From contig DATKMJ010000006.1 of the NCBI GenBank assembly GCA_035541935.1, forward strand, positions 1-51,759: a stretch of 51,759 bases of DNA. The letters run 5' to 3'. Made by a program: the position numbers and the translations under genes. Source of the DNA: Candidatus Binatia bacterium. GTDB lineage: Bacteria; Vulcanimicrobiota; Vulcanimicrobiia; Vulcanimicrobiales; Vulcanimicrobiaceae. Under the pieces are notes generated by a model. That model did not search any database. It was not told the DNA's origin and saw only the letters and a program-made list of their open reading frames with translations. Shown here in pieces: positions 1 to 51,759 of this stretch. Numbering within the stretch: the first letter of the stretch is position 1; the number at the start of each line of letters is the position of its first letter.

Positions 1-1478
1 CGCGGCGAGTCGAAGGACTTCGAGAGCGTCACCGGAGCGCCGATCGATTTGCCGCCGAAACCAAGGCTGTCGCGGGTCGGGGTCACGGGCACCGCGCCGT
101 GAATCATCCCGACGTGACTTCCGACGTTGTGCTGATTGACGGTGAACGTGTGGCCGGAGATCGTCCCGTGCTTGAAGTTCCCGACGAGCGTTCCGTGCGA
201 TCCGTTATGCGGGAAGTAGTTGTAGATGTTCGTGACGTGCGTGACGTTCGTGATGTTCGTTCCCCAGCCGCCGTAGCCGCCGTAACCGTAGCCGCAGCAT
301 CCGCCCCATCCCCAGCCGTAGCCGGTCCAGGCCCAACCGGGATACCACGGATAGAACGGCGCGTACGGCGCGAGCGGATACCAGCCGATATAGGGATATC
401 CGTAGCCGCCGTAGCCGCCGTAGCCGCCGTAGCCGCCATACCCGTAGCCGCCGCCGCCGACGCCGATCGAGACGCCCCACCCCGGGCCGCCGAAACCGAA
501 GCCGAAGAAACCGACGAGCGCGGGCGACCACGCGGGCGTCGCCGCGTAATACGAGGGCGGCTGCCACGCCCAGCCGTAGCCGTTCGCGTAGTACCAGCGC
601 CCGTAGTGATATGGCGCCCATCCCCACGGCTCGTTGCCGACCCACGTCCAGCCGTAGCCGCCGGTCCATGTCCAGTTGCCGTCGCCGTACGGCGCCCAGT
701 TCGAAGTTTGCGTGGGAATCCACGATTGGCCGTAGCCCGAGACGTCCTGCCACTGCCCGTAGGCGCCGAGGTTATCGTAGCCGGCGATGTCGGGGCTCAA
801 GTTCGGGCTCGCCTCGATCGCGGCGGTCATCGTCTGATCGCGCTTCGCGCTGAAATCGTCGAGCGAGTCGTAGGCGGCCGCCGTCGTGTAGGTGATGGAC
901 GGATTCGAGGCCGTGCCGCGGGCGACGAGCGTCCGTCCTTCGCCGAGCGTGTACGTATGCTGCGGGGTCGTCACCTCGGCGCTTCCGCGGCGGGTCGTGA
1001 CCCAGCTCGAGCCGTCGTGGCCGATCGAGATTCTGTAATCGCCCTGCTGCCGAACGCGCACCGTTACCGATGGGGTCTCGACGTCTACCAATCCGGTGTC
1101 GTGGACGAGGCCGACGACGATCGTTCCGTCGGCGAGCTGCACCTGGCGATTGCCGGGGTCGTCGCTCGTGATGCGCGCCTGGACGTTCCCGCCGAGCCGG
1201 ATGGCCGTATAGCCGTCGAACTGGATCTCGGCACGCGAGCTTCCGCCGGTCGAGATGTAATCGCCTGGCAGGAGCGGCGCGTTGACGACCGCGCTGACCT
1301 GCTTGTTGCCGTCGCCGCGCTGGACGACGACCGAACCCGTGACGACGCTGATGCGGGTCACCCCTGGTCCGTTCTTATCTGGCGCAGGCTCCTGCGCGGA
1401 AGCCGGAAGAGCGGCGCTCAGGGTGACGCCGATTAAGGCGCACCCCGAGAGCAGGCTCGTAAACCATTTGCTACTCAT
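1..1478 (-). CDS. FecR-domain / DUF6600-like secreted Tyr-Gly-Trp-rich protein (C-terminus cut by window)
   Basis: An ATG at 1478 opens a frame that runs off the window start, so at least 492 residues are present and the C-terminus is missing. A GGGGAGGGG-type ribosome binding site lies about 15 bases upstream. The protein starts with a Sec signal peptide ending near PASAQ (residue ~30). A FecR-like beta domain follows (about 40-190: VTGSVVVQRG, GDYISTGGSSRAEI, then ETPSVTVRV). Next comes a region with the WAPYGDGNWTW / YGWTWVGNEPWGWAPYHYG pattern of DUF6600-type proteins, and then a Gly-Tyr tract of GGY repeats. No catalytic motif is visible. It is probably a surface or periplasmic structural protein; function unknown. 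The long arginine-rich reading frames on the opposite strand are shadows of the GGY and YGW codons. Confidence 0.8.
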   Translation of the reverse strand, partial: MSSKWFTSLLSGCALIGVTLSAALPASAQEPAPDKNGPGVTRISVVTGSVVVQRGDGNKQVSAVVNAPLLPGDYISTGGSSRAEIQFDGYTAIRLGGNVQARITSDDPGNRQVQLADGTIVVGLVHDTGLVDVETPSVTVRVRQQGDYRISIGHDGSSWVTTRRGSAEVTTPQHTYTLGEGRTLVARGTASNPSITYTTAAAYDSLDDFSAKRDQTMTAAIEASPNLSPDIAGYDNLGAYGQWQDVSGYGQSWIPTQTSNWAPYGDGNWTWTGGYGWTWVGNEPWGWAPYHYGRWYYANGYGWAWQPPSYYAATPAWSPALVGFFGFGFGGPGWGVSIGVGGGGYGYGGYGGYGGYGGYGYPYIGWYPLAPYAPFYPWYPGWAWTGYGWGWGGCCGYGYGGYGGWGTNITNVTHVTNIYNYFPHNGSHGTLVGNFKHGTISGHTFTVNQHNVGSHVGMIHGAVPVTPTRDSLGFGGKSIGAPVTLSKSFDSP

Positions 1479-1619
1479 CGTTTGCTATCGTTCCCCTCCC
1501 CACTATTGAAGCGGAAAGCGGGCCGTAAAGCATCGCGCCACGATTAGCGTACCATTAAGCTCGAATGAGAGGCGCGACCCGCCTCTCCGCCAAAGCGTCC
1601 CTTCGGAGGTACGAAGCCG

Positions 1620-1904
1620 ATGAGAGAGACAGACCGCGCGATGACCCGCCGCGCCTTCGTGAAGGGAGCCGTCGTGCTCCCGGCGCTTGCGGCGGCGCTG
1701 CTCGCCCAAACGGAGCCCGCGCAAGCCAAGGGCTCGAAGGCGCAATTCAAATATCAGGACTCGCCGAGCAACGGGCACAAGTGCTCGCAGTGCACGTTCT
1801 ACATCGCCGGGAGCTCGGCCAAGACGAACGGCACGTGCAAGATCGTCGATGGTTCGATCAGCCCCAACGGCTGGTGCACGGCCTTCGCCGCAAAATCAAG
1901 CTAA
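1620..1904 (+). CDS. High-potential iron-sulfur protein (HiPIP), Tat-exported
   Basis: A 94-residue protein starting at ATG 1620, placed 10 bases after a GGAGG site (1605-1609); an internal ATG at 1641 (MTRRAF) is possible. A twin-arginine signal is seen at residues 9-16 (TRRAFVKG), followed by a hydrophobic stretch and an AQA-type cleavage region near residue 36. Cysteines at 55, 58, 73 and 86 give the HiPIP pattern CxxC-x14-C-x12-C, with GWC and an aromatic residue after the last cysteine. HiPIPs carry one 4Fe-4S cluster cycling between 2+ and 3+ and act as soluble periplasmic electron carriers. Tat export fits, because the cluster must be inserted before transport. It is divergent from the FecR-like gene, and its redox partner is not visible in the window. 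Confidence 0.88.
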   Translation: MRETDRAMTRRAFVKGAVVLPALAAALLAQTEPAQAKGSKAQFKYQDSPSNGHKCSQCTFYIAGSSAKTNGTCKIVDGSISPNGWCTAFAAKSS

Positions 1905-2272
1905 GCGTCCTTGATTAGCGGACGCAGCTTCTGCAGAAAGCGGTTGTGACCGATTTTTCGCGAGCCCACCGGTCCAGAATTTGGGTTCAGGGTCAACTGC
2001 TCTGCGAATACCGTTATTGGCCGATCCGCAAATTGAGGGCACAGCCCAGAACCGCCGGCATCGTCTTTCGAAAGGGCGACGCCTTTCGAGCGAGTCGCAA
2101 CTACATTCTGGCGCGGGTTACTAGTAAAATGCGGCAGCCAGAGCGGTGCCTAAGTGCTCCGGACTTGAGCCCATTTCTTAGGCCGCTCGGTGCGACCGTT
2201 TGGAGCGGATCCCCAAGGCGCTCCGCAACGAGTTCGAGGCCGGATCCTTCGTGAGGTAGCGCGTCCTTCGAC

Positions 2273-2289
2273 AAGCTCAGGATGACACG
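2273..2289 (+). repeat. Dispersed CCTTCGAC...CTCAGGATGACAC repeat, simple copy
   Basis: The line reads GTCCTTCGAC, AAG, CTCAGGATGACACG (running to 2289 from the GTCC at 2273). It is the short form with an AAG centre and no inserted hairpin. Confidence 0.75.
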
Positions 2290-2300
2290 TTAAGTTCAGC

Positions 2301-2340
2301 GCTTCGACACGCGCGCTACGCGCACGGCTCAGGGTGACAC
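2301..2340 (+). repeat. Dispersed repeat, variant with an inserted arm
   Basis: The half GCTTCGAC and the half CTCAGGGTGACAC are separated by a GC-rich insert (ACGCGCGCTACGCGCACGG) that can fold on itself. Both halves match the simple copies; only the centre is expanded. Confidence 0.6.
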
Positions 2341-2363
2341 GGTAAAACGCGGGCCACGGATTG

Positions 2364-2532
2364 GGAAGCGCGCGAATGCGCTACGTGCTGCCGAGGGGCT
2401 TCCGACGCGAGCGCCATTGACACGAGGTCATGATTCTCCTCAAGAGGTGGCGCGAGCGCGGCTGAGCAGGAGCCCACACGATGTGGGCGACGAGCGGCCC
2501 CGAAGCAGCACGTAGAGCGTTCACGCGCTTCC
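2364..2532. repeat. Three-armed inverted-repeat element (possible structured RNA or mobile repeat)
   Basis: The outer arms 2364-2399 and 2497-2532 are 36 bases each and match as reverse complements at about 30 of 36 positions (shared blocks GGAAGCGCG, CTACGTGCTGC, GGGGC). Inside them are a stem closing at 2411-2416/2448-2453 (GCGCCA/TGGCGC) that contains a small TGAC/GTCA hairpin and CCTCAAGAGG, and a perfect hairpin at 2472-2488 (GCCCACA, loop CGA, TGTGGGC). The element is flanked on both sides by copies of the dispersed repeat. No coding capacity is convincing. Whether it acts as RNA, terminator or mobile DNA cannot be told from the sequence. Confidence 0.5.
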
Positions 2533-2535
2533 TGC

Positions 2536-2580
2536 GTCCTTCGACAGGCTCAGGATGACACAACAGGCTCAGGGTGACGC
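2536..2580 (+). repeat. Dispersed repeat, one full and one partial copy
   Basis: GTCCTTCGACAGGCTCAGG-ATGACACA is followed directly by a half copy (CAGGCTCAGGGTGACGC). It ends 7 bases before the thiolase stop codon. Confidence 0.75.
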
Positions 2581-2587
2581 GGGGTAG

Positions 2588-3775
2588 CTAGAGGAGTTCA
2601 AACAGGGCGGCGGCGCCGATGCCGCCCGCGGCGCACATCGTTACGACGACGTACTTCTCGCCGCGCCGCTTGCCCTCGATCAGCGCGTGCATCGTCATGC
2701 GCGCTCCGCTCATGCCGTACGGATGACCGATCGAGATCGCGCCGCCGTCCACGTTGAAGCGATCGTTGGGGATCCCAAGCACGTCGCGGCAGTAGACGGT
2801 CTGAACGGCGAACGCTTCGTTTAACTCCCAAAGTCCGATGTCGCCGATCGTCAGCCCGTGCGTCTGCAGCAGCTTGGGAACGGCGTAGATCGGCGCGATG
2901 CCCATCTCGCCGGGCTCGCATCCAACGACCGCGTAGCCGCGATAGAAACCCAGCGGCGTCAGGTTGCGCCGCCGCGCGAGTTCGGCGTCGACGATCGCGA
3001 CCGCGGCCGCGCCGTCGGAGAGTTGCGACGAGTTTCCGGCGGTGACCGACGTATCGGCGACGCCGGGAACCGCGCCTTTGAGCGCGGCGAGTCCGGCGAG
3101 CGTCGTCTCGGGACGATTGCCTTCGTCTCTCTCGAGCTCGACGCGGTGCTCGCTAACCGCACCCGTCGCTTTGTCCTGTTCGTACTTCCACGATGCGAGC
3201 GGCACGATCTCCGCGTCGAACCGTCCGGCCGCCTGCGCGGCGGCGGTGCGCTGCTGGCTCTGCAGCGCGTACTCGTCCTGACGATCGCGCGAGACCCTAT
3301 ACTTCTTCGCGACGAAGTCGGCGGTGTAGAGCATCGGCGTGTAGAGATCGGGGACGTCGCGCAGCAGCCGCTCCTCGGTAATGAAGCGCAGGTTCAGGCC
3401 GTTCTGAACCATGCTGATAGACTCGACGCCGCCGGCGATGACGGCGCTCGCGCCGTCCACGATGATGCGCTTTGCGCCGGCGGAGATCGCGTCGAGCCCC
3501 GACGCGCAGAACCGGCTCACGGTCTGGCCCGCGACGCTCACCGGACAGCCCGCGCGCAGCGCGCTCTCGCGACCGATGTTGTTGCCGGTCGCGCCCTCGG
3601 GAAGGCCGCACCCGATGATGACGTCGTCGATCTCCGCCGGCTCGAGCCCCGCCCGCGCGATCGCGTGCTCGACGGCGTGACCCGCCATCGTCGCGCCGTG
3701 CGTCTGATTGAAGGCGCCGCGAAACGCGCGCCCGATCGGCGTGCGCGCCGCCGAGACAATCGCCGCTTCACGCAT
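2588..3775 (-). CDS. fadA: Acetyl-CoA C-acyltransferase (thiolase)
   Basis: A 395-residue thiolase, the normal family length, starting at ATG 3775 (MREAAIVSAARTPIG). The frame is open further upstream, but that part is only the antisense-like tail of the preceding gene. The nucleophile cysteine lies in RFCASGLDAI (about residue 89), the catalytic histidine in GHPYGMSGARM (about 349) and the second cysteine in MCAAGGIGAA (about 380). The enzyme carries out the last beta-oxidation step, cleaving 3-ketoacyl-CoA with CoA to acetyl-CoA and a shortened acyl-CoA. It overlaps the preceding hydratase/dehydrogenase gene by 8 bases and is the last gene of a three-gene operon, so it very likely serves fatty-acid degradation rather than polyhydroxyalkanoate synthesis. 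Confidence 0.95.
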   Translation of the reverse strand: MREAAIVSAARTPIGRAFRGAFNQTHGATMAGHAVEHAIARAGLEPAEIDDVIIGCGLPEGATGNNIGRESALRAGCPVSVAGQTVSRFCASGLDAISAGAKRIIVDGASAVIAGGVESISMVQNGLNLRFITEERLLRDVPDLYTPMLYTADFVAKKYRVSRDRQDEYALQSQQRTAAAQAAGRFDAEIVPLASWKYEQDKATGAVSEHRVELERDEGNRPETTLAGLAALKGAVPGVADTSVTAGNSSQLSDGAAAVAIVDAELARRRNLTPLGFYRGYAVVGCEPGEMGIAPIYAVPKLLQTHGLTIGDIGLWELNEAFAVQTVYCRDVLGIPNDRFNVDGGAISIGHPYGMSGARMTMHALIEGKRRGEKYVVVTMCAAGGIGAAALFELL

Positions 3776-5729
3776 GCGCGGGCTCTTTTCGCGCGTTCCA
3801 CATCGGACCGCCGAGGTGCGGCGGAAAGCCGTAGCCGTAGACGTAGACGATGTCGATGTCGCCGGGCCGCAGCGCGACGCCCTCTTCGAGCAGACGCTCG
3901 CCGCGCTGGACGAGAGCGCGCAGCAAACGTTCGCGGATCTCGTCGTCGGAGATCTCGCGCGGCGCGATGCCGGCCTCGCGTGCGGCCTGCGCGAAGAGCG
4001 CATCCACTTCCGGATCTGGAATCGGCTCGCGCCCCTTGCCGACGGCCTTGTCGTATCTGAAGTAGCCGGCTCCCGTCTTCTGACCCAGGCGCCCCATTTC
4101 GACGAGACGCCCGAGCACGTTCGTGCGCCCGAATGCCTGTGCGCCGCTCGCCGCTTGGACCTGGCGCCCGATATCGAGCCCGGATAGATCGCTCATCGCG
4201 AAGGGGCCCATCGGAAATCCGAAGCGTTTCATCACCGCGTCGACGCGCGCCGGAGGCACGCCCTCTTCGGCGATCGCGTTCGCCTCGCGAAGGTAGTCGA
4301 AGATCATGCGATTGCCGATGAAGCCGAACGCGTTGCCCGAGAGCACGCCCTTCTTCCGCAGCGTCTTGGCGAGCGTAAACGCCGTGGCGAGCACCTCCGG
4401 CGAGGTCTTATCGCCGCGAACGATTTCGAGCAGCGGCATGATGTTCGCGGGCACGAAGAAGTGGAGGCCGACGACCGACGCAGGGCGTTTCGTCGCCTTC
4501 GCGATTTCGTCGATGTCGAGCGTCGAGGTGTTCGTCGCCAAAATCGCGCCGGGCTTTGCAATCGCATCGAGCTTGGCGAAGACCTCGCGCTTTACGTCGA
4601 GGCTTTCGAAGACCGCTTCGACGATGACGTCGGCGTCGGCGAGCCGGCTCCAATCGTCGGTAAACTCGATCAGTTGCGCGCGCTTCCAGGCCTCCTCTTG
4701 CGTGAGCTTTCCTTGCTGCACGCGATACATGAACATCCCCATCACCGTCTGGCGCGCCGTATCGACCGCCGCGTCGCTGCTATCCACGACGACGACCGGA
4801 ATCCCGGCCTGCGCGAAGGCGATTGCGATGCCGCTTCCCATCGTCCCCGCGCCGACGACGCCGGCACGCTCGATCGGCAGCGCCCGCGCCTCGGGGAGCC
4901 CGGGAATCCTCGACAGCTCGCGCTCTGCGAAGAAGAGATGGCGCAGCGCCTGCGAGGGCTCGGAGCGCACGAGCTCGTCGAAAAGCCGCGCCTCCCGCGC
5001 GAGCCCGAAGTTGAAAGGCAGCTCGACCGACGCCTGGACCGCGTCGATCAGTTTGTGCGCCGCTAGGCCGCCGTTCGATTCGGGCGGCACCATCTTATGC
5101 GCCTGGGCCACGACGTACGGCGCGGCTTGCATCGGCACGTCCTTCGCGACGATCGCCTCGCGCGCGCTCGCGCGACGTTTCGGCCGAGCGGCAAGCTCGC
5201 GCGCCGCCACGACGACGTCACCCTCGGCGACCTCGTCGAGGATCCCCAACTCGAGGGCACGCTTCGCGGGAACCGGCGTGCCCTTGAGCATGAACTCGAG
5301 GGCGGCCCGCGCACCGATCAGGCGCGGCAGGCGCTGCGTGCCGCCGGCTCCCGGCAGCAGACCGATGAGGATCTCCGGCAGACCGAGCTTCGCGGCGGGC
5401 GTCGCGACGCGATAGTCGCAAACGAGCGCGAGCTCGACGCCGCCGCCGAGGCAGTTGCCGTCGATCGCGGCGACGTGCGTCTTGACGCTCGACTCGATCG
5501 CCGCGATGACGTCGCGGATCGTCACCGCACCGGCGGGCAACTCCGCGTTGAAGTCGTTGATATCCGCTCCGGCCGAGAAGAGCCCGTTCGCCCCGGCGAT
5601 AACGACGGCTGCAACGGTATCGTCGGCGTGCGCGCGCTCGATCTCACCCAGGAGCTTCGCGCAATACGCGAAGGAGAGCGTGTTGAGCGGTGGATTGTCG
5701 AGGGTGACGACCGCGACGTTCGAGTTCAG
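3768..5729 (-). CDS. fadJ: Enoyl-CoA hydratase / 3-hydroxyacyl-CoA dehydrogenase bifunctional protein
   Basis: A fused beta-oxidation enzyme of about 653 residues. The N-terminal crotonase fold (about 1-190) has the oxyanion loop FSAGADINDF and two glutamates, in GGGVELALVCDYR and LGLPEILIGLLPGAGGTQRL. The NAD-binding domain starts at GAGTMGSGIAIAFAQAG (about 294), followed by VGLHFFVPANIMPLLEIV and NAFGFIGNRM, and then the C-terminal dehydrogenase domain. It hydrates trans-2-enoyl-CoA and oxidises the product with NAD+. The start is unusual: homology begins where the upstream dehydrogenase gene stops, but no ATG, GTG or TTG lies there in frame. The best candidate is CTG at 5729, overlapping that gene's TGA. 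The frame is open upstream to 5972, but that part is arginine-rich shadow sequence. Confidence 0.9.
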   Translation of the reverse strand: MNSNVAVVTLDNPPLNTLSFAYCAKLLGEIERAHADDTVAAVVIAGANGLFSAGADINDFNAELPAGAVTIRDVIAAIESSVKTHVAAIDGNCLGGGVELALVCDYRVATPAAKLGLPEILIGLLPGAGGTQRLPRLIGARAALEFMLKGTPVPAKRALELGILDEVAEGDVVVAARELAARPKRRASAREAIVAKDVPMQAAPYVVAQAHKMVPPESNGGLAAHKLIDAVQASVELPFNFGLAREARLFDELVRSEPSQALRHLFFAERELSRIPGLPEARALPIERAGVVGAGTMGSGIAIAFAQAGIPVVVVDSSDAAVDTARQTVMGMFMYRVQQGKLTQEEAWKRAQLIEFTDDWSRLADADVIVEAVFESLDVKREVFAKLDAIAKPGAILATNTSTLDIDEIAKATKRPASVVGLHFFVPANIMPLLEIVRGDKTSPEVLATAFTLAKTLRKKGVLSGNAFGFIGNRMIFDYLREANAIAEEGVPPARVDAVMKRFGFPMGPFAMSDLSGLDIGRQVQAASGAQAFGRTNVLGRLVEMGRLGQKTGAGYFRYDKAVGKGREPIPDPEVDALFAQAAREAGIAPREISDDEIRERLLRALVQRGERLLEEGVALRPGDIDIVYVYGYGFPPHLGGPMWNARKEPAHA

Positions 5730-7549
5730 ACCGTCACCGCCGTTCTGCGATCGAGGTCGAACTGCGCGTCGCTCAGCGTCATGACGTCGGCGGCGCCGTC
5801 GACGATCTGCCGTTTGAGCCAGGCGCTCTGTGAGAGCACGTGCGTCGCGTAAAACGACGCGGTCGCGAGCTTGGCGCGATAGAACTCGGCCTCGGCGTCG
5901 CCGCCGGCGATCTTCTCCGCGGCGATCTTCGCGGCGCGCGCCATCTGCCAGCCGCCCGCGACGACGCCCCACAGCCGCAGATATGGCACCGAGCAGGCAA
6001 AGGCGCGATGGAGATCGCCCATCGCGCTCATGCCGATCGCTTGCGAGGTCTCACCGAGCGTTGCGAGCGCGCGCGAGAGCGTTTCACCGATTCGTTTGAC
6101 CACCGGATCCGAATGGCCGGCGCACTCCTTCGCGACGCCCTCCATCTGCTTGCCGACTTTCGTCGCGGTAGCGCCCATGTCGCGCAAGAGCTTGCGCCCG
6201 ACCAAATCGAGCGCCTGGATCCCGGTCGTGCCTTCATAAATCGGAATGATGCGCACGTCGCGGTACTGTTGCGCGATGCCGGTCTCTTCGATGTAGCCCA
6301 TTCCGCCGAAGACCTGCAGCGCCGTCGAACATAATTCGACCGCGTTCTCCGTGCACCAGCCCTTGACCACCGGAATCATCAGCTCGACGAACGCCTTGTG
6401 CTCCTTACGCACGCGCTCGTCCGGATGGCGCGCGGCGTAGTCGAGCGACGCCGCCGTGACGTAGGCAAGCCCGCGCATCGCCTCGATCGTCGCCTTCTGC
6501 CACATGAGCATGCGCCGCACGTCGGGATGCTTGAAGATCGCTTCGGGTTCGCGCGAGCCGGGTTTGAGATCCCGCCCCTGCACGCGCTCTTTCGCGTACT
6601 CGAGCGCGCTCTGATAGGCGCGATCGGCGAGCGCGATGCCCTGGACGCCGACGGAGAACCGCGCCGCGTTCATCATGATGAACATGTACTCCAGGCCGCG
6701 GTTGGGCTCGCCGACGAGATAGCCGACGGCGCCCTCGCCCTTCTCGCCGTAGTTGAGCATGCAGGTCGGGTTGCCGTTGATGCCGAGTTTGTGCTCGATG
6801 CTCGCGCAGACGACGTCGTTGCGCTCGCCGAGCGTGCCGTCGCCGTTCACGAGAAACTTCGGAACGATAAAGAGCGAGATGCCCTTCGTTCCCTCGGGCG
6901 CATCGGGGAGACGCGCGAGCACGAGGTGGATGATGTTTTCGGCCATGTCGTGCTCACCGAACGTGATGAAGATCTTCGTTCCGCTGATGCGGTGACGATC
7001 GCCGTCCGGAACCGCGCGAGCGCGCACCTGGGCGAGATCCGAGCCTGCCTGCGGTTCGGTCAGGCACATCGTGCCCGTCCACTTTCCCGAGACGAGGTTC
7101 GGAATGTAGCGCTGCTTCTGCTCGTGCGACCCAACGAGCTCGATCGCTTCGATCGCGCCTTGATTGAGCAGCGGGCCGTTGGCGAAGCCGATGTTTGCCG
7201 CGTTCCACATCTCCAGCGTCGGCCCGAGGAGGATCTGCGGCAGTCCCTGGCCGCCGTACTCGGCCGGAACCGGCAGCCCGATCCAGCCGGCGTCGGCAAA
7301 CTTCTTGTAGGCCTCTTTGAAGCCGGGCGGCGTGGAGACCTCACCGGCGCTCCACGTGCAGCCGGTCCGGTCGCCCGTCCGATTGAGGGGGTCGAGCACC
7401 CCGGAGGCAAAGGCGGATGCCTCTTCGAGGACGGGATCGAGCACGTCGAGCGTCTCCCCGTATCCTGGGAGCGCGGCGACCTGCTCGATCCCGGCGAGTT
7501 CGCGCAGGGCGAACTGCATGTCGCGCAGCGGGGCACGATAGGCGCTCAT
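5726..7549 (-). CDS. Acyl-CoA dehydrogenase, long form (about 600 residues)
   Basis: A 607-residue flavoprotein, longer than the usual ~380 residues because of a C-terminal extension found in the long-form acyl-CoA dehydrogenases. It starts at ATG 7549 behind a good AGGAAG site. Visible motifs are CLTEPQAGSDLAQVRARA and TKIFITFGEHD in the FAD/substrate domain, and IPIYEGTTGIQALDLVGRK (about 435-452), which carries the catalytic glutamate. It performs the first beta-oxidation step, FAD-dependent formation of trans-2-enoyl-CoA, passing electrons to an electron-transfer flavoprotein not seen here. It is the first gene of the operon with the hydratase/dehydrogenase and thiolase. An AT-rich palindromic region upstream is the likely control site. 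Confidence 0.95.
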   Translation of the reverse strand: MSAYRAPLRDMQFALRELAGIEQVAALPGYGETLDVLDPVLEEASAFASGVLDPLNRTGDRTGCTWSAGEVSTPPGFKEAYKKFADAGWIGLPVPAEYGGQGLPQILLGPTLEMWNAANIGFANGPLLNQGAIEAIELVGSHEQKQRYIPNLVSGKWTGTMCLTEPQAGSDLAQVRARAVPDGDRHRISGTKIFITFGEHDMAENIIHLVLARLPDAPEGTKGISLFIVPKFLVNGDGTLGERNDVVCASIEHKLGINGNPTCMLNYGEKGEGAVGYLVGEPNRGLEYMFIMMNAARFSVGVQGIALADRAYQSALEYAKERVQGRDLKPGSREPEAIFKHPDVRRMLMWQKATIEAMRGLAYVTAASLDYAARHPDERVRKEHKAFVELMIPVVKGWCTENAVELCSTALQVFGGMGYIEETGIAQQYRDVRIIPIYEGTTGIQALDLVGRKLLRDMGATATKVGKQMEGVAKECAGHSDPVVKRIGETLSRALATLGETSQAIGMSAMGDLHRAFACSVPYLRLWGVVAGGWQMARAAKIAAEKIAGGDAEAEFYRAKLATASFYATHVLSQSAWLKRQIVDGAADVMTLSDAQFDLDRRTAVTV

Positions 7550-7579
7550 GTGGCTTCCTCTTCCTTCTTATTTGCAGTA

Positions 7580-7611
7580 TGCCCAAACGGGCATTATATT
7601 AAAAATAATAT
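7580..7611. promoter_or_regulatory. AT-rich palindromes and -10-like box upstream of the beta-oxidation operon
   Basis: Two inverted repeats sit side by side in an AT island of an otherwise GC-rich region: TGCCC-AAAC-GGGCA (7580-7593) and ATATTA-AAAA-TAATAT (7596-7611). On the minus strand a perfect TATAAT (7598 down to 7593) lies between them, 44 bases before the acyl-CoA dehydrogenase start. No clear -35 was found. Placement of palindromes around a -10 box suggests a repressor operator, possibly for a TetR-type fatty-acid regulator, but no regulator gene is present here. Confidence 0.4.
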
Positions 7612-7630
7612 GTCGGCGGTTGGTTTCGGG

Positions 7631-7644
7631 GGCCGCCGGCGGCC
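7631..7644. repeat. GC-rich perfect palindrome in the divergent spacer
   Basis: GGCCGCCGGCGGCC is a perfect 14-base palindrome, followed at once by more GC palindromes (CCCCGGGG). It lies between the divergent beta-oxidation operon and the small secreted protein gene. Its role is unknown; it could separate the two promoters. Confidence 0.35.
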
Positions 7645-7772
7645 TCCCCGGGGCGCCGGGGGAATTAAAAGTTGTGCAAAAGGCGGCGCCTGCTTGCCGA
7701 TAACCGTAACGCCGCAGTCTATTCTACTCGTATTACCAATCGTCAACCATTGCAAGGAGTTACACGATTACG

Positions 7773-8102
7773 ATGTTCCTGTCACTACTCTTATCCGCCA
7801 TCACGATGAACCCGGCGTTCGCGCCGAGCATGCACGCTCCCACCGAGGGAATCATCCAGGCCCAGTCGCTCTCGCCCGATAGCTCCTGCAAGCCGGGGGC
7901 GATCTGCGCATCCACGACGTTCAATAAGAACGGCTGCTTCTTCAATAACTTCTGGAACGGCAACAAAGGCGGGACGCCGCTGACGATCGACGTCACGCAA
8001 ACCGGCAACAACGGCAGCAAGGTCTACGTCTACTGGGTCAACGCGACGAACAAGACGATCGGCATCGCGGGATCGGCCCAGGCGAAGTACTACTGCCCCT
8101 AG
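7773..8102 (+). CDS. Small secreted protein with four cysteines, unknown function
   Basis: A 109-residue frame starting at ATG 7773, with AAGGAG about 13 bases upstream, which is a little far. The N-terminus (MFLSLLLSAITMNPAFA) looks like a short signal peptide. The rest is rich in Asn, Gly and Thr, with cysteines at 39, 45, 55 and 108 that could form two disulfides outside the cytoplasm. I do not recognise the family. It is divergent from the beta-oxidation operon and converges on the macroglobulin gene, from which only 25 bases separate it. Codon use and composition look genuine, and the minus-strand frames over it look like shadows. Confidence 0.6.
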   Translation: MFLSLLLSAITMNPAFAPSMHAPTEGIIQAQSLSPDSSCKPGAICASTTFNKNGCFFNNFWNGNKGGTPLTIDVTQTGNNGSKVYVYWVNATNKTIGIAGSAQAKYYCP

Positions 8103-8127
8103 GGCGGAGGAACCGGCCGCAGCGCCG

Positions 8128-11100
8128 TTACCGCTCGTGGGTAACCTCGAGCGTCGTCCCGGCGCTGCGCCCGAACTCTTCCGGCGCATCCTTCAAATAG
8201 ACGCGCGCGCCCGGCCAGGCGAACGTGCCGGGCGTAACGGATCGTACGAGGTAGTGCAGGTCGTAGACGCCGGGCTCGAGATGCGACGCGTACGCAACGA
8301 CGCGATCGCGATAGATCTGACGCGTGTCGATCTCCCAACTGTCGCTCTGCGGAACGAGCGCCTGCAGCGACGTGCGGAACGCCATGTCGACGGCCTCGAA
8401 GCCCGCCGGCAGCGGATCTTCGAAGACGACCCGGTCGACGGGATGATCGACGATCGCCCGAATGCCGACGTCGAAGACTCTCCCCGCTCCGACGCCGACC
8501 TGTGAAATCGTCTGGATATCCATCGTCGCAAGCGGCGACGGCACGCCGTCCGAGCCGCTTCGGGACGGATCGCTCAGCGTGCGGACGACGCGGAACGCCG
8601 CGAGTTCGCCGGGCGCGTTCGGGGCGACCGGATACGTGTAGAGCACGAGGTAGTGCACGCCGTGGGAGGACGTCACGCGAAGCGGCGCGTTTGACGAAAG
8701 CGACGACGCGGGCACGCTGAATGTCTGCGACGATGCGGTCGAACCGAACGTCGCGCGTCCGATCGTCTTGTCGCCCACGCTCGCGGTCGCGGTGCCGGGC
8801 ACGAGCCGCTCCGTCGCGGCATAGGCGGAGAGCGCGACGAGCGCCTGCGCCGTGTCGTCGCTCGTTGGCCAGCCACACTTGCACTGCTGCGCGACGAGCG
8901 CGCGCACGGCACCGTCGAGCTGCTCGACCGGCGCGTGACGCTCGAGCAGCAGTTGGAGCATCTGCGACTGCGCCGCGACGAGCGATCCGAACCAACCCCA
9001 TTGCCACGATTGATTCGCCGCTGCGTAGCGGCCGGTGACGTAGAGGTTCTGCTCGAGGCGCGCGGCCATCGCCGCGCCCTGTCCCTGCCATCCGGGCGCG
9101 CGCAGGAGATAGCGGGCCAGCCGGATCTGCGTCGCGCTGTCCCATTCCTTCGACTGCGCGACGATGTCGGCCAGGAAGTCCGTGCGCGGCGGGCCGAGCG
9201 CTGCGAGCGCCCAGAGCGCCTCGAAACGAAGCGCCGCTTTGCACCATTTCGTCGTGCACGACTTGAAATTCGCTGGGTTGGCGAGCGAACGCGACATGAA
9301 GGCCGCGGCCGATGAGATCGCGCCGGCATCGACGGCGACCCCGTGCGCGCGAGCGAACGTCAGCGCGTCGAGCGCGGCCGCCGTCATCCATGGATCGCTG
9401 ACCTTCGCGCCGGCGAAGATGCCGAAACCCCCGTCGCCGCGCTGGCAGGAGAGCAGTCTCTGCAGGCTCGACGCGATCGCCGCCGACGGATCGAAGGCAA
9501 GCTTCAGCTTATACGGACCGGTCAGCTTTCGCAGCGCGCTCGCGACGATCAAGCGCGACGCGGCGTCGTCTGCAAACGGCAGCGCATCTTGCGTCATCAT
9601 CCGCTCCGACGGCGTGACGAACTGCGGCACGATCGAGTTCGCGAGCGTCACCGAGAGCGTTCCGCCCGCGTTTAACGCGATCGGAATCGAAACCCCCGCG
9701 TTCGTCGCACCGCTCTCGATCACCGAGTCCGTCGTCGAGCGATCGCTCGCCGAGAACGGGACGCTGAAGGCGTCGCCGTGATTGCCCAGACCGGCCCGTG
9801 CGGCGAACGTCGAGGGCGCCGGCGTTCCGACGACGACCGGGAAGCGAAACGCCTGCATGCCGGTCGCGGCCTGCTCCGTTGCGCGCTGCACGCGCGGATC
9901 GCCGTGCGCGAACTGCAGGACGCCGCTGAGCCGTAACGCGAGATCGAGCGGTCCCGCCGCGCCGGTCTGGTTCGCGATCGAGACGCCGAGGTCGAAGCGG
10001 TCGCCCGGACGCGCGAACTGCGGGAGCAGCGGGCCCGCCATGAGCGGCTGATTCGAGACGAAGCTCGCGTCGCCGGTCGCGAAGTGTGCCGCGTCGTTGC
10101 CGAGTGCGACCGCCATCACGCGCCACGTCGTGAGATCGTCGGGCATCGAAAAGCTCGCGCTCGCACGCCCTGCGGCGTCGGTCTTCAAGACCGCGTAGTA
10201 CGCGAGCGGGCGGAAATTCGCGCGGACGCGCGTCTTCGCCGCGCCGGTGATGAAGCCGCCGCCGTAACCGAATCCCTTCTCGGCCGCCGGCGTCTGCGTC
10301 TTCAGCGTGACGTTTTCGCGATTGTCCGAGAACTCCGTCGCGATCGGCTGCGCGGCGAAGACCGTCTGCACGAGATCGGGGAGCCGATAGCCGGATAGCT
10401 GGAGGATCGCGTCGTTGACGACCATCGCGACGAGCTCGCCGGGCGCCGCCGCGCCGTCGCGTCCGCGCAGCGTGAAGTCGACACGCTGGGCGCCGCCCGG
10501 ACTCACGGTCGCATTGCGCGGGGCGATCGACAACTTGAGGTACCGCCCGGCCAAATCGACGGTGAATCCGGCCATCCCCGTGAGCGCGAGGGTCCCTTCG
10601 ACTCCGCTCAGGGTGACACGGGAGCTGTTCGGGGTGACACGGGAGGTGACGCCGCGGCGGACTACGACCGCCTCAACGGCCGCGTTCGGCAGCATCTCCG
10701 GCGTGATCTTGAAGGTCGCATGGACGGCGCCGTGCACGCCGCGCAGCGTCGTGCGGTAGATCGCGTCGTTCCGTACGACCGCAAGGTAGACGTCGGCATT
10801 CGCGTACGGGGAGCCGATGAGCGCCGTCGCCGTGTCGCCGATCGCGTACTGCTTCTTGTCGAGTTTCACCGCGACCGCGTTCGGGTCGCTGAGTCCCCAA
10901 TCGGCTTCGCCCGCACCGAAGACAAAGACTTGCGTCATCGTCGCGCTTGCGTCGCCGCGCGCTCCGGCGAAGTTCGCGTAGACGCGATACGGCCCCGAAT
11001 CGGTCGGGAGGAGATTCACGGTGACGGGCTTGCTGCCCGAGGTAACGTCCGCGCTCGCGACCGTATCGTACTTCACTGCCTGCTGCGCGTTCTCTCCGCC

Positions 11101-13794
11101 CTCGACCGCCTGCGTCGCCGAGACGTACGTCATCTTCTGGAGCCGTACCCGAACGGCGCGGCCGGAGACGGGCTTACCGGCGGCGTCGGTCACGATCGCG
11201 CGAATCGCGATCGGCGCGCCCGCCGTGCCGAGCGCGTCGGAGCCAAGGCCGATCACCGCGTCGGACGGCAGCGCGAGGAAACTCTGCGAATCCGAGACCG
11301 AGAGATTCGAGACGTCGCTCGTCTCCATGTCGACGCGATAGGTCATCGGGAACGGCAGATCGCTTGGAACCGCGACGTCGAGCGACGTCGCCCCTTGCGC
11401 GTCGAGCGCGAGGTCGCGTTGCAGAACGTCGGTATCGAACGATGGCGTTTGATCCGGCCAGAACCATTGCGGGCCGAACCAATAATCGTCCCATCCCTTC
11501 GGTTGCACCGTCGCGACGTCGCGCGTGACGTACGCGTGCGCCTTCCCGCCCTGCAGCGGAGCGCCGAAGAGGTATGCGGCGGCGACCTTCGCATTGACGG
11601 TTCCGCCGGCCGGCGCCGACGTCGCGCCGAGCGTGAGCGTCAGCTTGAAGTTCGGCGGTTTGAACTCCGCGACGCGCAGCGATCCGGTAACGTCGTTGCC
11701 GTTGCTCCCTTTCGCATCGATCGTGTAGTAGCCTAAAGCCTGCTGTTTCGAGAACGTAACCGGGAGCGAGAAGACGCCGAACGCATCGGTGCGCACCGTG
11801 CCGAGCGGCGATTCTTTATTGTTCGGATCGACGAGTTTGACTCGATACGACGCGTTCGTGTCGGGAACGACGCTCGTGCCCTTCACGTAGTAGGCGATGC
11901 CGGTGATGCGTGCCTCTTCGCCCGGCTGGTAGAGTTGGCGGTCGGTGAAGATCGTGCCGCACGAGAGCGGCGCCCCGCTCGTCCATCCGCCGTTGACGTC
12001 GAACCGGCCGACGCCGTCGCCTTCCCAGATCGTGTCGGTCGCGACGTCGTTCCCCTGCGAGACGACCACGCCGAGGGCCGGCGCTCGATTCGCGGGCGCC
12101 GTCGCCTCGCACCGTTCGACGTCGACCCCGGCCACGTCGAGCTCGCCCGACCCGTCGGTCGTTCCGGTCGCGCACTGCTGCGGCGGAATGGTTCCCTCCT
12201 CGTCGAGCCGGTAGATCGCGACGGAGGCGTTGGGCACCGGCTCGCCGTCGCTGAGATGCTGGACGAGCACGAGGCCGCGGGACGGGAACCACTGCCCAAA
12301 GACGCCGAGATTCGTGAGCTGCGCGATGCCGACGAGACTCGGCGTCGAGTCCGGAGCGTCGAGCGCGGTGCGGAAACCGTAGGCAAGCGTGCCGTACGCT
12401 CCGCCGAGAACGCTCTCGAGCGGAATGCTGACGACGCTTTGCGCGTTGCGCCGCGCGCCGCGAAGCGTCTGCGACGGCCATTGCTTGTACGGCGGCAGGC
12501 TCTTCGAGGCGTCGTAGTCGCCGAGCAGATCGATCGGACGAACGCGAGCGTACGCCGCTTGATACGAGTTCCCGGGAAGATTCGTCGCGTAGAAGTTCAA
12601 CGCAACCGGCGCCCCGACCGGAATGACGCTCGTGCCGCTCGGCGCCCAGGCGCCCGGCGCGAACTCCGACGTGCGAATCGTCACCTGCTTCTCGGAACCG
12701 AGCGTCTGTCCGAAGACGTCTTTGACCGTTGCGGCGACCTTCGCCGTATACGTCCGGTCGGGATCGAGCGCGTAGGGATTGATCGCGATCGTATTCGACG
12801 AGTCGGACGGAACGTAGACGAGGTTCTTCAGCGACGCCGGCGCCGGCGAGATCGTCACCGCGTTCTTCGCCGACGCGGGATCGATCGGGTTCGAGAAGGC
12901 GATCACCGGGTCGCCTTCCGCGAACCGGTCGCCGCTATCCGGACTCGGTTGCGGCGTCGGCACGATCGTCAGGATATCGTACGTCTTTACGCCGCCGGTG
13001 ACGGCGGCGGCCGTGCCGAGGTTGCCGTACTCCGGCATGACGCCGGGGTAGATGCGCAACGCGTACGTCGTGCCTCTCTCCAGCGGGGCGATCGGCGTCA
13101 GGTCGTAGACCCACGTGTTCAGCGCCGGATCGAAGAGCTGAGTTGCGTTCGACCCGGGGTAGGGAGTCGGCTGCGTCTCGAGCTTGGCGTCGAGCGCGAT
13201 GCGCTCGTCGGGCATCGCGACGAGGAACGCATGCTTGGCGAGCGAGGCGGGATCGACGGCGGCGTTCGCCGTTACCCGCATCGTCGGCGAGAGCGCGACG
13301 GGCGCGGGGGCCGTGCCGTCTTCGTCGGCGGTGAGCTGAGGCAGGCTCGTAAAGCTCAAGGGATCGGTCTCGAACGTCCACGCGACGTCGCGATCGAGCG
13401 CGTCGCCGGCGAGATCGCGCAGGCCGGCCCCCAAAGTAATTTGGACGCGCGTCCCGACCGGCAGCGCCTGCTCGGCGACGAAGCCGACCATCCTCGGCGT
13501 GAGCAGCGCGAAGTGACCCCGCAATGCCGGCTCGATGCTGACGTGGCGCAGCACGTCGCTGGGCCCGGCGCCCGAGAGCGCCTCCACCGGGGCGAGCGGC
13601 TTGGCGAAGATGATCCGAATCTGCGCGAGCGTCTGCGCGCTCTGGGTCGGAGAGATCGAGAGAATCCACGGCGGAAGCGACGGTTTCGGAAGCGCGTCGA
13701 CCGGCTGTAGCTTCTCGCCGTTCGATCCCGGGCCGCCGCAAGCCGCTGCGGCGAGCGCGACGACGGCAACGCAGAAACTTCCAATAGCCCGCAC
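8128..13794 (-). CDS. Bacterial alpha-2-macroglobulin family lipoprotein, thioester motif lost
   Basis: A giant protein of 1888 residues. I place the start at GTG 13794, because GAGGAG lies 7 bases upstream (13802-13807) and the product then begins with a lipoprotein signal (VVALAAAAC, lipobox cysteine about 19). Order: Ig-like domains in the first ~300 residues; an MG domain near 608 (FTDRQLYQPGEEARI); the A2M domain near 1225 (FSMPDDLTTWRVMAVAL); the alpha-helical toroid region from about 1400. Where thioester-bearing relatives have CxEQ, this protein reads ALPFADDAASRL, so it should not trap proteases covalently. A copy of the dispersed repeat is translated in frame at about residues 1050-1067. 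It is divergent from pbpC, the usual partner; together they are thought to protect and repair the cell wall. Confidence 0.92.
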   Translation of the reverse strand: MRAIGSFCVAVVALAAAACGGPGSNGEKLQPVDALPKPSLPPWILSISPTQSAQTLAQIRIIFAKPLAPVEALSGAGPSDVLRHVSIEPALRGHFALLTPRMVGFVAEQALPVGTRVQITLGAGLRDLAGDALDRDVAWTFETDPLSFTSLPQLTADEDGTAPAPVALSPTMRVTANAAVDPASLAKHAFLVAMPDERIALDAKLETQPTPYPGSNATQLFDPALNTWVYDLTPIAPLERGTTYALRIYPGVMPEYGNLGTAAAVTGGVKTYDILTIVPTPQPSPDSGDRFAEGDPVIAFSNPIDPASAKNAVTISPAPASLKNLVYVPSDSSNTIAINPYALDPDRTYTAKVAATVKDVFGQTLGSEKQVTIRTSEFAPGAWAPSGTSVIPVGAPVALNFYATNLPGNSYQAAYARVRPIDLLGDYDASKSLPPYKQWPSQTLRGARRNAQSVVSIPLESVLGGAYGTLAYGFRTALDAPDSTPSLVGIAQLTNLGVFGQWFPSRGLVLVQHLSDGEPVPNASVAIYRLDEEGTIPPQQCATGTTDGSGELDVAGVDVERCEATAPANRAPALGVVVSQGNDVATDTIWEGDGVGRFDVNGGWTSGAPLSCGTIFTDRQLYQPGEEARITGIAYYVKGTSVVPDTNASYRVKLVDPNNKESPLGTVRTDAFGVFSLPVTFSKQQALGYYTIDAKGSNGNDVTGSLRVAEFKPPNFKLTLTLGATSAPAGGTVNAKVAAAYLFGAPLQGGKAHAYVTRDVATVQPKGWDDYWFGPQWFWPDQTPSFDTDVLQRDLALDAQGATSLDVAVPSDLPFPMTYRVDMETSDVSNLSVSDSQSFLALPSDAVIGLGSDALGTAGAPIAIRAIVTDAAGKPVSGRAVRVRLQKMTYVSATQAVEGGENAQQAVKYDTVASADVTSGSKPVTVNLLPTDSGPYRVYANFAGARGDASATMTQVFVFGAGEADWGLSDPNAVAVKLDKKQYAIGDTATALIGSPYANADVYLAVVRNDAIYRTTLRGVHGAVHATFKITPEMLPNAAVEAVVVRRGVTSRVTPNSSRVTLSGVEGTLALTGMAGFTVDLAGRYLKLSIAPRNATVSPGGAQRVDFTLRGRDGAAAPGELVAMVVNDAILQLSGYRLPDLVQTVFAAQPIATEFSDNRENVTLKTQTPAAEKGFGYGGGFITGAAKTRVRANFRPLAYYAVLKTDAAGRASASFSMPDDLTTWRVMAVALGNDAAHFATGDASFVSNQPLMAGPLLPQFARPGDRFDLGVSIANQTGAAGPLDLALRLSGVLQFAHGDPRVQRATEQAATGMQAFRFPVVVGTPAPSTFAARAGLGNHGDAFSVPFSASDRSTTDSVIESGATNAGVSIPIALNAGGTLSVTLANSIVPQFVTPSERMMTQDALPFADDAASRLIVASALRKLTGPYKLKLAFDPSAAIASSLQRLLSCQRGDGGFGIFAGAKVSDPWMTAAALDALTFARAHGVAVDAGAISSAAAFMSRSLANPANFKSCTTKWCKAALRFEALWALAALGPPRTDFLADIVAQSKEWDSATQIRLARYLLRAPGWQGQGAAMAARLEQNLYVTGRYAAANQSWQWGWFGSLVAAQSQMLQLLLERHAPVEQLDGAVRALVAQQCKCGWPTSDDTAQALVALSAYAATERLVPGTATASVGDKTIGRATFGSTASSQTFSVPASSLSSNAPLRVTSSHGVHYLVLYTYPVAPNAPGELAAFRVVRTLSDPSRSGSDGVPSPLATMDIQTISQVGVGAGRVFDVGIRAIVDHPVDRVVFEDPLPAGFEAVDMAFRTSLQALVPQSDSWEIDTRQIYRDRVVAYASHLEPGVYDLHYLVRSVTPGTFAWPGARVYLKDAPEEFGRSAGTTLEVTHER
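10594..10646 (+). repeat. Dispersed repeat inside the macroglobulin gene, in frame
   Basis: CCCTTCGACTCCGCTCAGG and GTGACACGG, then a degenerate second half (GGGGTGACACGGGAGG), lie within the coding sequence. Read on the minus strand they are translated as part of the protein (SSRVTLSGVEGT) without stop or frameshift. Confidence 0.75.
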
Positions 13795-13852
13795 GGACGC
13801 TCTCCTCGACGGCAGCAACTTCAATCCCGGCCGTCGTAGATTCACCCAAACG

Positions 13853-16126
13853 ATGCCCAAACTCTTCGGGTTCGCGGTTCCCGTCGTCGCGGTCGCCGCG
13901 ATGCTGGCGCTCTACTGCGGCGGCCTCGACGTCGCGAAGCTTCGCGCGGCGCGCGGCTCCGTCACCTACACCGACCGCAGCGGCAGCGTGCTCGGCACCG
14001 TGCTCGGTTCCGGCTCGTCGCGCGAGGCCGGCGTGCCGCTGGCCGCGGTCTCTCCGGAGTTCCTCGAGGCGATCGTTGCGGCCGAAGACGCGCGCTTCTG
14101 GCGCCACGGTGCGATCGACGTTCCGGCACTTCTGCGCGCGGCGCGCGAGTATGCGATCTTCGGCGAGGCGCGCAGCGGGGGCTCCACGATCGAGATGCAG
14201 TTGGCGCGGCTGCTCGACCCCGCTCCGAGCACGCTATCGGGTAAGCTCCGGCAGATCGCCGGAGCGGAGCGAATCGCGATGGTCTCGACCAAGGACGCGA
14301 TCCTCGACGCGTATGTCAATCGCGTTCCGATGGGCGGGAACGTCTACGGCGTCGAGGCGGCCGCGCGCGCCTACTTCGGCGAGCCGGCCGCCGACCTCGA
14401 TCTCGCGCAGGCGACGATGCTCGCCGCGATTCCCAACGACCCGTCTCGACTGGCGCCCGACGGCGACTGGCAGGCGCTGCGCGCGCGCCAGCGCTACGTT
14501 CTGTCGCGCATGGCCGACCTCGGCGAGGTGTCGCGGTCGCGCGCGGATCGCGCCTTCGCGGAGACGATCCGTCTGCGGCGGCAGGACGACGGAATCGCCG
14601 ACGCGCCGCACGCGCTCTTCTTCCTCTCCCGTCCGTCGCCGGCCGGCGACGGCCGCGTGCAGACGACCATCGATCGCGGCCTGCAGCGCTTCGTTCAGGC
14701 GCAGACCGAGGACGTGATCGCCGCGCTGCAGGGCTATCACGTCGCCGACGCCGCCGCGCTCGTCGTTGATAACGCAACCGGCGACGTTCTCGCCTACGTC
14801 GGATCGCCCGATTACTTCGCCGACGACATCCTCGGACGCAACGACGGCGTGCAGGCGCTGCGCCAGCCGGGTTCCTCGCTCAAGCCATTTACGTACGAGC
14901 TCGCGCTCGAACGCGGCACGATACGCTCGACGACGATCCTCGCCGACGTGCCCGCGGCCTACGCGCTGCCCGGGGGGAGGCTCTATCAGCCGGGCGATTA
15001 CAGCGGCCGGTTCAGCGGACCGGTTCGCGTGCGCTACGCGCTCGCGAACTCGCTCAACGCGCCCGCCGTGCAGGTGCTCTCCGCGCTCGGCGTCGGGCGG
15101 TTCCTCGCGCGGCTGCACGAACTCGGCTTCGCACACCTCGACCGCTCGCCCGACTACTACGGACTCGGCTTGACGCTCGGGAGCGGCGAGGTAAGCCTAT
15201 GGGAACTCGTTCAGGCGTACGCGACGATGGCGCGAGGCGGCGACTTTCTGCCGATCCATCTCGCGGCCGGCTCGAAGCCCGCCGCGCGCGCGGTTGGCGA
15301 TGCGGCGGATTGGTCGCTCGTTGCCGACATGCTCGCCGATCCGCACGCCCGCGCGAAATCCTTCGGCGTCGGCTCGGTACTGGAGATGCCGTTTCCCGCA
15401 GCGGTGAAGACCGGAACCTCCTCGGACTTCCGCGACACGTGGACGGTCGGCTTCACGCGCGACTACACCGTCGGCGCGTGGGTCGGCAACTTCGATGGAA
15501 GCCCGATGCACGGCGTCTCGGGCGTCACCGGCGCGGGGCCGCTCTGGAACCGCATCATGCTCCACCTCTACGATCGCCGCGACGATGCGGCGCCGTTCCC
15601 CGCACCGGCCGGCTTCGTTCGCGCGCAGATCTGCGCGACGACCGGACACGCTCCGGCGCGCGACGGCAATTGCCCGGCGGTCGTCAAGGAGTGGGTCGCC
15701 GCGCGAGATCTCGCCGACGTCAAACGCCCGGCCGGCGGCGAAGGCGTCGCGCTCGACTCATGGCTCGCGCTCCATCCGGTCGGCGTCGCGTCGACGCTGC
15801 GCATCGTCTTCCCACACGACGGCGACGTCTTCGTGGAGAATCCGGCGACGAGCGCGCTCGCCGCGCGCGAGCAACAGCTTGCGCTGCGGAGCGTCGACGA
15901 CGGACGCCCCGTGCGTTGGAGCGTCGGCGGCACTGCCATCGCGCTCGATGCGAGCGGCAATGCCTTCTGGCCGCTGCGACGCGGGCGATGGAGCGTCGAG
16001 GCCGACGACGGCGCGAGACGCGACCGCGTCACGATCACCGTCGTGCCGGCGCGCGGCGCCTCGCGCCCCGGTTTTACTAGGCAAGCGTCGTCCCCCGCGA
16101 CTCCGGCGCCCAGCGGAGTGCGATGA
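13853..16126 (+). CDS. pbpC: Penicillin-binding protein 1C (bifunctional transglycosylase/transpeptidase)
   Basis: A 757-residue protein from ATG 13853, with one N-terminal membrane anchor (VPVVAVAAMLALYCGG). The glycosyltransferase domain has EDARFWRHGAID, GGSTIEMQLARLL and NRVPMGGNVYGVEAAARAYFG. The transpeptidase domain has the active-site SxxK in PGSSLKPFTYELAL, the SxN motif in ANSLNAPAV and KTGTSSDFRDTW. The C-terminus (about 640 onward: HPVGVASTLRIVFPHDGDVF) matches the penicillin-binding C-terminal domain of PBP1C. It polymerises and may cross-link peptidoglycan on the outer face of the inner membrane. It is divergent from the macroglobulin gene with about 58 bases between starts, so the pair probably shares a control region. 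No clear ribosome binding site. The 3' end overlaps the convergent MFS gene by 50 bases. Confidence 0.94.
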   Translation: MPKLFGFAVPVVAVAAMLALYCGGLDVAKLRAARGSVTYTDRSGSVLGTVLGSGSSREAGVPLAAVSPEFLEAIVAAEDARFWRHGAIDVPALLRAAREYAIFGEARSGGSTIEMQLARLLDPAPSTLSGKLRQIAGAERIAMVSTKDAILDAYVNRVPMGGNVYGVEAAARAYFGEPAADLDLAQATMLAAIPNDPSRLAPDGDWQALRARQRYVLSRMADLGEVSRSRADRAFAETIRLRRQDDGIADAPHALFFLSRPSPAGDGRVQTTIDRGLQRFVQAQTEDVIAALQGYHVADAAALVVDNATGDVLAYVGSPDYFADDILGRNDGVQALRQPGSSLKPFTYELALERGTIRSTTILADVPAAYALPGGRLYQPGDYSGRFSGPVRVRYALANSLNAPAVQVLSALGVGRFLARLHELGFAHLDRSPDYYGLGLTLGSGEVSLWELVQAYATMARGGDFLPIHLAAGSKPAARAVGDAADWSLVADMLADPHARAKSFGVGSVLEMPFPAAVKTGTSSDFRDTWTVGFTRDYTVGAWVGNFDGSPMHGVSGVTGAGPLWNRIMLHLYDRRDDAAPFPAPAGFVRAQICATTGHAPARDGNCPAVVKEWVAARDLADVKRPAGGEGVALDSWLALHPVGVASTLRIVFPHDGDVFVENPATSALAAREQQLALRSVDDGRPVRWSVGGTAIALDASGNAFWPLRRGRWSVEADDGARRDRVTITVVPARGASRPGFTRQASSPATPAPSGVR

Positions 16127-17261
16127 AGAGGCCGACGAGCGAGAGCGCGCACGCCAAGGCGACGATCCACCCGATCCCGTAGCGCGCGAGCAGCCACGGC
16201 AAGCCGAACGTTCCGAAGAACGCGCCGACGCGGCTGACCGCCGCCGCGAATCCCGTCGCGCTCGCGCGAATCGGCGTCGGAAAGAGCTCGTTCGGATAGG
16301 TGAGCTCGAGGCCGGCCGCGGCGCCGATGCCGATCGCGTATGCGACGAAGCACGGAACGACGGTTGCGGCGTTGTCGAGCACGAGAACGCCGAACGCGAG
16401 CGCCGCGATCGCGAAACCCGCGATGCAGAGCGGGCGGCGTCCCCACGACTCCACGAGCGGCAGCGAGAGGAGCGAGCCTGCGAGGAAGGCCGTCGTGATC
16501 GCAACGCTCCCCGCCGGCGACGACGCGCCGAGACCGAACGCCGCGAGCACGGCCGGGGCGAAGGTGTAGATCGCAAAGAGCGGCACCACTTGGAGCAGCC
16601 AGATCGCCGAGACGAACGCGAGCGCACCGCGATACTTCGGCGCGAAGATCGTCGCAAACGAGGCGCGCTGCAGTTCGCCGGAGGCCCGCGCGGCGAGCCA
16701 TAACGGCGACTCCGGCGCGCTCGCGCGCATCAACAGCCCCGCGAATGCAAAGATCGCGGGGCTCGCGAGGATCCATCGCCAACTCTCGGGACCGGTGCGC
16801 AGCAGCGCGTAGCCCGCAACGTAGGCGACGGCCGCCCCGAGAAACCACGCGACCTGCATGCTGTTCGTGGCCGCGCCTCGTCTTGCCGGCTCGGCATGCT
16901 CGGCGATGAGCGCGCCGGCGATCGGATAATCGGCGCCGATCGCGAGCCCGAGGACGAAGCGGAGGGCGATCAGTTCCCACACGCCGGCGACGAAGATCTG
17001 CGCGACGCAGGCGACGACGAAAACGACGAGATCGAGAATCATCAACAGCCGCCGGCCGAAGCGATCGGTGAGATGTCCGAAGACCGGGGCGCCGATGAGG
17101 ATGCCGAGCAGCGTCGCGCCGCCGACGAGGCCGGTCGCCGTCGCATCCAGCGAGAAGCGGGGGCCCAGCGTAACGAGCGCGAGGCCGATGCTGCTCAGAA
17201 TGTAGCCGTCGCAGAAGAGTCCGGCGTTCGCATAGAGGAGCAGGCCGCGCCGTCGCGTCAC
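16077..17261 (-). CDS. Major facilitator superfamily transporter (sugar/organic-acid porter type)
   Basis: A 394-residue membrane protein starting at GTG 17261, consistent with 12 transmembrane segments. The loop 2-3 signature GHLTDRFGRRLLM and its half-repeat VESWGRRPLCI are visible, as are RFVLGLAIGADYPIAGALIAE in segment 4, APESPLWL in the central loop and a final APESRGTTL resembling the PETKG end of sugar porters. This places it in the sugar-porter/aromatic-acid:H+ symporter part of the superfamily; the substrate cannot be told. It lies 21 bases downstream of the lipoprotein gene on the same strand, so the two may be cotranscribed. Confidence 0.9.
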   Translation of the reverse strand: MTRRRGLLLYANAGLFCDGYILSSIGLALVTLGPRFSLDATATGLVGGATLLGILIGAPVFGHLTDRFGRRLLMILDLVVFVVACVAQIFVAGVWELIALRFVLGLAIGADYPIAGALIAEHAEPARRGAATNSMQVAWFLGAAVAYVAGYALLRTGPESWRWILASPAIFAFAGLLMRASAPESPLWLAARASGELQRASFATIFAPKYRGALAFVSAIWLLQVVPLFAIYTFAPAVLAAFGLGASSPAGSVAITTAFLAGSLLSLPLVESWGRRPLCIAGFAIAALAFGVLVLDNAATVVPCFVAYAIGIGAAAGLELTYPNELFPTPIRASATGFAAAVSRVGAFFGTFGLPWLLARYGIGWIVALACALSLVGLFIALRWAPESRGTTLA

Positions 17262-17282
17262 GCTCGGGTTCTTATCCGCTCC

Positions 17283-18440
17283 CTAGTAGAAGAACTGCTG
17301 CAGCTGACTGAACGACGGACCGAAGGCCCAACCCATCCGTTTGCTCGGATTGATCGCCGGCGCCGGTTCGCCGATCGCAAATTTGAACCCGGTGATCGTC
17401 TCGACGAAGTTGCCGCTCTCGTCGTAGACGACGAGCGCGCTCCCGAGGCTGCCGTCGCAATAGAAGGGATCGGTCACGAGAAAGAGGCCGTTGACCTCGT
17501 CGACGGCGATGCCGGCGCCGCTGTTGCTCTGCGACGCGCTCCCGGTGCATGGGAGCTGCGCGAAGGTTCCCGTCTGCTTGGCCAGATCGTAGAATTCGAC
17601 TTGGGCGTTGAGCTCGGTGGTCGTCGCGGCGATGCCGGTCGTCGAATCGACCGCCAGACCGTTGACGAAGCCCGAGCCGAACGGGCCGTTGTTGAGACCG
17701 GTGAACTGCGTCTGTTTGCCGTTCTTCAGATTGACGAGCACGTTGATCGGCGCCGCGCCGCCGACGCGCCCGCCGTCCGGCGACGTGGCGATCACGGCGC
17801 GGTTCGTCTCGTAGTCTTGCGCGACTTGCGGCTGATCGCCGAGCGAGAACGTGCTCGGATTGAGGTGGAAGACCTTGCCGAATTGATTCTTCGCTACGTT
17901 CGACTCGAAGACGTCGGGGATGTCGTTGTTCTTCAGCTCGATCGCGAAGATCGCGGTCGTGTCCGTCGTCTGATTCGGACCGGCCGATTCGACCTCGATA
18001 TCCTTGACCGGCGGCGTCCATTTGCCGGTGAACTTCCCCTTCGTGACCGGCGCCATCACGTTGAAGCGGCGCTTGGCGAAGATCGATCCGGGCGGAACGA
18101 CGTAACGCGTGACGAGCCCGACGTCGCCGGCGACGATTCCGTCGAACCCGTACGACGTGCCGCTGGGCGGCGATTTCGGGAACGACTTCGTGATCGTGCC
18201 GGTATCTTGATCGAACGTCTCGACGTTGATCGCGGTCGCAAGCGCGCCGTCGTCGCCCTTCGCGTTGATGTCGAAGCCGTAGATCTGCCCGCCCGTGCTC
18301 GTCAGCACGGCGCCGAGGCCGACGCTGTGGTGCGCGAGACGCGAGAGCGTCGCAGCCGGAGCGAACGGCGGCGTCGGGGTGCCGCTTGCGCTGCACCCGG
18401 TTACGATCAGCGCTGCGGCGCAGACGCGCAGTGGTTTCAT
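17283..18440 (-). CDS. Lipoprotein with beta-propeller-like repeats, unknown function
   Basis: A 385-residue protein from ATG 18440. The N-terminus MKPLRVCAAALIVTGCSA is a lipoprotein signal with the lipid-anchored cysteine at residue 16. The rest resembles six- or seven-bladed YVTN/NHL-type propellers, with phrases such as NGLAVDSTTGIAATTTELN, GAGIAVDEVNGLFLVTDPF and ALVVYDESGNFVETITG repeating a strand-turn pattern. No catalytic motif is seen. Its position directly before the MFS transporter suggests a surface-exposed partner or sensor, but this is inference. The frame is open further upstream; I chose this start because it gives a complete signal peptide. Confidence 0.82.
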   Translation of the reverse strand: MKPLRVCAAALIVTGCSASGTPTPPFAPAATLSRLAHHSVGLGAVLTSTGGQIYGFDINAKGDDGALATAINVETFDQDTGTITKSFPKSPPSGTSYGFDGIVAGDVGLVTRYVVPPGSIFAKRRFNVMAPVTKGKFTGKWTPPVKDIEVESAGPNQTTDTTAIFAIELKNNDIPDVFESNVAKNQFGKVFHLNPSTFSLGDQPQVAQDYETNRAVIATSPDGGRVGGAAPINVLVNLKNGKQTQFTGLNNGPFGSGFVNGLAVDSTTGIAATTTELNAQVEFYDLAKQTGTFAQLPCTGSASQSNSGAGIAVDEVNGLFLVTDPFYCDGSLGSALVVYDESGNFVETITGFKFAIGEPAPAINPSKRMGWAFGPSFSQLQQFFY

Positions 18441-18527
18441 CGAGCCCGACCCTACGGTACAGGTATGAAAAAACCCTGAAACGGCGGCGCCACATATCGG
18501 CAAGCGCCGTGCGCGACGATTGCGCCG

Positions 18528-19136
18528 ATGCAAAAAGACGCGCTCGCCGCGGCTCGACGGCTCTTTTCCGGCGATCGCCGCCGCCCGCCGGAGAGCGACG
18601 TCATCGAGACGCTGTTGCGTTTCGGGCGCGGCGCGCTCGCATACGCCGCGCGCAGTCACGTCCGCGTGATGCTCCTGCGCCGCGGCGAGCTCTATCGCGA
18701 GGCGTCGCTCGCGCTCGCGCGCTTGGGCATCGACGTCGACGCGTGGCCCGCGCCGCCGGCCGGCCTCTTCGTCGTCGAGGAGCGCGCGCTCTACTTGCGT
18801 TCTCGCAGCCCCATGACCGTCGCACACGAGTTCGGCCACGCCCTCGACTGCGCGCTCGGCGGCGGCGTCTACCGCAGCGGCATCGATCCCGCGGTCCGCT
18901 CGCTCTTCGCCAACGCGAGCTGCTTCATCACGCCGTACGCGGCGACGGGCGTCGACGAATACTTCGCCGAGTCGCTGCGCGCGTACGTGGAAGCCAACGA
19001 TCCGGCGTCACCGTGGCCGCGCGCCACGCGCGCGCGCCTCCGCCACAACGACCCCGGGATGCACGAGTTCATCGAGCTGCTCTTCGAGCACGAGTTCGGC
19101 GGCCGCCCCCACGCCGACGAGGTCGCCTCAATTTAA
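18528..19136 (+). CDS. Anthrax lethal-factor-like (ATLF-type) zinc metallopeptidase
   Basis: A 202-residue protein with the zinc site HEFGH at residues 100-104 and a downstream EYFAE at 144-148 supplying the likely third ligand, the arrangement of gluzincins of the lethal-factor fold. Between them lies a loop with CFITPYAATGVDEYF. There is no signal peptide, so it is probably cytosolic or exported by another route. Its substrate is unknown; related short domains are found in toxins and housekeeping proteins alike. It is divergent from the lipoprotein gene, with 87 bases between them. No strong ribosome binding site is visible at ATG 18528. Confidence 0.78.
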   Translation: MQKDALAAARRLFSGDRRRPPESDVIETLLRFGRGALAYAARSHVRVMLLRRGELYREASLALARLGIDVDAWPAPPAGLFVVEERALYLRSRSPMTVAHEFGHALDCALGGGVYRSGIDPAVRSLFANASCFITPYAATGVDEYFAESLRAYVEANDPASPWPRATRARLRHNDPGMHEFIELLFEHEFGGRPHADEVASI

Positions 19137-19140
19137 TGCA

Positions 19141-19196
19141 GTGTCATCCTGAGCTTGTCGAAGGACGGAGCTTGTCGAAGGACGGAGCTTGTCGAG
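19141..19196 (-). repeat. Dispersed repeat, inverted orientation, one full and two partial copies
   Basis: GTGTCATCCTGAGCTTGTCG-AAGG is followed by two further GGAGCTTGTCGA units at 17-base spacing. This is the only copy in the window pointing to the minus strand. It ends 10 bases before the GIY-YIG start codon and begins 4 bases after the peptidase gene. Confidence 0.8.
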
Positions 19197-19206
19197 AACG
19201 GAACGC

Positions 19207-19632
19207 GTGAAGGCGTATTACGTGTATATGGTGCGGTGCGCCGACGGAAAATTCTACGTCGGGATTAGCAACGATCCCGAACGTCGCATCGCCCAGCACA
19301 ATCTCGGTCATGACCCGGAAAGCTACACGTTTACACGCCGGCCGGTCGAGCTGGTTCATTGTTCCGACTTCAAGGAAGTCGACGATGCGATTCGCTGGGA
19401 AAAGCAGCTAAAAGGCTGGTCACGCGCCAAGAAGATCGCGTTGATCGCGGGCGATTGGAAGACGATCGTTCGTCTCTCTAATGAGAAGAAATCCGTCCTT
19501 CGACAGGCTCAGGATGACACAGCATCTTCCTCAGCGCCTGCGCGCAGCGCAGCCCTGAGCGAGCGCAGCGAGTCGAAGGGTCAGGATGACACAGCATCTT
19601 CCTCAGCGCCTGCGCGCGCAGCGCAGCCCTGA
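19207..19632 (+). CDS. GIY-YIG domain nuclease with a repeat-encoded C-terminal tail
   Basis: I place the start at GTG 19207 (VKAYYVYMVRCADGKFYVG), since the TTG upstream at 19189 lies in repeat DNA. The product is about 141 residues. The first ~90 form a single GIY-YIG domain: YYVYMVRC and FYVGISNDPERRIAQHN carry the two signature strands and the arginine, and AIRWEKQLKGWSRAKKIALI the catalytic glutamate region. These small nucleases cleave DNA; the role of stand-alone ones is mostly unknown. From SVLRQAQDD onward the last ~45 residues are translated from two tandem copies of the dispersed repeat, so the original stop codon has probably been displaced. The gene is bracketed by repeats in opposite orientation. 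Confidence 0.82.
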   Translation: MKAYYVYMVRCADGKFYVGISNDPERRIAQHNLGHDPESYTFTRRPVELVHCSDFKEVDDAIRWEKQLKGWSRAKKIALIAGDWKTIVRLSNEKKSVLRQAQDDTASSSAPARSAALSERSESKGQDDTASSSAPARAAQP

Positions 19633-19693
19633 GCGAGCGCAGCGAGTCGAAGGGTCAGGATGACACGGGTCCTTCGACGGGCTCAGGATGACA
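19495..19693 (+). repeat. Cluster of dispersed repeats with ~80-base tandem units
   Basis: GTCCTTCGACAGGCTCAGG-ATGACACAG is followed by two near-identical tandem units (CATCTTCCTCAGCGCCTGCG ... CCCTGAGCGAGCG, CAGCGAGTCGAAGGGTCAGG). These units combine an inverted half with an inserted hairpin and a forward half. A final simple copy ends at 19693, just after the cytochrome stop region begins. It overlaps the 3' end of the GIY-YIG gene. Confidence 0.8.
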
Positions 19694-19699
19694 AAAAAA

Positions 19700-20131
19700 C
19701 TACTTGACGCTTTGGACGGTCGAGACGCTGACGCCCGGGGCGCTATTCTTCCACGAGCTTCGGATGTAGGTGATGGCGGCGGCGATCTGCTCGTCGGAGA
19801 GCAGACCCTTCCAGCGCGGCATGATGCCGCTGTAGGTTTGACCGTTGACGACGAGCCGGCCGTCGAGACCGTCTTTCACGATCGCGATAGCGGCGACCGG
19901 ATCGCCGATGACGATCGGATTTTCGGCGAGCGGCGGAAAGGCGCCGGGAATTCCTTTGCCGTCGACTTGATGGCAGCTCGAGCAGTTCGTCAAGTAGACG
20001 ACGGCGCCGTCGCTCGCCGACGCCGGGTTCTGCTCGGCCGCCGCGGAGACGGCGGCGGCGGTGGTCGCGTGCGACTCCTTCGCGCACGCGGTTAAAACGA
20101 GCGCGAGCACAGACGCTGCGGCCCTTCTCAT
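19700..20131 (-). CDS. Class I cytochrome c, lipoprotein
   Basis: A 143-residue protein from ATG 20131, with GAGGAGG five to six bases upstream. The N-terminus is a lipoprotein signal (LVLTAC, cysteine 16). The haem site is CSSCH at residues 50-54, and Met104 in SGIMPRW is the likely sixth ligand, followed by the helix LSDEQIAAAITYIRSSW typical of cytochrome c. It should be a membrane-tethered, one-haem electron carrier on the outer face of the cytoplasmic membrane. It overlaps the rodA stop by 4 bases (ATGA), so it is translationally coupled to a cell-shape gene, an odd partnership. In actinobacteria a transpeptidase gene sits in this place. Confidence 0.92.
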   Translation of the reverse strand: MRRAAASVLALVLTACAKESHATTAAAVSAAAEQNPASASDGAVVYLTNCSSCHQVDGKGIPGAFPPLAENPIVIGDPVAAIAIVKDGLDGRLVVNGQTYSGIMPRWKGLLSDEQIAAAITYIRSSWKNSAPGVSVSTVQSVK

Positions 20132-21360
20132 GCGATCCTCCTCGGGCGCGAGCTCATCGCCCAGACGAGCGCGACGAGCAGAAAGTTCGCGACGAGCGAG
20201 CTGCCTCCGTAGGAAAGAAACGGCAGCGTGATGCCGGTAAGCGGCAGTAGCCCGATCACGCCTCCGACGATGATGACGACTTGAAAGCCGAGCGTCGCGC
20301 CGAGCCCGGTCGCGAGCAGCTTCGTGTAGAGATCGGGCTGCTCGAGACCCGTCGCGAAGATCCGGCGTACGAGATCGAGGAAGATGGCCAAGACGATCAA
20401 AGCGCCGATCACTCCGAACTCCTCTGCAAAAGCGGCATAGACGTAGTCGGTCGAGACGTCCGGAATAAATTCGGGATGGCCGAGCCGGTATCCGCTGCCG
20501 ACGAGACCGCCCGCGGCAAGCGAGTAGTATGCCTGCGACGACTGATACCCCGCCCCGAGCGGATCGGAGAACGGATTGCGCCAGACCGCTATGCGCGTTG
20601 CGACGTACGGATAGTGATGGACCGCCCAGAACGCGCCGAGGCCGAAGAGAAGCGCGCCGAAGAGCACGATGTCGATTCGGCGCGTCGCGACGTAGAGCAG
20701 CGCCGCAAAGGTCGCGAGCAAGAGCGTTGCCATCCCGAGGTCGCGCTGGAGCACGAGAATCGCCATCGACGCGCCCCAGCCGATGAAGAGCGGACCGAGG
20801 TACTTGACGTTGGCGCGAAGCGACCACGGACGCGCGTTGCCGATCACGTCGGCCGTCTCTGCGAGGTACGCCGCCAAAAAGAAGACGATGAAGAGTTTGA
20901 TCAGTTCGATCGGCTCGTACTGCACCGGCCCGAGCCTGATCCACAGGCGCGCCCCGTTGATCTCTTGGCCGAAGACGAGCAGCAGCACGAAGAGCGCCAA
21001 CGACGCGATGACCCAGAGGTATTTATACGCGGCGAAGCGCCGGAAGTGCGTGAAGAGCGGGCCGGCCGCGATCGCGAGCGCGAGCGAGAGCAGCAGCCAG
21101 AACTGCTGCTTCTGCGCGAGCGCCGGCGAGAGGCGGGCGACGATCGCGAGGCCGAGCGCGGCGAGCACGATCGCTAGCGCGGGAATGACGTCGTCGCGCA
21201 CGGTCCCCGACGGCTGCCAGAGCACCCAGACGATGGCGAGCGCCGCGAGGAGCGCGAGCATCCACGGCGGCCCGATCGCGCCCGGCGGCGCGAAGCGAAG
21301 AATCAGCGCGGCGACGGCGAGCGCCCCCAGCGTCGGCGCGACGCGGCGCACGGCGATCAT
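20128..21360 (-). CDS. rodA: SEDS-family peptidoglycan glycosyltransferase (RodA/FtsW)
   Basis: A 410-residue multi-pass membrane protein from ATG 21360. Family signatures are GPVQYEPIELIKLFIVFFLA, WRNPFSDPLGAGYQSSQAYY and STDYVYAAFAEEFG, the last carrying the conserved aspartate of the large extracellular loop, and the final LPFLSYGGSSLVANFL. SEDS proteins polymerise lipid II into glycan strands with a class B penicillin-binding protein. The neighbouring fhaA-fhaB-PP2C order is that of the mycobacterial rodA locus, so I prefer RodA to FtsW. No class B transpeptidase is adjacent. There is a 19-base gap to the PP2C gene and a 4-base overlap with the cytochrome. Confidence 0.92.
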   Translation of the reverse strand: MIAVRRVAPTLGALAVAALILRFAPPGAIGPPWMLALLAALAIVWVLWQPSGTVRDDVIPALAIVLAALGLAIVARLSPALAQKQQFWLLLSLALAIAAGPLFTHFRRFAAYKYLWVIASLALFVLLLVFGQEINGARLWIRLGPVQYEPIELIKLFIVFFLAAYLAETADVIGNARPWSLRANVKYLGPLFIGWGASMAILVLQRDLGMATLLLATFAALLYVATRRIDIVLFGALLFGLGAFWAVHHYPYVATRIAVWRNPFSDPLGAGYQSSQAYYSLAAGGLVGSGYRLGHPEFIPDVSTDYVYAAFAEEFGVIGALIVLAIFLDLVRRIFATGLEQPDLYTKLLATGLGATLGFQVVIIVGGVIGLLPLTGITLPFLSYGGSSLVANFLLVALVWAMSSRPRRIA

Positions 21361-21379
21361 CCCCTGGATTCCAATGCGT

Positions 21380-22120
21380 TCAGTGCGTGCAGACCGCGGC
21401 CGCGAGAAACGCGATCGCCGCGGCCGCGCGAATCAACGCCGGCCCGAGCACGATCTCCAGCGTGCGCGGGGCCGGCGATTGATACTGCACGCCCTCATCG
21501 CGCTCGAACCGCGCGATCAAGACGTGCTCGCCGGGATTAGCGGCCTCGAGCTGCGCGATCAGCGCGGCTCGCTCTGCGACGCCGCGGGCGCGCCGTTCGA
21601 CGAGCACGATCGCGTCGCCGAAGAGCAGCGTCGTGCTCGAGACCGTGACGTCGAGCGCCGGTCCGACGCCGAGCGCGCGGTAGAGCAACGGCGAGGGCCG
21701 GTCGTCGAAGACGTCGTCCTCCGAAAGCGCGACGATCTCCCCGGCGCGCGCCAGATAGGCGGCGGTCGAGCCCGCCTGCACGACGTACGCACGCCCCTGC
21801 ACGACGAGCACCGCGGTGAACGACGCGGCCGCGGTAACGTAATCTTCGTGGCTCGCGGTAAACGTGTAGAGATCGCCGTTGACGCGCGTCAGAATCGCGA
21901 GCAGGGCCGTCGCGGCGGCCTGCGGTGAATCGATCGCGCGCCGGAACCGAGCGCTGCGCCCGCGCCGCTCGCACTCCGCGCGCACGCGGCCCAGGAGCGC
22001 CGCTTCGACCGGCACGCCGCCGACGTAACCGAAGCCGCGCGCTACCGCCAAGAGCCACGTCTGGGGGCCGAGCTGCAGGCTCAGGCACGAGGCGCGATCG
22101 CCGCGTATCGCGAGCGTCAT
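21380..22120 (-). CDS. PP2C-fold protein, predicted inactive phosphatase, C-terminal membrane anchor
   Basis: A 246-residue protein from ATG 22120, in the place of the serine/threonine phosphatase PstP of actinobacterial rodA loci. The PP2C pattern can be followed: TWLLAVARGFGYVGG aligns with the usual AVADGMGGH-type loop, but the metal-binding Asp-Gly is Arg-Gly (28-29). VVQAGSTAAYLARAGEIVALSEDD aligns with the usual GDSR-AY segment, but GDSR is GSTA (117-120). The late Asp-Asn motif is also not seen. The C-terminus (ALIRAAAAIAFLAAAVCTH) is hydrophobic and could anchor it. It is therefore probably a pseudophosphatase, acting as a binding or scaffold protein near RodA. Overlaps with fhaB by 4 bases. 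Confidence 0.68.
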   Translation of the reverse strand: MTLAIRGDRASCLSLQLGPQTWLLAVARGFGYVGGVPVEAALLGRVRAECERRGRSARFRRAIDSPQAAATALLAILTRVNGDLYTFTASHEDYVTAAASFTAVLVVQGRAYVVQAGSTAAYLARAGEIVALSEDDVFDDRPSPLLYRALGVGPALDVTVSSTTLLFGDAIVLVERRARGVAERAALIAQLEAANPGEHVLIARFERDEGVQYQSPAPRTLEIVLGPALIRAAAAIAFLAAAVCTH

Positions 22121-22560
22121 CCCGGCTTCACCGCGTTCACGCGCAGGCGCGTCGTGCCGACGTCGATCTCGTCGCCGGCGCGAATCTCGATCGCCTCGGT
22201 GACGCCGCGTCCGTTGAGAAACGTGCCGTTGCTGCTGTGGAGATCGTCAATGTAGACGACGCCTTGGTGCGTCTCGAAGCGAGCGTGCCGCCGGCTGACC
22301 TCCGGATCGCGCAGGACGATCTCGGCGCTCCGATCGCGGCCGAGCTCGAACGGCGGACGGGCACGGTGCGTACGCTGCGCTCCGCGCTCGAGAATTTCCA
22401 AGTCCACGAGCATCGGCGTGAGTGGGCCGATCTCCGCCGCCGCGCGAACGCGCGGCCGCGCCGCCAGCAGCGCGACGACCGCGAGCGCACCGGTGATCTC
22501 GAGCGTGCCGATGCGCATCTGCCGCTCGAAGTCGGCGGCCACGGCGAAGAGCGGCGTCAT
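22117..22560 (-). CDS. fhaB: FHA-domain protein, FhaB type
   Basis: A 147-residue protein from ATG 22560. A hydrophobic segment (GTLEITGALAVVALLAA) precedes one forkhead-associated domain. The phosphothreonine-binding residues are present: GRDRSAEIVLRDPEVSRRHARF with Arg and Ser-Arg-Arg-His, then HSSNGTFLNG. FHA domains bind phosphothreonine peptides. In mycobacteria the same gene order (fhaA, fhaB, pstP, rodA) links kinase signalling to wall growth. No serine/threonine kinase is in this window. Both ends overlap the neighbouring genes by 4 bases, which implies cotranslation with fhaA and the PP2C-like gene. Confidence 0.88.
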   Translation of the reverse strand: MTPLFAVAADFERQMRIGTLEITGALAVVALLAARPRVRAAAEIGPLTPMLVDLEILERGAQRTHRARPPFELGRDRSAEIVLRDPEVSRRHARFETHQGVVYIDDLHSSNGTFLNGRGVTEAIEIRAGDEIDVGTTRLRVNAVKPG

Positions 22561-23222
22561 CGGCGCTCGAACCTCATTCGCGTGTTGCCAAACCGCAACT
22601 CGTCGCCGTCGTGGAGCGCCTCGGCGTTGACGCGGCGTCCGTTGACGAACGTCCCATTCGTCGAGCCGAGATCGCGAACTCTCGCCTCCCCGGCAGCGAC
22701 TTCGACGACCGCATGCGCGCGCGAGACGCTCGGATCTACGAGGACGATCTCGCTCTCCTCGGCGCGACCGATGCGCGCGGCTCTCTCGATCGAGTAGACG
22801 CCGTTCGGCGGAACGCCCTCGATCGTGTGCAAGCGATAGACTTCGCCCGGATCGCCCTCCCCGGCGACTTCGACGCCGATCGCACCGAGCGGCATGCTCT
22901 CGCGTTCCGACATCCTGACGCTCGCGTCGCCGTCGTCGAATTCTATCCCGACCCTTCCGGCAAGATCGCGCAGGAGTTGTGCCCAGGCTCGCTCGAGATA
23001 CTCGCGGTGTTCGTCGAGGCGCTCGTAATCGGCGGGGCTGACGAAGACCTCGTAGCTGCCGGGCGCGTGCGCGCGGCCGTCGTCGTCGCGGGTCTGCGCC
23101 TCCATCGTCGAGACGAGCTTGCGCGCGATCTGCGCCGGCTCCAAGTCGCTCGGGAAGGTCTTGGCAAAACTGCGCTCGATGAACGCGGCGCAGAGCCGTT
23201 CGAGCTTCGCAAGAAAGCTCAC
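22557..23222 (-). CDS. fhaA: FhaA-type protein (DUF3662 plus FHA domain)
   Basis: A 221-residue protein. I place the start at GTG 23222 (SFLAKLERLCAAFIERSF), which overlaps the rsmB stop by 4 bases, although the frame is open far upstream. The N-terminal domain (about 1-110: FAKTFPSDLEPAQIARKLV, YEVFVSPADYERL) is DUF3662, typical of FhaA. The C-terminal FHA domain has IGRAEESEIVLVDPSVSRAH and LGSTNGTFVNG with all phosphothreonine-binding residues intact. The linker between the two domains is much shorter than in mycobacterial FhaA. It is probably an adaptor between protein phosphorylation and the wall-synthesis apparatus encoded downstream. Confidence 0.9.
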   Translation of the reverse strand: MSFLAKLERLCAAFIERSFAKTFPSDLEPAQIARKLVSTMEAQTRDDDGRAHAPGSYEVFVSPADYERLDEHREYLERAWAQLLRDLAGRVGIEFDDGDASVRMSERESMPLGAIGVEVAGEGDPGEVYRLHTIEGVPPNGVYSIERAARIGRAEESEIVLVDPSVSRAHAVVEVAAGEARVRDLGSTNGTFVNGRRVNAEALHDGDELRFGNTRMRFERR

Positions 23223-24517
23223 GGCCGGCGTTCGACCCGCGCGATGTAGAATCCGTCGCGGCCGCCGACGCCGGGCGCCACCTGCACGTCGCCGTCGCGC
23301 GTCAATAGAGCAGCGTACGCGGCGGGCATCAAGCCGCGCTCGAAGTTCTGTCGCGATAGAAACCAATCGATCACTTCGGTCGTCTCGCGTGGATCGGTCG
23401 AACAGACCGCGTAGACCAGCGCACCTCCGGGGTAGACGTGACGGGCGGATTCTTCGAGCAGGGCGCGCTGCGTCAGCGCCATGCGTTCGCCGTCGGTTCC
23501 CTGCTTCTTCCAACGCGCCTCCGGGTGGCGGCCGACGACGCCGACCCCCGAGCACGGCGCGTCGAGGAGCACGCGGTCGAACTGCCGCGCCGGCTCGAGG
23601 ATCTCCGTCGTCGCGTCGCCGGCGACGATCGAGGCGGCGATCCCGGCCTCTCCCAATCGCCGCCCGAGCGTCGCCGCCTTTCGCTCGTCGCGCTCGATGC
23701 AGCAGATCGAGCCTTGCCCTTCGAGGCGCGCGCCGATTTGGAGCGCCTTGTTCCCGCGGCCGCTGCAGACGTCGAGAATTGCTTCGCCCGGCTGCGGCCC
23801 GAGCACGTCGACCGGCATCGCCGAGCTCTCGGATTGCGGCCACCACGCGCCGTCGCCGCCGCCGGCGCGCGCGAGCGTCCCCCGTTCGACGAGCAGCGAC
23901 TCGGCGACGATCGGCGAGGGTGACGTCTCGATGCCGAGCAGCGCCAGCCGCGCGATTACGTCGCTCGGCGTGGTCTTGAGGCGGTTGACCACCAGCGCCG
24001 CGCGCTGCGGCTCGTCCACCGCGGCGCAAATCGCTTCGACCTCGTCGCCGAAGACGCCGCGCCACTGCCGCACGAGCCAGGTCGGCAGCGAGTAGCGGAC
24101 TGCGAGGTAATCGTCGTCGTTCTCGAACGCCGCGCGCTGCGGCTCCGCCTTACCGGCCCGCAACATCGAACGGAGCACCGCGTTGACGAGATTGGCGAGC
24201 CCCTTATGCCCCCATCGCTTCGCCAGGTTGACGAACTCGAAGAGCGTGGCGTGCTCGTCAGCGCGCGTGTAGAGCAGCTCGTACGCAGCCAGCCGCAGAA
24301 TCTCGTGGATGGCCGGCGGCAGCGCCTTCTGCTCGGAGAGAAACGGCGCGAGATGCCAGTCGAGCGCGCGGCGCATCTTGATCGCACCGTAGGCCAACTC
24401 CGCGGCGAAGGCGCGGTCGCGGTCGCTCAACTGAGACTTGCGTGCGCGATAATCGAACGCCGCCTGGGCAGCGCGCTCGGGGCTCCCGGCGTCCGGCGAC
24501 GGAAAGACGTCGCGCAC
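23219..24517 (-). CDS. rsmB: 16S rRNA m5C967 methyltransferase RsmB
   Basis: A 432-residue protein from GTG 24517. An N-terminal NusB-like RNA-binding domain (about 1-135: RKSQLSDRDRAFAAELAYG, LANLVNAVLRSM) is followed by the methyltransferase domain with the SAM loop VCSGRGNKALQI and the two catalytic cysteines in DAPCSGVGVVGRHPEARW and YAVCSTDPRET. It methylates cytosine 967 of 16S rRNA. The start is uncertain: the preceding codons still read like the family (ALALSV), yet no start codon remains before a stop inside a dispersed repeat at 24546-24610. The repeat may have truncated the 5' end. def-fmt-rsmB is a common order in many bacteria. Confidence 0.93.
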   Translation of the reverse strand: MRDVFPSPDAGSPERAAQAAFDYRARKSQLSDRDRAFAAELAYGAIKMRRALDWHLAPFLSEQKALPPAIHEILRLAAYELLYTRADEHATLFEFVNLAKRWGHKGLANLVNAVLRSMLRAGKAEPQRAAFENDDDYLAVRYSLPTWLVRQWRGVFGDEVEAICAAVDEPQRAALVVNRLKTTPSDVIARLALLGIETSPSPIVAESLLVERGTLARAGGGDGAWWPQSESSAMPVDVLGPQPGEAILDVCSGRGNKALQIGARLEGQGSICCIERDERKAATLGRRLGEAGIAASIVAGDATTEILEPARQFDRVLLDAPCSGVGVVGRHPEARWKKQGTDGERMALTQRALLEESARHVYPGGALVYAVCSTDPRETTEVIDWFLSRQNFERGLMPAAYAALLTRDGDVQVAPGVGGRDGFYIARVERRP

Positions 24518-24545
24518 GACGCTGAGCGCGAGCGCGCGCGCGCTT

Positions 24546-24610
24546 TCCTTCGACAGGCTCAGGATGACACCAGGGGGCTCAGGATGACACCGGGGGGCTC
24601 AGGATGACGC
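24546..24610 (+). repeat. Dispersed repeat, one full and two half copies
   Basis: TCCTTCGACAGGCTCAGG-ATGACACC is followed by two GGGGGCTCAGGATGAC half copies. It fills the gap between fmt (stop 24613) and rsmB (start 24517). Confidence 0.8.
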
Positions 24611-24612
24611 CA

Positions 24613-25434
24613 TTATCGGCTGCGCTCGTATTCCGCGAAGGTCATCTTGCCGCGGTTGGGAGCGATCACTTCGTCGATCGCCAGCGTTCCGTCGGGTGCG
24701 ACGTGCGCGCTGAGAATCTTGAGGTTCTCTCCGCCGACGATCGCGCGCGCGGCCGGCTGGGGCGAAAAGGCGCGCACGCGCGCGACGACGCGCTCCGCGG
24801 GCCAACGCAGATCGACGAAAAGATCGTCTTTCGCGATCGGGCGCGTCACCGACGCCTCGCCGATCTGCGGAGCACGCGGTATCGCGCCCACAGCCGCGAA
24901 TTCGAGCGCCTCTCCAAGCAGCTCCGCGCCGATCTCTGCGAGGCGGTCGTGGAGCGCGCCGTAATTCTCGCCGGGCTCGATCGCCACGCGGCGCTGCAGC
25001 ACGACATCGCCGGTGTCGAGCCCGGCATCCATCAGCATGATCGAGACGCCGGTCTCCGTCTCGCCGGCCGCGATCGCGCTCTGGATCGGCGACGCACCGC
25101 GATACTTCGGAAGCAGCGAAGGGTGCACGTTGAGCGCGCCGAGCCGCGGCAGATCGAGCAGCTCTTGCGGAAGGATGCGCCCGTACGATGCGAGCGCGAA
25201 CAGATCGAAGCGCTCGTCGGCGATCTCGCCGGCGAACGCGCGGAGGCGCTCCGGTTCGTAGACGCGCAGACCGAGTTCGAGCGCGGCGGCCTTCACCGGG
25301 CTCGGCGCGAGGCGCTGTCCCCGGCCGGCCGGGCGATCCGGTCGCGTGACGACCCCGGCGAGCTGCGTGCGCGCCGCGACGACGCGCAGGCTCGGCACCG
25401 CAAACGAACTGGTGCCGAGGAAGAGAGACCTCAC
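24613..25434 (-). CDS. fmt: Methionyl-tRNA formyltransferase
   Basis: A 273-residue protein from GTG 25434, overlapping the def stop by 4 bases (GTGA). It is short for the family (about 310) and has a reduced C-terminal tRNA-binding domain. Motifs: LFLGTSSFAVPSL at the start, ASYGRILPQELL, the catalytic Asn-His in LNVHPSLLPKYRGASPIQSA and the aspartate in GLDTGDVV. It transfers the formyl group from 10-formyl-tetrahydrofolate to initiator methionyl-tRNA. The partner deformylase is directly upstream. The dispersed repeat begins 3 bases beyond its stop codon. Confidence 0.95.
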   Translation of the reverse strand: MRSLFLGTSSFAVPSLRVVAARTQLAGVVTRPDRPAGRGQRLAPSPVKAAALELGLRVYEPERLRAFAGEIADERFDLFALASYGRILPQELLDLPRLGALNVHPSLLPKYRGASPIQSAIAAGETETGVSIMLMDAGLDTGDVVLQRRVAIEPGENYGALHDRLAEIGAELLGEALEFAAVGAIPRAPQIGEASVTRPIAKDDLFVDLRWPAERVVARVRAFSPQPAARAIVGGENLKILSAHVAPDGTLAIDEVIAPNRGKMTFAEYERSR

Positions 25435-25940
25435 GCGTCCGCCGTTTCCTTCTCCTCTTCTTCGCTCTCGGCGGAACGCAGGTTCGTCGCCCGGTCTATA
25501 TAGAGCTTGCCATCGAGATGGTCGATTTCGTGCTGGAGGCATTGCGCGAGCAGCCCCTCGCCCTCGATGCGAATCTTCTGGCCCTCGCGGTCGAGCCCGG
25601 TGACGACGGCGCGCTTGTAGCGAACGATCTCGCCGATCATCGCGGGGACGGAGAGGCACCCCTCGCGGAGCTCCACCTCCTCCTCGAGCGACTCGATCTT
25701 CGGATTGATGACGACCGTCGGCTCGTGCTCGTCGTCGTGGACGTCCATGACGAAGAGGCGCTTCGAGACGTTCACCTGCGGCGCGGCGAGGCCGACGCCC
25801 GGCGCGGCATACATCGTCTCGAACATGTCGTCTATGAGCTGCTGGAAGAGCGGATCGCGTATCTCTTTCGGGTCGACCTTCTTCGCCGTCTTTCGCAGCG
25901 TCGGGTGACCGTCGGTCAGGATCTCTCGGACGTAAGGCAT
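25431..25940 (-). CDS. def: Peptide deformylase
   Basis: A 169-residue enzyme from ATG 25940. The three family motifs are intact: GVGLAAPQV (48-56), EGCLSVP with metal ligand Cys95, and QHEIDHLDG with His137, Glu138 and His141. It removes the formyl group from the N-terminal methionine of new proteins. The C-terminus ends in an acidic tail (ESEEEEKE). No Shine-Dalgarno site is seen. Instead, a 9-base-pair hairpin (25942-25964) that ends the previous gene lies directly in front of the start. It is the first gene of the def-fmt-rsmB-fha-rodA run. Confidence 0.97.
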   Translation of the reverse strand: MPYVREILTDGHPTLRKTAKKVDPKEIRDPLFQQLIDDMFETMYAAPGVGLAAPQVNVSKRLFVMDVHDDEHEPTVVINPKIESLEEEVELREGCLSVPAMIGEIVRYKRAVVTGLDREGQKIRIEGEGLLAQCLQHEIDHLDGKLYIDRATNLRSAESEEEEKETADA

Positions 25941-25941
25941 C

Positions 25942-25964
25942 GCGGGCGGCTATTCGCCGCCCGC
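25942..25964 (-). terminator. GC hairpin between a lipoprotein gene and def
   Basis: GCGGGCGGC, loop TATTC, GCCGCCCGC form a perfect 9-base-pair stem, 5 bases after the lipoprotein stop and 1 base before the def start. There is no T run. It may be a terminator, or it may fold in the def leader. Confidence 0.45.
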
Positions 25965-25969
25965 CCGCG

Positions 25970-26458
25970 CTAGCTCTTGGTCTGGAAGGAGCTGACCAGG
26001 GTGTGCGGGGTGCAGCCCGTCCCAAGAATGTTCCAGAAGAGGCTCACCGCCTGATCCGGGCCGATGATGTAGCTCGAACCGTACGGACCCGCGAGTGCCG
26101 ACGCGTAGTAGGTCGGGTTTGCGTAACTCGGCGTCGCGAACGGCGTGGGAATCTGCGACGGGTTTACCGGCGAGAAGAGGCCCGTGTACGTCGAAGAGCC
26201 GTTCGACTGCGAGAGGAAGAAATCGTAACTGTTGCTCGGGGGCAACGCGCCCTTGGTCGCCACGTAGATGTTCGCCAACCCAGGCGGCGCCTTGCGCGTG
26301 CCCGGGATCGGATAGACGACCTCGAGCTGGTTCGGCGGGCCCGAACAATTCGTGCCCGTGCCGGGCGGTGCGCTCGGAGTGCTGTTGTAGCCGTTGCAGG
26401 CCGCGAGCACGCCGGCCCCGGTCAATAGAACGAAGAGAACGCCAATGGACTTCTGCAT
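25970..26458 (-). CDS. Small lipoprotein of unknown function
   Basis: A 162-residue protein from ATG 26458. The signal (MQKSIGVLFVLLTGAG) ends in a lipobox VLAAC, with cysteine 21 lipid-anchored. Mature sequence is rich in Pro, Ser, Asn, Gly and Tyr, without charged catalytic clusters. Two further cysteines are present (CSGPP and GCTPH). I do not recognise a family. It lies between hslU and def on the same strand; the hairpin after its stop suggests a separate transcript end. The frame is open 15 codons upstream, but the chosen start gives the complete signal peptide. Confidence 0.72.
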   Translation of the reverse strand: MQKSIGVLFVLLTGAGVLAACNGYNSTPSAPPGTGTNCSGPPNQLEVVYPIPGTRKAPPGLANIYVATKGALPPSNSYDFFLSQSNGSSTYTGLFSPVNPSQIPTPFATPSYANPTYYASALAGPYGSSYIIGPDQAVSLFWNILGTGCTPHTLVSSFQTKS

Positions 26459-26514
26459 CCACGAAACATAGGCTACGGCCCGGCCGAGACCTGCTGGGCC
26501 CAATGTGAATCCCC

Positions 26515-27944
<1,430 letters not shown>

Positions 27945-27948
<4 letters not shown>

Positions 27949-28478
27949 GGCAGGCTCTCCACCGTGATGTCGTCGTTCGTGTAGATGCAGATCTCCGCCG
28001 CGATCTCCAAACCTTTGCGAGCGATCTCGGCGGCGCCGAGCTGCGTGTTGCGCACCAGCGCGGCGGCGGCGGCCTGCGCGTAGGGCCCGCCGCTGCCGAT
28101 CGCGACGATTCCCTGGTCGGGCTCGATCACGTCGCCGGTGCCGGAGAGCAGAAAGAGGTGGTCGGCGTTCCCGACGATCATCAGCGCTTCGAGACGCCGC
28201 AGCACGCGATCTTGGCGCCAATCCTTCGCCAGCTCGACGGCGGCGCGCGTCAGGTCCTTGAACTCACCGAACTTGCTCTCGAACTTCTCGACGAGCGTGA
28301 TGCCGTCGGCCGCCGAGCCGGCAAAGCCGGCCAGCACCTTGCCGCCCGCGATCCTCCGCACTTTACGCGCGCCGTGCTTGACGATCGTCTTATCGAGCGT
28401 CACCTGACCATCGCCCGCGATCGCAAGCGTGCCGTCGCGGCGCACGGCCAATATCGTCGTTGACCTCATGCTAGCCAT
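27945..28478 (-). CDS. hslV: ATP-dependent protease peptidase subunit HslV
   Basis: I place the start at ATG 28478 ([16 protein letters not shown]), with a second ATG at 28469 that is equally possible. The N-terminal residue of the mature enzyme should be the threonine of TTILAV, the catalytic nucleophile. Downstream [16 protein letters not shown] and [18 protein letters not shown] are typical of HslV, as is the Ca/Na-site region [16 protein letters not shown]. It forms a double hexameric proteolytic chamber with HslU caps. Overlaps hslU by 4 bases. Confidence 0.96.
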
Positions 28479-28479
28479 C

Positions 28480-29802
28480 TTACCCCGAGGGCGCAAAGAG
28501 AGTTTCAACGGCCATCGAGCCGATTGCCGCGAGCGCCCGTTCGGCCATCAAGAGGCGGCGCTCGCGTTTCCCTTTCCCTTCCATCGGCGGGAACGGCGCC
28601 CACGTGACGTTCGAGGGTTGGAAGTCCGGCGTCTCCCGGTTCTGCAGGTGCGCCACCACCGCGCCGAAGGCGCTCTCCCGCGGGAAATCCACCGGCGGCA
28701 ATCCGAGCATCTCGCGCGCCGCGTGGATTCCCGTCATCGCGCCGCACGCGGCGGCCTCGACGTATCCTTCTGCGCCCGTGATCTGGCCCGCGAAATAGAT
28801 GCCCTGGCCGGCGCGAAGCCGCAACCGGGAGTCGAGCAGCCGCGGTGAGTCGATGAACGTGTTGCGGTGCATCACGCCGAGGCGCAGCCACTCCGCGTTC
28901 CCAAACCCTGGAAGTCTCCCGAAGGCCTCGCGTTGCGCGGGCCACGCGAGCCGCGTCTGAAATCCGACGAGATTGTAGGCCGTGCCCTCACGGTTCTCTT
29001 TGCGCAGCTGCACGACCGCGTACGGCATCTCGCCGGTGCGCGGGTCGCGCAAGCCCACGGGCTTGAGCGGCCCGAAGCGCAGCACGTCGTCGCCGCGATC
29101 CGCCATCTCCTCGATCGGCAGGCACCCTTCAAAGTACCGCGTCTCCTCGAATTCCTTTTTGGGATGACGATCGAGCGTCCGAAGATCGGCGAGCAGCCGC
29201 GCGTAGGCCGCCGCGTCGAGCGGCACGTTGAGATAATCGTCTCCATCCCCCTTGTCATACCGCGACTTCCGGTACATCCGCGACTCGTCGAGCGAGTCGG
29301 CGGCGACGATCGGCGAGGCCGCGTCGAAGTAGTGGAGCCGGCCCGGGCCGATCAGCGCGTCGAGGCTCTGTAAGAACTCGTCCGGCGGCAGCGGGCCGCA
29401 GGCGACGATGACTGGGCGATCGATCGGGACGGCGCGCACCTCTTCGCGCTTGACTCGGATCCGCGGCTCTTCGGATATCCGGGCCTCGACGAGCGCGGAG
29501 AAGGCCGCGCGATCGACGGCGAGCGCGCCGCCCGCGGGAACCGCGGTCGCGCGAGCGGCCGAAATAATCAGCGAGCCGATCCGCGCGAGCTCCTCTTTGA
29601 GCAAGCCGACGGCATTCTCGAGCGCGGCGCCGCGCAGCGAATTGCTGCAGACGAGCTCCGCGAGCGCTCCGGTGACGTGCGCCGGGCCGCTGCGCTCCGG
29701 GCGCATCTCGTAAAGCTCGACGTCGACGCCGCACCGGGCGGCTTGCCAGGCCGCCTCACATCCGGCGAGGCCGCCGCCGATGACGGTGAGGTGCGTTACG
29801 AT
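28480..29802 (-). CDS. trmFO: tRNA (m5U54) methyltransferase TrmFO, folate- and FAD-dependent
   Basis: About 440 residues. The FAD-binding start [18 protein letters not shown] is followed by LVCSNSLRG with the catalytic cysteine (about 52) and [13 protein letters not shown] with the second catalytic cysteine. [17 protein letters not shown] near the end completes the flavin site. It methylates U54 of tRNA using methylene-tetrahydrofolate. The start is unusual: no ATG, GTG or TTG exists in frame near the beginning of homology. The likely start is ATC at 29802, overlapping the topA stop codon, so translation would be coupled to topA. The frame is open upstream to 30147, but that part is antisense-like shadow sequence. 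Confidence 0.94.
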
Positions 29803-31898
29803 GGCGCTACGGGCGCGAGCGCTGCGACGTCGTGCGCGCGGTCGGCCGCGCACTCGAGATGCTGGTTTCCGCCGCGGCGGACCTTCGAGACGACGTGCGA
29901 TCCGCAGACGGGGCAACGCTCGGGAATGACGGCGTCCCAGGAGATGAAGTCGCACTTCGGATACGTGCCGCAGCCGTAAAAGACGCGCCCCTTCTTCGAG
30001 CGGCGCTCGACGATGGGTCCGCCGCATTTGGGGCAGAGCGCGCCGGTCTCCTTGACGATCGGTTTGGTCGTCTTGCACTCGGGGTAGCCCGAGCACGAGA
30101 TGAACTTGCCGAAGCGCCCGTTCTTGATCACCATCGGACGCCCGCACGTCGGACAGATCTCGTCGGTCGGTTCGTCGCGGATCTCGAGACGCGGAAGCTT
30201 CGCCTCGGCAGCCTCCAGCTCGGTCGCGAACGGCGAGTAGAAACGCCGGAGCAGTCCGACCCAGTTCTCGTGCCCCTCGGCGACCTTATCCAAGTCGCCT
30301 TCCATCTGGGCGGTGAAGTCGAGGTTGAGGATCTTCGGGAAGTGTTCGACGAGCAGATCGTTGACCGCCGCTCCGATGAAGGTCGGCATGAAGCGGCGCT
30401 CTTGCTGCGTCACGTAGCCGCGCGCCTGAATCGTCTCGACGATGGTCGAGTACGTCGACGGCCGCCCGATGCCGTTATCCTCGAGCGCTTTGACGAGCGC
30501 AGCCTCGGTATAGCGCGGCGGGGGCTCGGTGAAGTGCTGCTTCGGCTCGATCTTGCGACAATCGAGTCTCTCGCCGTCGCTCAATTCCGGCAGGCGCACG
30601 CGCCCCTTTGCGTTGCTCTCTTCTTCTTTCCCCTCGTCGTAGACGCGCGTGAAGCCGGGGAAGCGCATGATCGTGCCCGTCGCTCGGAAGCCGTACTCGC
30701 CGGCCGAGACGTCCACGATCGTCTGATCCAGCAACGCCTGCGCCATCTGCGAGGCGACGAAACGCTCCCAGATCATCGTATAGAGCCGAAGCTCCTCGCG
30801 CTTGAGGACGCCGGCTACCCGATCCGGCGTGCGCAGCACCGACGTCGGCCGGATCGCTTCGTGCGCGTCCTGGGCGCCCTCGCGAACCCGGTGACGCTGT
30901 CCGCCGTGGAACTCTTGCCCGTACGCCTCGAGGATGTACTCGCGCGCCGAATCGCGCGCTTGATCGCTGATCCGCGTCGAGTCGGTGCGCATATAGGTGA
31001 TGAGGCCGACGGTACCCTCGCTGCCGCCGAGGTCGATGCCTTCGTAGAGCGCCTGCGCGACCTGCATCACGCGGCGGACGCGCATCTTGAGCCGGCGCGA
31101 GGCCTCTTGCTGCATCGTGGAGGTCGTGAACGGGGCGGGCGGGTTGCGCCGCAGCTCCCGCCGCTTGATCGATGCGATGCGGTACTCGGCGCCGTCCAGC
31201 GCCGCGAGAATCTCCTTCGTCCGCGCTTCATTCGGAATCTCGATCTTCTCGCCGCGATGCGAGACGAGATCGGCCGAGAACCCCGGCGCTTCCGCCTCGG
31301 CTCCGGCGTTCGCCAGCAGCGCCGTGATGCTCCAGTACTCCCTGGGAACGAAGGCCTCGATCTCGCGCTCGCGGTCGACGATGAGCTTAACGGCGACCGA
31401 CTGCACGCGTCCCGCCGAGAGGCCGCTGCGCACCTTCGACCAGAGGAGCGGCGAGATCTTATAGCCGACGAGGCGATCGAGAATTCTGCGCGCCTGCTGC
31501 GCGTTGACCCGGTCCATATCGATGACGTGCGGGTGGCGCAGCGCCGCGAGCGCGGCGTCTTTCGTGATCTCGTGCAGCTCGATCCGGTGCGGATTGGGAA
31601 GCTTCAGAAGCTCGGCCAGGTGCCAAGCGATCGCCTCGCCTTCGCGGTCGGGATCGGTCGCAAGATAGACGTCCGTCGCGCTTTTGACCGCGCTGCGGAG
31701 CTCTTTGATGATGTCGCCTTTGCCTTTGATCGTAAGGTATTTCGGCATGAAATCGTGCTCGACGTCGACGCCGAGCGTGCTCTTGGGAAGGTCGCGGACG
31801 TGCCCCACCGATGCCTTCACGGTATACCGCGCCGGCAAGAACTTCTTGATCGTCCGCGCCTTGGTCGGCGACTCCACGATGATCAGGGGCTTTTTCAC
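29796..31898 (-). CDS. topA: DNA topoisomerase I
   Basis: A 700-residue type IA topoisomerase from GTG 31898 (VKKPLIIVESPTKA). The Toprim domain shows VESPTKA and ATDPDREGEAIAWHL. The active-site tyrosine lies in GLITYMRTDSTR (about 302). Three C-terminal zinc ribbons follow: CPTCG...CSGYPEC, CPKCG...CGTYPKC and CPVCG...C. It relaxes negatively supercoiled DNA. The start codon sits 7 bases after a TATACT -10 box, so the mRNA may be leaderless. trmFO follows with overlapping stop/start. Confidence 0.97.
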   Translation of the reverse strand: MKKPLIIVESPTKARTIKKFLPARYTVKASVGHVRDLPKSTLGVDVEHDFMPKYLTIKGKGDIIKELRSAVKSATDVYLATDPDREGEAIAWHLAELLKLPNPHRIELHEITKDAALAALRHPHVIDMDRVNAQQARRILDRLVGYKISPLLWSKVRSGLSAGRVQSVAVKLIVDREREIEAFVPREYWSITALLANAGAEAEAPGFSADLVSHRGEKIEIPNEARTKEILAALDGAEYRIASIKRRELRRNPPAPFTTSTMQQEASRRLKMRVRRVMQVAQALYEGIDLGGSEGTVGLITYMRTDSTRISDQARDSAREYILEAYGQEFHGGQRHRVREGAQDAHEAIRPTSVLRTPDRVAGVLKREELRLYTMIWERFVASQMAQALLDQTIVDVSAGEYGFRATGTIMRFPGFTRVYDEGKEEESNAKGRVRLPELSDGERLDCRKIEPKQHFTEPPPRYTEAALVKALEDNGIGRPSTYSTIVETIQARGYVTQQERRFMPTFIGAAVNDLLVEHFPKILNLDFTAQMEGDLDKVAEGHENWVGLLRRFYSPFATELEAAEAKLPRLEIRDEPTDEICPTCGRPMVIKNGRFGKFISCSGYPECKTTKPIVKETGALCPKCGGPIVERRSKKGRVFYGCGTYPKCDFISWDAVIPERCPVCGSHVVSKVRRGGNQHLECAADRAHDVAALAPVAPS

Positions 31899-31905
31899 GG
31901 GGCCT

Positions 31906-31935
31906 AGTATACCGCCGGGGTCAAGGCCCCGCCAA
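31906..31935 (-). promoter_or_regulatory. Putative topA promoter
   Basis: On the minus strand TTGGCG (31935-31930) and TATACT (31911-31906) are 18 bases apart. The topA GTG lies 7 bases after the -10, so the transcript would be leaderless or nearly so. Confidence 0.45.
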
Positions 31936-31973
31936 ATTCTCGGTTCGGCGCGCCGCGCGCGTGCGCGCGTAAT

Positions 31974-32002
31974 TTGCATCGTGGGATGAAATACTTTATG
32001 AT
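31974..32002 (+). promoter_or_regulatory. Promoter of the histone-like gene
   Basis: TTGCAT (31974-31979) and TATGAT (31997-32002) are spaced exactly 17 bases, a good sigma-70-type promoter. The predicted leader is about 59 bases and contains a palindrome in front of the ribosome binding site. It is back to back with the topA promoter. Confidence 0.6.
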
Positions 32003-32042
32003 GCGCTCAAAAGCGCCACGAGCGCTGTCCACTAACGCTTAT

Positions 32043-32056
32043 CGTCCCCGGGGACG
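32043..32056. promoter_or_regulatory. Perfect 14-base palindrome before the histone-like gene's ribosome binding site
   Basis: CGTCCCCGGGGACG abuts AGGAGG at 32058-32062. As DNA it could bind a dimeric regulator; as RNA it could form a hairpin next to the ribosome binding site. Which, if either, cannot be told from sequence. Confidence 0.4.
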
Positions 32057-32067
32057 AGGAGGAATGA

Positions 32068-32412
32068 ATGGACTCCAACCTGATGAACGGCGGCCCTCCG
32101 AAGCCGGAAGAGAAGCCGCGCCGGAAGGCCCGACGACGTAAAGTCGTCGCCGCCGTCGCCATTAAGAAGGCCGTGACGGCCCGCAAGAAGCGCAAGGCCG
32201 TACGCAAGGCCGTACGCAAAGTGCGCAGAGTGACGCGCAAGGTTGCGCGCAAGGTCCGTAAGGCCGTGCGTAAAGGCGCGCGCAAGGCGCGCAAGGCCGT
32301 ACGTAAAGGCGCGCGCAAGGCGCGCAAGACCGCTCGCCGGAAGACGGCCGTGAGAAAGGCCGGCGTCCGCAAGGCGGTACGCAAGAGACGGAAGGCCGCG
32401 CGCAAGAAGTAG
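32068..32412 (+). CDS. Histone H1-like Lys/Arg/Ala-rich DNA-binding protein
   Basis: A 114-residue, extremely basic protein from ATG 32068 with GAGGAGG six bases upstream. After ~20 residues it is almost wholly made of K, R, A and V in KAVRK/KARK repeats, like the C-terminal tail of eukaryotic H1 and bacterial Hc1/AlgP-type proteins. Two exact or nearly exact 33-base tandem units lie at 32263-32328, so the length may vary by recombination. It should bind and compact DNA without sequence preference. It is transcribed away from topA, has its own promoter and a strong terminator, and is therefore probably an abundant monocistronic product. The mirror-image frame on the other strand is a shadow. 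Confidence 0.9.
   Translation: MDSNLMNGGPPKPEEKPRRKARRRKVVAAVAIKKAVTARKKRKAVRKAVRKVRRVTRKVARKVRKAVRKGARKARKAVRKGARKARKTARRKTAVRKAGVRKAVRKRRKAARKK
32263..32328 (+). repeat. Two 33-base tandem units inside the histone-like gene
   Basis: The units start at 32263 and 32296 and differ at one position (GCCGTGCGT / GCCGTACGT). Each encodes AVRKGARKARK. The unit is a multiple of three, so copy-number change would keep the frame. Confidence 0.8.
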
Positions 32413-32433
32413 TTCTGCGATCGGTTTGGGAGA

Positions 32434-32459
32434 GGGGCGCTCGCTACAGCGGGCGCCCC
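32434..32459. terminator. Bidirectional terminator hairpin
   Basis: GGGGCGC-T-CGCT, loop AC, AGCG-G-GCGCCCC form a 12-position stem with one mismatch, followed by TTCACTTTAT. It lies between the convergent histone-like gene (stop 32412) and the ABC ATPase gene (stop 32466) and could serve both. Confidence 0.75.
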
Positions 32460-32465
32460 TTCACT

Positions 32466-33469
32466 TTATGTCAGCTCGGGGGCGCGGCCGCCGTGCTCCT
32501 CGACCCAATGGCATGCCGCGACGTGTCCCGGCGCGTACTCGCGCAGCGCCGGCTCCTCGACGGAGCAACGCTCGAACGCAACCGGACAGCGAGTATGGAA
32601 GCGGCAACCGGCCGGCGGATTCACCGGCGAAGGTATATCGCCGGTCAGCACGACCCGCTTGCGCCGTTGCTCGACGGCCGGGTCCGGAATGGGAATCGCC
32701 GAGAGCAGCGCCTGCGTGTAGGGGTGGAGCGGATTCTCGTAGAGGTCGTTGCGGCCGGCAGTTTCGACGATCTTGCCGACGTACATCACGGCGACGCGCG
32801 TCGAGATGTGGCGAACGACCGAAAGATCGTGAGCTATGAAGAGATAGGTCAGCTTGAACTTCGCCTGCAGGTCCTCGAGCAGGTTGATGACTTGCGCCTG
32901 AATCGAGACGTCGAGCGCCGAGACCGGCTCGTCGCAGACGATGAACTTCGGGTCGACGGCGAGGGCCCGGGCGACGCCGATGCGCTGGCGCTGTCCGCCG
33001 GAGAACTCGTGCGGATACCGGTTCGCGTGGTAGGGCTGCAAGCCGACGAGCTGGAGCAGCTCCCGTACCCGAGCGTCGGCGTCCTTTCCGCTCGCTATTG
33101 CGTGGATTCGCAGCGGCTCGGCGACGATCTCGCCGACCGTCATGCGGGGGTTGAGCGAAGCGAACGGATCCTGAAAGATGATCTGGATCGAGCGGCGCAG
33201 CCGTCGAATCTCGGTGCGGCCCATCGCGAGCACGTTGCGGCCTTCGAAGATTATCTCGCCCTTCGTCGCGACGAGCAGGCGCAACAGCAGCCGCCCGATC
33301 GTCGTCTTTCCGGAGCCCGATTCACCGACGAGCCCGAGCGTCTCGCCCTCTTCGATCGTGAAGCTGACGCCGTCGACGGCCCGCACGTCGGCGACGTGGC
33401 GCGACATCAGGCCTGCATGGATAGGGAAGTACTTGACGAGATCCTTGACGTCGACGAGCGCGCCGCCGT

Positions 33470-33473
<4 letters not shown>
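32466..33473 (-). CDS. oppF: Oligopeptide/dipeptide ABC transporter ATPase, OppF type
   Basis: A 335-residue ATPase. The start GTG 33473 overlaps the oppD stop by 4 bases; the open frame upstream is shadow. Walker [11 protein letters not shown]-loop [13 protein letters not shown], signature [15 protein letters not shown], Walker [14 protein letters not shown] and the switch histidine in [10 protein letters not shown] are all intact. The C-terminal oligopeptide-transporter extension has cysteines in [14 protein letters not shown] and AACH, which may bind an iron-sulfur cluster in this subfamily. It energises peptide (or nickel/other solute) import with OppD. No permease or binding-protein gene is adjacent. 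Confidence 0.94.
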
Positions 33474-34501
<1,028 letters not shown>

Positions 34502-34510
34502 TCGCGACTC

Positions 34511-34864
34511 CTAGATACCCGTGAGCGAGAGCACGAACGCGGCGATGACGAAGGTGACGGCGGCGACGCCGGTCCAGCGCTTGAGTTGCTCTTCGGCGCC
34601 GAGCCGCCCGCGATAGGCCGACTCGACGCGGCCGCCGATCGAACCGGTGAGCCCCTCTTGCTTCGTCGTTTGAACCGCGAGAAGCGCGATCAGCGAGATC
34701 GCTGCGATGACGAAGATGCCGGCGATCGTGTGCGTCAGCCACGGCATATGCGTGGCGAACCACGTCGTCGGCACGACTTGCGGCGGCACGGGCGGAGCGG
34801 CGAGCGGCGACGCCGACGGCAGAACCTTGGCGGCGGGCGTCGCGACGAATAAGAGCGCGTTCAT
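34511..34864 (-). CDS. secG: Preprotein translocase subunit SecG
   Basis: A 117-residue protein from ATG 34864. The two-helix SecG core is visible: IAGIFVIAAISLIALLAVQ, the conserved loop around KQEGLTGSIGG, and a second helix WTGVAAVTFVIAAFVLSL. The N-terminus is a Pro/Ala-rich extension of about 45 residues (ASPLAAPPVPPQVVPTTW), longer than usual. SecG helps SecYEG move proteins across the cytoplasmic membrane. It is divergent from the PAP2-like gene. Confidence 0.85.
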   Translation of the reverse strand: MNALLFVATPAAKVLPSASPLAAPPVPPQVVPTTWFATHMPWLTHTIAGIFVIAAISLIALLAVQTTKQEGLTGSIGGRVESAYRGRLGAEEQLKRWTGVAAVTFVIAAFVLSLTGI

Positions 34865-34916
34865 GGCGGCATCCTCTTACGACCGCCGGGCCGGTCCGGC
34901 CTGCCCGGAGCGGATT

Positions 34917-35606
34917 ATGAGGAGGCGCTGCGAAGAGGGCTGCGTGGCCGATTCGCAGAGGCCCGCCGAGCCGCGCAACGTGATCGTACCGATCAAGAAT
35001 AGGCGCGTGTGGCGCGACCTAGCCCGCATCCTCTCGACGATCTTCAACCCGTTTCTGACCGCGCTCGCGCTCTTCATCATGCTGGCCGAGATCGGCGCGA
35101 AGAGCGAGGCGGAATTCTGGCGCCTGCTCCTCGTCTCGACGTTCTTCGTCTCGATCGGGCCGATGCTCTACGTCTTCTGGCTCTACGCGACCGACCGAAT
35201 CTCCGACCTCGACATGTCCGACCGGTGCCAGCGCGAGATGGTCTTCTCGGCGTTCGTCATCTTCGACGCATGCGGAGCAGCGGCGCTCTGGATCATTCAC
35301 GCGCCCCGGTTGATGATCGCGGCGATGCTCGGCTATCTCGTCTCGACGCTCGTCGTGCAGTACATTACGCGCTACTGGAAGATCAGCACGCACGCGATCG
35401 GCATCACCGCGCCGCTCACCGCGCTTACGCTTCTCTACGGCCGCCAGCCGCTGCCGTTCATGATTCTGATCCCGATGGTCTGCTGGGCGCGCGTCTACCT
35501 CAAGGCGCACACGGTCATGCAAGTGCTCGCCGGGGTCGCGCTCGCATGCATCACGACCGCCTTCTTCTTCTCACTCTTCCACGTCGGCATGCTCTCGGCT
35601 CACTAG
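34917..35606 (+). CDS. PAP2-like membrane phosphatase superfamily protein
   Basis: About 229 residues from ATG 34917 (GGAG six bases upstream); GTG 34944 is an alternative start. Five to six transmembrane segments are visible (FLTALALFIMLAEI, TFFVSIGPMLYVFWL, MIAAMLGYLVSTLVVQYI, ITAPLTALTLLYG, VLAGVALACITTAFFFSLF). Motifs resemble PAP2 phosphatases only in part: KISTHAIG in place of PSGH, and ARVYLKAHTVMQVLAG in place of SRxxxxxHxxxD, with Gln where Asp is expected. It may be a lipid phosphatase of the PAP2-like group or an inactive relative. It converges on murI with a 4-base overlap. Confidence 0.72.
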   Translation: MRRRCEEGCVADSQRPAEPRNVIVPIKNRRVWRDLARILSTIFNPFLTALALFIMLAEIGAKSEAEFWRLLLVSTFFVSIGPMLYVFWLYATDRISDLDMSDRCQREMVFSAFVIFDACGAAALWIIHAPRLMIAAMLGYLVSTLVVQYITRYWKISTHAIGITAPLTALTLLYGRQPLPFMILIPMVCWARVYLKAHTVMQVLAGVALACITTAFFFSLFHVGMLSAH

Positions 35607-36352
35607 GGAAGGTCTTGATTTAGTCCCATGATGCGCGCGACGTTCGAGCGAAACGTCGCGTCGTCGCCGCTCGTGACGTACGTCGTCGCTCCGTCGCCGC
35701 GCGCGCGATCGCCAAAGATTTCGGCGGCGCGCTCCGCCTGGACGATCGCCGGATCGACGAACGCCACGCTCTCGCCGAGGACGGCGCGAAAGTGCGCGTC
35801 GAGCACCGGATAGTGCGTGCAGCCGAAGACGAGCGCGTCGAGATCGAGCGGCAGGTGCGCGCAGACCTCGGCGACCGCCGCGCGCGGCTCCTCCCCCTCC
35901 GTCGCGCCCGCCTCCACGAGCGGCACGAGCGCGGGAGCGGGAACTTCGACGACGTCGATGCCGGCGATGCGGGCGCGCAGCGTGCGTCCGTACGATCCGG
36001 CGCCGACCGTCGCCGCGGTCGCAATGACTCCGACGCGCTTAAAGCCGCCGCGCTCGACGGCGATCGCGGCCGAGTGGATCAGGTCTATCACGGGGGCGCG
36101 CGAACTGGGCCAGCCGTAGCGCTCGGCGATCGCGCACGACGTGTTGCACGCCATCACGATCGCCTCGACGCCGTACTCGTCGAACCAGGCGAGGTTCGCG
36201 CGGAGCAGTCGCAGGAGCTCGTCGTGCGTGCGATCGCCGTACGGCACATTCGCTTGATCGGCAAAGAAGACGATATCGACCGACGGCAGACGCTCGCGCA
36301 CCCTCGCCAGCACGGTCAGCCCGCCGAGGCCCGAATCGCAGAGACCGAGCAC
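35603..36352 (-). CDS. murI: Glutamate racemase
   Basis: A 249-residue enzyme from GTG 36352, overlapping the amidase stop codon. The two catalytic cysteines lie in ACNTSCA and FGCTHYPVL; CDSGLGGLTVL at the N-terminus and NVPYGDRTHDELL are also typical. It makes D-glutamate for peptidoglycan in the cytoplasm. The open frame upstream to 37330 is shadow sequence of the amidase gene. It is the last of the gerMN protein-amidase-murI run, all linked by overlaps, a wall-related operon. Confidence 0.96.
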   Translation of the reverse strand: MLGLCDSGLGGLTVLARVRERLPSVDIVFFADQANVPYGDRTHDELLRLLRANLAWFDEYGVEAIVMACNTSCAIAERYGWPSSRAPVIDLIHSAAIAVERGGFKRVGVIATAATVGAGSYGRTLRARIAGIDVVEVPAPALVPLVEAGATEGEEPRAAVAEVCAHLPLDLDALVFGCTHYPVLDAHFRAVLGESVAFVDPAIVQAERAAEIFGDRARGDGATTYVTSGDDATFRSNVARIMGLNQDLP

Positions 36353-38274
36353 TATTGCGGCGGCTGGTTCGGAACCGGGTAGGCCTGCGTGTATTGCCCG
36401 ATGCCATCGGCCATCTCTTGCGCGATCTTCTGCCGCCACGCGGGTGACGTAAGCAGCGCGAAATCGGACGGATTCGAGAGGAAGGCCGTCTCGACGAGCA
36501 CCGCCGGCATCAGCGTGTGGAGCGTGACGTAGAGATGGCTCTTGATGATGCCGTCGTCCTTGGTTCCGTCGGCGGCGAGCTGCTTCTCCATGTATTGGGC
36601 GAACGCGACGTCTTCGGGTTTCGAGTAGTACGTCGTCGTTCCGTACGGACCGGAATTGATGAACGCGTTGACGTGGATGCTCATGAAGAGGCGCGCGCCG
36701 TTCTTGTTCGCCACGTCCACCCGGGCTTGCAGTTCCTCGTGGGCCTCGTCGTTCGGCTGGTAGACGTCGACGTCGGTCTCGCGCGTCATCTTCACCTGCC
36801 AGCCGCGCGCGACGAGCAGGTCGCGCAGGCGCTTTGCCACGTCGAGCGTGATATCCGCCTCTCGAACTCCGTTGCGCATCGAGCCCGGATCGCTGCCGCC
36901 GTGGCCCGGATCGATGACGATCAGGCGCGGATTGGCCGGGACGTAGGTGCCGCGAGGTCCGAACTTCCAGCCGCCCGCGGCGGTGGAATTCCAGTAATCG
37001 CCGGACTCGCCGGGAGGCGCCGGCGTGACGGCCGCCGCCGTCTGCGCGCCGGATGCGAGCACGCCGCCGAAACTTCCGGTTCCGGAGCGCGCCGCGTCCG
37101 CTACGTCTTGCGACCCGACGCCGATCTGCAAGCCGTTCGCAGCGGGCGCCAACGTGAGGGACTTCTGGCCGTCGAGCGAGAGAGCGACGCGCACGGTCTG
37201 GGGATCGATCTGGCGCACGCGCACGGAGAGCACCGGGCCGACCGCGCTTTGATCGATCGGCGCTCCTTGCAGTTGCGCGTTCTGAATGTCGATCCAGAAG
37301 CGATTGTCGGGCGCGCGCAGGCGATGCCATTCGTAGGCTGCGTTGCCGTTGACCGCGATCGTCACCGTCGCGCCGTCGGCGGCGGGAGCGATCGTGACGC
37401 CGGTAACGGCCGCCGCCCCGGCGGAGGACTCGGGCGAGGGCGCCTGCTGCTGTTGCTCCTGCGCGACCGCCGGGTTCGCGGCGGCGTTCGGGTTCGCGGC
37501 GGCGTTCGAGTTGGCGGCCGCGCCGAACGCGAGCGTGACGTCGCGATCGTCGAGATTGCGCGGCGGTGCGACGACCGCGCCCGCAACGAGCGCCACGGTC
37601 ACCGTCGTCGTCGGGTTGCGAACCGTTCCCGAGGTTGCAATCTCGATCGTGCGAACGCCGCCCATGTTGATCTGACGAAGGCCGGTCAGCGTCGTTCCGA
37701 CGCCGTCGAACGCGTACGTAATCGAGGAAGGACTCTGTTGGACGATGCGGGGGCGCAGCGGCGCCCCGCCGTGCGCGAAGAGCGTGATGTGACCGCTGTC
37801 CTGGCGCACGTCGAGGCTCGCGAGTTGCGGCTGAAGCACCCAGGCGCGACCGTCCTGGCGGAGCGCGAGATCGAGGGCGCGCAGCACCTCATTAAACGGA
37901 AGGAAGGCTTCATCGCCTCGCTGGTAGGGGGCAAAGCTCGCCTGCAGCGCGATCTGGCCGACGTCGTAGCGGCCGTCGCCGAGGGCGAAGGTCACGACGA
38001 CCGGCACGGCCGTGGTGAGGAGCACGTAGCGCTCGCCGGGCTTCCACGTCAGGAGCGCGCCGGTGTCGTGGAGGAGCGTTTGGAAGCCGGGGTCGTTGAC
38101 GCCGATGGCGATCGCTCCGGACGTTGATGCAACGTGCGTAAAGAGAATCGCCTGACCTTGGTACGTCGCCCGCAGCGGCGCGTCGGCCGATGCCGGAGCC
38201 GCCGACGCGAGGGCGACGAGCACCGCCGCGGCGGCGCTACCAGTCCGAGCGATGAAGCGGTTGATCGAGTTCAA
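36352..38274 (-). CDS. N-acetylmuramoyl-L-alanine amidase with AMIN-type domains
   Basis: A 640-residue exported enzyme from TTG 38274, with GGGAGG five bases upstream. A signal peptide ends near APASADA (about 31). The N-terminal half has a copper-amine-oxidase-like/AMIN region (VRQDSGHITLFAHGG, INMGGVRTIEIATSG), then an Asn-Ala-Pro-Gln linker (AAANPNAAANPAVAQEQQQQ), a second AMIN-like domain (about 300-390), and the Amidase_3 domain with zinc ligands in VIDPGHGGSDPG, the MRNGVREADITLDV glutamate, MSIHVNA and the catalytic glutamate in VLVETAFLSNP. It cleaves the amide bond between MurNAc and the stem peptide. The gene overlaps the GerMN gene by 38 bases. Confidence 0.95.
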   Translation of the reverse strand: MNSINRFIARTGSAAAAVLVALASAAPASADAPLRATYQGQAILFTHVASTSGAIAIGVNDPGFQTLLHDTGALLTWKPGERYVLLTTAVPVVVTFALGDGRYDVGQIALQASFAPYQRGDEAFLPFNEVLRALDLALRQDGRAWVLQPQLASLDVRQDSGHITLFAHGGAPLRPRIVQQSPSSITYAFDGVGTTLTGLRQINMGGVRTIEIATSGTVRNPTTTVTVALVAGAVVAPPRNLDDRDVTLAFGAAANSNAAANPNAAANPAVAQEQQQQAPSPESSAGAAAVTGVTIAPAADGATVTIAVNGNAAYEWHRLRAPDNRFWIDIQNAQLQGAPIDQSAVGPVLSVRVRQIDPQTVRVALSLDGQKSLTLAPAANGLQIGVGSQDVADAARSGTGSFGGVLASGAQTAAAVTPAPPGESGDYWNSTAAGGWKFGPRGTYVPANPRLIVIDPGHGGSDPGSMRNGVREADITLDVAKRLRDLLVARGWQVKMTRETDVDVYQPNDEAHEELQARVDVANKNGARLFMSIHVNAFINSGPYGTTTYYSKPEDVAFAQYMEKQLAADGTKDDGIIKSHLYVTLHTLMPAVLVETAFLSNPSDFALLTSPAWRQKIAQEMADGIGQYTQAYPVPNQPPQ

Positions 38275-38758
38275 GATGTCCTCCCGGCAGCGTCTCGAGG
38301 CGCGCGCCGTCCACGGTCACCTGCACCGCGTCGATTCCGGGAATGCCCGTGAGCGTGTAGACGAGCCCTTTGAACTCGCCGTTCTCGCCGAACGATCCAC
38401 CGGCTTGGCTCTCGACGTCTTTCGAAAGATCGACGGTCGCCGTCGATCCGTCAACGGCGACGCCGAGCACGCGGGTGCCCGGCGGGAAGCGAATAGCTTC
38501 AATCTCGTTCGGCGGCCCCGCAACGGCTTGAACCGCGGCGTAGAGCACCGTGTTGTGCAGATGCTCGGTCGCGCTCTCGTCAGCCTGCGGCGGGCGCAGG
38601 GAGACTCTCACGTCGCCCAACGCCTTGCCGTCGAGTTTGGTGTAGTAAATCGCAATGGTCTCGCCGTTGCGCGCCGCTCGATGCGTAAGAGTCAGCCAGG
38701 CGATGGCTGCAGCGATTGCCAGCAGCACGACGAGAATGGGAAGGCGCGTCGATCTCAC
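38237..38758 (-). CDS. GerMN-domain membrane-anchored protein
   Basis: A 173-residue protein from GTG 38758. An N-terminal anchor (LPILVVLLAIAAAIAWLTL) is followed by one GerMN domain: TVLYAAVQAVAGPPN, RFPPGTRVLGVAVDGSTATVDLSKDV and FKGLVYTLTGIPGIDAVQVTVDG. The domain occurs in spore-germination GerM and in other wall-associated proteins, and often next to AMIN-amidase and murI genes, as here. No evidence that the organism sporulates is present. No clear ribosome binding site at the start. It is divergent from the CHAD genes. Confidence 0.86.
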   Translation of the reverse strand: MRSTRLPILVVLLAIAAAIAWLTLTHRAARNGETIAIYYTKLDGKALGDVRVSLRPPQADESATEHLHNTVLYAAVQAVAGPPNEIEAIRFPPGTRVLGVAVDGSTATVDLSKDVESQAGGSFGENGEFKGLVYTLTGIPGIDAVQVTVDGARLETLPGGHLELDQPLHRSDW

Positions 38759-38832
38759 GTCGGAATTGTTGCTTCGCGGAGGTCGCCCGAAACACCCCCG
38801 TCGAACCGGCCGCGCATGAGCGCCCGTCTGCG

Positions 38833-39201
38833 ATGAAGTGGCTGGACGCGACCGTCTCCAACGAGTGCGACGCGTTGGAGCGCGCGCGACTCCGCTTCGT
38901 CGAGAAGCCGACCGAGAAGCGCCTGCACGAGATGCGCACCACGGGACGCCGCTTTCGTTCGCTCCTCGAGGACGTCGCCGACCTCGCCCCGCTCGATCGT
39001 CTTCTGCGCCGCGTCAAGCGAGCCGCCGCCGCCACCGACGCGGCGCGCGACGCCGCGATCCTTCTGCGTCTCCTGGAAAGCAGCGTGGATCCCGGCGAGG
39101 TCGGGCGGGCGAAGCCGCTCCTGCGAGAGTTGCGCAAGCGCGAGCGCGTCGCGACCTCGCGGGCCCGCAAGCATCTGCAGCGCGTCCGCTTCTCGCCGTA
39201 G
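38833..39201 (+). CDS. CHAD domain protein, N-terminal half
   Basis: A 122-residue helical protein from ATG 38833. It contains the first CHAD repeat, with the histidine/arginine signature RLHEMRTTGRRFRSLLEDVADL and long basic helices. CHAD domains bind polyphosphate and usually have two such repeats in one chain of about 250-300 residues. Here the chain ends at TAG 39201, and the second repeat is encoded by the next gene in another frame, 5 bases on. The two halves together have the normal length. Either a split two-chain protein or a frameshift. The lower frames are shadows. Confidence 0.72.
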   Translation: MKWLDATVSNECDALERARLRFVEKPTEKRLHEMRTTGRRFRSLLEDVADLAPLDRLLRRVKRAAAATDAARDAAILLRLLESSVDPGEVGRAKPLLRELRKRERVATSRARKHLQRVRFSP

Positions 39202-39206
39202 CCTGC

Positions 39207-39617
39207 ATGAAACCGCAACGCGTCGATCTGCGCGGCGTGACGGCCGTCGAAGAGGTCGTCGAGCGCGTCTTGGAGACGCGCTTGCGCGAAGCGCGCGCCT
39301 TGGCGCCGGCGCTCGAACGCCGCGACACGCAGAGCCTCCACGATTTCCGCATCGCATGCAAGCGTCTGCGCTACGCACTCGAGCGCTTCGAATCGCTCGA
39401 ACCTTCGCTCGAAGAGGCGGCGCAACGGCTCGCGTCGCTGCAAGACGCGCTTGGCGAAGCGCACGATCGCGACGTCCTGCTCGCAATTCTTCCGCCGACG
39501 ATGCCGGAAACCGCGCGGCGCTTGCGCGCCGAACGCGCCGCGCGAGTCGAAGGCGCCGCCGCGCTTTGGGATGACGTGGAGCGCCTCGTCGAGGGCGACG
39601 ACTCTCATCCCGTTTGA
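39207..39617 (+). CDS. CHAD domain protein, C-terminal half
   Basis: A 136-residue protein from ATG 39207. It carries the second CHAD repeat, SLHDFRIACKRLRYALERFE, followed by LASLQDALGEAHDRDVLL. The frame continues open upstream, so a frameshift linking it to the preceding gene is possible (frame change between 39181 and 39207). If both are translated separately, they could reassemble as a heterodimer binding polyphosphate. No ribosome binding site is evident before ATG 39207. Confidence 0.72.
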   Translation: MKPQRVDLRGVTAVEEVVERVLETRLREARALAPALERRDTQSLHDFRIACKRLRYALERFESLEPSLEEAAQRLASLQDALGEAHDRDVLLAILPPTMPETARRLRAERAARVEGAAALWDDVERLVEGDDSHPV

Positions 39618-39674
39618 ATGAAGCTCTAATCGGCGTCGCGAGAGCGCGCGCCGGCGGGGTGGTAAGTAAGAAAC

Positions 39675-40001
39675 ATGATGAACTTACGAAACCTCCTGCT
39701 CGCGTGTGCGCTCGGCACGGGCGCGCTCGCGACCGCCGCACCCGCCGCCGCACAGGTCTACGGGGGCGTTTACGTTCAGGTCGGTCCGCCGGCTCCGGTT
39801 TACGAAGCTGTCCCGGTCTCGCCGGGCTACGGTTACTACTGGCAACCCGGATACTGGTCGTGGACGGGATATCGCTACGCATGGGTTCGCGGGCGATACG
39901 CGTACCGGCCGTACTACGGTGCGGTGTGGCACACCGGATACTGGGGTCACGGACGCTATGGTTGGAACTGGCACCCCGGTCATTGGGGGCGCCCCTACTA
40001 A
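39675..40001 (+). CDS. Secreted Tyr/Trp/Gly-rich WXXGXW-type repeat protein
   Basis: A 108-residue protein from ATG 39675. A signal peptide (NLLLACALGTGALATAAPAAAQ) is cleaved near residue 27. The mature part is made of short aromatic repeats with Trp/Tyr and Gly (GYYWQPGYWSWTGYRYAWVRG, WHTGYWGHGRYG, WHPGHWG), the pattern of WXXGXW/YXWGXW proteins of unknown function. No cysteine remains in the mature protein. Related aromatic-glycine repeats occur in the FecR-like protein at the window start. No neighbour suggests a role. Confidence 0.75.
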   Translation: MMNLRNLLLACALGTGALATAAPAAAQVYGGVYVQVGPPAPVYEAVPVSPGYGYYWQPGYWSWTGYRYAWVRGRYAYRPYYGAVWHTGYWGHGRYGWNWHPGHWGRPY

Positions 40002-40003
40002 GC

Positions 40004-40057
40004 GTCCTTCGACACGAGCCCCTGCGCGAAGCGCAGGGGCTTCGGTCAGGATGACAC
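40004..40057 (+). repeat. Dispersed repeat, variant with a 10-base-pair hairpin insert
   Basis: GTCCTTCGAC and GGTCAGGATGACAC are separated by a perfect hairpin GCCCCTGCGC, loop GAA, GCGCAGGGGC (40018-40040). It lies 3 bases after the WXXGXW-type gene and could also terminate its transcript. Confidence 0.75.
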
Positions 40058-40084
40058 GCGGCGTGTAGCGCGAACGGCGCGGGA

Positions 40085-41482
40085 ATGCAGCTGCGGCGAA
40101 CGTTGGGATTGCTCGACGTCGTTCTCTTCTTTGTCGTTGCGGGATCGAATCTCCAATGGGTAGCGACGGCGGCCGCAGCGGGACCGAGCTCGATACCGGT
40201 CTGGCTGATCGGCGGCGTCGCGATGTTCGCGCCGATCGCGATCGCCGTCGTCTTTCTCTCCGCCCACCATCCCGACGAGGGCGGGCTCTACGTCTGGACC
40301 AAACGCGCCTTCGGACCGTTTGCCGGATTCATCACCGGCTGGACCTACTGGGCGAGCAATCTGCCGTATTTTCCGGCGCTGCTCTACTTCGCGGCGGGCA
40401 ACGCGCTCTTCATCGGAGGCACGAGCGGTAGCGCGCTCCAGGGCTCGCCGGCGTACTTCATCGCCGTCGCGTTAGCGGGTCTCGCGCTCGCGACGATTCT
40501 CAACATTTACGGCATGCAGGTCGGAAAGTGGCTCAATAATGCCGGCGCGATCTCACGATGGTGCGTGACGATTCTGCTCGTCGTGCTCGGCGGGCTCGCG
40601 TGGTGGCGGTTCGGGCCGGCGACGCAGATCACCGCGGCAACGATGCGCCCGGGAGTCCATCTCAAGGACGTAATCTTCTGGTCGGTGATCGCGTTTGCGT
40701 GGACCGGCCCGGAGGCGATGCCGTTCATGGGCGGCGAGATCAAGAATCCGAGGCGCACGATTCCCTTCGGGCTGGCGATGGCCGCACCCGCAATCGCGGT
40801 CATCTATATCGTCGGCACGATCAGCGTCTTGGCCGCGCTCTCTCCCCACGCCGTCAACCCTTCGTCGGGGGTGATGCAGGCCGTCGCGGCGACCGCGTCG
40901 CGTTTCGGTTGGAACGCCATCACGCCGATCGCGGCGCTTCTCGTGGCCCTGAGCTGCATCGGCAGCTGCGGCGCCTGGCTCGGCGCCGTCGCGCGCCTGC
41001 CGTTCGTTGCGGGAATCGATCACTATCTGCCGAGCGCCTTCGGACGGATGCATCCGCGTTTCGGCTCGCCGGTCGTCGCGCTGCTCACGCAGGCCGGGAT
41101 CGCGGCCGTCTTCATCTTCCTCGGGCAGGGCGGCACGACGGTGCGCGGCGCGTACGACGTGCTCGTGAGTTCGACGGTCATCGCGACGCTCGTGCCGTTC
41201 CTCTTCCTGTTCGCGGCCGCGATCAAACTCCGCGGCGAAGCCCCGACACCCGAGATGGCGCCGATTCCGGGAGGAAAGTGGACCGTCTCGATCGCCGCGG
41301 CGATCGGGCTCTTTACGACGATCACCGCGATCGTCTTCGCCGGGTTTCCCGCCGACGACGACCCCAACAAGGTGCTCGCCGTCGTGAAGGTCATCGGACT
41401 CACCGCGTTGATGCTCTTCAGCGGTGTGGCGATCTATCTCGCCGGGCGGCGAAAGGCGCTCGCGCACTCTTCGGCATCTTGA
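40085..41482 (+). CDS. APC-superfamily amino acid permease
   Basis: A 465-residue membrane protein from ATG 40085 with about 12 transmembrane segments. Family marks are LGLLDVVLFFVVAGSNLQW in the first helix, PDEGGLYVWTKRAFGPFAGFITGWTYW in the second to third, and FAWTGPEAMPFMGGEIKNPRRTIPFG, where APC permeases have a Glu before KNP. It probably imports amino acids or polyamines by proton symport or exchange; substrate unknown. It is followed after 19 bases by the phosphoesterase gene, which may be cotranscribed. Confidence 0.9.
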   Translation: MQLRRTLGLLDVVLFFVVAGSNLQWVATAAAAGPSSIPVWLIGGVAMFAPIAIAVVFLSAHHPDEGGLYVWTKRAFGPFAGFITGWTYWASNLPYFPALLYFAAGNALFIGGTSGSALQGSPAYFIAVALAGLALATILNIYGMQVGKWLNNAGAISRWCVTILLVVLGGLAWWRFGPATQITAATMRPGVHLKDVIFWSVIAFAWTGPEAMPFMGGEIKNPRRTIPFGLAMAAPAIAVIYIVGTISVLAALSPHAVNPSSGVMQAVAATASRFGWNAITPIAALLVALSCIGSCGAWLGAVARLPFVAGIDHYLPSAFGRMHPRFGSPVVALLTQAGIAAVFIFLGQGGTTVRGAYDVLVSSTVIATLVPFLFLFAAAIKLRGEAPTPEMAPIPGGKWTVSIAAAIGLFTTITAIVFAGFPADDDPNKVLAVVKVIGLTALMLFSGVAIYLAGRRKALAHSSAS

Positions 41483-41501
41483 GAAATGAAAGGCCCTTGC
41501 A

Positions 41502-42347
41502 ATGAAACTCCGGCTCGTCGTCGGCCTCGCCCTCGCGCTAGTATTCTTCTCCGATCTTTCCACCGGCCACGCCGCGGCGAAAGGCACCAAGCACGCGCCG
41601 CACGCAGCATACGCGATCGTGATCGTCATGGAGAATCGGGATTACGATCTCGTCATCGGAAGCCCCAACGCGCCGTACATCAACGGCACGCTCGTCCCGG
41701 AAGCGGCGTTGATGACCAACAGCCACGCGATCACGCATCCCAGCGAGCCTAACTATCTCGCGCTCTTCTCGGGATCGACGCAGGGCGTCACCGACGATTC
41801 CTGTCCGCACACGTTTACGGCCGAGAATGCCGGCGCGGCCCTGATCGCCGCCGGAAAGACCTTCGACGGCTATTCGGAGTCCATGCCGTACGACGGTTAC
41901 ACGGGCTGCTCGTCGGGCGAGTACGCGCGCAAGCACAACCCATGGGTGAACTTCACGAACGTCCCGGCGACCTCGAACCTCGTTTACAACGGCTTTGCCA
42001 AGCCGCCGCCGACGCTCTCGTTCATCATCCCCAATCTCTGCGACGACATGCACGACTGCAGCACGCAGACCGGCGACACGTGGTTGAAGAACAACTTGCC
42101 GCCGATCCTAAAGTACGACGACAAGCACGACGGGCTCTTGATTCTAACGTGGGACGAGGCCGATCCCGATACGAACGGGACGAACCAGATACCGACCCTG
42201 CTCCTCGGGCCGATGATCAAGCCCGGCTCGTACGCTCAACGCATCGATCACTACGCGGTCCTGCGGACGATCGAGGCGATCGCCGGCATCTCGTGCACGG
42301 CTTCGGCCTGCGGCGCTCCCGAGGTTCGGAAGATCTGGCGCCACTAA
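41502..42347 (+). CDS. Secreted phosphoesterase family protein (acid phosphatase / phospholipase C type)
   Basis: A 281-residue protein from ATG 41502. A signal peptide ends near GHAAAK (about 26). The phosphoesterase fold is shown by AIVIVMENRDYDLVIG, THPSEPNYLALFSGS with the metal/nucleophile region, FDGYSESMP, HNPWVNF, LLILTWDEADP and DHYAVLRTIEAIAGI. Enzymes of this family hydrolyse phosphate monoesters or phospholipids outside the cytoplasm. Four to six cysteines could form disulfides (CPHTF, GCSSG, LCDDMHDC, SCTASAC). It converges with the amidohydrolase gene, sharing 4 bases. Confidence 0.88.
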   Translation: MKLRLVVGLALALVFFSDLSTGHAAAKGTKHAPHAAYAIVIVMENRDYDLVIGSPNAPYINGTLVPEAALMTNSHAITHPSEPNYLALFSGSTQGVTDDSCPHTFTAENAGAALIAAGKTFDGYSESMPYDGYTGCSSGEYARKHNPWVNFTNVPATSNLVYNGFAKPPPTLSFIIPNLCDDMHDCSTQTGDTWLKNNLPPILKYDDKHDGLLILTWDEADPDTNGTNQIPTLLLGPMIKPGSYAQRIDHYAVLRTIEAIAGISCTASACGAPEVRKIWRH

Positions 42348-43942
42348 CCGTAGACTCGGCACCCGCCGAAGTAGGTGCCCACGACCTCGGTCGCCAGCAC
42401 CTCCGCCGGCGTTGCGATCATCCAGTCGCGATCGAGCACGACGAAATCGGCATACTTCCCCGGCGCGATCGATCCGGCGACGCGCTCCTGAAGGTTCGCG
42501 CGAGCGGCCCAGATCGTCATCGAGGCGAGCGCCTCTCTGCGCGTCATCGCCCGCGCCGGATGCGAGATCGAGGCCGCGAACGTGCGCGGCGTGCTCGCCG
42601 ATTCGACCGGCGCATCCGTTCCGTTCGCGACGAGCGCTCCCGCGTCGATGAGCGCGCGCCACGCGTACGCGCCGGCGATGCGCTCGTCGCCGAGCCGCTT
42701 CTTCGCCCACGCGAAATCGCTCGTCATATGCGTCGCCTGCACGGATGCGGCGACGCCCAACCGGGCGAAGCGCGGAATATCCTCCGGCGCGATCACTTGC
42801 GCGTGCTCGATCCGCGGGAGCGGGAGGTTTGAGGAGCGGCATCCCGCCAGCACGCTTTGGTAGGCGTCGAGGACCATGCGATTCGCGCGATCGCCGATCG
42901 CGTGCACGCAGGGCTGGAAACCGGCCGCAATCGCCGCCCGCGCGACCTCCTCGATCCGCTCGCGGGGCGTGAGAATCAGTCCGCGATTGCCGGGATCGTC
43001 GCTATACGGCGCGAGCAACGCGGCGCCGCGCGAGCCCAACGCTCCGTCGGCGTACATCTTGACCGCGCGCACCGAGAGCCGCCCGCCGTAGGCGCCGTCG
43101 ACGACGCCGTCGCGCAGCCGGCGCTCCAGCAGTTGCGGTTCGTCGTCGAGCATCGCGTGGTTGCGCATCGAGTAGCCGCCCGCTTCGACGAGCGCGGCGT
43201 GCGCGGCGAGCACGGCGTCGTTGCAGCCGGGCTCCGCGACGCCGGTGATGCCCCAGCGGTTGCACTCGGCGATTGCCGCGCGCGTCGCGGCGACGAGCCG
43301 CTCGTGCGAGGGCGCGGGAACCTTCCGGTAGATCAGCGACTGCGCGGCGTCGACGAAAAGGCCCGTCGCCGCGCCGGTCCCGTCGCGCGCGATGCGCCCG
43401 CCCGCGGGATCGGGCGTCGTCGCGTCGATCCCCGCCAGCGCCATCGCCCGCGCGTTCGCTACGAGCGCGTGACCGTCTACCCGCGATAACGCGACCGGCC
43501 GATCGGGAATCGCCGCGCTGAGAGCGTCGTGCGTGGGGAATGCCGCCGTGGCCCAGAGATTCTGATCCCAGCCTCTGCCGAGAATCCACTCGCCCGAGTG
43601 ACTCTCGGCGAACGCGCGAGCGCGCGCAACGACCTCGTCGTAGGATTGCGCGCCGTCGAGCGCCGCCGCGTCGAGCTTCAATCCGAGGTTCGTTAGGTGA
43701 AGGTGCGCGTCGATGAATCCCGGCAGCACCGTGCGCCCGGCTAGGTCGAGCGTCTGCGTCTGCGGCCCTCGCAGCGCCATCGCACCGTCCACCGAGCCAA
43801 CGTGAACGAAGCGATCCCCGGCGACCGCGAAGGCGCGCGGCGACGCGCACGCGTCGTCGACGGAATGAATCGTCGCCCCGACGACGATGAGGTCGGCCGG
43901 TCCGTGCGTCAACTCGAAAATCTCCGCAAGCGACCATAGCAC
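42344..43942 (-). CDS. YtcJ-type metal-dependent amidohydrolase
   Basis: A 532-residue enzyme from GTG 43942; TTG 43912, with GGAG nine bases upstream, is an alternative start. Features are the composite beta domain at the start, the metal motif GFIDAHLHLTN, the GRGWDQNLW segment typical of the YtcJ/LAF3 group, HAIGDRANRMVLDAY and NGTDAPVES with the last metal aspartate. The DFVVLDRD motif near the C-terminus is typical of the family. These enzymes hydrolyse C-N bonds in diverse metabolites, and substrate cannot be read from sequence. No partner gene is adjacent on the same strand. Confidence 0.9.
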   Translation of the reverse strand: MLWSLAEIFELTHGPADLIVVGATIHSVDDACASPRAFAVAGDRFVHVGSVDGAMALRGPQTQTLDLAGRTVLPGFIDAHLHLTNLGLKLDAAALDGAQSYDEVVARARAFAESHSGEWILGRGWDQNLWATAAFPTHDALSAAIPDRPVALSRVDGHALVANARAMALAGIDATTPDPAGGRIARDGTGAATGLFVDAAQSLIYRKVPAPSHERLVAATRAAIAECNRWGITGVAEPGCNDAVLAAHAALVEAGGYSMRNHAMLDDEPQLLERRLRDGVVDGAYGGRLSVRAVKMYADGALGSRGAALLAPYSDDPGNRGLILTPRERIEEVARAAIAAGFQPCVHAIGDRANRMVLDAYQSVLAGCRSSNLPLPRIEHAQVIAPEDIPRFARLGVAASVQATHMTSDFAWAKKRLGDERIAGAYAWRALIDAGALVANGTDAPVESASTPRTFAASISHPARAMTRREALASMTIWAARANLQERVAGSIAPGKYADFVVLDRDWMIATPAEVLATEVVGTYFGGCRVYG

Positions 43943-44027
43943 GGGCGCGCCGGAGAACTCAAGGAGCGCACAAAGTCAGTCTTGACTTTTCGGTTGGGGG
44001 ACGGCGCCTAGAAGTGGCCCGACGGCT

Positions 44028-44053
44028 CTCCGGCGAACCCCCGCCAGCCGGAG
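44028..44053 (+). promoter_or_regulatory. Leader hairpin that can hide the ribosome binding site of the next gene
   Basis: CTCCGGC (44028-44034) pairs with GCCGGAG (44047-44053); the latter overlaps the GGAGGGG site (44050-44056) used by ATG 44062. The fold would occlude the site. No known riboswitch family was recognised. Confidence 0.4.
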
Positions 44054-44061
44054 GGGAAAAG

Positions 44062-44772
44062 ATGAAACGTCATTGGCTTCTTTTAGCAGTGGTTTTTGCG
44101 GTGAGCGGCCAGTCGCCGGCGCCGTCGACGGCACCGGCGCACGCGCCGGCCCACGCACACCATCTCGTCTATCAGTTCGGCTATAACACGGCGGTCGCGA
44201 GCTCGGGCAACGGCACGGGAACGACGACGATCGACATCAGCCCGGCCAAGGACGGGGGCATCACGATCACCGGCACCGACGAGTGGTGGAACACCGTTCG
44301 TCCGCGCGCGTCGAACACGTGCGAGGTCTACTCCAGCGGTACCGTCGCGTGCACGGCAGCGCCGTACGCGCTCTCGCCGATTCAGTTGACGCTCTTTCCG
44401 CTGCTCGCGCGCGGCTTCTTCAAACAACTCAACTCGAGCGCGACGTCGAGCTGGAAGGCAAACTACGACGTGAAGGCCGCGATCATCCCGGGCGCGTCGG
44501 GCTTCGCGGGACAACTCTACACGTGGGCGTGCTCCTACGCGTTGAAGGGCCAAGGGCCCGTGAAAGGCGCCGCGCCGCTCGTTCTGATTCTGGCAGACGG
44601 AACGCTGACGCAACAGGGCGGGCGTTATCTCAAGGCGACCTCGAAGCAGCGGATCGTCTACGATCCGGTCGCGAAGATCCCCGCGATCGTGCGCGACGTC
44701 CGATCGCACATACCGCAGACCAGCGTCTACAACAACGACCTCGTCGAGGTGAAGCTCATCAAAGCGCGCTGA
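44062..44772 (+). CDS. Secreted protein of unknown function
   Basis: A 236-residue protein from ATG 44062 with GGAGG about 8 bases upstream. The signal peptide (KRHWLLLAVVFAVSG) is followed by an Ala/Pro/His-rich stretch (APSTAPAHAPAHAHH). The mature domain is beta-rich with conserved-looking DEWWNTVRPRASNTCEVY and cysteines in NTCEVY, TVACTAA and TWACSY. I do not recognise the family. It is followed without gap by the PaiB-like gene, so they may form an operon. The leader can fold into a hairpin covering the ribosome binding site. Confidence 0.72.
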   Translation: MKRHWLLLAVVFAVSGQSPAPSTAPAHAPAHAHHLVYQFGYNTAVASSGNGTGTTTIDISPAKDGGITITGTDEWWNTVRPRASNTCEVYSSGTVACTAAPYALSPIQLTLFPLLARGFFKQLNSSATSSWKANYDVKAAIIPGASGFAGQLYTWACSYALKGQGPVKGAAPLVLILADGTLTQQGGRYLKATSKQRIVYDPVAKIPAIVRDVRSHIPQTSVYNNDLVEVKLIKAR

Positions 44773-45381
44773 GTGTACCTGCCGCCGGCGTTCGAGGTCA
44801 CCGACCGCGCGTGGATCGCCGAGCTCATCGCGCGCCACCCATTCGCGCTGCTGGTCACGGGAGAGGCGTATCCGCGCGCATCGCATCTCCCGATCGTCGC
44901 GCAAGCGAGTGACGACGGGCTGCGGCTCGTCGGCCACGTCGCCGCGGCGAATCCGCACGCGGAGTCGATCCGGCAAGGAGCGCCGGCGACGATCGTCTTT
45001 GAGGGAGCGCACGCGTACGTCTCGGCCTCGTGGTACGAGCGGCCCTACGAGACCGTGCCCACGTGGAACTACACGGCGGTGCACGTCGCCGGCCGCCTGC
45101 GCGAGTGCGACGCGCGCGACGCTCTGCAGCTCCTCATCGACCGAGTCGAGGGTGACGAACCGGGCGCATGGGATCCCGCGAATCTCGACCCGGATTATCT
45201 CGCCAACCAGATTCGCGGAATCGTCGCGTTCGAGTTGCGCGCGGAGCGCGTGCTCGCAAAAGCAAAGCTGAGCCAGAACCGCACCGAGAGCGATCGCCGC
45301 CGCGTCATTGCCAAGCTCGTCGCATCGTCCGACCAGACCGAGCGGGAGTGCGGCGAGGCGATGCTCGGCGGCCCGCCCTAG
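44773..45381 (+). CDS. PaiB-family FMN-binding protein
   Basis: A 202-residue protein from GTG 44773, directly after the upstream stop. It matches the PaiB/FMN-binding split-barrel family: YLPPAFEVTDRAWIAELIARHPFALLVT, HLPIVAQ, GHVAAANPHAESI, FEGAHAYVSASWY and VPTWNYTAVHVAGR. In Bacillus PaiB represses sporulation and protease genes, but for most members the role is unproven and could be flavin-dependent detoxification. Ends 4 bases from the convergent sarcosine-oxidase-like gene. Confidence 0.88.
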   Translation: MYLPPAFEVTDRAWIAELIARHPFALLVTGEAYPRASHLPIVAQASDDGLRLVGHVAAANPHAESIRQGAPATIVFEGAHAYVSASWYERPYETVPTWNYTAVHVAGRLRECDARDALQLLIDRVEGDEPGAWDPANLDPDYLANQIRGIVAFELRAERVLAKAKLSQNRTESDRRRVIAKLVASSDQTERECGEAMLGGPP

Positions 45382-45385
45382 CCGC

Positions 45386-46552
45386 CTACAACATATACGT
45401 TTTGGGCGGATCCTCCAGCTGCAGGATCGGCCGATCGATCTTGAACGCACCGATGTCCGACGAGGTCGTGCCCGCGAGCGCGAGGTCGCTGAGGATTCTC
45501 CCTATCACCGATGCGAACTTGAAGCCGTGGCCGCCGCCGACCGCGACGCTGACGTTGGGGTGTCCGGGCAGCGTATCCACGATGAAATCGCGGTCCGGAG
45601 TCAGCGCATAGAGACAGGTCTTCAAGCGGGTCACCGGTCCGAGCGCGCCCGGTAAATAGCGTTCGAGGAAGCCGGTGACGCGCGCGGTGATCTCGGCGTC
45701 CTCTTCGAAGCCGCGCGTCTCGGGGTCGACCGGCTTGCCGCCGGCATCTTGCGTCACCTTGACGGCGCCGGATTCGCCGAAGACCGGAAAGCCGTAGAAC
45801 GACGGATCGTCCATCCAAATCCAGATCGGAAACGCGCCGAAGGCAAACGCTGCAAGATCGCGGGCGCCAAAATATATCGCCTGCTCCTTCGTCACTTCCA
45901 TCGGGATGCACGCGCCGAGGTGCGCGAGCAAGCGCGGAGTCCACGACGCGGCTGCGATGACGAGCCTTCCGGCGGTGTAGCGCTCGCCGCCCGCCTCGAC
46001 GTCGATCTCTCCGTCGCGCGCGCGCAGCGCGGTCACCGGCGCGTTCTCTCGCAGCGTCGCGCCGAACGCCCGAGCCGTCGTGCGGAGCGCCTCGCCGGCA
46101 CGCTCGGCCGCAACGATGCCGCTATCGGCTTGAAAGAGCCCGCGAACGTCGTCGCCGATCTTCCAGACGGGCCAGCGCTTGCGAATCTCCGCGGCGTCGA
46201 GCTCTTCGAACGGCACGTCGCAAACGCGCATCGAATTCGCGTAATTCGAGAGCGGAATCGCACCGTCGATCGGACCGATATCGAGGCCGCCGGTCTTGAA
46301 GACGACCTGCTCGCCCGAGTCGCTCTCGAGAGCGTCCCACGCCGCGTACGCCTCTTTGGCGAGACGAACGTAGGCCGGCGTGAAGTAGGAGAGCCTGATG
46401 ATGCGCGACCAGTCGTGCGAACTGCCGCGCGCGTGGCCGAGCTCGAACTGTTCGAGACCGAGAACGCGCGCGCCGCGCTTAGCGAGCCAGTAGGCGGCGC
46501 CGCTCCCCAGCGCGCCGAGCCCGAGAACGATCGCATCGTAGTCGCGCGCCAC
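45386..46552 (-). CDS. Sarcosine oxidase / N-methyl amino acid oxidase-like flavoprotein
   Basis: A 388-residue DAO-family enzyme from ATG 46552. The N-terminal FAD-binding motif is DAIVLGLGALGSGAAYWLA, followed by GSSHDWSRIIRLSYF, where monomeric sarcosine oxidases have substrate-binding arginines. Near the C-terminus KTCLYALTPDRDF contains the cysteine to which FAD is covalently attached in that family. It probably oxidises N-methyl groups, releasing formaldehyde and H2O2. It directly follows a Rieske oxygenase gene of the quaternary-amine type with no gap, suggesting consecutive demethylation of a betaine-like substrate. Substrate unproven. Confidence 0.88.
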   Translation of the reverse strand: MARDYDAIVLGLGALGSGAAYWLAKRGARVLGLEQFELGHARGSSHDWSRIIRLSYFTPAYVRLAKEAYAAWDALESDSGEQVVFKTGGLDIGPIDGAIPLSNYANSMRVCDVPFEELDAAEIRKRWPVWKIGDDVRGLFQADSGIVAAERAGEALRTTARAFGATLRENAPVTALRARDGEIDVEAGGERYTAGRLVIAAASWTPRLLAHLGACIPMEVTKEQAIYFGARDLAAFAFGAFPIWIWMDDPSFYGFPVFGESGAVKVTQDAGGKPVDPETRGFEEDAEITARVTGFLERYLPGALGPVTRLKTCLYALTPDRDFIVDTLPGHPNVSVAVGGGHGFKFASVIGRILSDLALAGTTSSDIGAFKIDRPILQLEDPPKTYML

Positions 46553-47626
46553 TTACATCCCGCGTTCCGCCAGGTAGCGGCGAATGTCGAGGCTGGCATC
46601 TTCCATCGGGGCGTAGTAGCCGAAGCGGAAGGCGCGCGATCGCATGCCGGCCTGCACGCTCTCGCATATCTTCCAGTCCTGCCGGTTGACGAGGTCCCAG
46701 AAGTCCGCGACGTCGCCCGCATCGAACCCGGGCTTCGCCATTTCGTCGGGGTGAAAGAGAAAGTCGCAGAGGATCGTCGTCTTCGACGGGCCGTGCGGCC
46801 AGATCGAGAACGCGGCGACGTGATCGGCCGAGAGGCTGAGCATGAAGTTGGGATAGATCAACTCGCCTTTATGGCGCGTTCGCTCGTCGTCGCTGAGCGT
46901 CGCGAACGGCGCGCGGCTGCTCGTACCGCTGGCGGTGAAGGTCCAGGCGCCTTCCCGATGCGGTATGCCCCGGTCCCAATCCAGTTCTGAGCCGCCGCGC
47001 TGCTTGAACGCCGGAACGATGCGGCAGAGTTCGGGGTGCACGCCGGCGCAGTGATAACACTCGTTGTAGTTCTCGAGCATCACTTTCCAGTTCGCCTCGA
47101 CGTCGTAGCGGAGCGAGCGAGCGACCTGCAATTCGGCGAGCGGATAGCGCTCGAGACGCTGGGGAACCGGGCCGAGTTGCTGCGCCAACGTCGGACGGTC
47201 GTCGCCGCGCCCGAGGTTGACGAAGAGAAAGCCGCCCCACTCGGCAACCTCGACGCGATGGAGCCGTCGCGCCTCCGGCGGCACGTCCTCGGACGCAACG
47301 AACGGCGACGCGACGAGACGGCCGTCGAGCGCGTACGCCCACGAGTGATACGGACAGCGAATCGTCGCGCGCACGACGCCGTCGCCGCAGAGCAGCCGGC
47401 TTCCCCGATGACGGCAGAAGTTGAGGTGCGCGTAGATCCCGTCCTCGGCTCGCACGAGGATGACGCTCTCGCCGGCGACGTCGAGCACGGTATAGGCGCC
47501 GGCGCCGTCGAGACGATCGGCTCGGCCGACGTAGAACCACTGATCCCAAAAGATTGCCTCGCGCTCGCGGGCAAAGAATGCGTCGTCCCAATACGCTTCG
47601 CGCGTAAGTGACGGCTCAAGGGTCAC
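46553..47626 (-). CDS. Rieske non-haem iron oxygenase alpha subunit, quaternary-amine type
   Basis: About 357 residues from GTG 47626; TTG 47671 or GTG 47644 are alternative starts. The Rieske 2Fe-2S motif is FCRHRGSRLLC then RCPYHSW. The mononuclear-iron motif is ENYNECYHCAGVHPEL, with two His ligands and a glutamate at the position where aromatic dioxygenases have the bridging aspartate. That Glu is known from carnitine/betaine-type oxygenases. It should hydroxylate an N-methyl group, leading to demethylation. The reductase component is not in this window. It is divergent from a paralogous oxygenase gene with about 120 bases between them, and the sarcosine-oxidase-like gene follows. Confidence 0.9.
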   Translation of the reverse strand: MTLEPSLTREAYWDDAFFAREREAIFWDQWFYVGRADRLDGAGAYTVLDVAGESVILVRAEDGIYAHLNFCRHRGSRLLCGDGVVRATIRCPYHSWAYALDGRLVASPFVASEDVPPEARRLHRVEVAEWGGFLFVNLGRGDDRPTLAQQLGPVPQRLERYPLAELQVARSLRYDVEANWKVMLENYNECYHCAGVHPELCRIVPAFKQRGGSELDWDRGIPHREGAWTFTASGTSSRAPFATLSDDERTRHKGELIYPNFMLSLSADHVAAFSIWPHGPSKTTILCDFLFHPDEMAKPGFDAGDVADFWDLVNRQDWKICESVQAGMRSRAFRFGYYAPMEDASLDIRRYLAERGM

Positions 47627-47748
47627 ATTTTCCGAAGGTTTCACCGCTTGATTTACCAAAAGACCAAACAAATCGCTGCTTGGGGGCGGATTCCGTCAAA
47701 CAGGATAGAACCCTTCGCCCCTCTAGAGATGGGGTTGGTGGTCGTGCG

Positions 47749-48861
47749 ATGCAAACGTTCGTAAAGCCTAATGTGCGCGCCGGCGCGATGACGCTGGCAT
47801 CGTCGTGGTACACGTCGCCCGAGGTCTTTGCCGACGAGACGGAGCGCATCTTCGCGCGCGAATGGATCTGCGTCGGCCGTGAAGAGGAGATACGCAACGC
47901 CGGCGACTTCTTCACGGTCGAGCGCGCGGGCGAAAGCCTGATCGTCACGCGAGACTCGAGCGACAAGGTCCACGCCTTCTTCAACGTCTGCAGGCATCGC
48001 GGCACGCGAATCTGCGATGCGGCGTCGGGCCACTTTCAGGGTTCCATTCAATGTCCGTACCACGCGTGGACGTACGGGCTCAACGGCGAGTTGAAGGCCG
48101 CGCGCAACATGGCGGAAGTTCCCGGATTCGATCGCGCGGAGTATCCCCTCAACGAGGCGGCGGTCGCGCTCTGGGAAGGCTTCGTCTTCGTGAATCTCGC
48201 CGCCGAGCCGGTCCCGTTCGAGCGTGCCTTCGAGCCGTTGATCGGCCGGTTCGCGCAGTGGGACGTCGGCGCGCTGAAGACCGCTCGCACGATCGCCTAC
48301 GATCTCGCGTGCAACTGGAAGCTCGTCTTTCTCAACTACTCCGAGTGCTATCACTGTCCGCTCGTGCATCCGCAGCTCGACAAGCTCTCGCCCTCCGATA
48401 GCGGACGCAACGACCTTTCGGAGGGAGCGTTTTTGGGAGGCTACTCGGAACTGCGCCAGAGCGGAACGAGTCTGACGATGAGCGGGCATAGCACGAGGCC
48501 GCCGATCGGCAGCGTCGAGGGCGTCGAACTCGATCGCGTCTACTACTACACGATCTTTCCGTCGCTCTTGCTCAGCCTCCACCCCGATTACGTGATGGCG
48601 CACTACGCTCGGCCGCTCGCCCCGGACCGCACCGAGGTGATCTGCGCGTGGCTCTTCGATCCGCGCACGATGGCGCAGCCGGCTTTCGACCCGAGCGACG
48701 TCGTCGACTTTTGGGATCTGACGAACCGGCAGGATTGGCGCGTGAACGAGCTCACGCAGCTGGGCCTGCGCTCGCGCGCCTACGCTCCCGGACCGTACTC
48801 CAACGCCGAAGGGCTGCTCAGCGCGTTCGATCGCCACTATCTGCGCGTCATGGGAGCGTAG
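47749..48861 (+). CDS. Second Rieske oxygenase alpha subunit, quaternary-amine type
   Basis: A 370-residue paralogue from ATG 47749; the open frame further upstream lacks homology. The Rieske motif is VCRHRGTRIC and QCPYHAWTYG; the iron site is LNYSECYHCPLVHPQL, again with Glu in the bridging position. DVVDFWDLTNRQDWRVNE near the C-terminus closely parallels the divergent gene (DFWDLVNRQDWKI), so the pair arose by duplication. It may act on a different intermediate or form a mixed complex. 16 bases separate it from the next gene on the same strand. Confidence 0.9.
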   Translation: MQTFVKPNVRAGAMTLASSWYTSPEVFADETERIFAREWICVGREEEIRNAGDFFTVERAGESLIVTRDSSDKVHAFFNVCRHRGTRICDAASGHFQGSIQCPYHAWTYGLNGELKAARNMAEVPGFDRAEYPLNEAAVALWEGFVFVNLAAEPVPFERAFEPLIGRFAQWDVGALKTARTIAYDLACNWKLVFLNYSECYHCPLVHPQLDKLSPSDSGRNDLSEGAFLGGYSELRQSGTSLTMSGHSTRPPIGSVEGVELDRVYYYTIFPSLLLSLHPDYVMAHYARPLAPDRTEVICAWLFDPRTMAQPAFDPSDVVDFWDLTNRQDWRVNELTQLGLRSRAYAPGPYSNAEGLLSAFDRHYLRVMGA

Positions 48862-48877
48862 GGAGACGCTGGGGCTG

Positions 48878-51759
48878 GTGCTCGCCGCCGGCGTCGTGCT
48901 GCCGTCGCTGCACGCGCTTTCGTGGCGAAACATCGGGCCGGCCGTCGCGGGGGGAAGAACGTCGGGCGTGGCGGGCACCGACCTCGACCCAAATCTTTAC
49001 TACTTCGGCGGCGCCGATGGCGGCGTTTGGAAGACGAACAACGGCGGCCTGACGTGGCAAGACGTCTGGCCTGCCGACGCGGTGGGCGCGATCGGCGCGA
49101 TCGCGATCGACCCGCGCGATCGGGCGACCGTCTGGGTAGGAACCGGCGAGCCGAACCTGCGCAACGACATCTCGTACGGCGACGGAATTTGGGTGACGCA
49201 CGACGGCGGCGCGCATTGGAACAACCTCGGGCTGCGCGACACGTGGGCGATCGCGCAGGTCGTCGTCGATCCCAAGAACCCGCGGCGCGTCTACGTCGCG
49301 GCGGTAGGAAATCCATATCGCGACAGCGCGTCGCGCGGCATCTATCGCACGACCGACGGCGGGCGCACCTGGCAGCGCACGCTCTATCTCGGCCCCTCGA
49401 GCGGAGCGTCCGATATCGCGATCGATCCGCGCGATCCCAACGTTCTCTTTGCCGGCGTCTGGCAGTTTCGCCGCGTGCCGTGGAGTTTCAGCAGCGGGGG
49501 GCCGCTCGACGGAATCTACAAGTCCACCGACGGTGGTTCGACCTGGAAGCGTCTGCGCGGCAACGGATTGCCGGCCGGCGAGACGGGCCGGATCGGTCTG
49601 GGCGTCGCGAGCAACGGCACGCGCGTCTACGCGGTGATTCAATCGAACGAGGGCGTGATGTGGCGGTCGGACGACGGCGGCGCGCATTGGCGCCTCATGA
49701 CGCGCGACACGCTCGTCAACCAGCGGCCGTTCTACATGAGCCGGCTCGCCGTGGATCCCTCAAACGAGAACCACGTTTTCTTCTCGTCCGAAGATTTGAT
49801 CGAGACGCGCGACGGGGGCAAGACCTACGAGGACGTCGAGGGCGCGGTCCATCAGGATCATCACGGCTTGTGGATCTCGCGTGACGGGCGGCGCATCATC
49901 GAAGCGAACGACGGCGGGGCGCCGATCTCGATCGACGGCGGAAAGACCTGGGACTGGCGCTACAACGTCGTCCTCGCGCAGATCTATCGGATCGGATACG
50001 ATTTCGAAAACCCGTACCACGTCTGCGGCGGAATTCAAGACAACGACTCCTACTGCGGGCCGTCGGACTCGCTCAATCGGTACGGCATCACGAACTCCGA
50101 TTGGCGCGCGGTCGGAAACGACGGAGATGGCTCGTGGGTCTGGCCCCAGCCCAACGATCCGACGCAGATCTGGAACGTCGGCGTCAACGAGCTCAACGGG
50201 CAGCTCGGCATCTTCGACCTGCACTCGCGCCAGAACTACGACGTATCGCCCGACGTGACCGACACGAACGGGCGCGCGCTCGCGGGATTGCCCTATCGCT
50301 CGAACTGGGAAGCACCGATCGCCTTTCGACTACCCTTCGACTCCGCTCAGGGTGACACGGGGAGGCCCTTCGACTCCGCTCAGTCCTTCGACTCCGCTCA
50401 GGATGACACGGGGAGGCCCTTCGACTCCGCTCAGGATGACACGGGGATGTCCGGTCAGCGTGGCACGTTGATCGGCTACTTCGGTGCGAACGTACTATTC
50501 GAGACGGACGATCGAGGACGCACCTGGACGCCGATCAGTCCCGACCTGACGCGCAACGACCCGACCAAGCAGCGCGTCGCGGGCGGACCGATCAATACCG
50601 ACGTCTCGGGAGCGGAGTTCTACGACACGATCTTCGACATCGCGCCCTCGCGGCTCGATGCGAAACGCATCTGGGTGGGCACCGACGATGGGTTGGTCCA
50701 GCTAACCTCGGACGGCGGGGCGCATTGGCAAAACGTCACGCCGTCCGAGGTCGCACCATGGGGGCGCGTCGACACGGTCGAGGCGTCGAGCGCGGACGCG
50801 CGGCGGGCGTACGTCGCGATCGACCGGCACGTGATGGGCGATCCGCATCCGTACATTCTCGTTACCGACGATTCCGGAGCGACCTGGCGCGCTATCGTGA
50901 CCGGATTGCCGCGCGATCAATACGTGCACGTCGTTCGCGAGGATCCGGTGAATCCTAACTTGCTCTATGCGGGGCTCGAACAGGGCGTGTGGTTTTCGGT
51001 CGATCGCGGCGCGCACTGGCAGAGCCTGCGTCTGAACATGCCCGCGACGGCGGTGCACGACATCCGGATTCAGTCGCAGCGCCACGACGTGCTCGTCGCG
51101 ACGCACGGCCGCGGCTTCTGGATTCTCGACGACGCCGGCCCGCTGAGCGCGTTGGCCGCAGCGAATTCGCCCGCGCCGACGACGCTCTTTCCGCCGCGAA
51201 CCGCCTACACGTGGTATCGCTGGTGGAGCGACTACTATCCGACGCACCCCGACGAGTGCTGCGTGAGCGCGGGGATGTATGCCGGCGAAGATCCGCCGGA
51301 CGGCGCAATCATCACGTACTACTTGGCGCGCAGCGAGCCCGCGAGCATCAGCGTGACCGACGCCGACGGACGGCAGGTTCGCTGTTTCGGTGTTCCGGGC
51401 AACGCGGGTCTGCATCGCGTGACATGGGATTTGACCGAGACGCCGCCCGTCGAATGGCTGCGCGCGCGCGATTGGAATCGCGGCGACGACGGCCCGACCG
51501 TCGTGCCGGGTACCTACCGCGTGACGCTCGCGTTATCCAGGTCCAACCTCTTCATGCCGCTCACCGTGCAGCCCGATCCGCGCGCGTCGTGGACGCAAGC
51601 GCAATACGTCGAACGCTACAAGTTCGTCAAACAGCTCGACGACGAACTCTCGCAGATCGACGTCGCGCTCAATCGGTTAGATGCCCTTCGACAAGCTCAG
51701 GGTGACACAGATAATATCCGCGCGATGTTGACGTCGGGGGTTGTGAACTCCGAGGATGA
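48878..51759 (+). CDS. BNR/VPS10-like beta-propeller exo-hydrolase-type protein (C-terminus cut by window)
   Basis: A frame of at least 960 codons from GTG 48878, the only start candidate, which runs past the window end. The start lies 16 bases after the Rieske gene. A hydrophobic stretch at the N-terminus (LAAGVVLPSLHA) may be a signal peptide. Repeated BNR/Asp-box units follow: GGVWKTNNGGLTWQD, GIYRTTDGGRTWQR, GIYKSTDGGSTWKRL, VMWRSDDGGAHWRL, GKTWDWRYN, LFETDDRGRTWTP and WFSVDRGAHWQSL, as in sortilin-like/VPS10 propellers annotated as glycosyl hydrolases. Catalytic activity is not shown. Dispersed repeats enter the frame at 50331-50445 (four copies) and at 51684-51709 without breaking it. 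The TGA at 51757 is in another frame. Confidence 0.85.
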   Translation, partial: MLAAGVVLPSLHALSWRNIGPAVAGGRTSGVAGTDLDPNLYYFGGADGGVWKTNNGGLTWQDVWPADAVGAIGAIAIDPRDRATVWVGTGEPNLRNDISYGDGIWVTHDGGAHWNNLGLRDTWAIAQVVVDPKNPRRVYVAAVGNPYRDSASRGIYRTTDGGRTWQRTLYLGPSSGASDIAIDPRDPNVLFAGVWQFRRVPWSFSSGGPLDGIYKSTDGGSTWKRLRGNGLPAGETGRIGLGVASNGTRVYAVIQSNEGVMWRSDDGGAHWRLMTRDTLVNQRPFYMSRLAVDPSNENHVFFSSEDLIETRDGGKTYEDVEGAVHQDHHGLWISRDGRRIIEANDGGAPISIDGGKTWDWRYNVVLAQIYRIGYDFENPYHVCGGIQDNDSYCGPSDSLNRYGITNSDWRAVGNDGDGSWVWPQPNDPTQIWNVGVNELNGQLGIFDLHSRQNYDVSPDVTDTNGRALAGLPYRSNWEAPIAFRLPFDSAQGDTGRPFDSAQSFDSAQDDTGRPFDSAQDDTGMSGQRGTLIGYFGANVLFETDDRGRTWTPISPDLTRNDPTKQRVAGGPINTDVSGAEFYDTIFDIAPSRLDAKRIWVGTDDGLVQLTSDGGAHWQNVTPSEVAPWGRVDTVEASSADARRAYVAIDRHVMGDPHPYILVTDDSGATWRAIVTGLPRDQYVHVVREDPVNPNLLYAGLEQGVWFSVDRGAHWQSLRLNMPATAVHDIRIQSQRHDVLVATHGRGFWILDDAGPLSALAAANSPAPTTLFPPRTAYTWYRWWSDYYPTHPDECCVSAGMYAGEDPPDGAIITYYLARSEPASISVTDADGRQVRCFGVPGNAGLHRVTWDLTETPPVEWLRARDWNRGDDGPTVVPGTYRVTLALSRSNLFMPLTVQPDPRASWTQAQYVERYKFVKQLDDELSQIDVALNRLDALRQAQGDTDNIRAMLTSGVVNSED
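50331..50445 (+). repeat. Four copies of the dispersed repeat, in frame inside the propeller gene
   Basis: Copies begin near 50333, 50366, 50384 and 50417, spaced 33, 18 and 33 bases, all multiples of three. Each encodes PFDSAQ(G/D)DTG-like residues. The propeller motif resumes at GTLIGYFGANVLF. Confidence 0.85.
51684..51709 (+). repeat. Dispersed repeat, in frame inside the propeller gene
   Basis: CCCTTCGACAAGCTCAGG-GTGACACA is translated as LRQAQGDT within a helical segment (NRLDALRQAQGDTDN). Confidence 0.8.

Follow-up and report, generated by a model that had tools for sequence, protein, structure and literature searches.

REPs have been sorted into the GTAG and CGTC super-families (Di Nocera, De Gregorio, Rocco 2013, PMC3733652). 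The CGTC repeats, which include the CGTC-1 elements of Neisseriae, i.e., dRS3, as well as RPE-4 and RPE-6 of Rickettsia, were reported in that paper to be unassociated with transposase genes and to have no dedicated transposase; GIY-YIG proteins are not mentioned there. Another system, Ssn, is reported to comprise GIY-YIG nucleases of wide distribution, which cleave single-stranded DNA at repeat sequences (Chenal et al. 2025, Nature Communications). It was reportedly found first in Neisseria meningitidis, where it acts on a repeat that occurs in hundreds of copies, and reportedly modulates natural transformation. The pairing of a nuclease with a repeat is therefore treated here as already known from the Ssn work in Neisseria. 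In the literature searched, which did not cover the Ssn paper, no paper linking GIY-YIG to REPs was found. Of other GIY-YIG enzymes, Slx1 cuts branched DNA, and the homing endonucleases spread by a break followed by repair copying.

The repeat-gene-repeat unit

The window, i.e., the whole stretch of DNA analysed, comprises 51,759 nucleotides of contig DATKMJ010000006.1 of Candidatus Binatia bacterium. It contains a GIY-YIG nuclease gene located between inverted copies of a dispersed hairpin repeat, with the following features.

19142..19693, no strand: whole unit, repeat-gene-repeat, located between two convergent genes, 18528-19136 on the + strand and a minus-strand gene ending near 19700
19142..19165, + strand: upstream hairpin repeat, T-GTCA-TCCT-GAG-CTTG-TCGA-AGGA, i.e., TGTCATCCTGAGCTTGTCGAAGGA; exact match of GTCATCCTGAGCNNGTCGAAGGA at 19143-19165
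19151..19195, + strand: tandem truncated 17-nt copies, GAGCTTGTCGAAGGACG x2.6, prolonging the upstream hairpin (TRF, 100% matches)
19207..19632, + strand: GIY-YIG nuclease gene, likely GTG start at 19207, stop at 19632; TTG at 19189 is a possible start
19496..19519, - strand: downstream hairpin repeat 1, in the opposite orientation to the upstream one (exact match at 19496-19518; inverted pair I1, 34 nt, 94% complementary)
19553..19580, + strand: tag-less long-loop hairpin variant, CCCT-GAG-...-TCGA-AGGG, within the downstream cluster (sequence inspection; direct repeat D2)
19627..19654, + strand: second copy of the tag-less long-loop variant (direct repeat D2, 94%)
19670..19693, - strand: downstream hairpin repeat 2, its TGACA being the outer end of the unit (exact match at 19670-19692; inverted pair I2, 25 nt, 92%)

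The tag end of the upstream hairpin faces away from the gene, the start of which lies about 11 nt from the repeat, and the final ~45 codons of the gene (19495-19632) fall within the downstream cluster of repeats. The 2.41-Mb genome has only 15 exact copies of the upstream-repeat subtype, three of which bracket this gene, so the arrangement is far beyond chance. The first-pass annotation, made from the sequence alone, had described a gene bracketed by inverted repeat copies, starting 10 bases from one side and with its last ~45 codons inside the other, and all of this held (19143-19165 is inverted with respect to 19496-19518 and 19670-19692). It had also described the upstream repeat as the only copy in one orientation, called minus there, and the downstream ones as all plus. 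This held for the canonical copies, of which the upstream one is the sole representative of its orientation in the window, but "all plus" was slightly too strong because the tag-less variants at 19553-19580 and 19627-19654 share the upstream orientation.

The product of 19207-19632 matches Pfam PF01541 (E = 2e-17), the only domain found in it; no HUH/Y1 tyrosine transposase was found in the protein. The match to the clade profile (162 bits) is confined to 19207-19494, which corresponds to the domain and a clade-specific part. Residues Y7, Y17, G19, R27, H31, and E65 are invariant among 47 homologues, and the criteria of the GIY-YIG superfamily, i.e., conserved Tyr, Tyr, Arg, His/Tyr, and Glu together with the fold, are met. 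The AF2 model (pLDDT 94.9) has a GIY-YIG fold, with UPF0213 and Slx1 as the closest folds. A homologue from Neisseria gonorrhoeae is 37% identical over 68 residues, and only distant GIY-YIG matches, every one below 60% identity, were found in phage records. In four loci of relatives (L035, L036, L039, and L046) the nuclease frame ends with a repeat-encoded PSTGSG, and the GGATGA of the repeat provides the stop codon.

A second gene of the same clade is present in this genome (G000:C33:32195-32482). It has the same inverted bracket, made of a different repeat subtype, GTCACCCTGAGCGAAGTCGAAGGG, on both sides; this subtype and its close variants have 97 copies in the genome. No repeats are located near the UPF0213-like gene or UvrC of the same genome. 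Another member of the genus, G002, also has two clade genes, L243 and L228.

Several other features of the window are worth mentioning. The gene 18528-19136, adjoining the unit, has no match in Pfam or NCBIfam and belongs to an unknown but conserved family, found in most genomes of the genus with 75-82% DNA identity; a typical zinc-metallopeptidase motif, HEFGH, is present in its product. At 40005-40055 there is a hairpin variant with an extended loop, GTCCTTCGACACGAGCCCCTGCGCGAAGCGCAGGGGCTTCGGTCAGGATGACA, the inner stem of which is perfect, and at 50333-50450 a tandem cluster including the CCCT-type subtype, the one bracketing the other clade gene of the genome. A separate dispersed repeat of ~130-150 bp, at 2368-2520, has 80-87% matches in contigs C16, C18, C33 (twice), C37, and C65 of this genome and in genomes G002, G004, and G011.

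Structure of the hairpins

The repeats are imperfect hairpins of the architecture TGTCA + NNNT-GAG-C(loop of 2-3 nt, sometimes with an extra stem)G-TCGA-AN'N'N'; the window type thus has a single inner pair, set off from the 4-bp stem by a GAG/TCGA internal loop. Copies were searched for with the pattern GTCA-4nt-GAG-loop-TCGA-4nt, in which pairing was not required; in 176 of the 229 copies the 4-nt arms pair along their whole length, against a mean of 20 in shuffles. When one copy per locus is taken (66 rows), five pairs covary, including the inner C-G/G-C; at pair 10-27, for example, CG occurs 20 times, GC 21, TA 20, and AT three times. The base preceding GTCA, left free by the search, is T in 62 of the 66 homologous copies, and the central segment is of 4 or 5 nt in 190/213. 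Variation includes a CCTCA tag in Methylobacterium and an extra stem inside the loop in L037 and L040. CGTC-tagged REPs have a short unpaired tail, mostly CCA; no clear tail consensus was seen among the 66 copies. Folding of the window-type hairpin is not supported by its nearest-neighbour energy, -1.2 kcal/mol, no better than that of shuffles. It is possible, by inference, that the internal GAG/TCGA forms tandem G-A pairs, which the nearest-neighbour model may not reward.

Association of the repeats with one clade of nuclease genes

Among 60 genomes of the genus and phylum, 19 sampled clade genes were compared with 14 other GIY-YIG genes. All 19 have repeats within 300 bp, in one orientation upstream and in the opposite one downstream, whereas none of the 14 others in the same genomes, the UPF0213-like ones included, has a repeat nearby (Fisher p = 1e-9). 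The repeat subtype varies among loci but is usually the same on both sides of a given gene.

A further survey of the genomes of 84,980 species yielded 80 loci, mostly of Bacteroidota, the remaining taxa being Eremiobacterota/Vulcanimicrobiota, Ignavibacteriota, Kiritimatiellota, Peregrinibacteriota-type Patescibacteria, and Chloroflexota. A hairpin is located within 300 bp of the gene in 70/80 of them, and the density of repeats falls from 5.7/kb in the first 200 bp to 1.9/kb in the next 200 bp and to ~0.1/kb or less past 1.4 kb. The inverted arrangement known from the window, with copies on both sides, is seen in 42 loci; in many Bacteroidota loci, head-to-head pairs lie instead on one or each side of the gene. 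Chance was rejected as the source of the association on the grounds of this fall-off and of the 19/19 versus 0/14 comparison. An association with GIY-YIG genes in general was also rejected, UPF0213-like and UvrC genes being without repeats.

The median repeat load of the 60 genomes is 41 in those with a clade gene and 0 in those without one (p = 1e-8); outside the genus the relation between gene and load has p = 6e-5. These p-values overstate independence because the genomes are kin. Five genomes of the genus, three of them incomplete assemblies and two 95% complete, have 14-82 repeats and no gene, so the repeats can outlive the gene or do not need it to be kept. The tree of the clade proteins is poorly resolved (11/95 branches starred), and coevolution of protein and stem type is therefore not concluded.

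Presence and absence of the unit

In 13 same-genus genomes the unit is absent and the convergent flanking genes are directly adjacent. At the same spot G002 has repeats without the nuclease gene, and G010 has a unit in the opposite orientation. The 20 units of the relatives occupy ~12 genomic neighbourhoods, a figure that is approximate because some flanks are short. Single repeats have been gained or lost as well, at an orthologous spacer matching 24546-24612 of the window. In Azospirillum lipoferum 4B a unit is located between sufB and sufC, where it is missing in three relatives. Target-site duplications, by which insertion sequences and MITEs are recognised, remain unresolved at the base level because the empty sites are too diverged, and vertical inheritance plus loss could possibly account for part of the distribution.

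The first-pass annotation had proposed checks for enrichment of the repeat near GIY-YIG genes, for inverted orientation, and for presence or absence of the unit at syntenic loci. Enrichment held for one clade, in related and unrelated genomes, inverted orientation recurred in the relatives and in about half of the other loci, and presence/absence held in the genus and independently in Azospirillum. Lack of enrichment and chance orientation at unrelated genes, named there as refuting, were examined and did not refute the proposal.

CGTC-REPs at related GIY-YIG genes

Canonical CGTC-REPs bracket related GIY-YIG genes in N. gonorrhoeae (dRS3-type), A. lipoferum, Aeromonas, Shinella, Neorhizobium, Rhizobium CIAT894, and Sphingobium. 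The flanking hairpins of Sinorhizobium meliloti are tagged CCTC, Novosphingobium has a related inverted pair at its GIY-YIG gene, and in Photobacterium and Rhizobium tumorigenes hairpins are present downstream only. None of these repeats was found at the related gene of Sphingomonas paeninsulae.

Interpretation and alternatives

The clade-specific association, the orientation rule, the covarying stem, the presence/absence of whole units and single repeats, and the multiple insertion sites are shown. They are likely, with a probability of about 0.72, to reflect a mobile unit of a REPtron-like type, with a URI/UPF0213-like single-domain GIY-YIG nuclease gene lying between inverted copies of the hairpins that its product would recognise; recognition, cutting, and mobilisation are all inferred. 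The nuclease may bind the hairpin in single-stranded DNA, of the lagging strand or imported by transformation, and cut near the tag, after which host repair or recombination would copy hairpins, and occasionally the whole unit, to new intergenic sites. Moving together with the sites that its product recognises, the gene would persist in the way that RAYT genes persist alongside GTAG-REPs. The copying route is unexplained, since GIY-YIG enzymes are not known to have strand-transfer chemistry. The earlier description of a minimal mobile module with inverted terminal repeats is supported, although these are REP-type hairpins and not classical terminal inverted repeats. Its analogy with REPs and Y1 transposases, by which the nuclease could mobilise or maintain the repeats, is in keeping with their being tagged hairpins; a mobilising activity is inferred only.

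The strongest alternative, somewhat less likely than not, is an Ssn-type role in genome maintenance or control of DNA uptake, in which the nuclease would cut single-stranded DNA at cognate repeats, thus limiting or shaping transformation and recombination, and the repeats would be beneficial to the host and not mobile. It is favoured by the reported action of N. meningitidis Ssn on an abundant repeat, with modulation of natural transformation, and by the N. gonorrhoeae homologue of the window protein (37% identity), which is bracketed by dRS3-type repeats. Alone, it does not account for the position of the gene between inverted copies of its sites, for the spread of units over many places, or for the lack of entire units at loci that are syntenic. 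It is compatible with the REPtron-like reading. A homing-type selfish gene, copied in by repair of breaks at repeats from a unit, with the dispersed repeats as targets used mainly by the gene, would agree with the many sites at which units occur and with their flanks, whose sequence is that of the dispersed targets. It is unlikely, since there are just one or two units per genome as opposed to tens to hundreds of repeats, and covariation of the hairpin suggests recognition of a structure and not of a fixed duplex target.

Coincidence, i.e., intergenic hot spots tolerating both repeats and small GIY-YIG genes, gains some support from the spot in the window, which took repeats without the gene in G002 and an opposite-orientation unit in G010. 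It can be practically dismissed in view of the repeat-free other GIY-YIG genes, the fixed inverted orientation, the occurrence in several phyla, and the density fall-off. The hairpins could also serve only the GIY-YIG transcript, as transcription terminators or elements of mRNA stability, since they are located just 3' of the gene and REPs can serve as RNA elements (PMC3733652). This has very little to recommend it given the inverted upstream copies, the genome-wide dispersal far from GIY-YIG genes, and the lack of a T-tract after the window hairpins; a terminator-only role was rejected because copies flank both sides and occur far away.

A bolder extension of the REPtron-like reading would make GIY-YIG nucleases the long-missing partner of the entire CGTC/TGTC-tagged REP superfamily in many phyla, and thus a second, chemically distinct class of REPtrons. 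The evidence falls a little short of making this the better bet. If it is true, a cut-only enzyme without transposase chemistry spreads hairpin repeats together with its own gene.

Comparison with known systems

The apparent additions of this analysis are the covarying TGTCA hairpin of the clade, the rule that its genes are bracketed, the finding that units are present at some loci and absent at syntenic ones, and a proposed link to CGTC-REPs. Ssn is likewise reported to pair a small GIY-YIG protein with its own dispersed repeats, in hundreds of copies, and to be widely distributed with varying specificities, but the clade of Eremiobacterota, Bacteroidota, and others has a differently built hairpin, and its cleavage activity is only inferred. 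The fold and the active-site motifs are common to the window protein, UPF0213/YhbQ/YazA (PDB 1zg2, 1ywl), and Slx1; unlike the clade genes, the UPF0213-like genes of the same genomes are without repeats.

The CGTC-tagged REPs resemble the window type in having an unpaired 5' CGTC/TGTC/CCTC tag, a short hairpin, and a 4-5 nt loop, and in being intergenic, dispersed, and often arranged as head-to-head dimers. Their perfect stem of 8-9 bp is not matched by the window type, with its imperfect stem and invariant GAG/TCGA internal loop, but it is present in the proteobacterial copies beside related genes. The clade offers, in many phyla, a candidate partner for the widespread CGTC-type REPs reported as transposase-less in 2013. 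The covarying stems predict which nuclease matches which repeat and, if the inferred cutting is real, could yield a set of hairpin-specific nucleases.

The REPtrons of the REP/RAYT type likewise consist of tagged imperfect hairpins with inverted copies bracketing the gene, non-autonomous copies scattered through the genome, a gene number of one or a few per genome, and subtypes each with its own gene, and the RAYT criterion of a gene flanked by inverted REPs is met in all 19 relatives. The two systems differ in their components: an HUH/Y1 transposase and a GTAG tag in REP/RAYT, a GIY-YIG nuclease and a TGTCA tag in the system of the window.

Follow-up and report, generated by a model that had tools for sequence, protein, structure and literature searches.

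What becomes of a phosphatase gene that keeps its place in a wall-growth operon after its active site has gone? The window, i.e. the whole 51,759-nucleotide stretch of DNA analysed here, corresponds to contig C6 in a genome of 2.41 Mb (98.95% complete, 71 contigs) and carries, between fhaB and rodA, a gene related to the PstP/Stp1-type PP2C phosphatases (Table 1). A first-pass annotation had read its product as a selected pseudophosphatase, a reader or scaffold without eraser function in a wall-growth control module. The ATG of the gene overlaps the fhaB stop codon by 4 bases. The order rsmB-fhaA-fhaB-PP2C-rodA is conserved across the typed orthologue loci, with fhaA, fhaB, the PP2C gene and rodA contiguous; the exception is family f3, whose loci, as retrieved, lack fhaA. 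Two loci are spaced unlike the others, with about 1.7 kb between the PP2C gene and rodA in G140 (L133) and about 0.8 kb in G022 (L140). Downstream of the rodA operon lie two open reading frames, 18528-19136 and 19189-19632, which by eye we take to be look-alikes of a HEFGH-type metallopeptidase and of a GIY-YIG protein, respectively.

Table 1 Features of the operon and of the PP2C-fold protein in the window
Feature	Position	Strand	Basis or remark
RodA/FtsW-type SEDS glycosyltransferase	20128..21360	-	domain matches; 3' of the PP2C gene
PP2C-fold pseudophosphatase (dead PstP/Stp1-type)	21380..22120	-	246 aa
Hydrophobic helix at the C terminus (residues 225-245), a probable membrane anchor	21386..21448	-	predicted
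E175-R176-R177, replacing [ST]DG	21590..21598	-	alignment
Substrate flap remnant (about residues 134-144)	21689..21721	-	intact relatives have about 15 residues more
GSTA (G117-S118-T119-A120), replacing GD[SA]R	21761..21772	-	alignment
Arg28, replacing the metal-ligand Asp of the DG motif (R28-G29)	22037..22039	-	alignment
FhaB-like FHA protein	22117..22560	-	intact phosphothreonine-binding residues
FhaA (FhaA_N + FHA domain)	22557..23291	-	domain matches
RsmB	23219..24517	-	upstream neighbour, conserved

Four aspartates, in the DG, GDxR, [ST]DG and DN motifs, which we take to be the metal ligands of PPM phosphatases, are invariant in 24 of 24 intact syntenic relatives. The window protein has none of them: in an alignment that also included 10 phylum references from outside these families, R28, S118 and R176 occupy the first three positions and the DN motif is absent. 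The first-pass annotation had described the changes from Asp-Gly to Arg-Gly and from GDSR to GSTA, both of which the alignment confirms, and had missed the other two. The same state is found throughout the main derived clade, all 41 sequences compared having been typed with zero ligand Asp; set against the 24 invariant intact relatives, they rule out chance, misalignment and sequencing error. Weighted by genus, 64% of the derived clade has Arg at position 28 (A, T, H, Q and E occur in the remainder), a majority that indicates no specific new pocket chemistry; a role for Arg28 as a mimic of the lost metals, in a metal-free phosphate reader, was considered on this point and found unsupported.

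On its own, the window protein scores below the curated family cut-offs of Pfam and NCBIfam, with sub-threshold single-sequence matches to NCBIfam Stp1 (E 1.1e-4) and Pfam SpoIIE (0.0096), and as a single query it matched no related locus in public genome records. Three intact relatives tested pass the Pfam PP2C_2 and PP2C cut-offs, and an alignment used as the query retrieved 21 related loci from the same records. The profile of the derived sequences matches that of the intact syntenic relatives (hhalign 99.8%), and the latter profile, built from 13 sequences, matches solved PP2C enzymes at 7e-34. An AF2 model of the window protein (pLDDT 80.8, from a 21-sequence alignment) is matched to PP2C by Foldseek at 1.3e-10, and its residues 1-207 match bacterial PP2Cs, with a VIA Z of 19.7 to Stp1 over 195 residues. 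Together, these results indicated that the window protein adopts a PP2C fold, as predicted by the model, and gene order together with the profile match points to its descent from an intact PP2C at the same locus. It descends from a PP2C, yet we do not class it as a PP2C phosphatase, because the four ligands are missing.

The sample consisted of 148 genomes of the window's phylum, whose named relatives belong to Candidatus Eremiobacterota. Protein searches (E <= 0.01) gave matches in 97 of these, seven of them weak and with no typed gene at the locus (G003, G019, G020, G021, G028, G081 and G110), and an orthologue is present in 90. Ligand states were assigned in 105 genomes: 24 are intact, 56 have lost all four ligands, 10 are partial, and in 15, which are genomes with the fhaA locus on a long enough contig, the gene is absent. 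Contig ends cut the gene in G131, G132 and G072 among the partial set and in G077, G124, G144 and G147 among the all-lost set. The loss first noted in a single sequence is therefore shared across the lineage, in 56 of 105 typed genomes from many genera. At 15 of 15 gene-less loci, the distance from the fhaB stop to the start of the rodA model is -67 to 29 nt, with no space for a remnant, and absence is a clean deletion. In the distant phylum member G003 (L173, 1513-3957), fhaA, fhaB and rodA are contiguous with no PP2C gene between them, and six Stp1-type matches lie elsewhere in its genome. A broken frame occurs in one of the 56 all-lost genomes, G147 (L109, 1990-2691), where the gene is split over two frames near a contig end, possibly by an assembly error.

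The dead gene changes as a protein-coding gene does. Its median dN/dS within genera, estimated with NG86, a method that is crude where dS is near 1, is 0.20 in g1, 0.13 in g17, 0.17 in g6, 0.23 in g15 and 0.135 in g2, and lies between 0.05 and 0.13 in four single pairs. These values are close to those of fhaA and fhaB, exceed those of rodA in g1, g17, g6, g15 and g23, and are lower than those of rodA in g16, g22, g25 and g2. Intact groups of at least two genomes give 0.03-0.11, so that the dead gene, at 0.05-0.23, is somewhat less constrained. A repeat over the whole gene gave 0.10-0.31 in frame versus 1.39-2.23 in the +1 frame and 2.03-5.00 in the +2 frame; one antisense frame gave 0.18-0.40, a low value that is expected because its codon positions mirror the coding ones. 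Invariant scaffold residues of the derived clade comprise G29, G31, N81, D93, Y94, S100, G117, T119, L123, R148, G168 and D169, and the former ligand positions 28, 118 and 176 rank 144, 137 and 124 of 257 in conservation, near the median. Thus, the fold has been kept and the chemistry lost. Judged from these substitution patterns, the dead protein is coding and under purifying selection, which agrees with the part of the first-pass annotation that called it a selected pseudophosphatase.

How the dead state arose can be followed along the locus. Trees were built from the neighbour genes alone, the PP2C gene itself being left out; the main tree has 97 rows, 8 poorly filled rows having been dropped, and G088 and the g10/g30/g38 group, each with one Asp, were counted as lost. 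Parsimony on this tree requires the ligands to have been lost twice and the presence of the gene to have changed five times, at least four of these changes falling on starred branches; the rows nearest to the window by tree place (G028, G081, G107 and G130) are gene-less throughout. The same two lineages of ligand loss appear in a careful 52-row tree. A single origin of the dead state was set aside since the best tree needs two ligand losses, although grouping every lost row into one clade is not rejected on the 52-row tree (AU p 0.0785). Parallel loss of the DG Asp and the flap stands independently of this test, because g24 and g10/g30/g38 retain the DG Asp and flap distances of 41-44; this reasoning needs both groups to be clades, and both are starred in the trees.

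The intermediate states suggest an order of events. Proteins of families f2 and f3 have 357-372 residues, with a C-terminal domain beyond the helix, and intact f1 proteins have 291-305. Among the partial states, DN has become DS or DD in g3 and g20, GDxR has become GE and DN has become DG in g19, and [ST]DG has become TSG in g9, while the DG Asp is still present in g24 and g10/g30/g38. With the flap measured from the GDxR motif to LLxRxLG, intact sequences give a distance of 41-48 (22 of 24; the remaining two fall outside the pattern) and the seven partial sequences that are not truncated give 41-44. All-lost sequences give 29-31 (51 of 52 measured), the exception being G140 with 44; G032 falls outside the pattern. 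Flap shortening occurred independently in the g2 lineage and in the main derived one. Most derived genera retain the hydrophobic helix at the C terminus, which is weak in g7 and g16 and missing from g17 (7/7), and membrane tethering is therefore not universal. As reconstructed from these sequences, decay was stepwise: first the ligands, then the flap in two lineages, then the tail helix in one genus or the gene itself.

The pathway around the gene is still in place. The window genome has a single Hanks-type kinase match, a PknB-like protein with PASTA domains that adjoins a PbpA-like protein on another contig and whose HRD and DFG motifs are intact by eye; a kinase is found in 146 of 148 phylum genomes searched. 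Both FhaA and FhaB keep their phosphothreonine-binding residues, as the first-pass annotation had observed. These residues are, with few exceptions, conserved alike in the intact, partial, lost and gene-less groups and so say nothing about the dead protein. The 4-base coupling to fhaB is likewise real and likewise uninformative: intact genes overlap fhaB too (-10 in most intact f1 genomes and in f2 genomes), and the overlap is inherited. Both features occur without a dead protein and thus give the proposed scaffold no support, and that proposal as first argued also conflicts with the loss of the flap and with clean deletion in 15 typed genomes, the window's nearest relatives included; an obligatory scaffold would not be dispensed with in this way. 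A comparison of neighbour distances revealed no faster change of FhaA, FhaB or RodA in gene-less lineages. Released constraint on the partners after gene loss was rejected on this result; its yardstick, the ratio to rsmB, is flawed, being confounded by the many loci that held only part of rsmB.

The 'without eraser' part of the first-pass annotation is only partly right. Apart from the window protein, the window genome yields no Stp1-type PP2C at E <= 0.01 and no PF13672 match at E <= 10. A weak second PP2C match falls inside a SpoIIE-type PPM, and two SpoIIE-type PPMs are present, with PPM motifs visible by eye, one of them sensor-linked and located on contig 15. SpoIIE-type PPMs usually act on anti-anti-sigma factors. 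The protein at L195 1474-2844, a SpoIIE-type PPM with a sensor-like N-terminal region and motifs intact by eye, is a candidate replacement eraser, and the sole SpoIIE match of the gene-less g12 genome G099 resembles it. Overall, the earlier interpretation is partly supported.

That a lineage-wide pseudophosphatase, folded and apparently inactive, sits in a wall-growth operon of these uncultured soil bacteria is well supported by the comparative sequence data. What it does is more finely balanced. The account that we favour, and to which we give about an even chance, is that a PstP/Stp1-type PP2C lost catalysis and persists as a non-catalytic, membrane-tethered fold with a binding or allosteric role; that the dead protein acts as some form of scaffold is a reasonable inference. 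In the ancestors of most of the family, the PP2C between fhaB and rodA would have ceased to be catalytic, and the protein, unable to dephosphorylate, would have been kept for what it binds at the membrane through the conserved scaffold rather than through the old active-site pocket. Its partner would most probably be an old one, such as RodA, an FHA protein or PknB. The wall-growth phosphothreonine pathway would then run without an operon eraser and rely on dilution, proteolysis or another phosphatase. Against this account stand the loss of the tail helix in g17 and the lack of faster change in FhaA, FhaB and RodA where the gene is gone. The role is dispensable, the gene having been lost at least four times (five by parsimony), and this, with the possibility of a replacement eraser, lowers the surprise of a dead phosphatase.

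The strongest competing explanation, which we nonetheless think unlikely, is slow decay: the enzyme became unneeded, the gene is on its way out, and the remaining constraint reflects folding or the avoidance of harm and no new job. In its favour, ectodomain, ligands, flap, tail helix and in the end the gene have gone one step at a time, the old ligand columns drift, and the gene is absent from 15 of 105 typed genomes, among them the window's nearest relatives. It fits poorly with purifying selection resembling that on fhaA and fhaB over many genera, and with the lack of visible pseudogene stages, the genes being intact, cut by contig ends or cleanly absent, with one broken frame among 56. Less probable still is that a SpoIIE/RsbU-type PPM, such as the sensor-linked protein on contig 15, took over the PknB substrates and freed the PP2C to die. 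Such PPMs occur in 146 of 148 genomes, with two in the window genome and exactly one in some gene-less g12 genomes, but relatives with an intact PP2C carry them equally, so that nothing points to their having been gained when the loss occurred, and their usual targets, as noted, are anti-anti-sigma factors. That the protein is still an enzyme, with shifted acidic residues such as D8, D93 and D136 rebuilding a metal site, appears very improbable. The three residues are highly conserved in the derived clade, but intact relatives also conserve D93 and D136, which are therefore not replacement ligands; moreover, the protein has lost all four direct ligands together, has Ala in place of the GDSR Arg, and lacks the flap. 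An assembly or annotation artefact, conceivable for named relatives that are nearly all metagenome-assembled and a genome in 71 contigs, is already refuted: 56 of 105 typed genomes share this state, the substitutions are third-position-biased, and synteny is conserved.

Returning to the account of a retained binding or allosteric fold, a bolder version may be entertained, tentatively and against our own expectation: the PknB-PASTA, FhaA, FhaB and RodA module would have shed its eraser at least twice in parallel, by ligand erosion, flap deletion to the same length and, in one lineage, gene deletion, and the dead phosphatase would be a regulatory subunit, a bacterial counterpart of TAB1 or PHLPP seen together with its intermediates. 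If so, phosphorylation would be effectively one-way or reset by growth. Close relatives span intact, partly eroded, dead and deleted states in one operon, with writer and readers kept. This series makes two questions testable: does PknB-FHA-RodA control require a dedicated eraser, and by what route does a bacterial PP2C become a pseudophosphatase?

In actinobacteria the locus order is fhaA-fhaB-pstP-rodA-pbpA-pknA-pknB, and PstP has a C-terminal membrane helix. The window protein, with its PP2C fold and C-terminal helix, and the PASTA kinase beside PbpA resemble this system; unlike in the actinobacterial locus, pbpA-pknB lies apart from the window operon. The PstP locus likewise clusters fhaA, fhaB, a PP2C and rodA and has FHA readers, and in mycobacteria the phosphatase of the fhaA-fhaB-pstP locus is reported to be essential and the only one in the genome (PMC6554272, PMC11898655). 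The window protein differs from PstP in having neither metal ligands nor flap, and in some relatives its gene is deleted. The best structural and profile matches are Stp1 (S. agalactiae 2pk0, S. aureus 5f1m) and tPphA (2j82), which, unlike the window protein, are active metal-dependent enzymes. Among the listed titles and opening lines of abstracts from the open-licence PMC literature, no bacterial PP2C pseudophosphatase was found. TAB1, a eukaryotic kinase activator, has a PP2C fold and no catalysis, as predicted here for the window protein, whose model matches it (2j4o, Z 16.7). Animals have pseudophosphatases of this fold in TAB1 and PHLPP2: TAB1 is reported to hold a single metal at the M2 site, and PHLPP2, a conserved PP2C, to have been retained after an ancestor lost the activity (PMC12002173). 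The window protein departs from TAB1 in lacking the DG Asp, and from PHLPP2, which keeps zinc and a conserved flap, in having lost both ligands and flap (29-31 versus 41-48). With TAB1 and PHLPP2 it shares lineage-fixed ligand loss, a retained fold and purifying selection.
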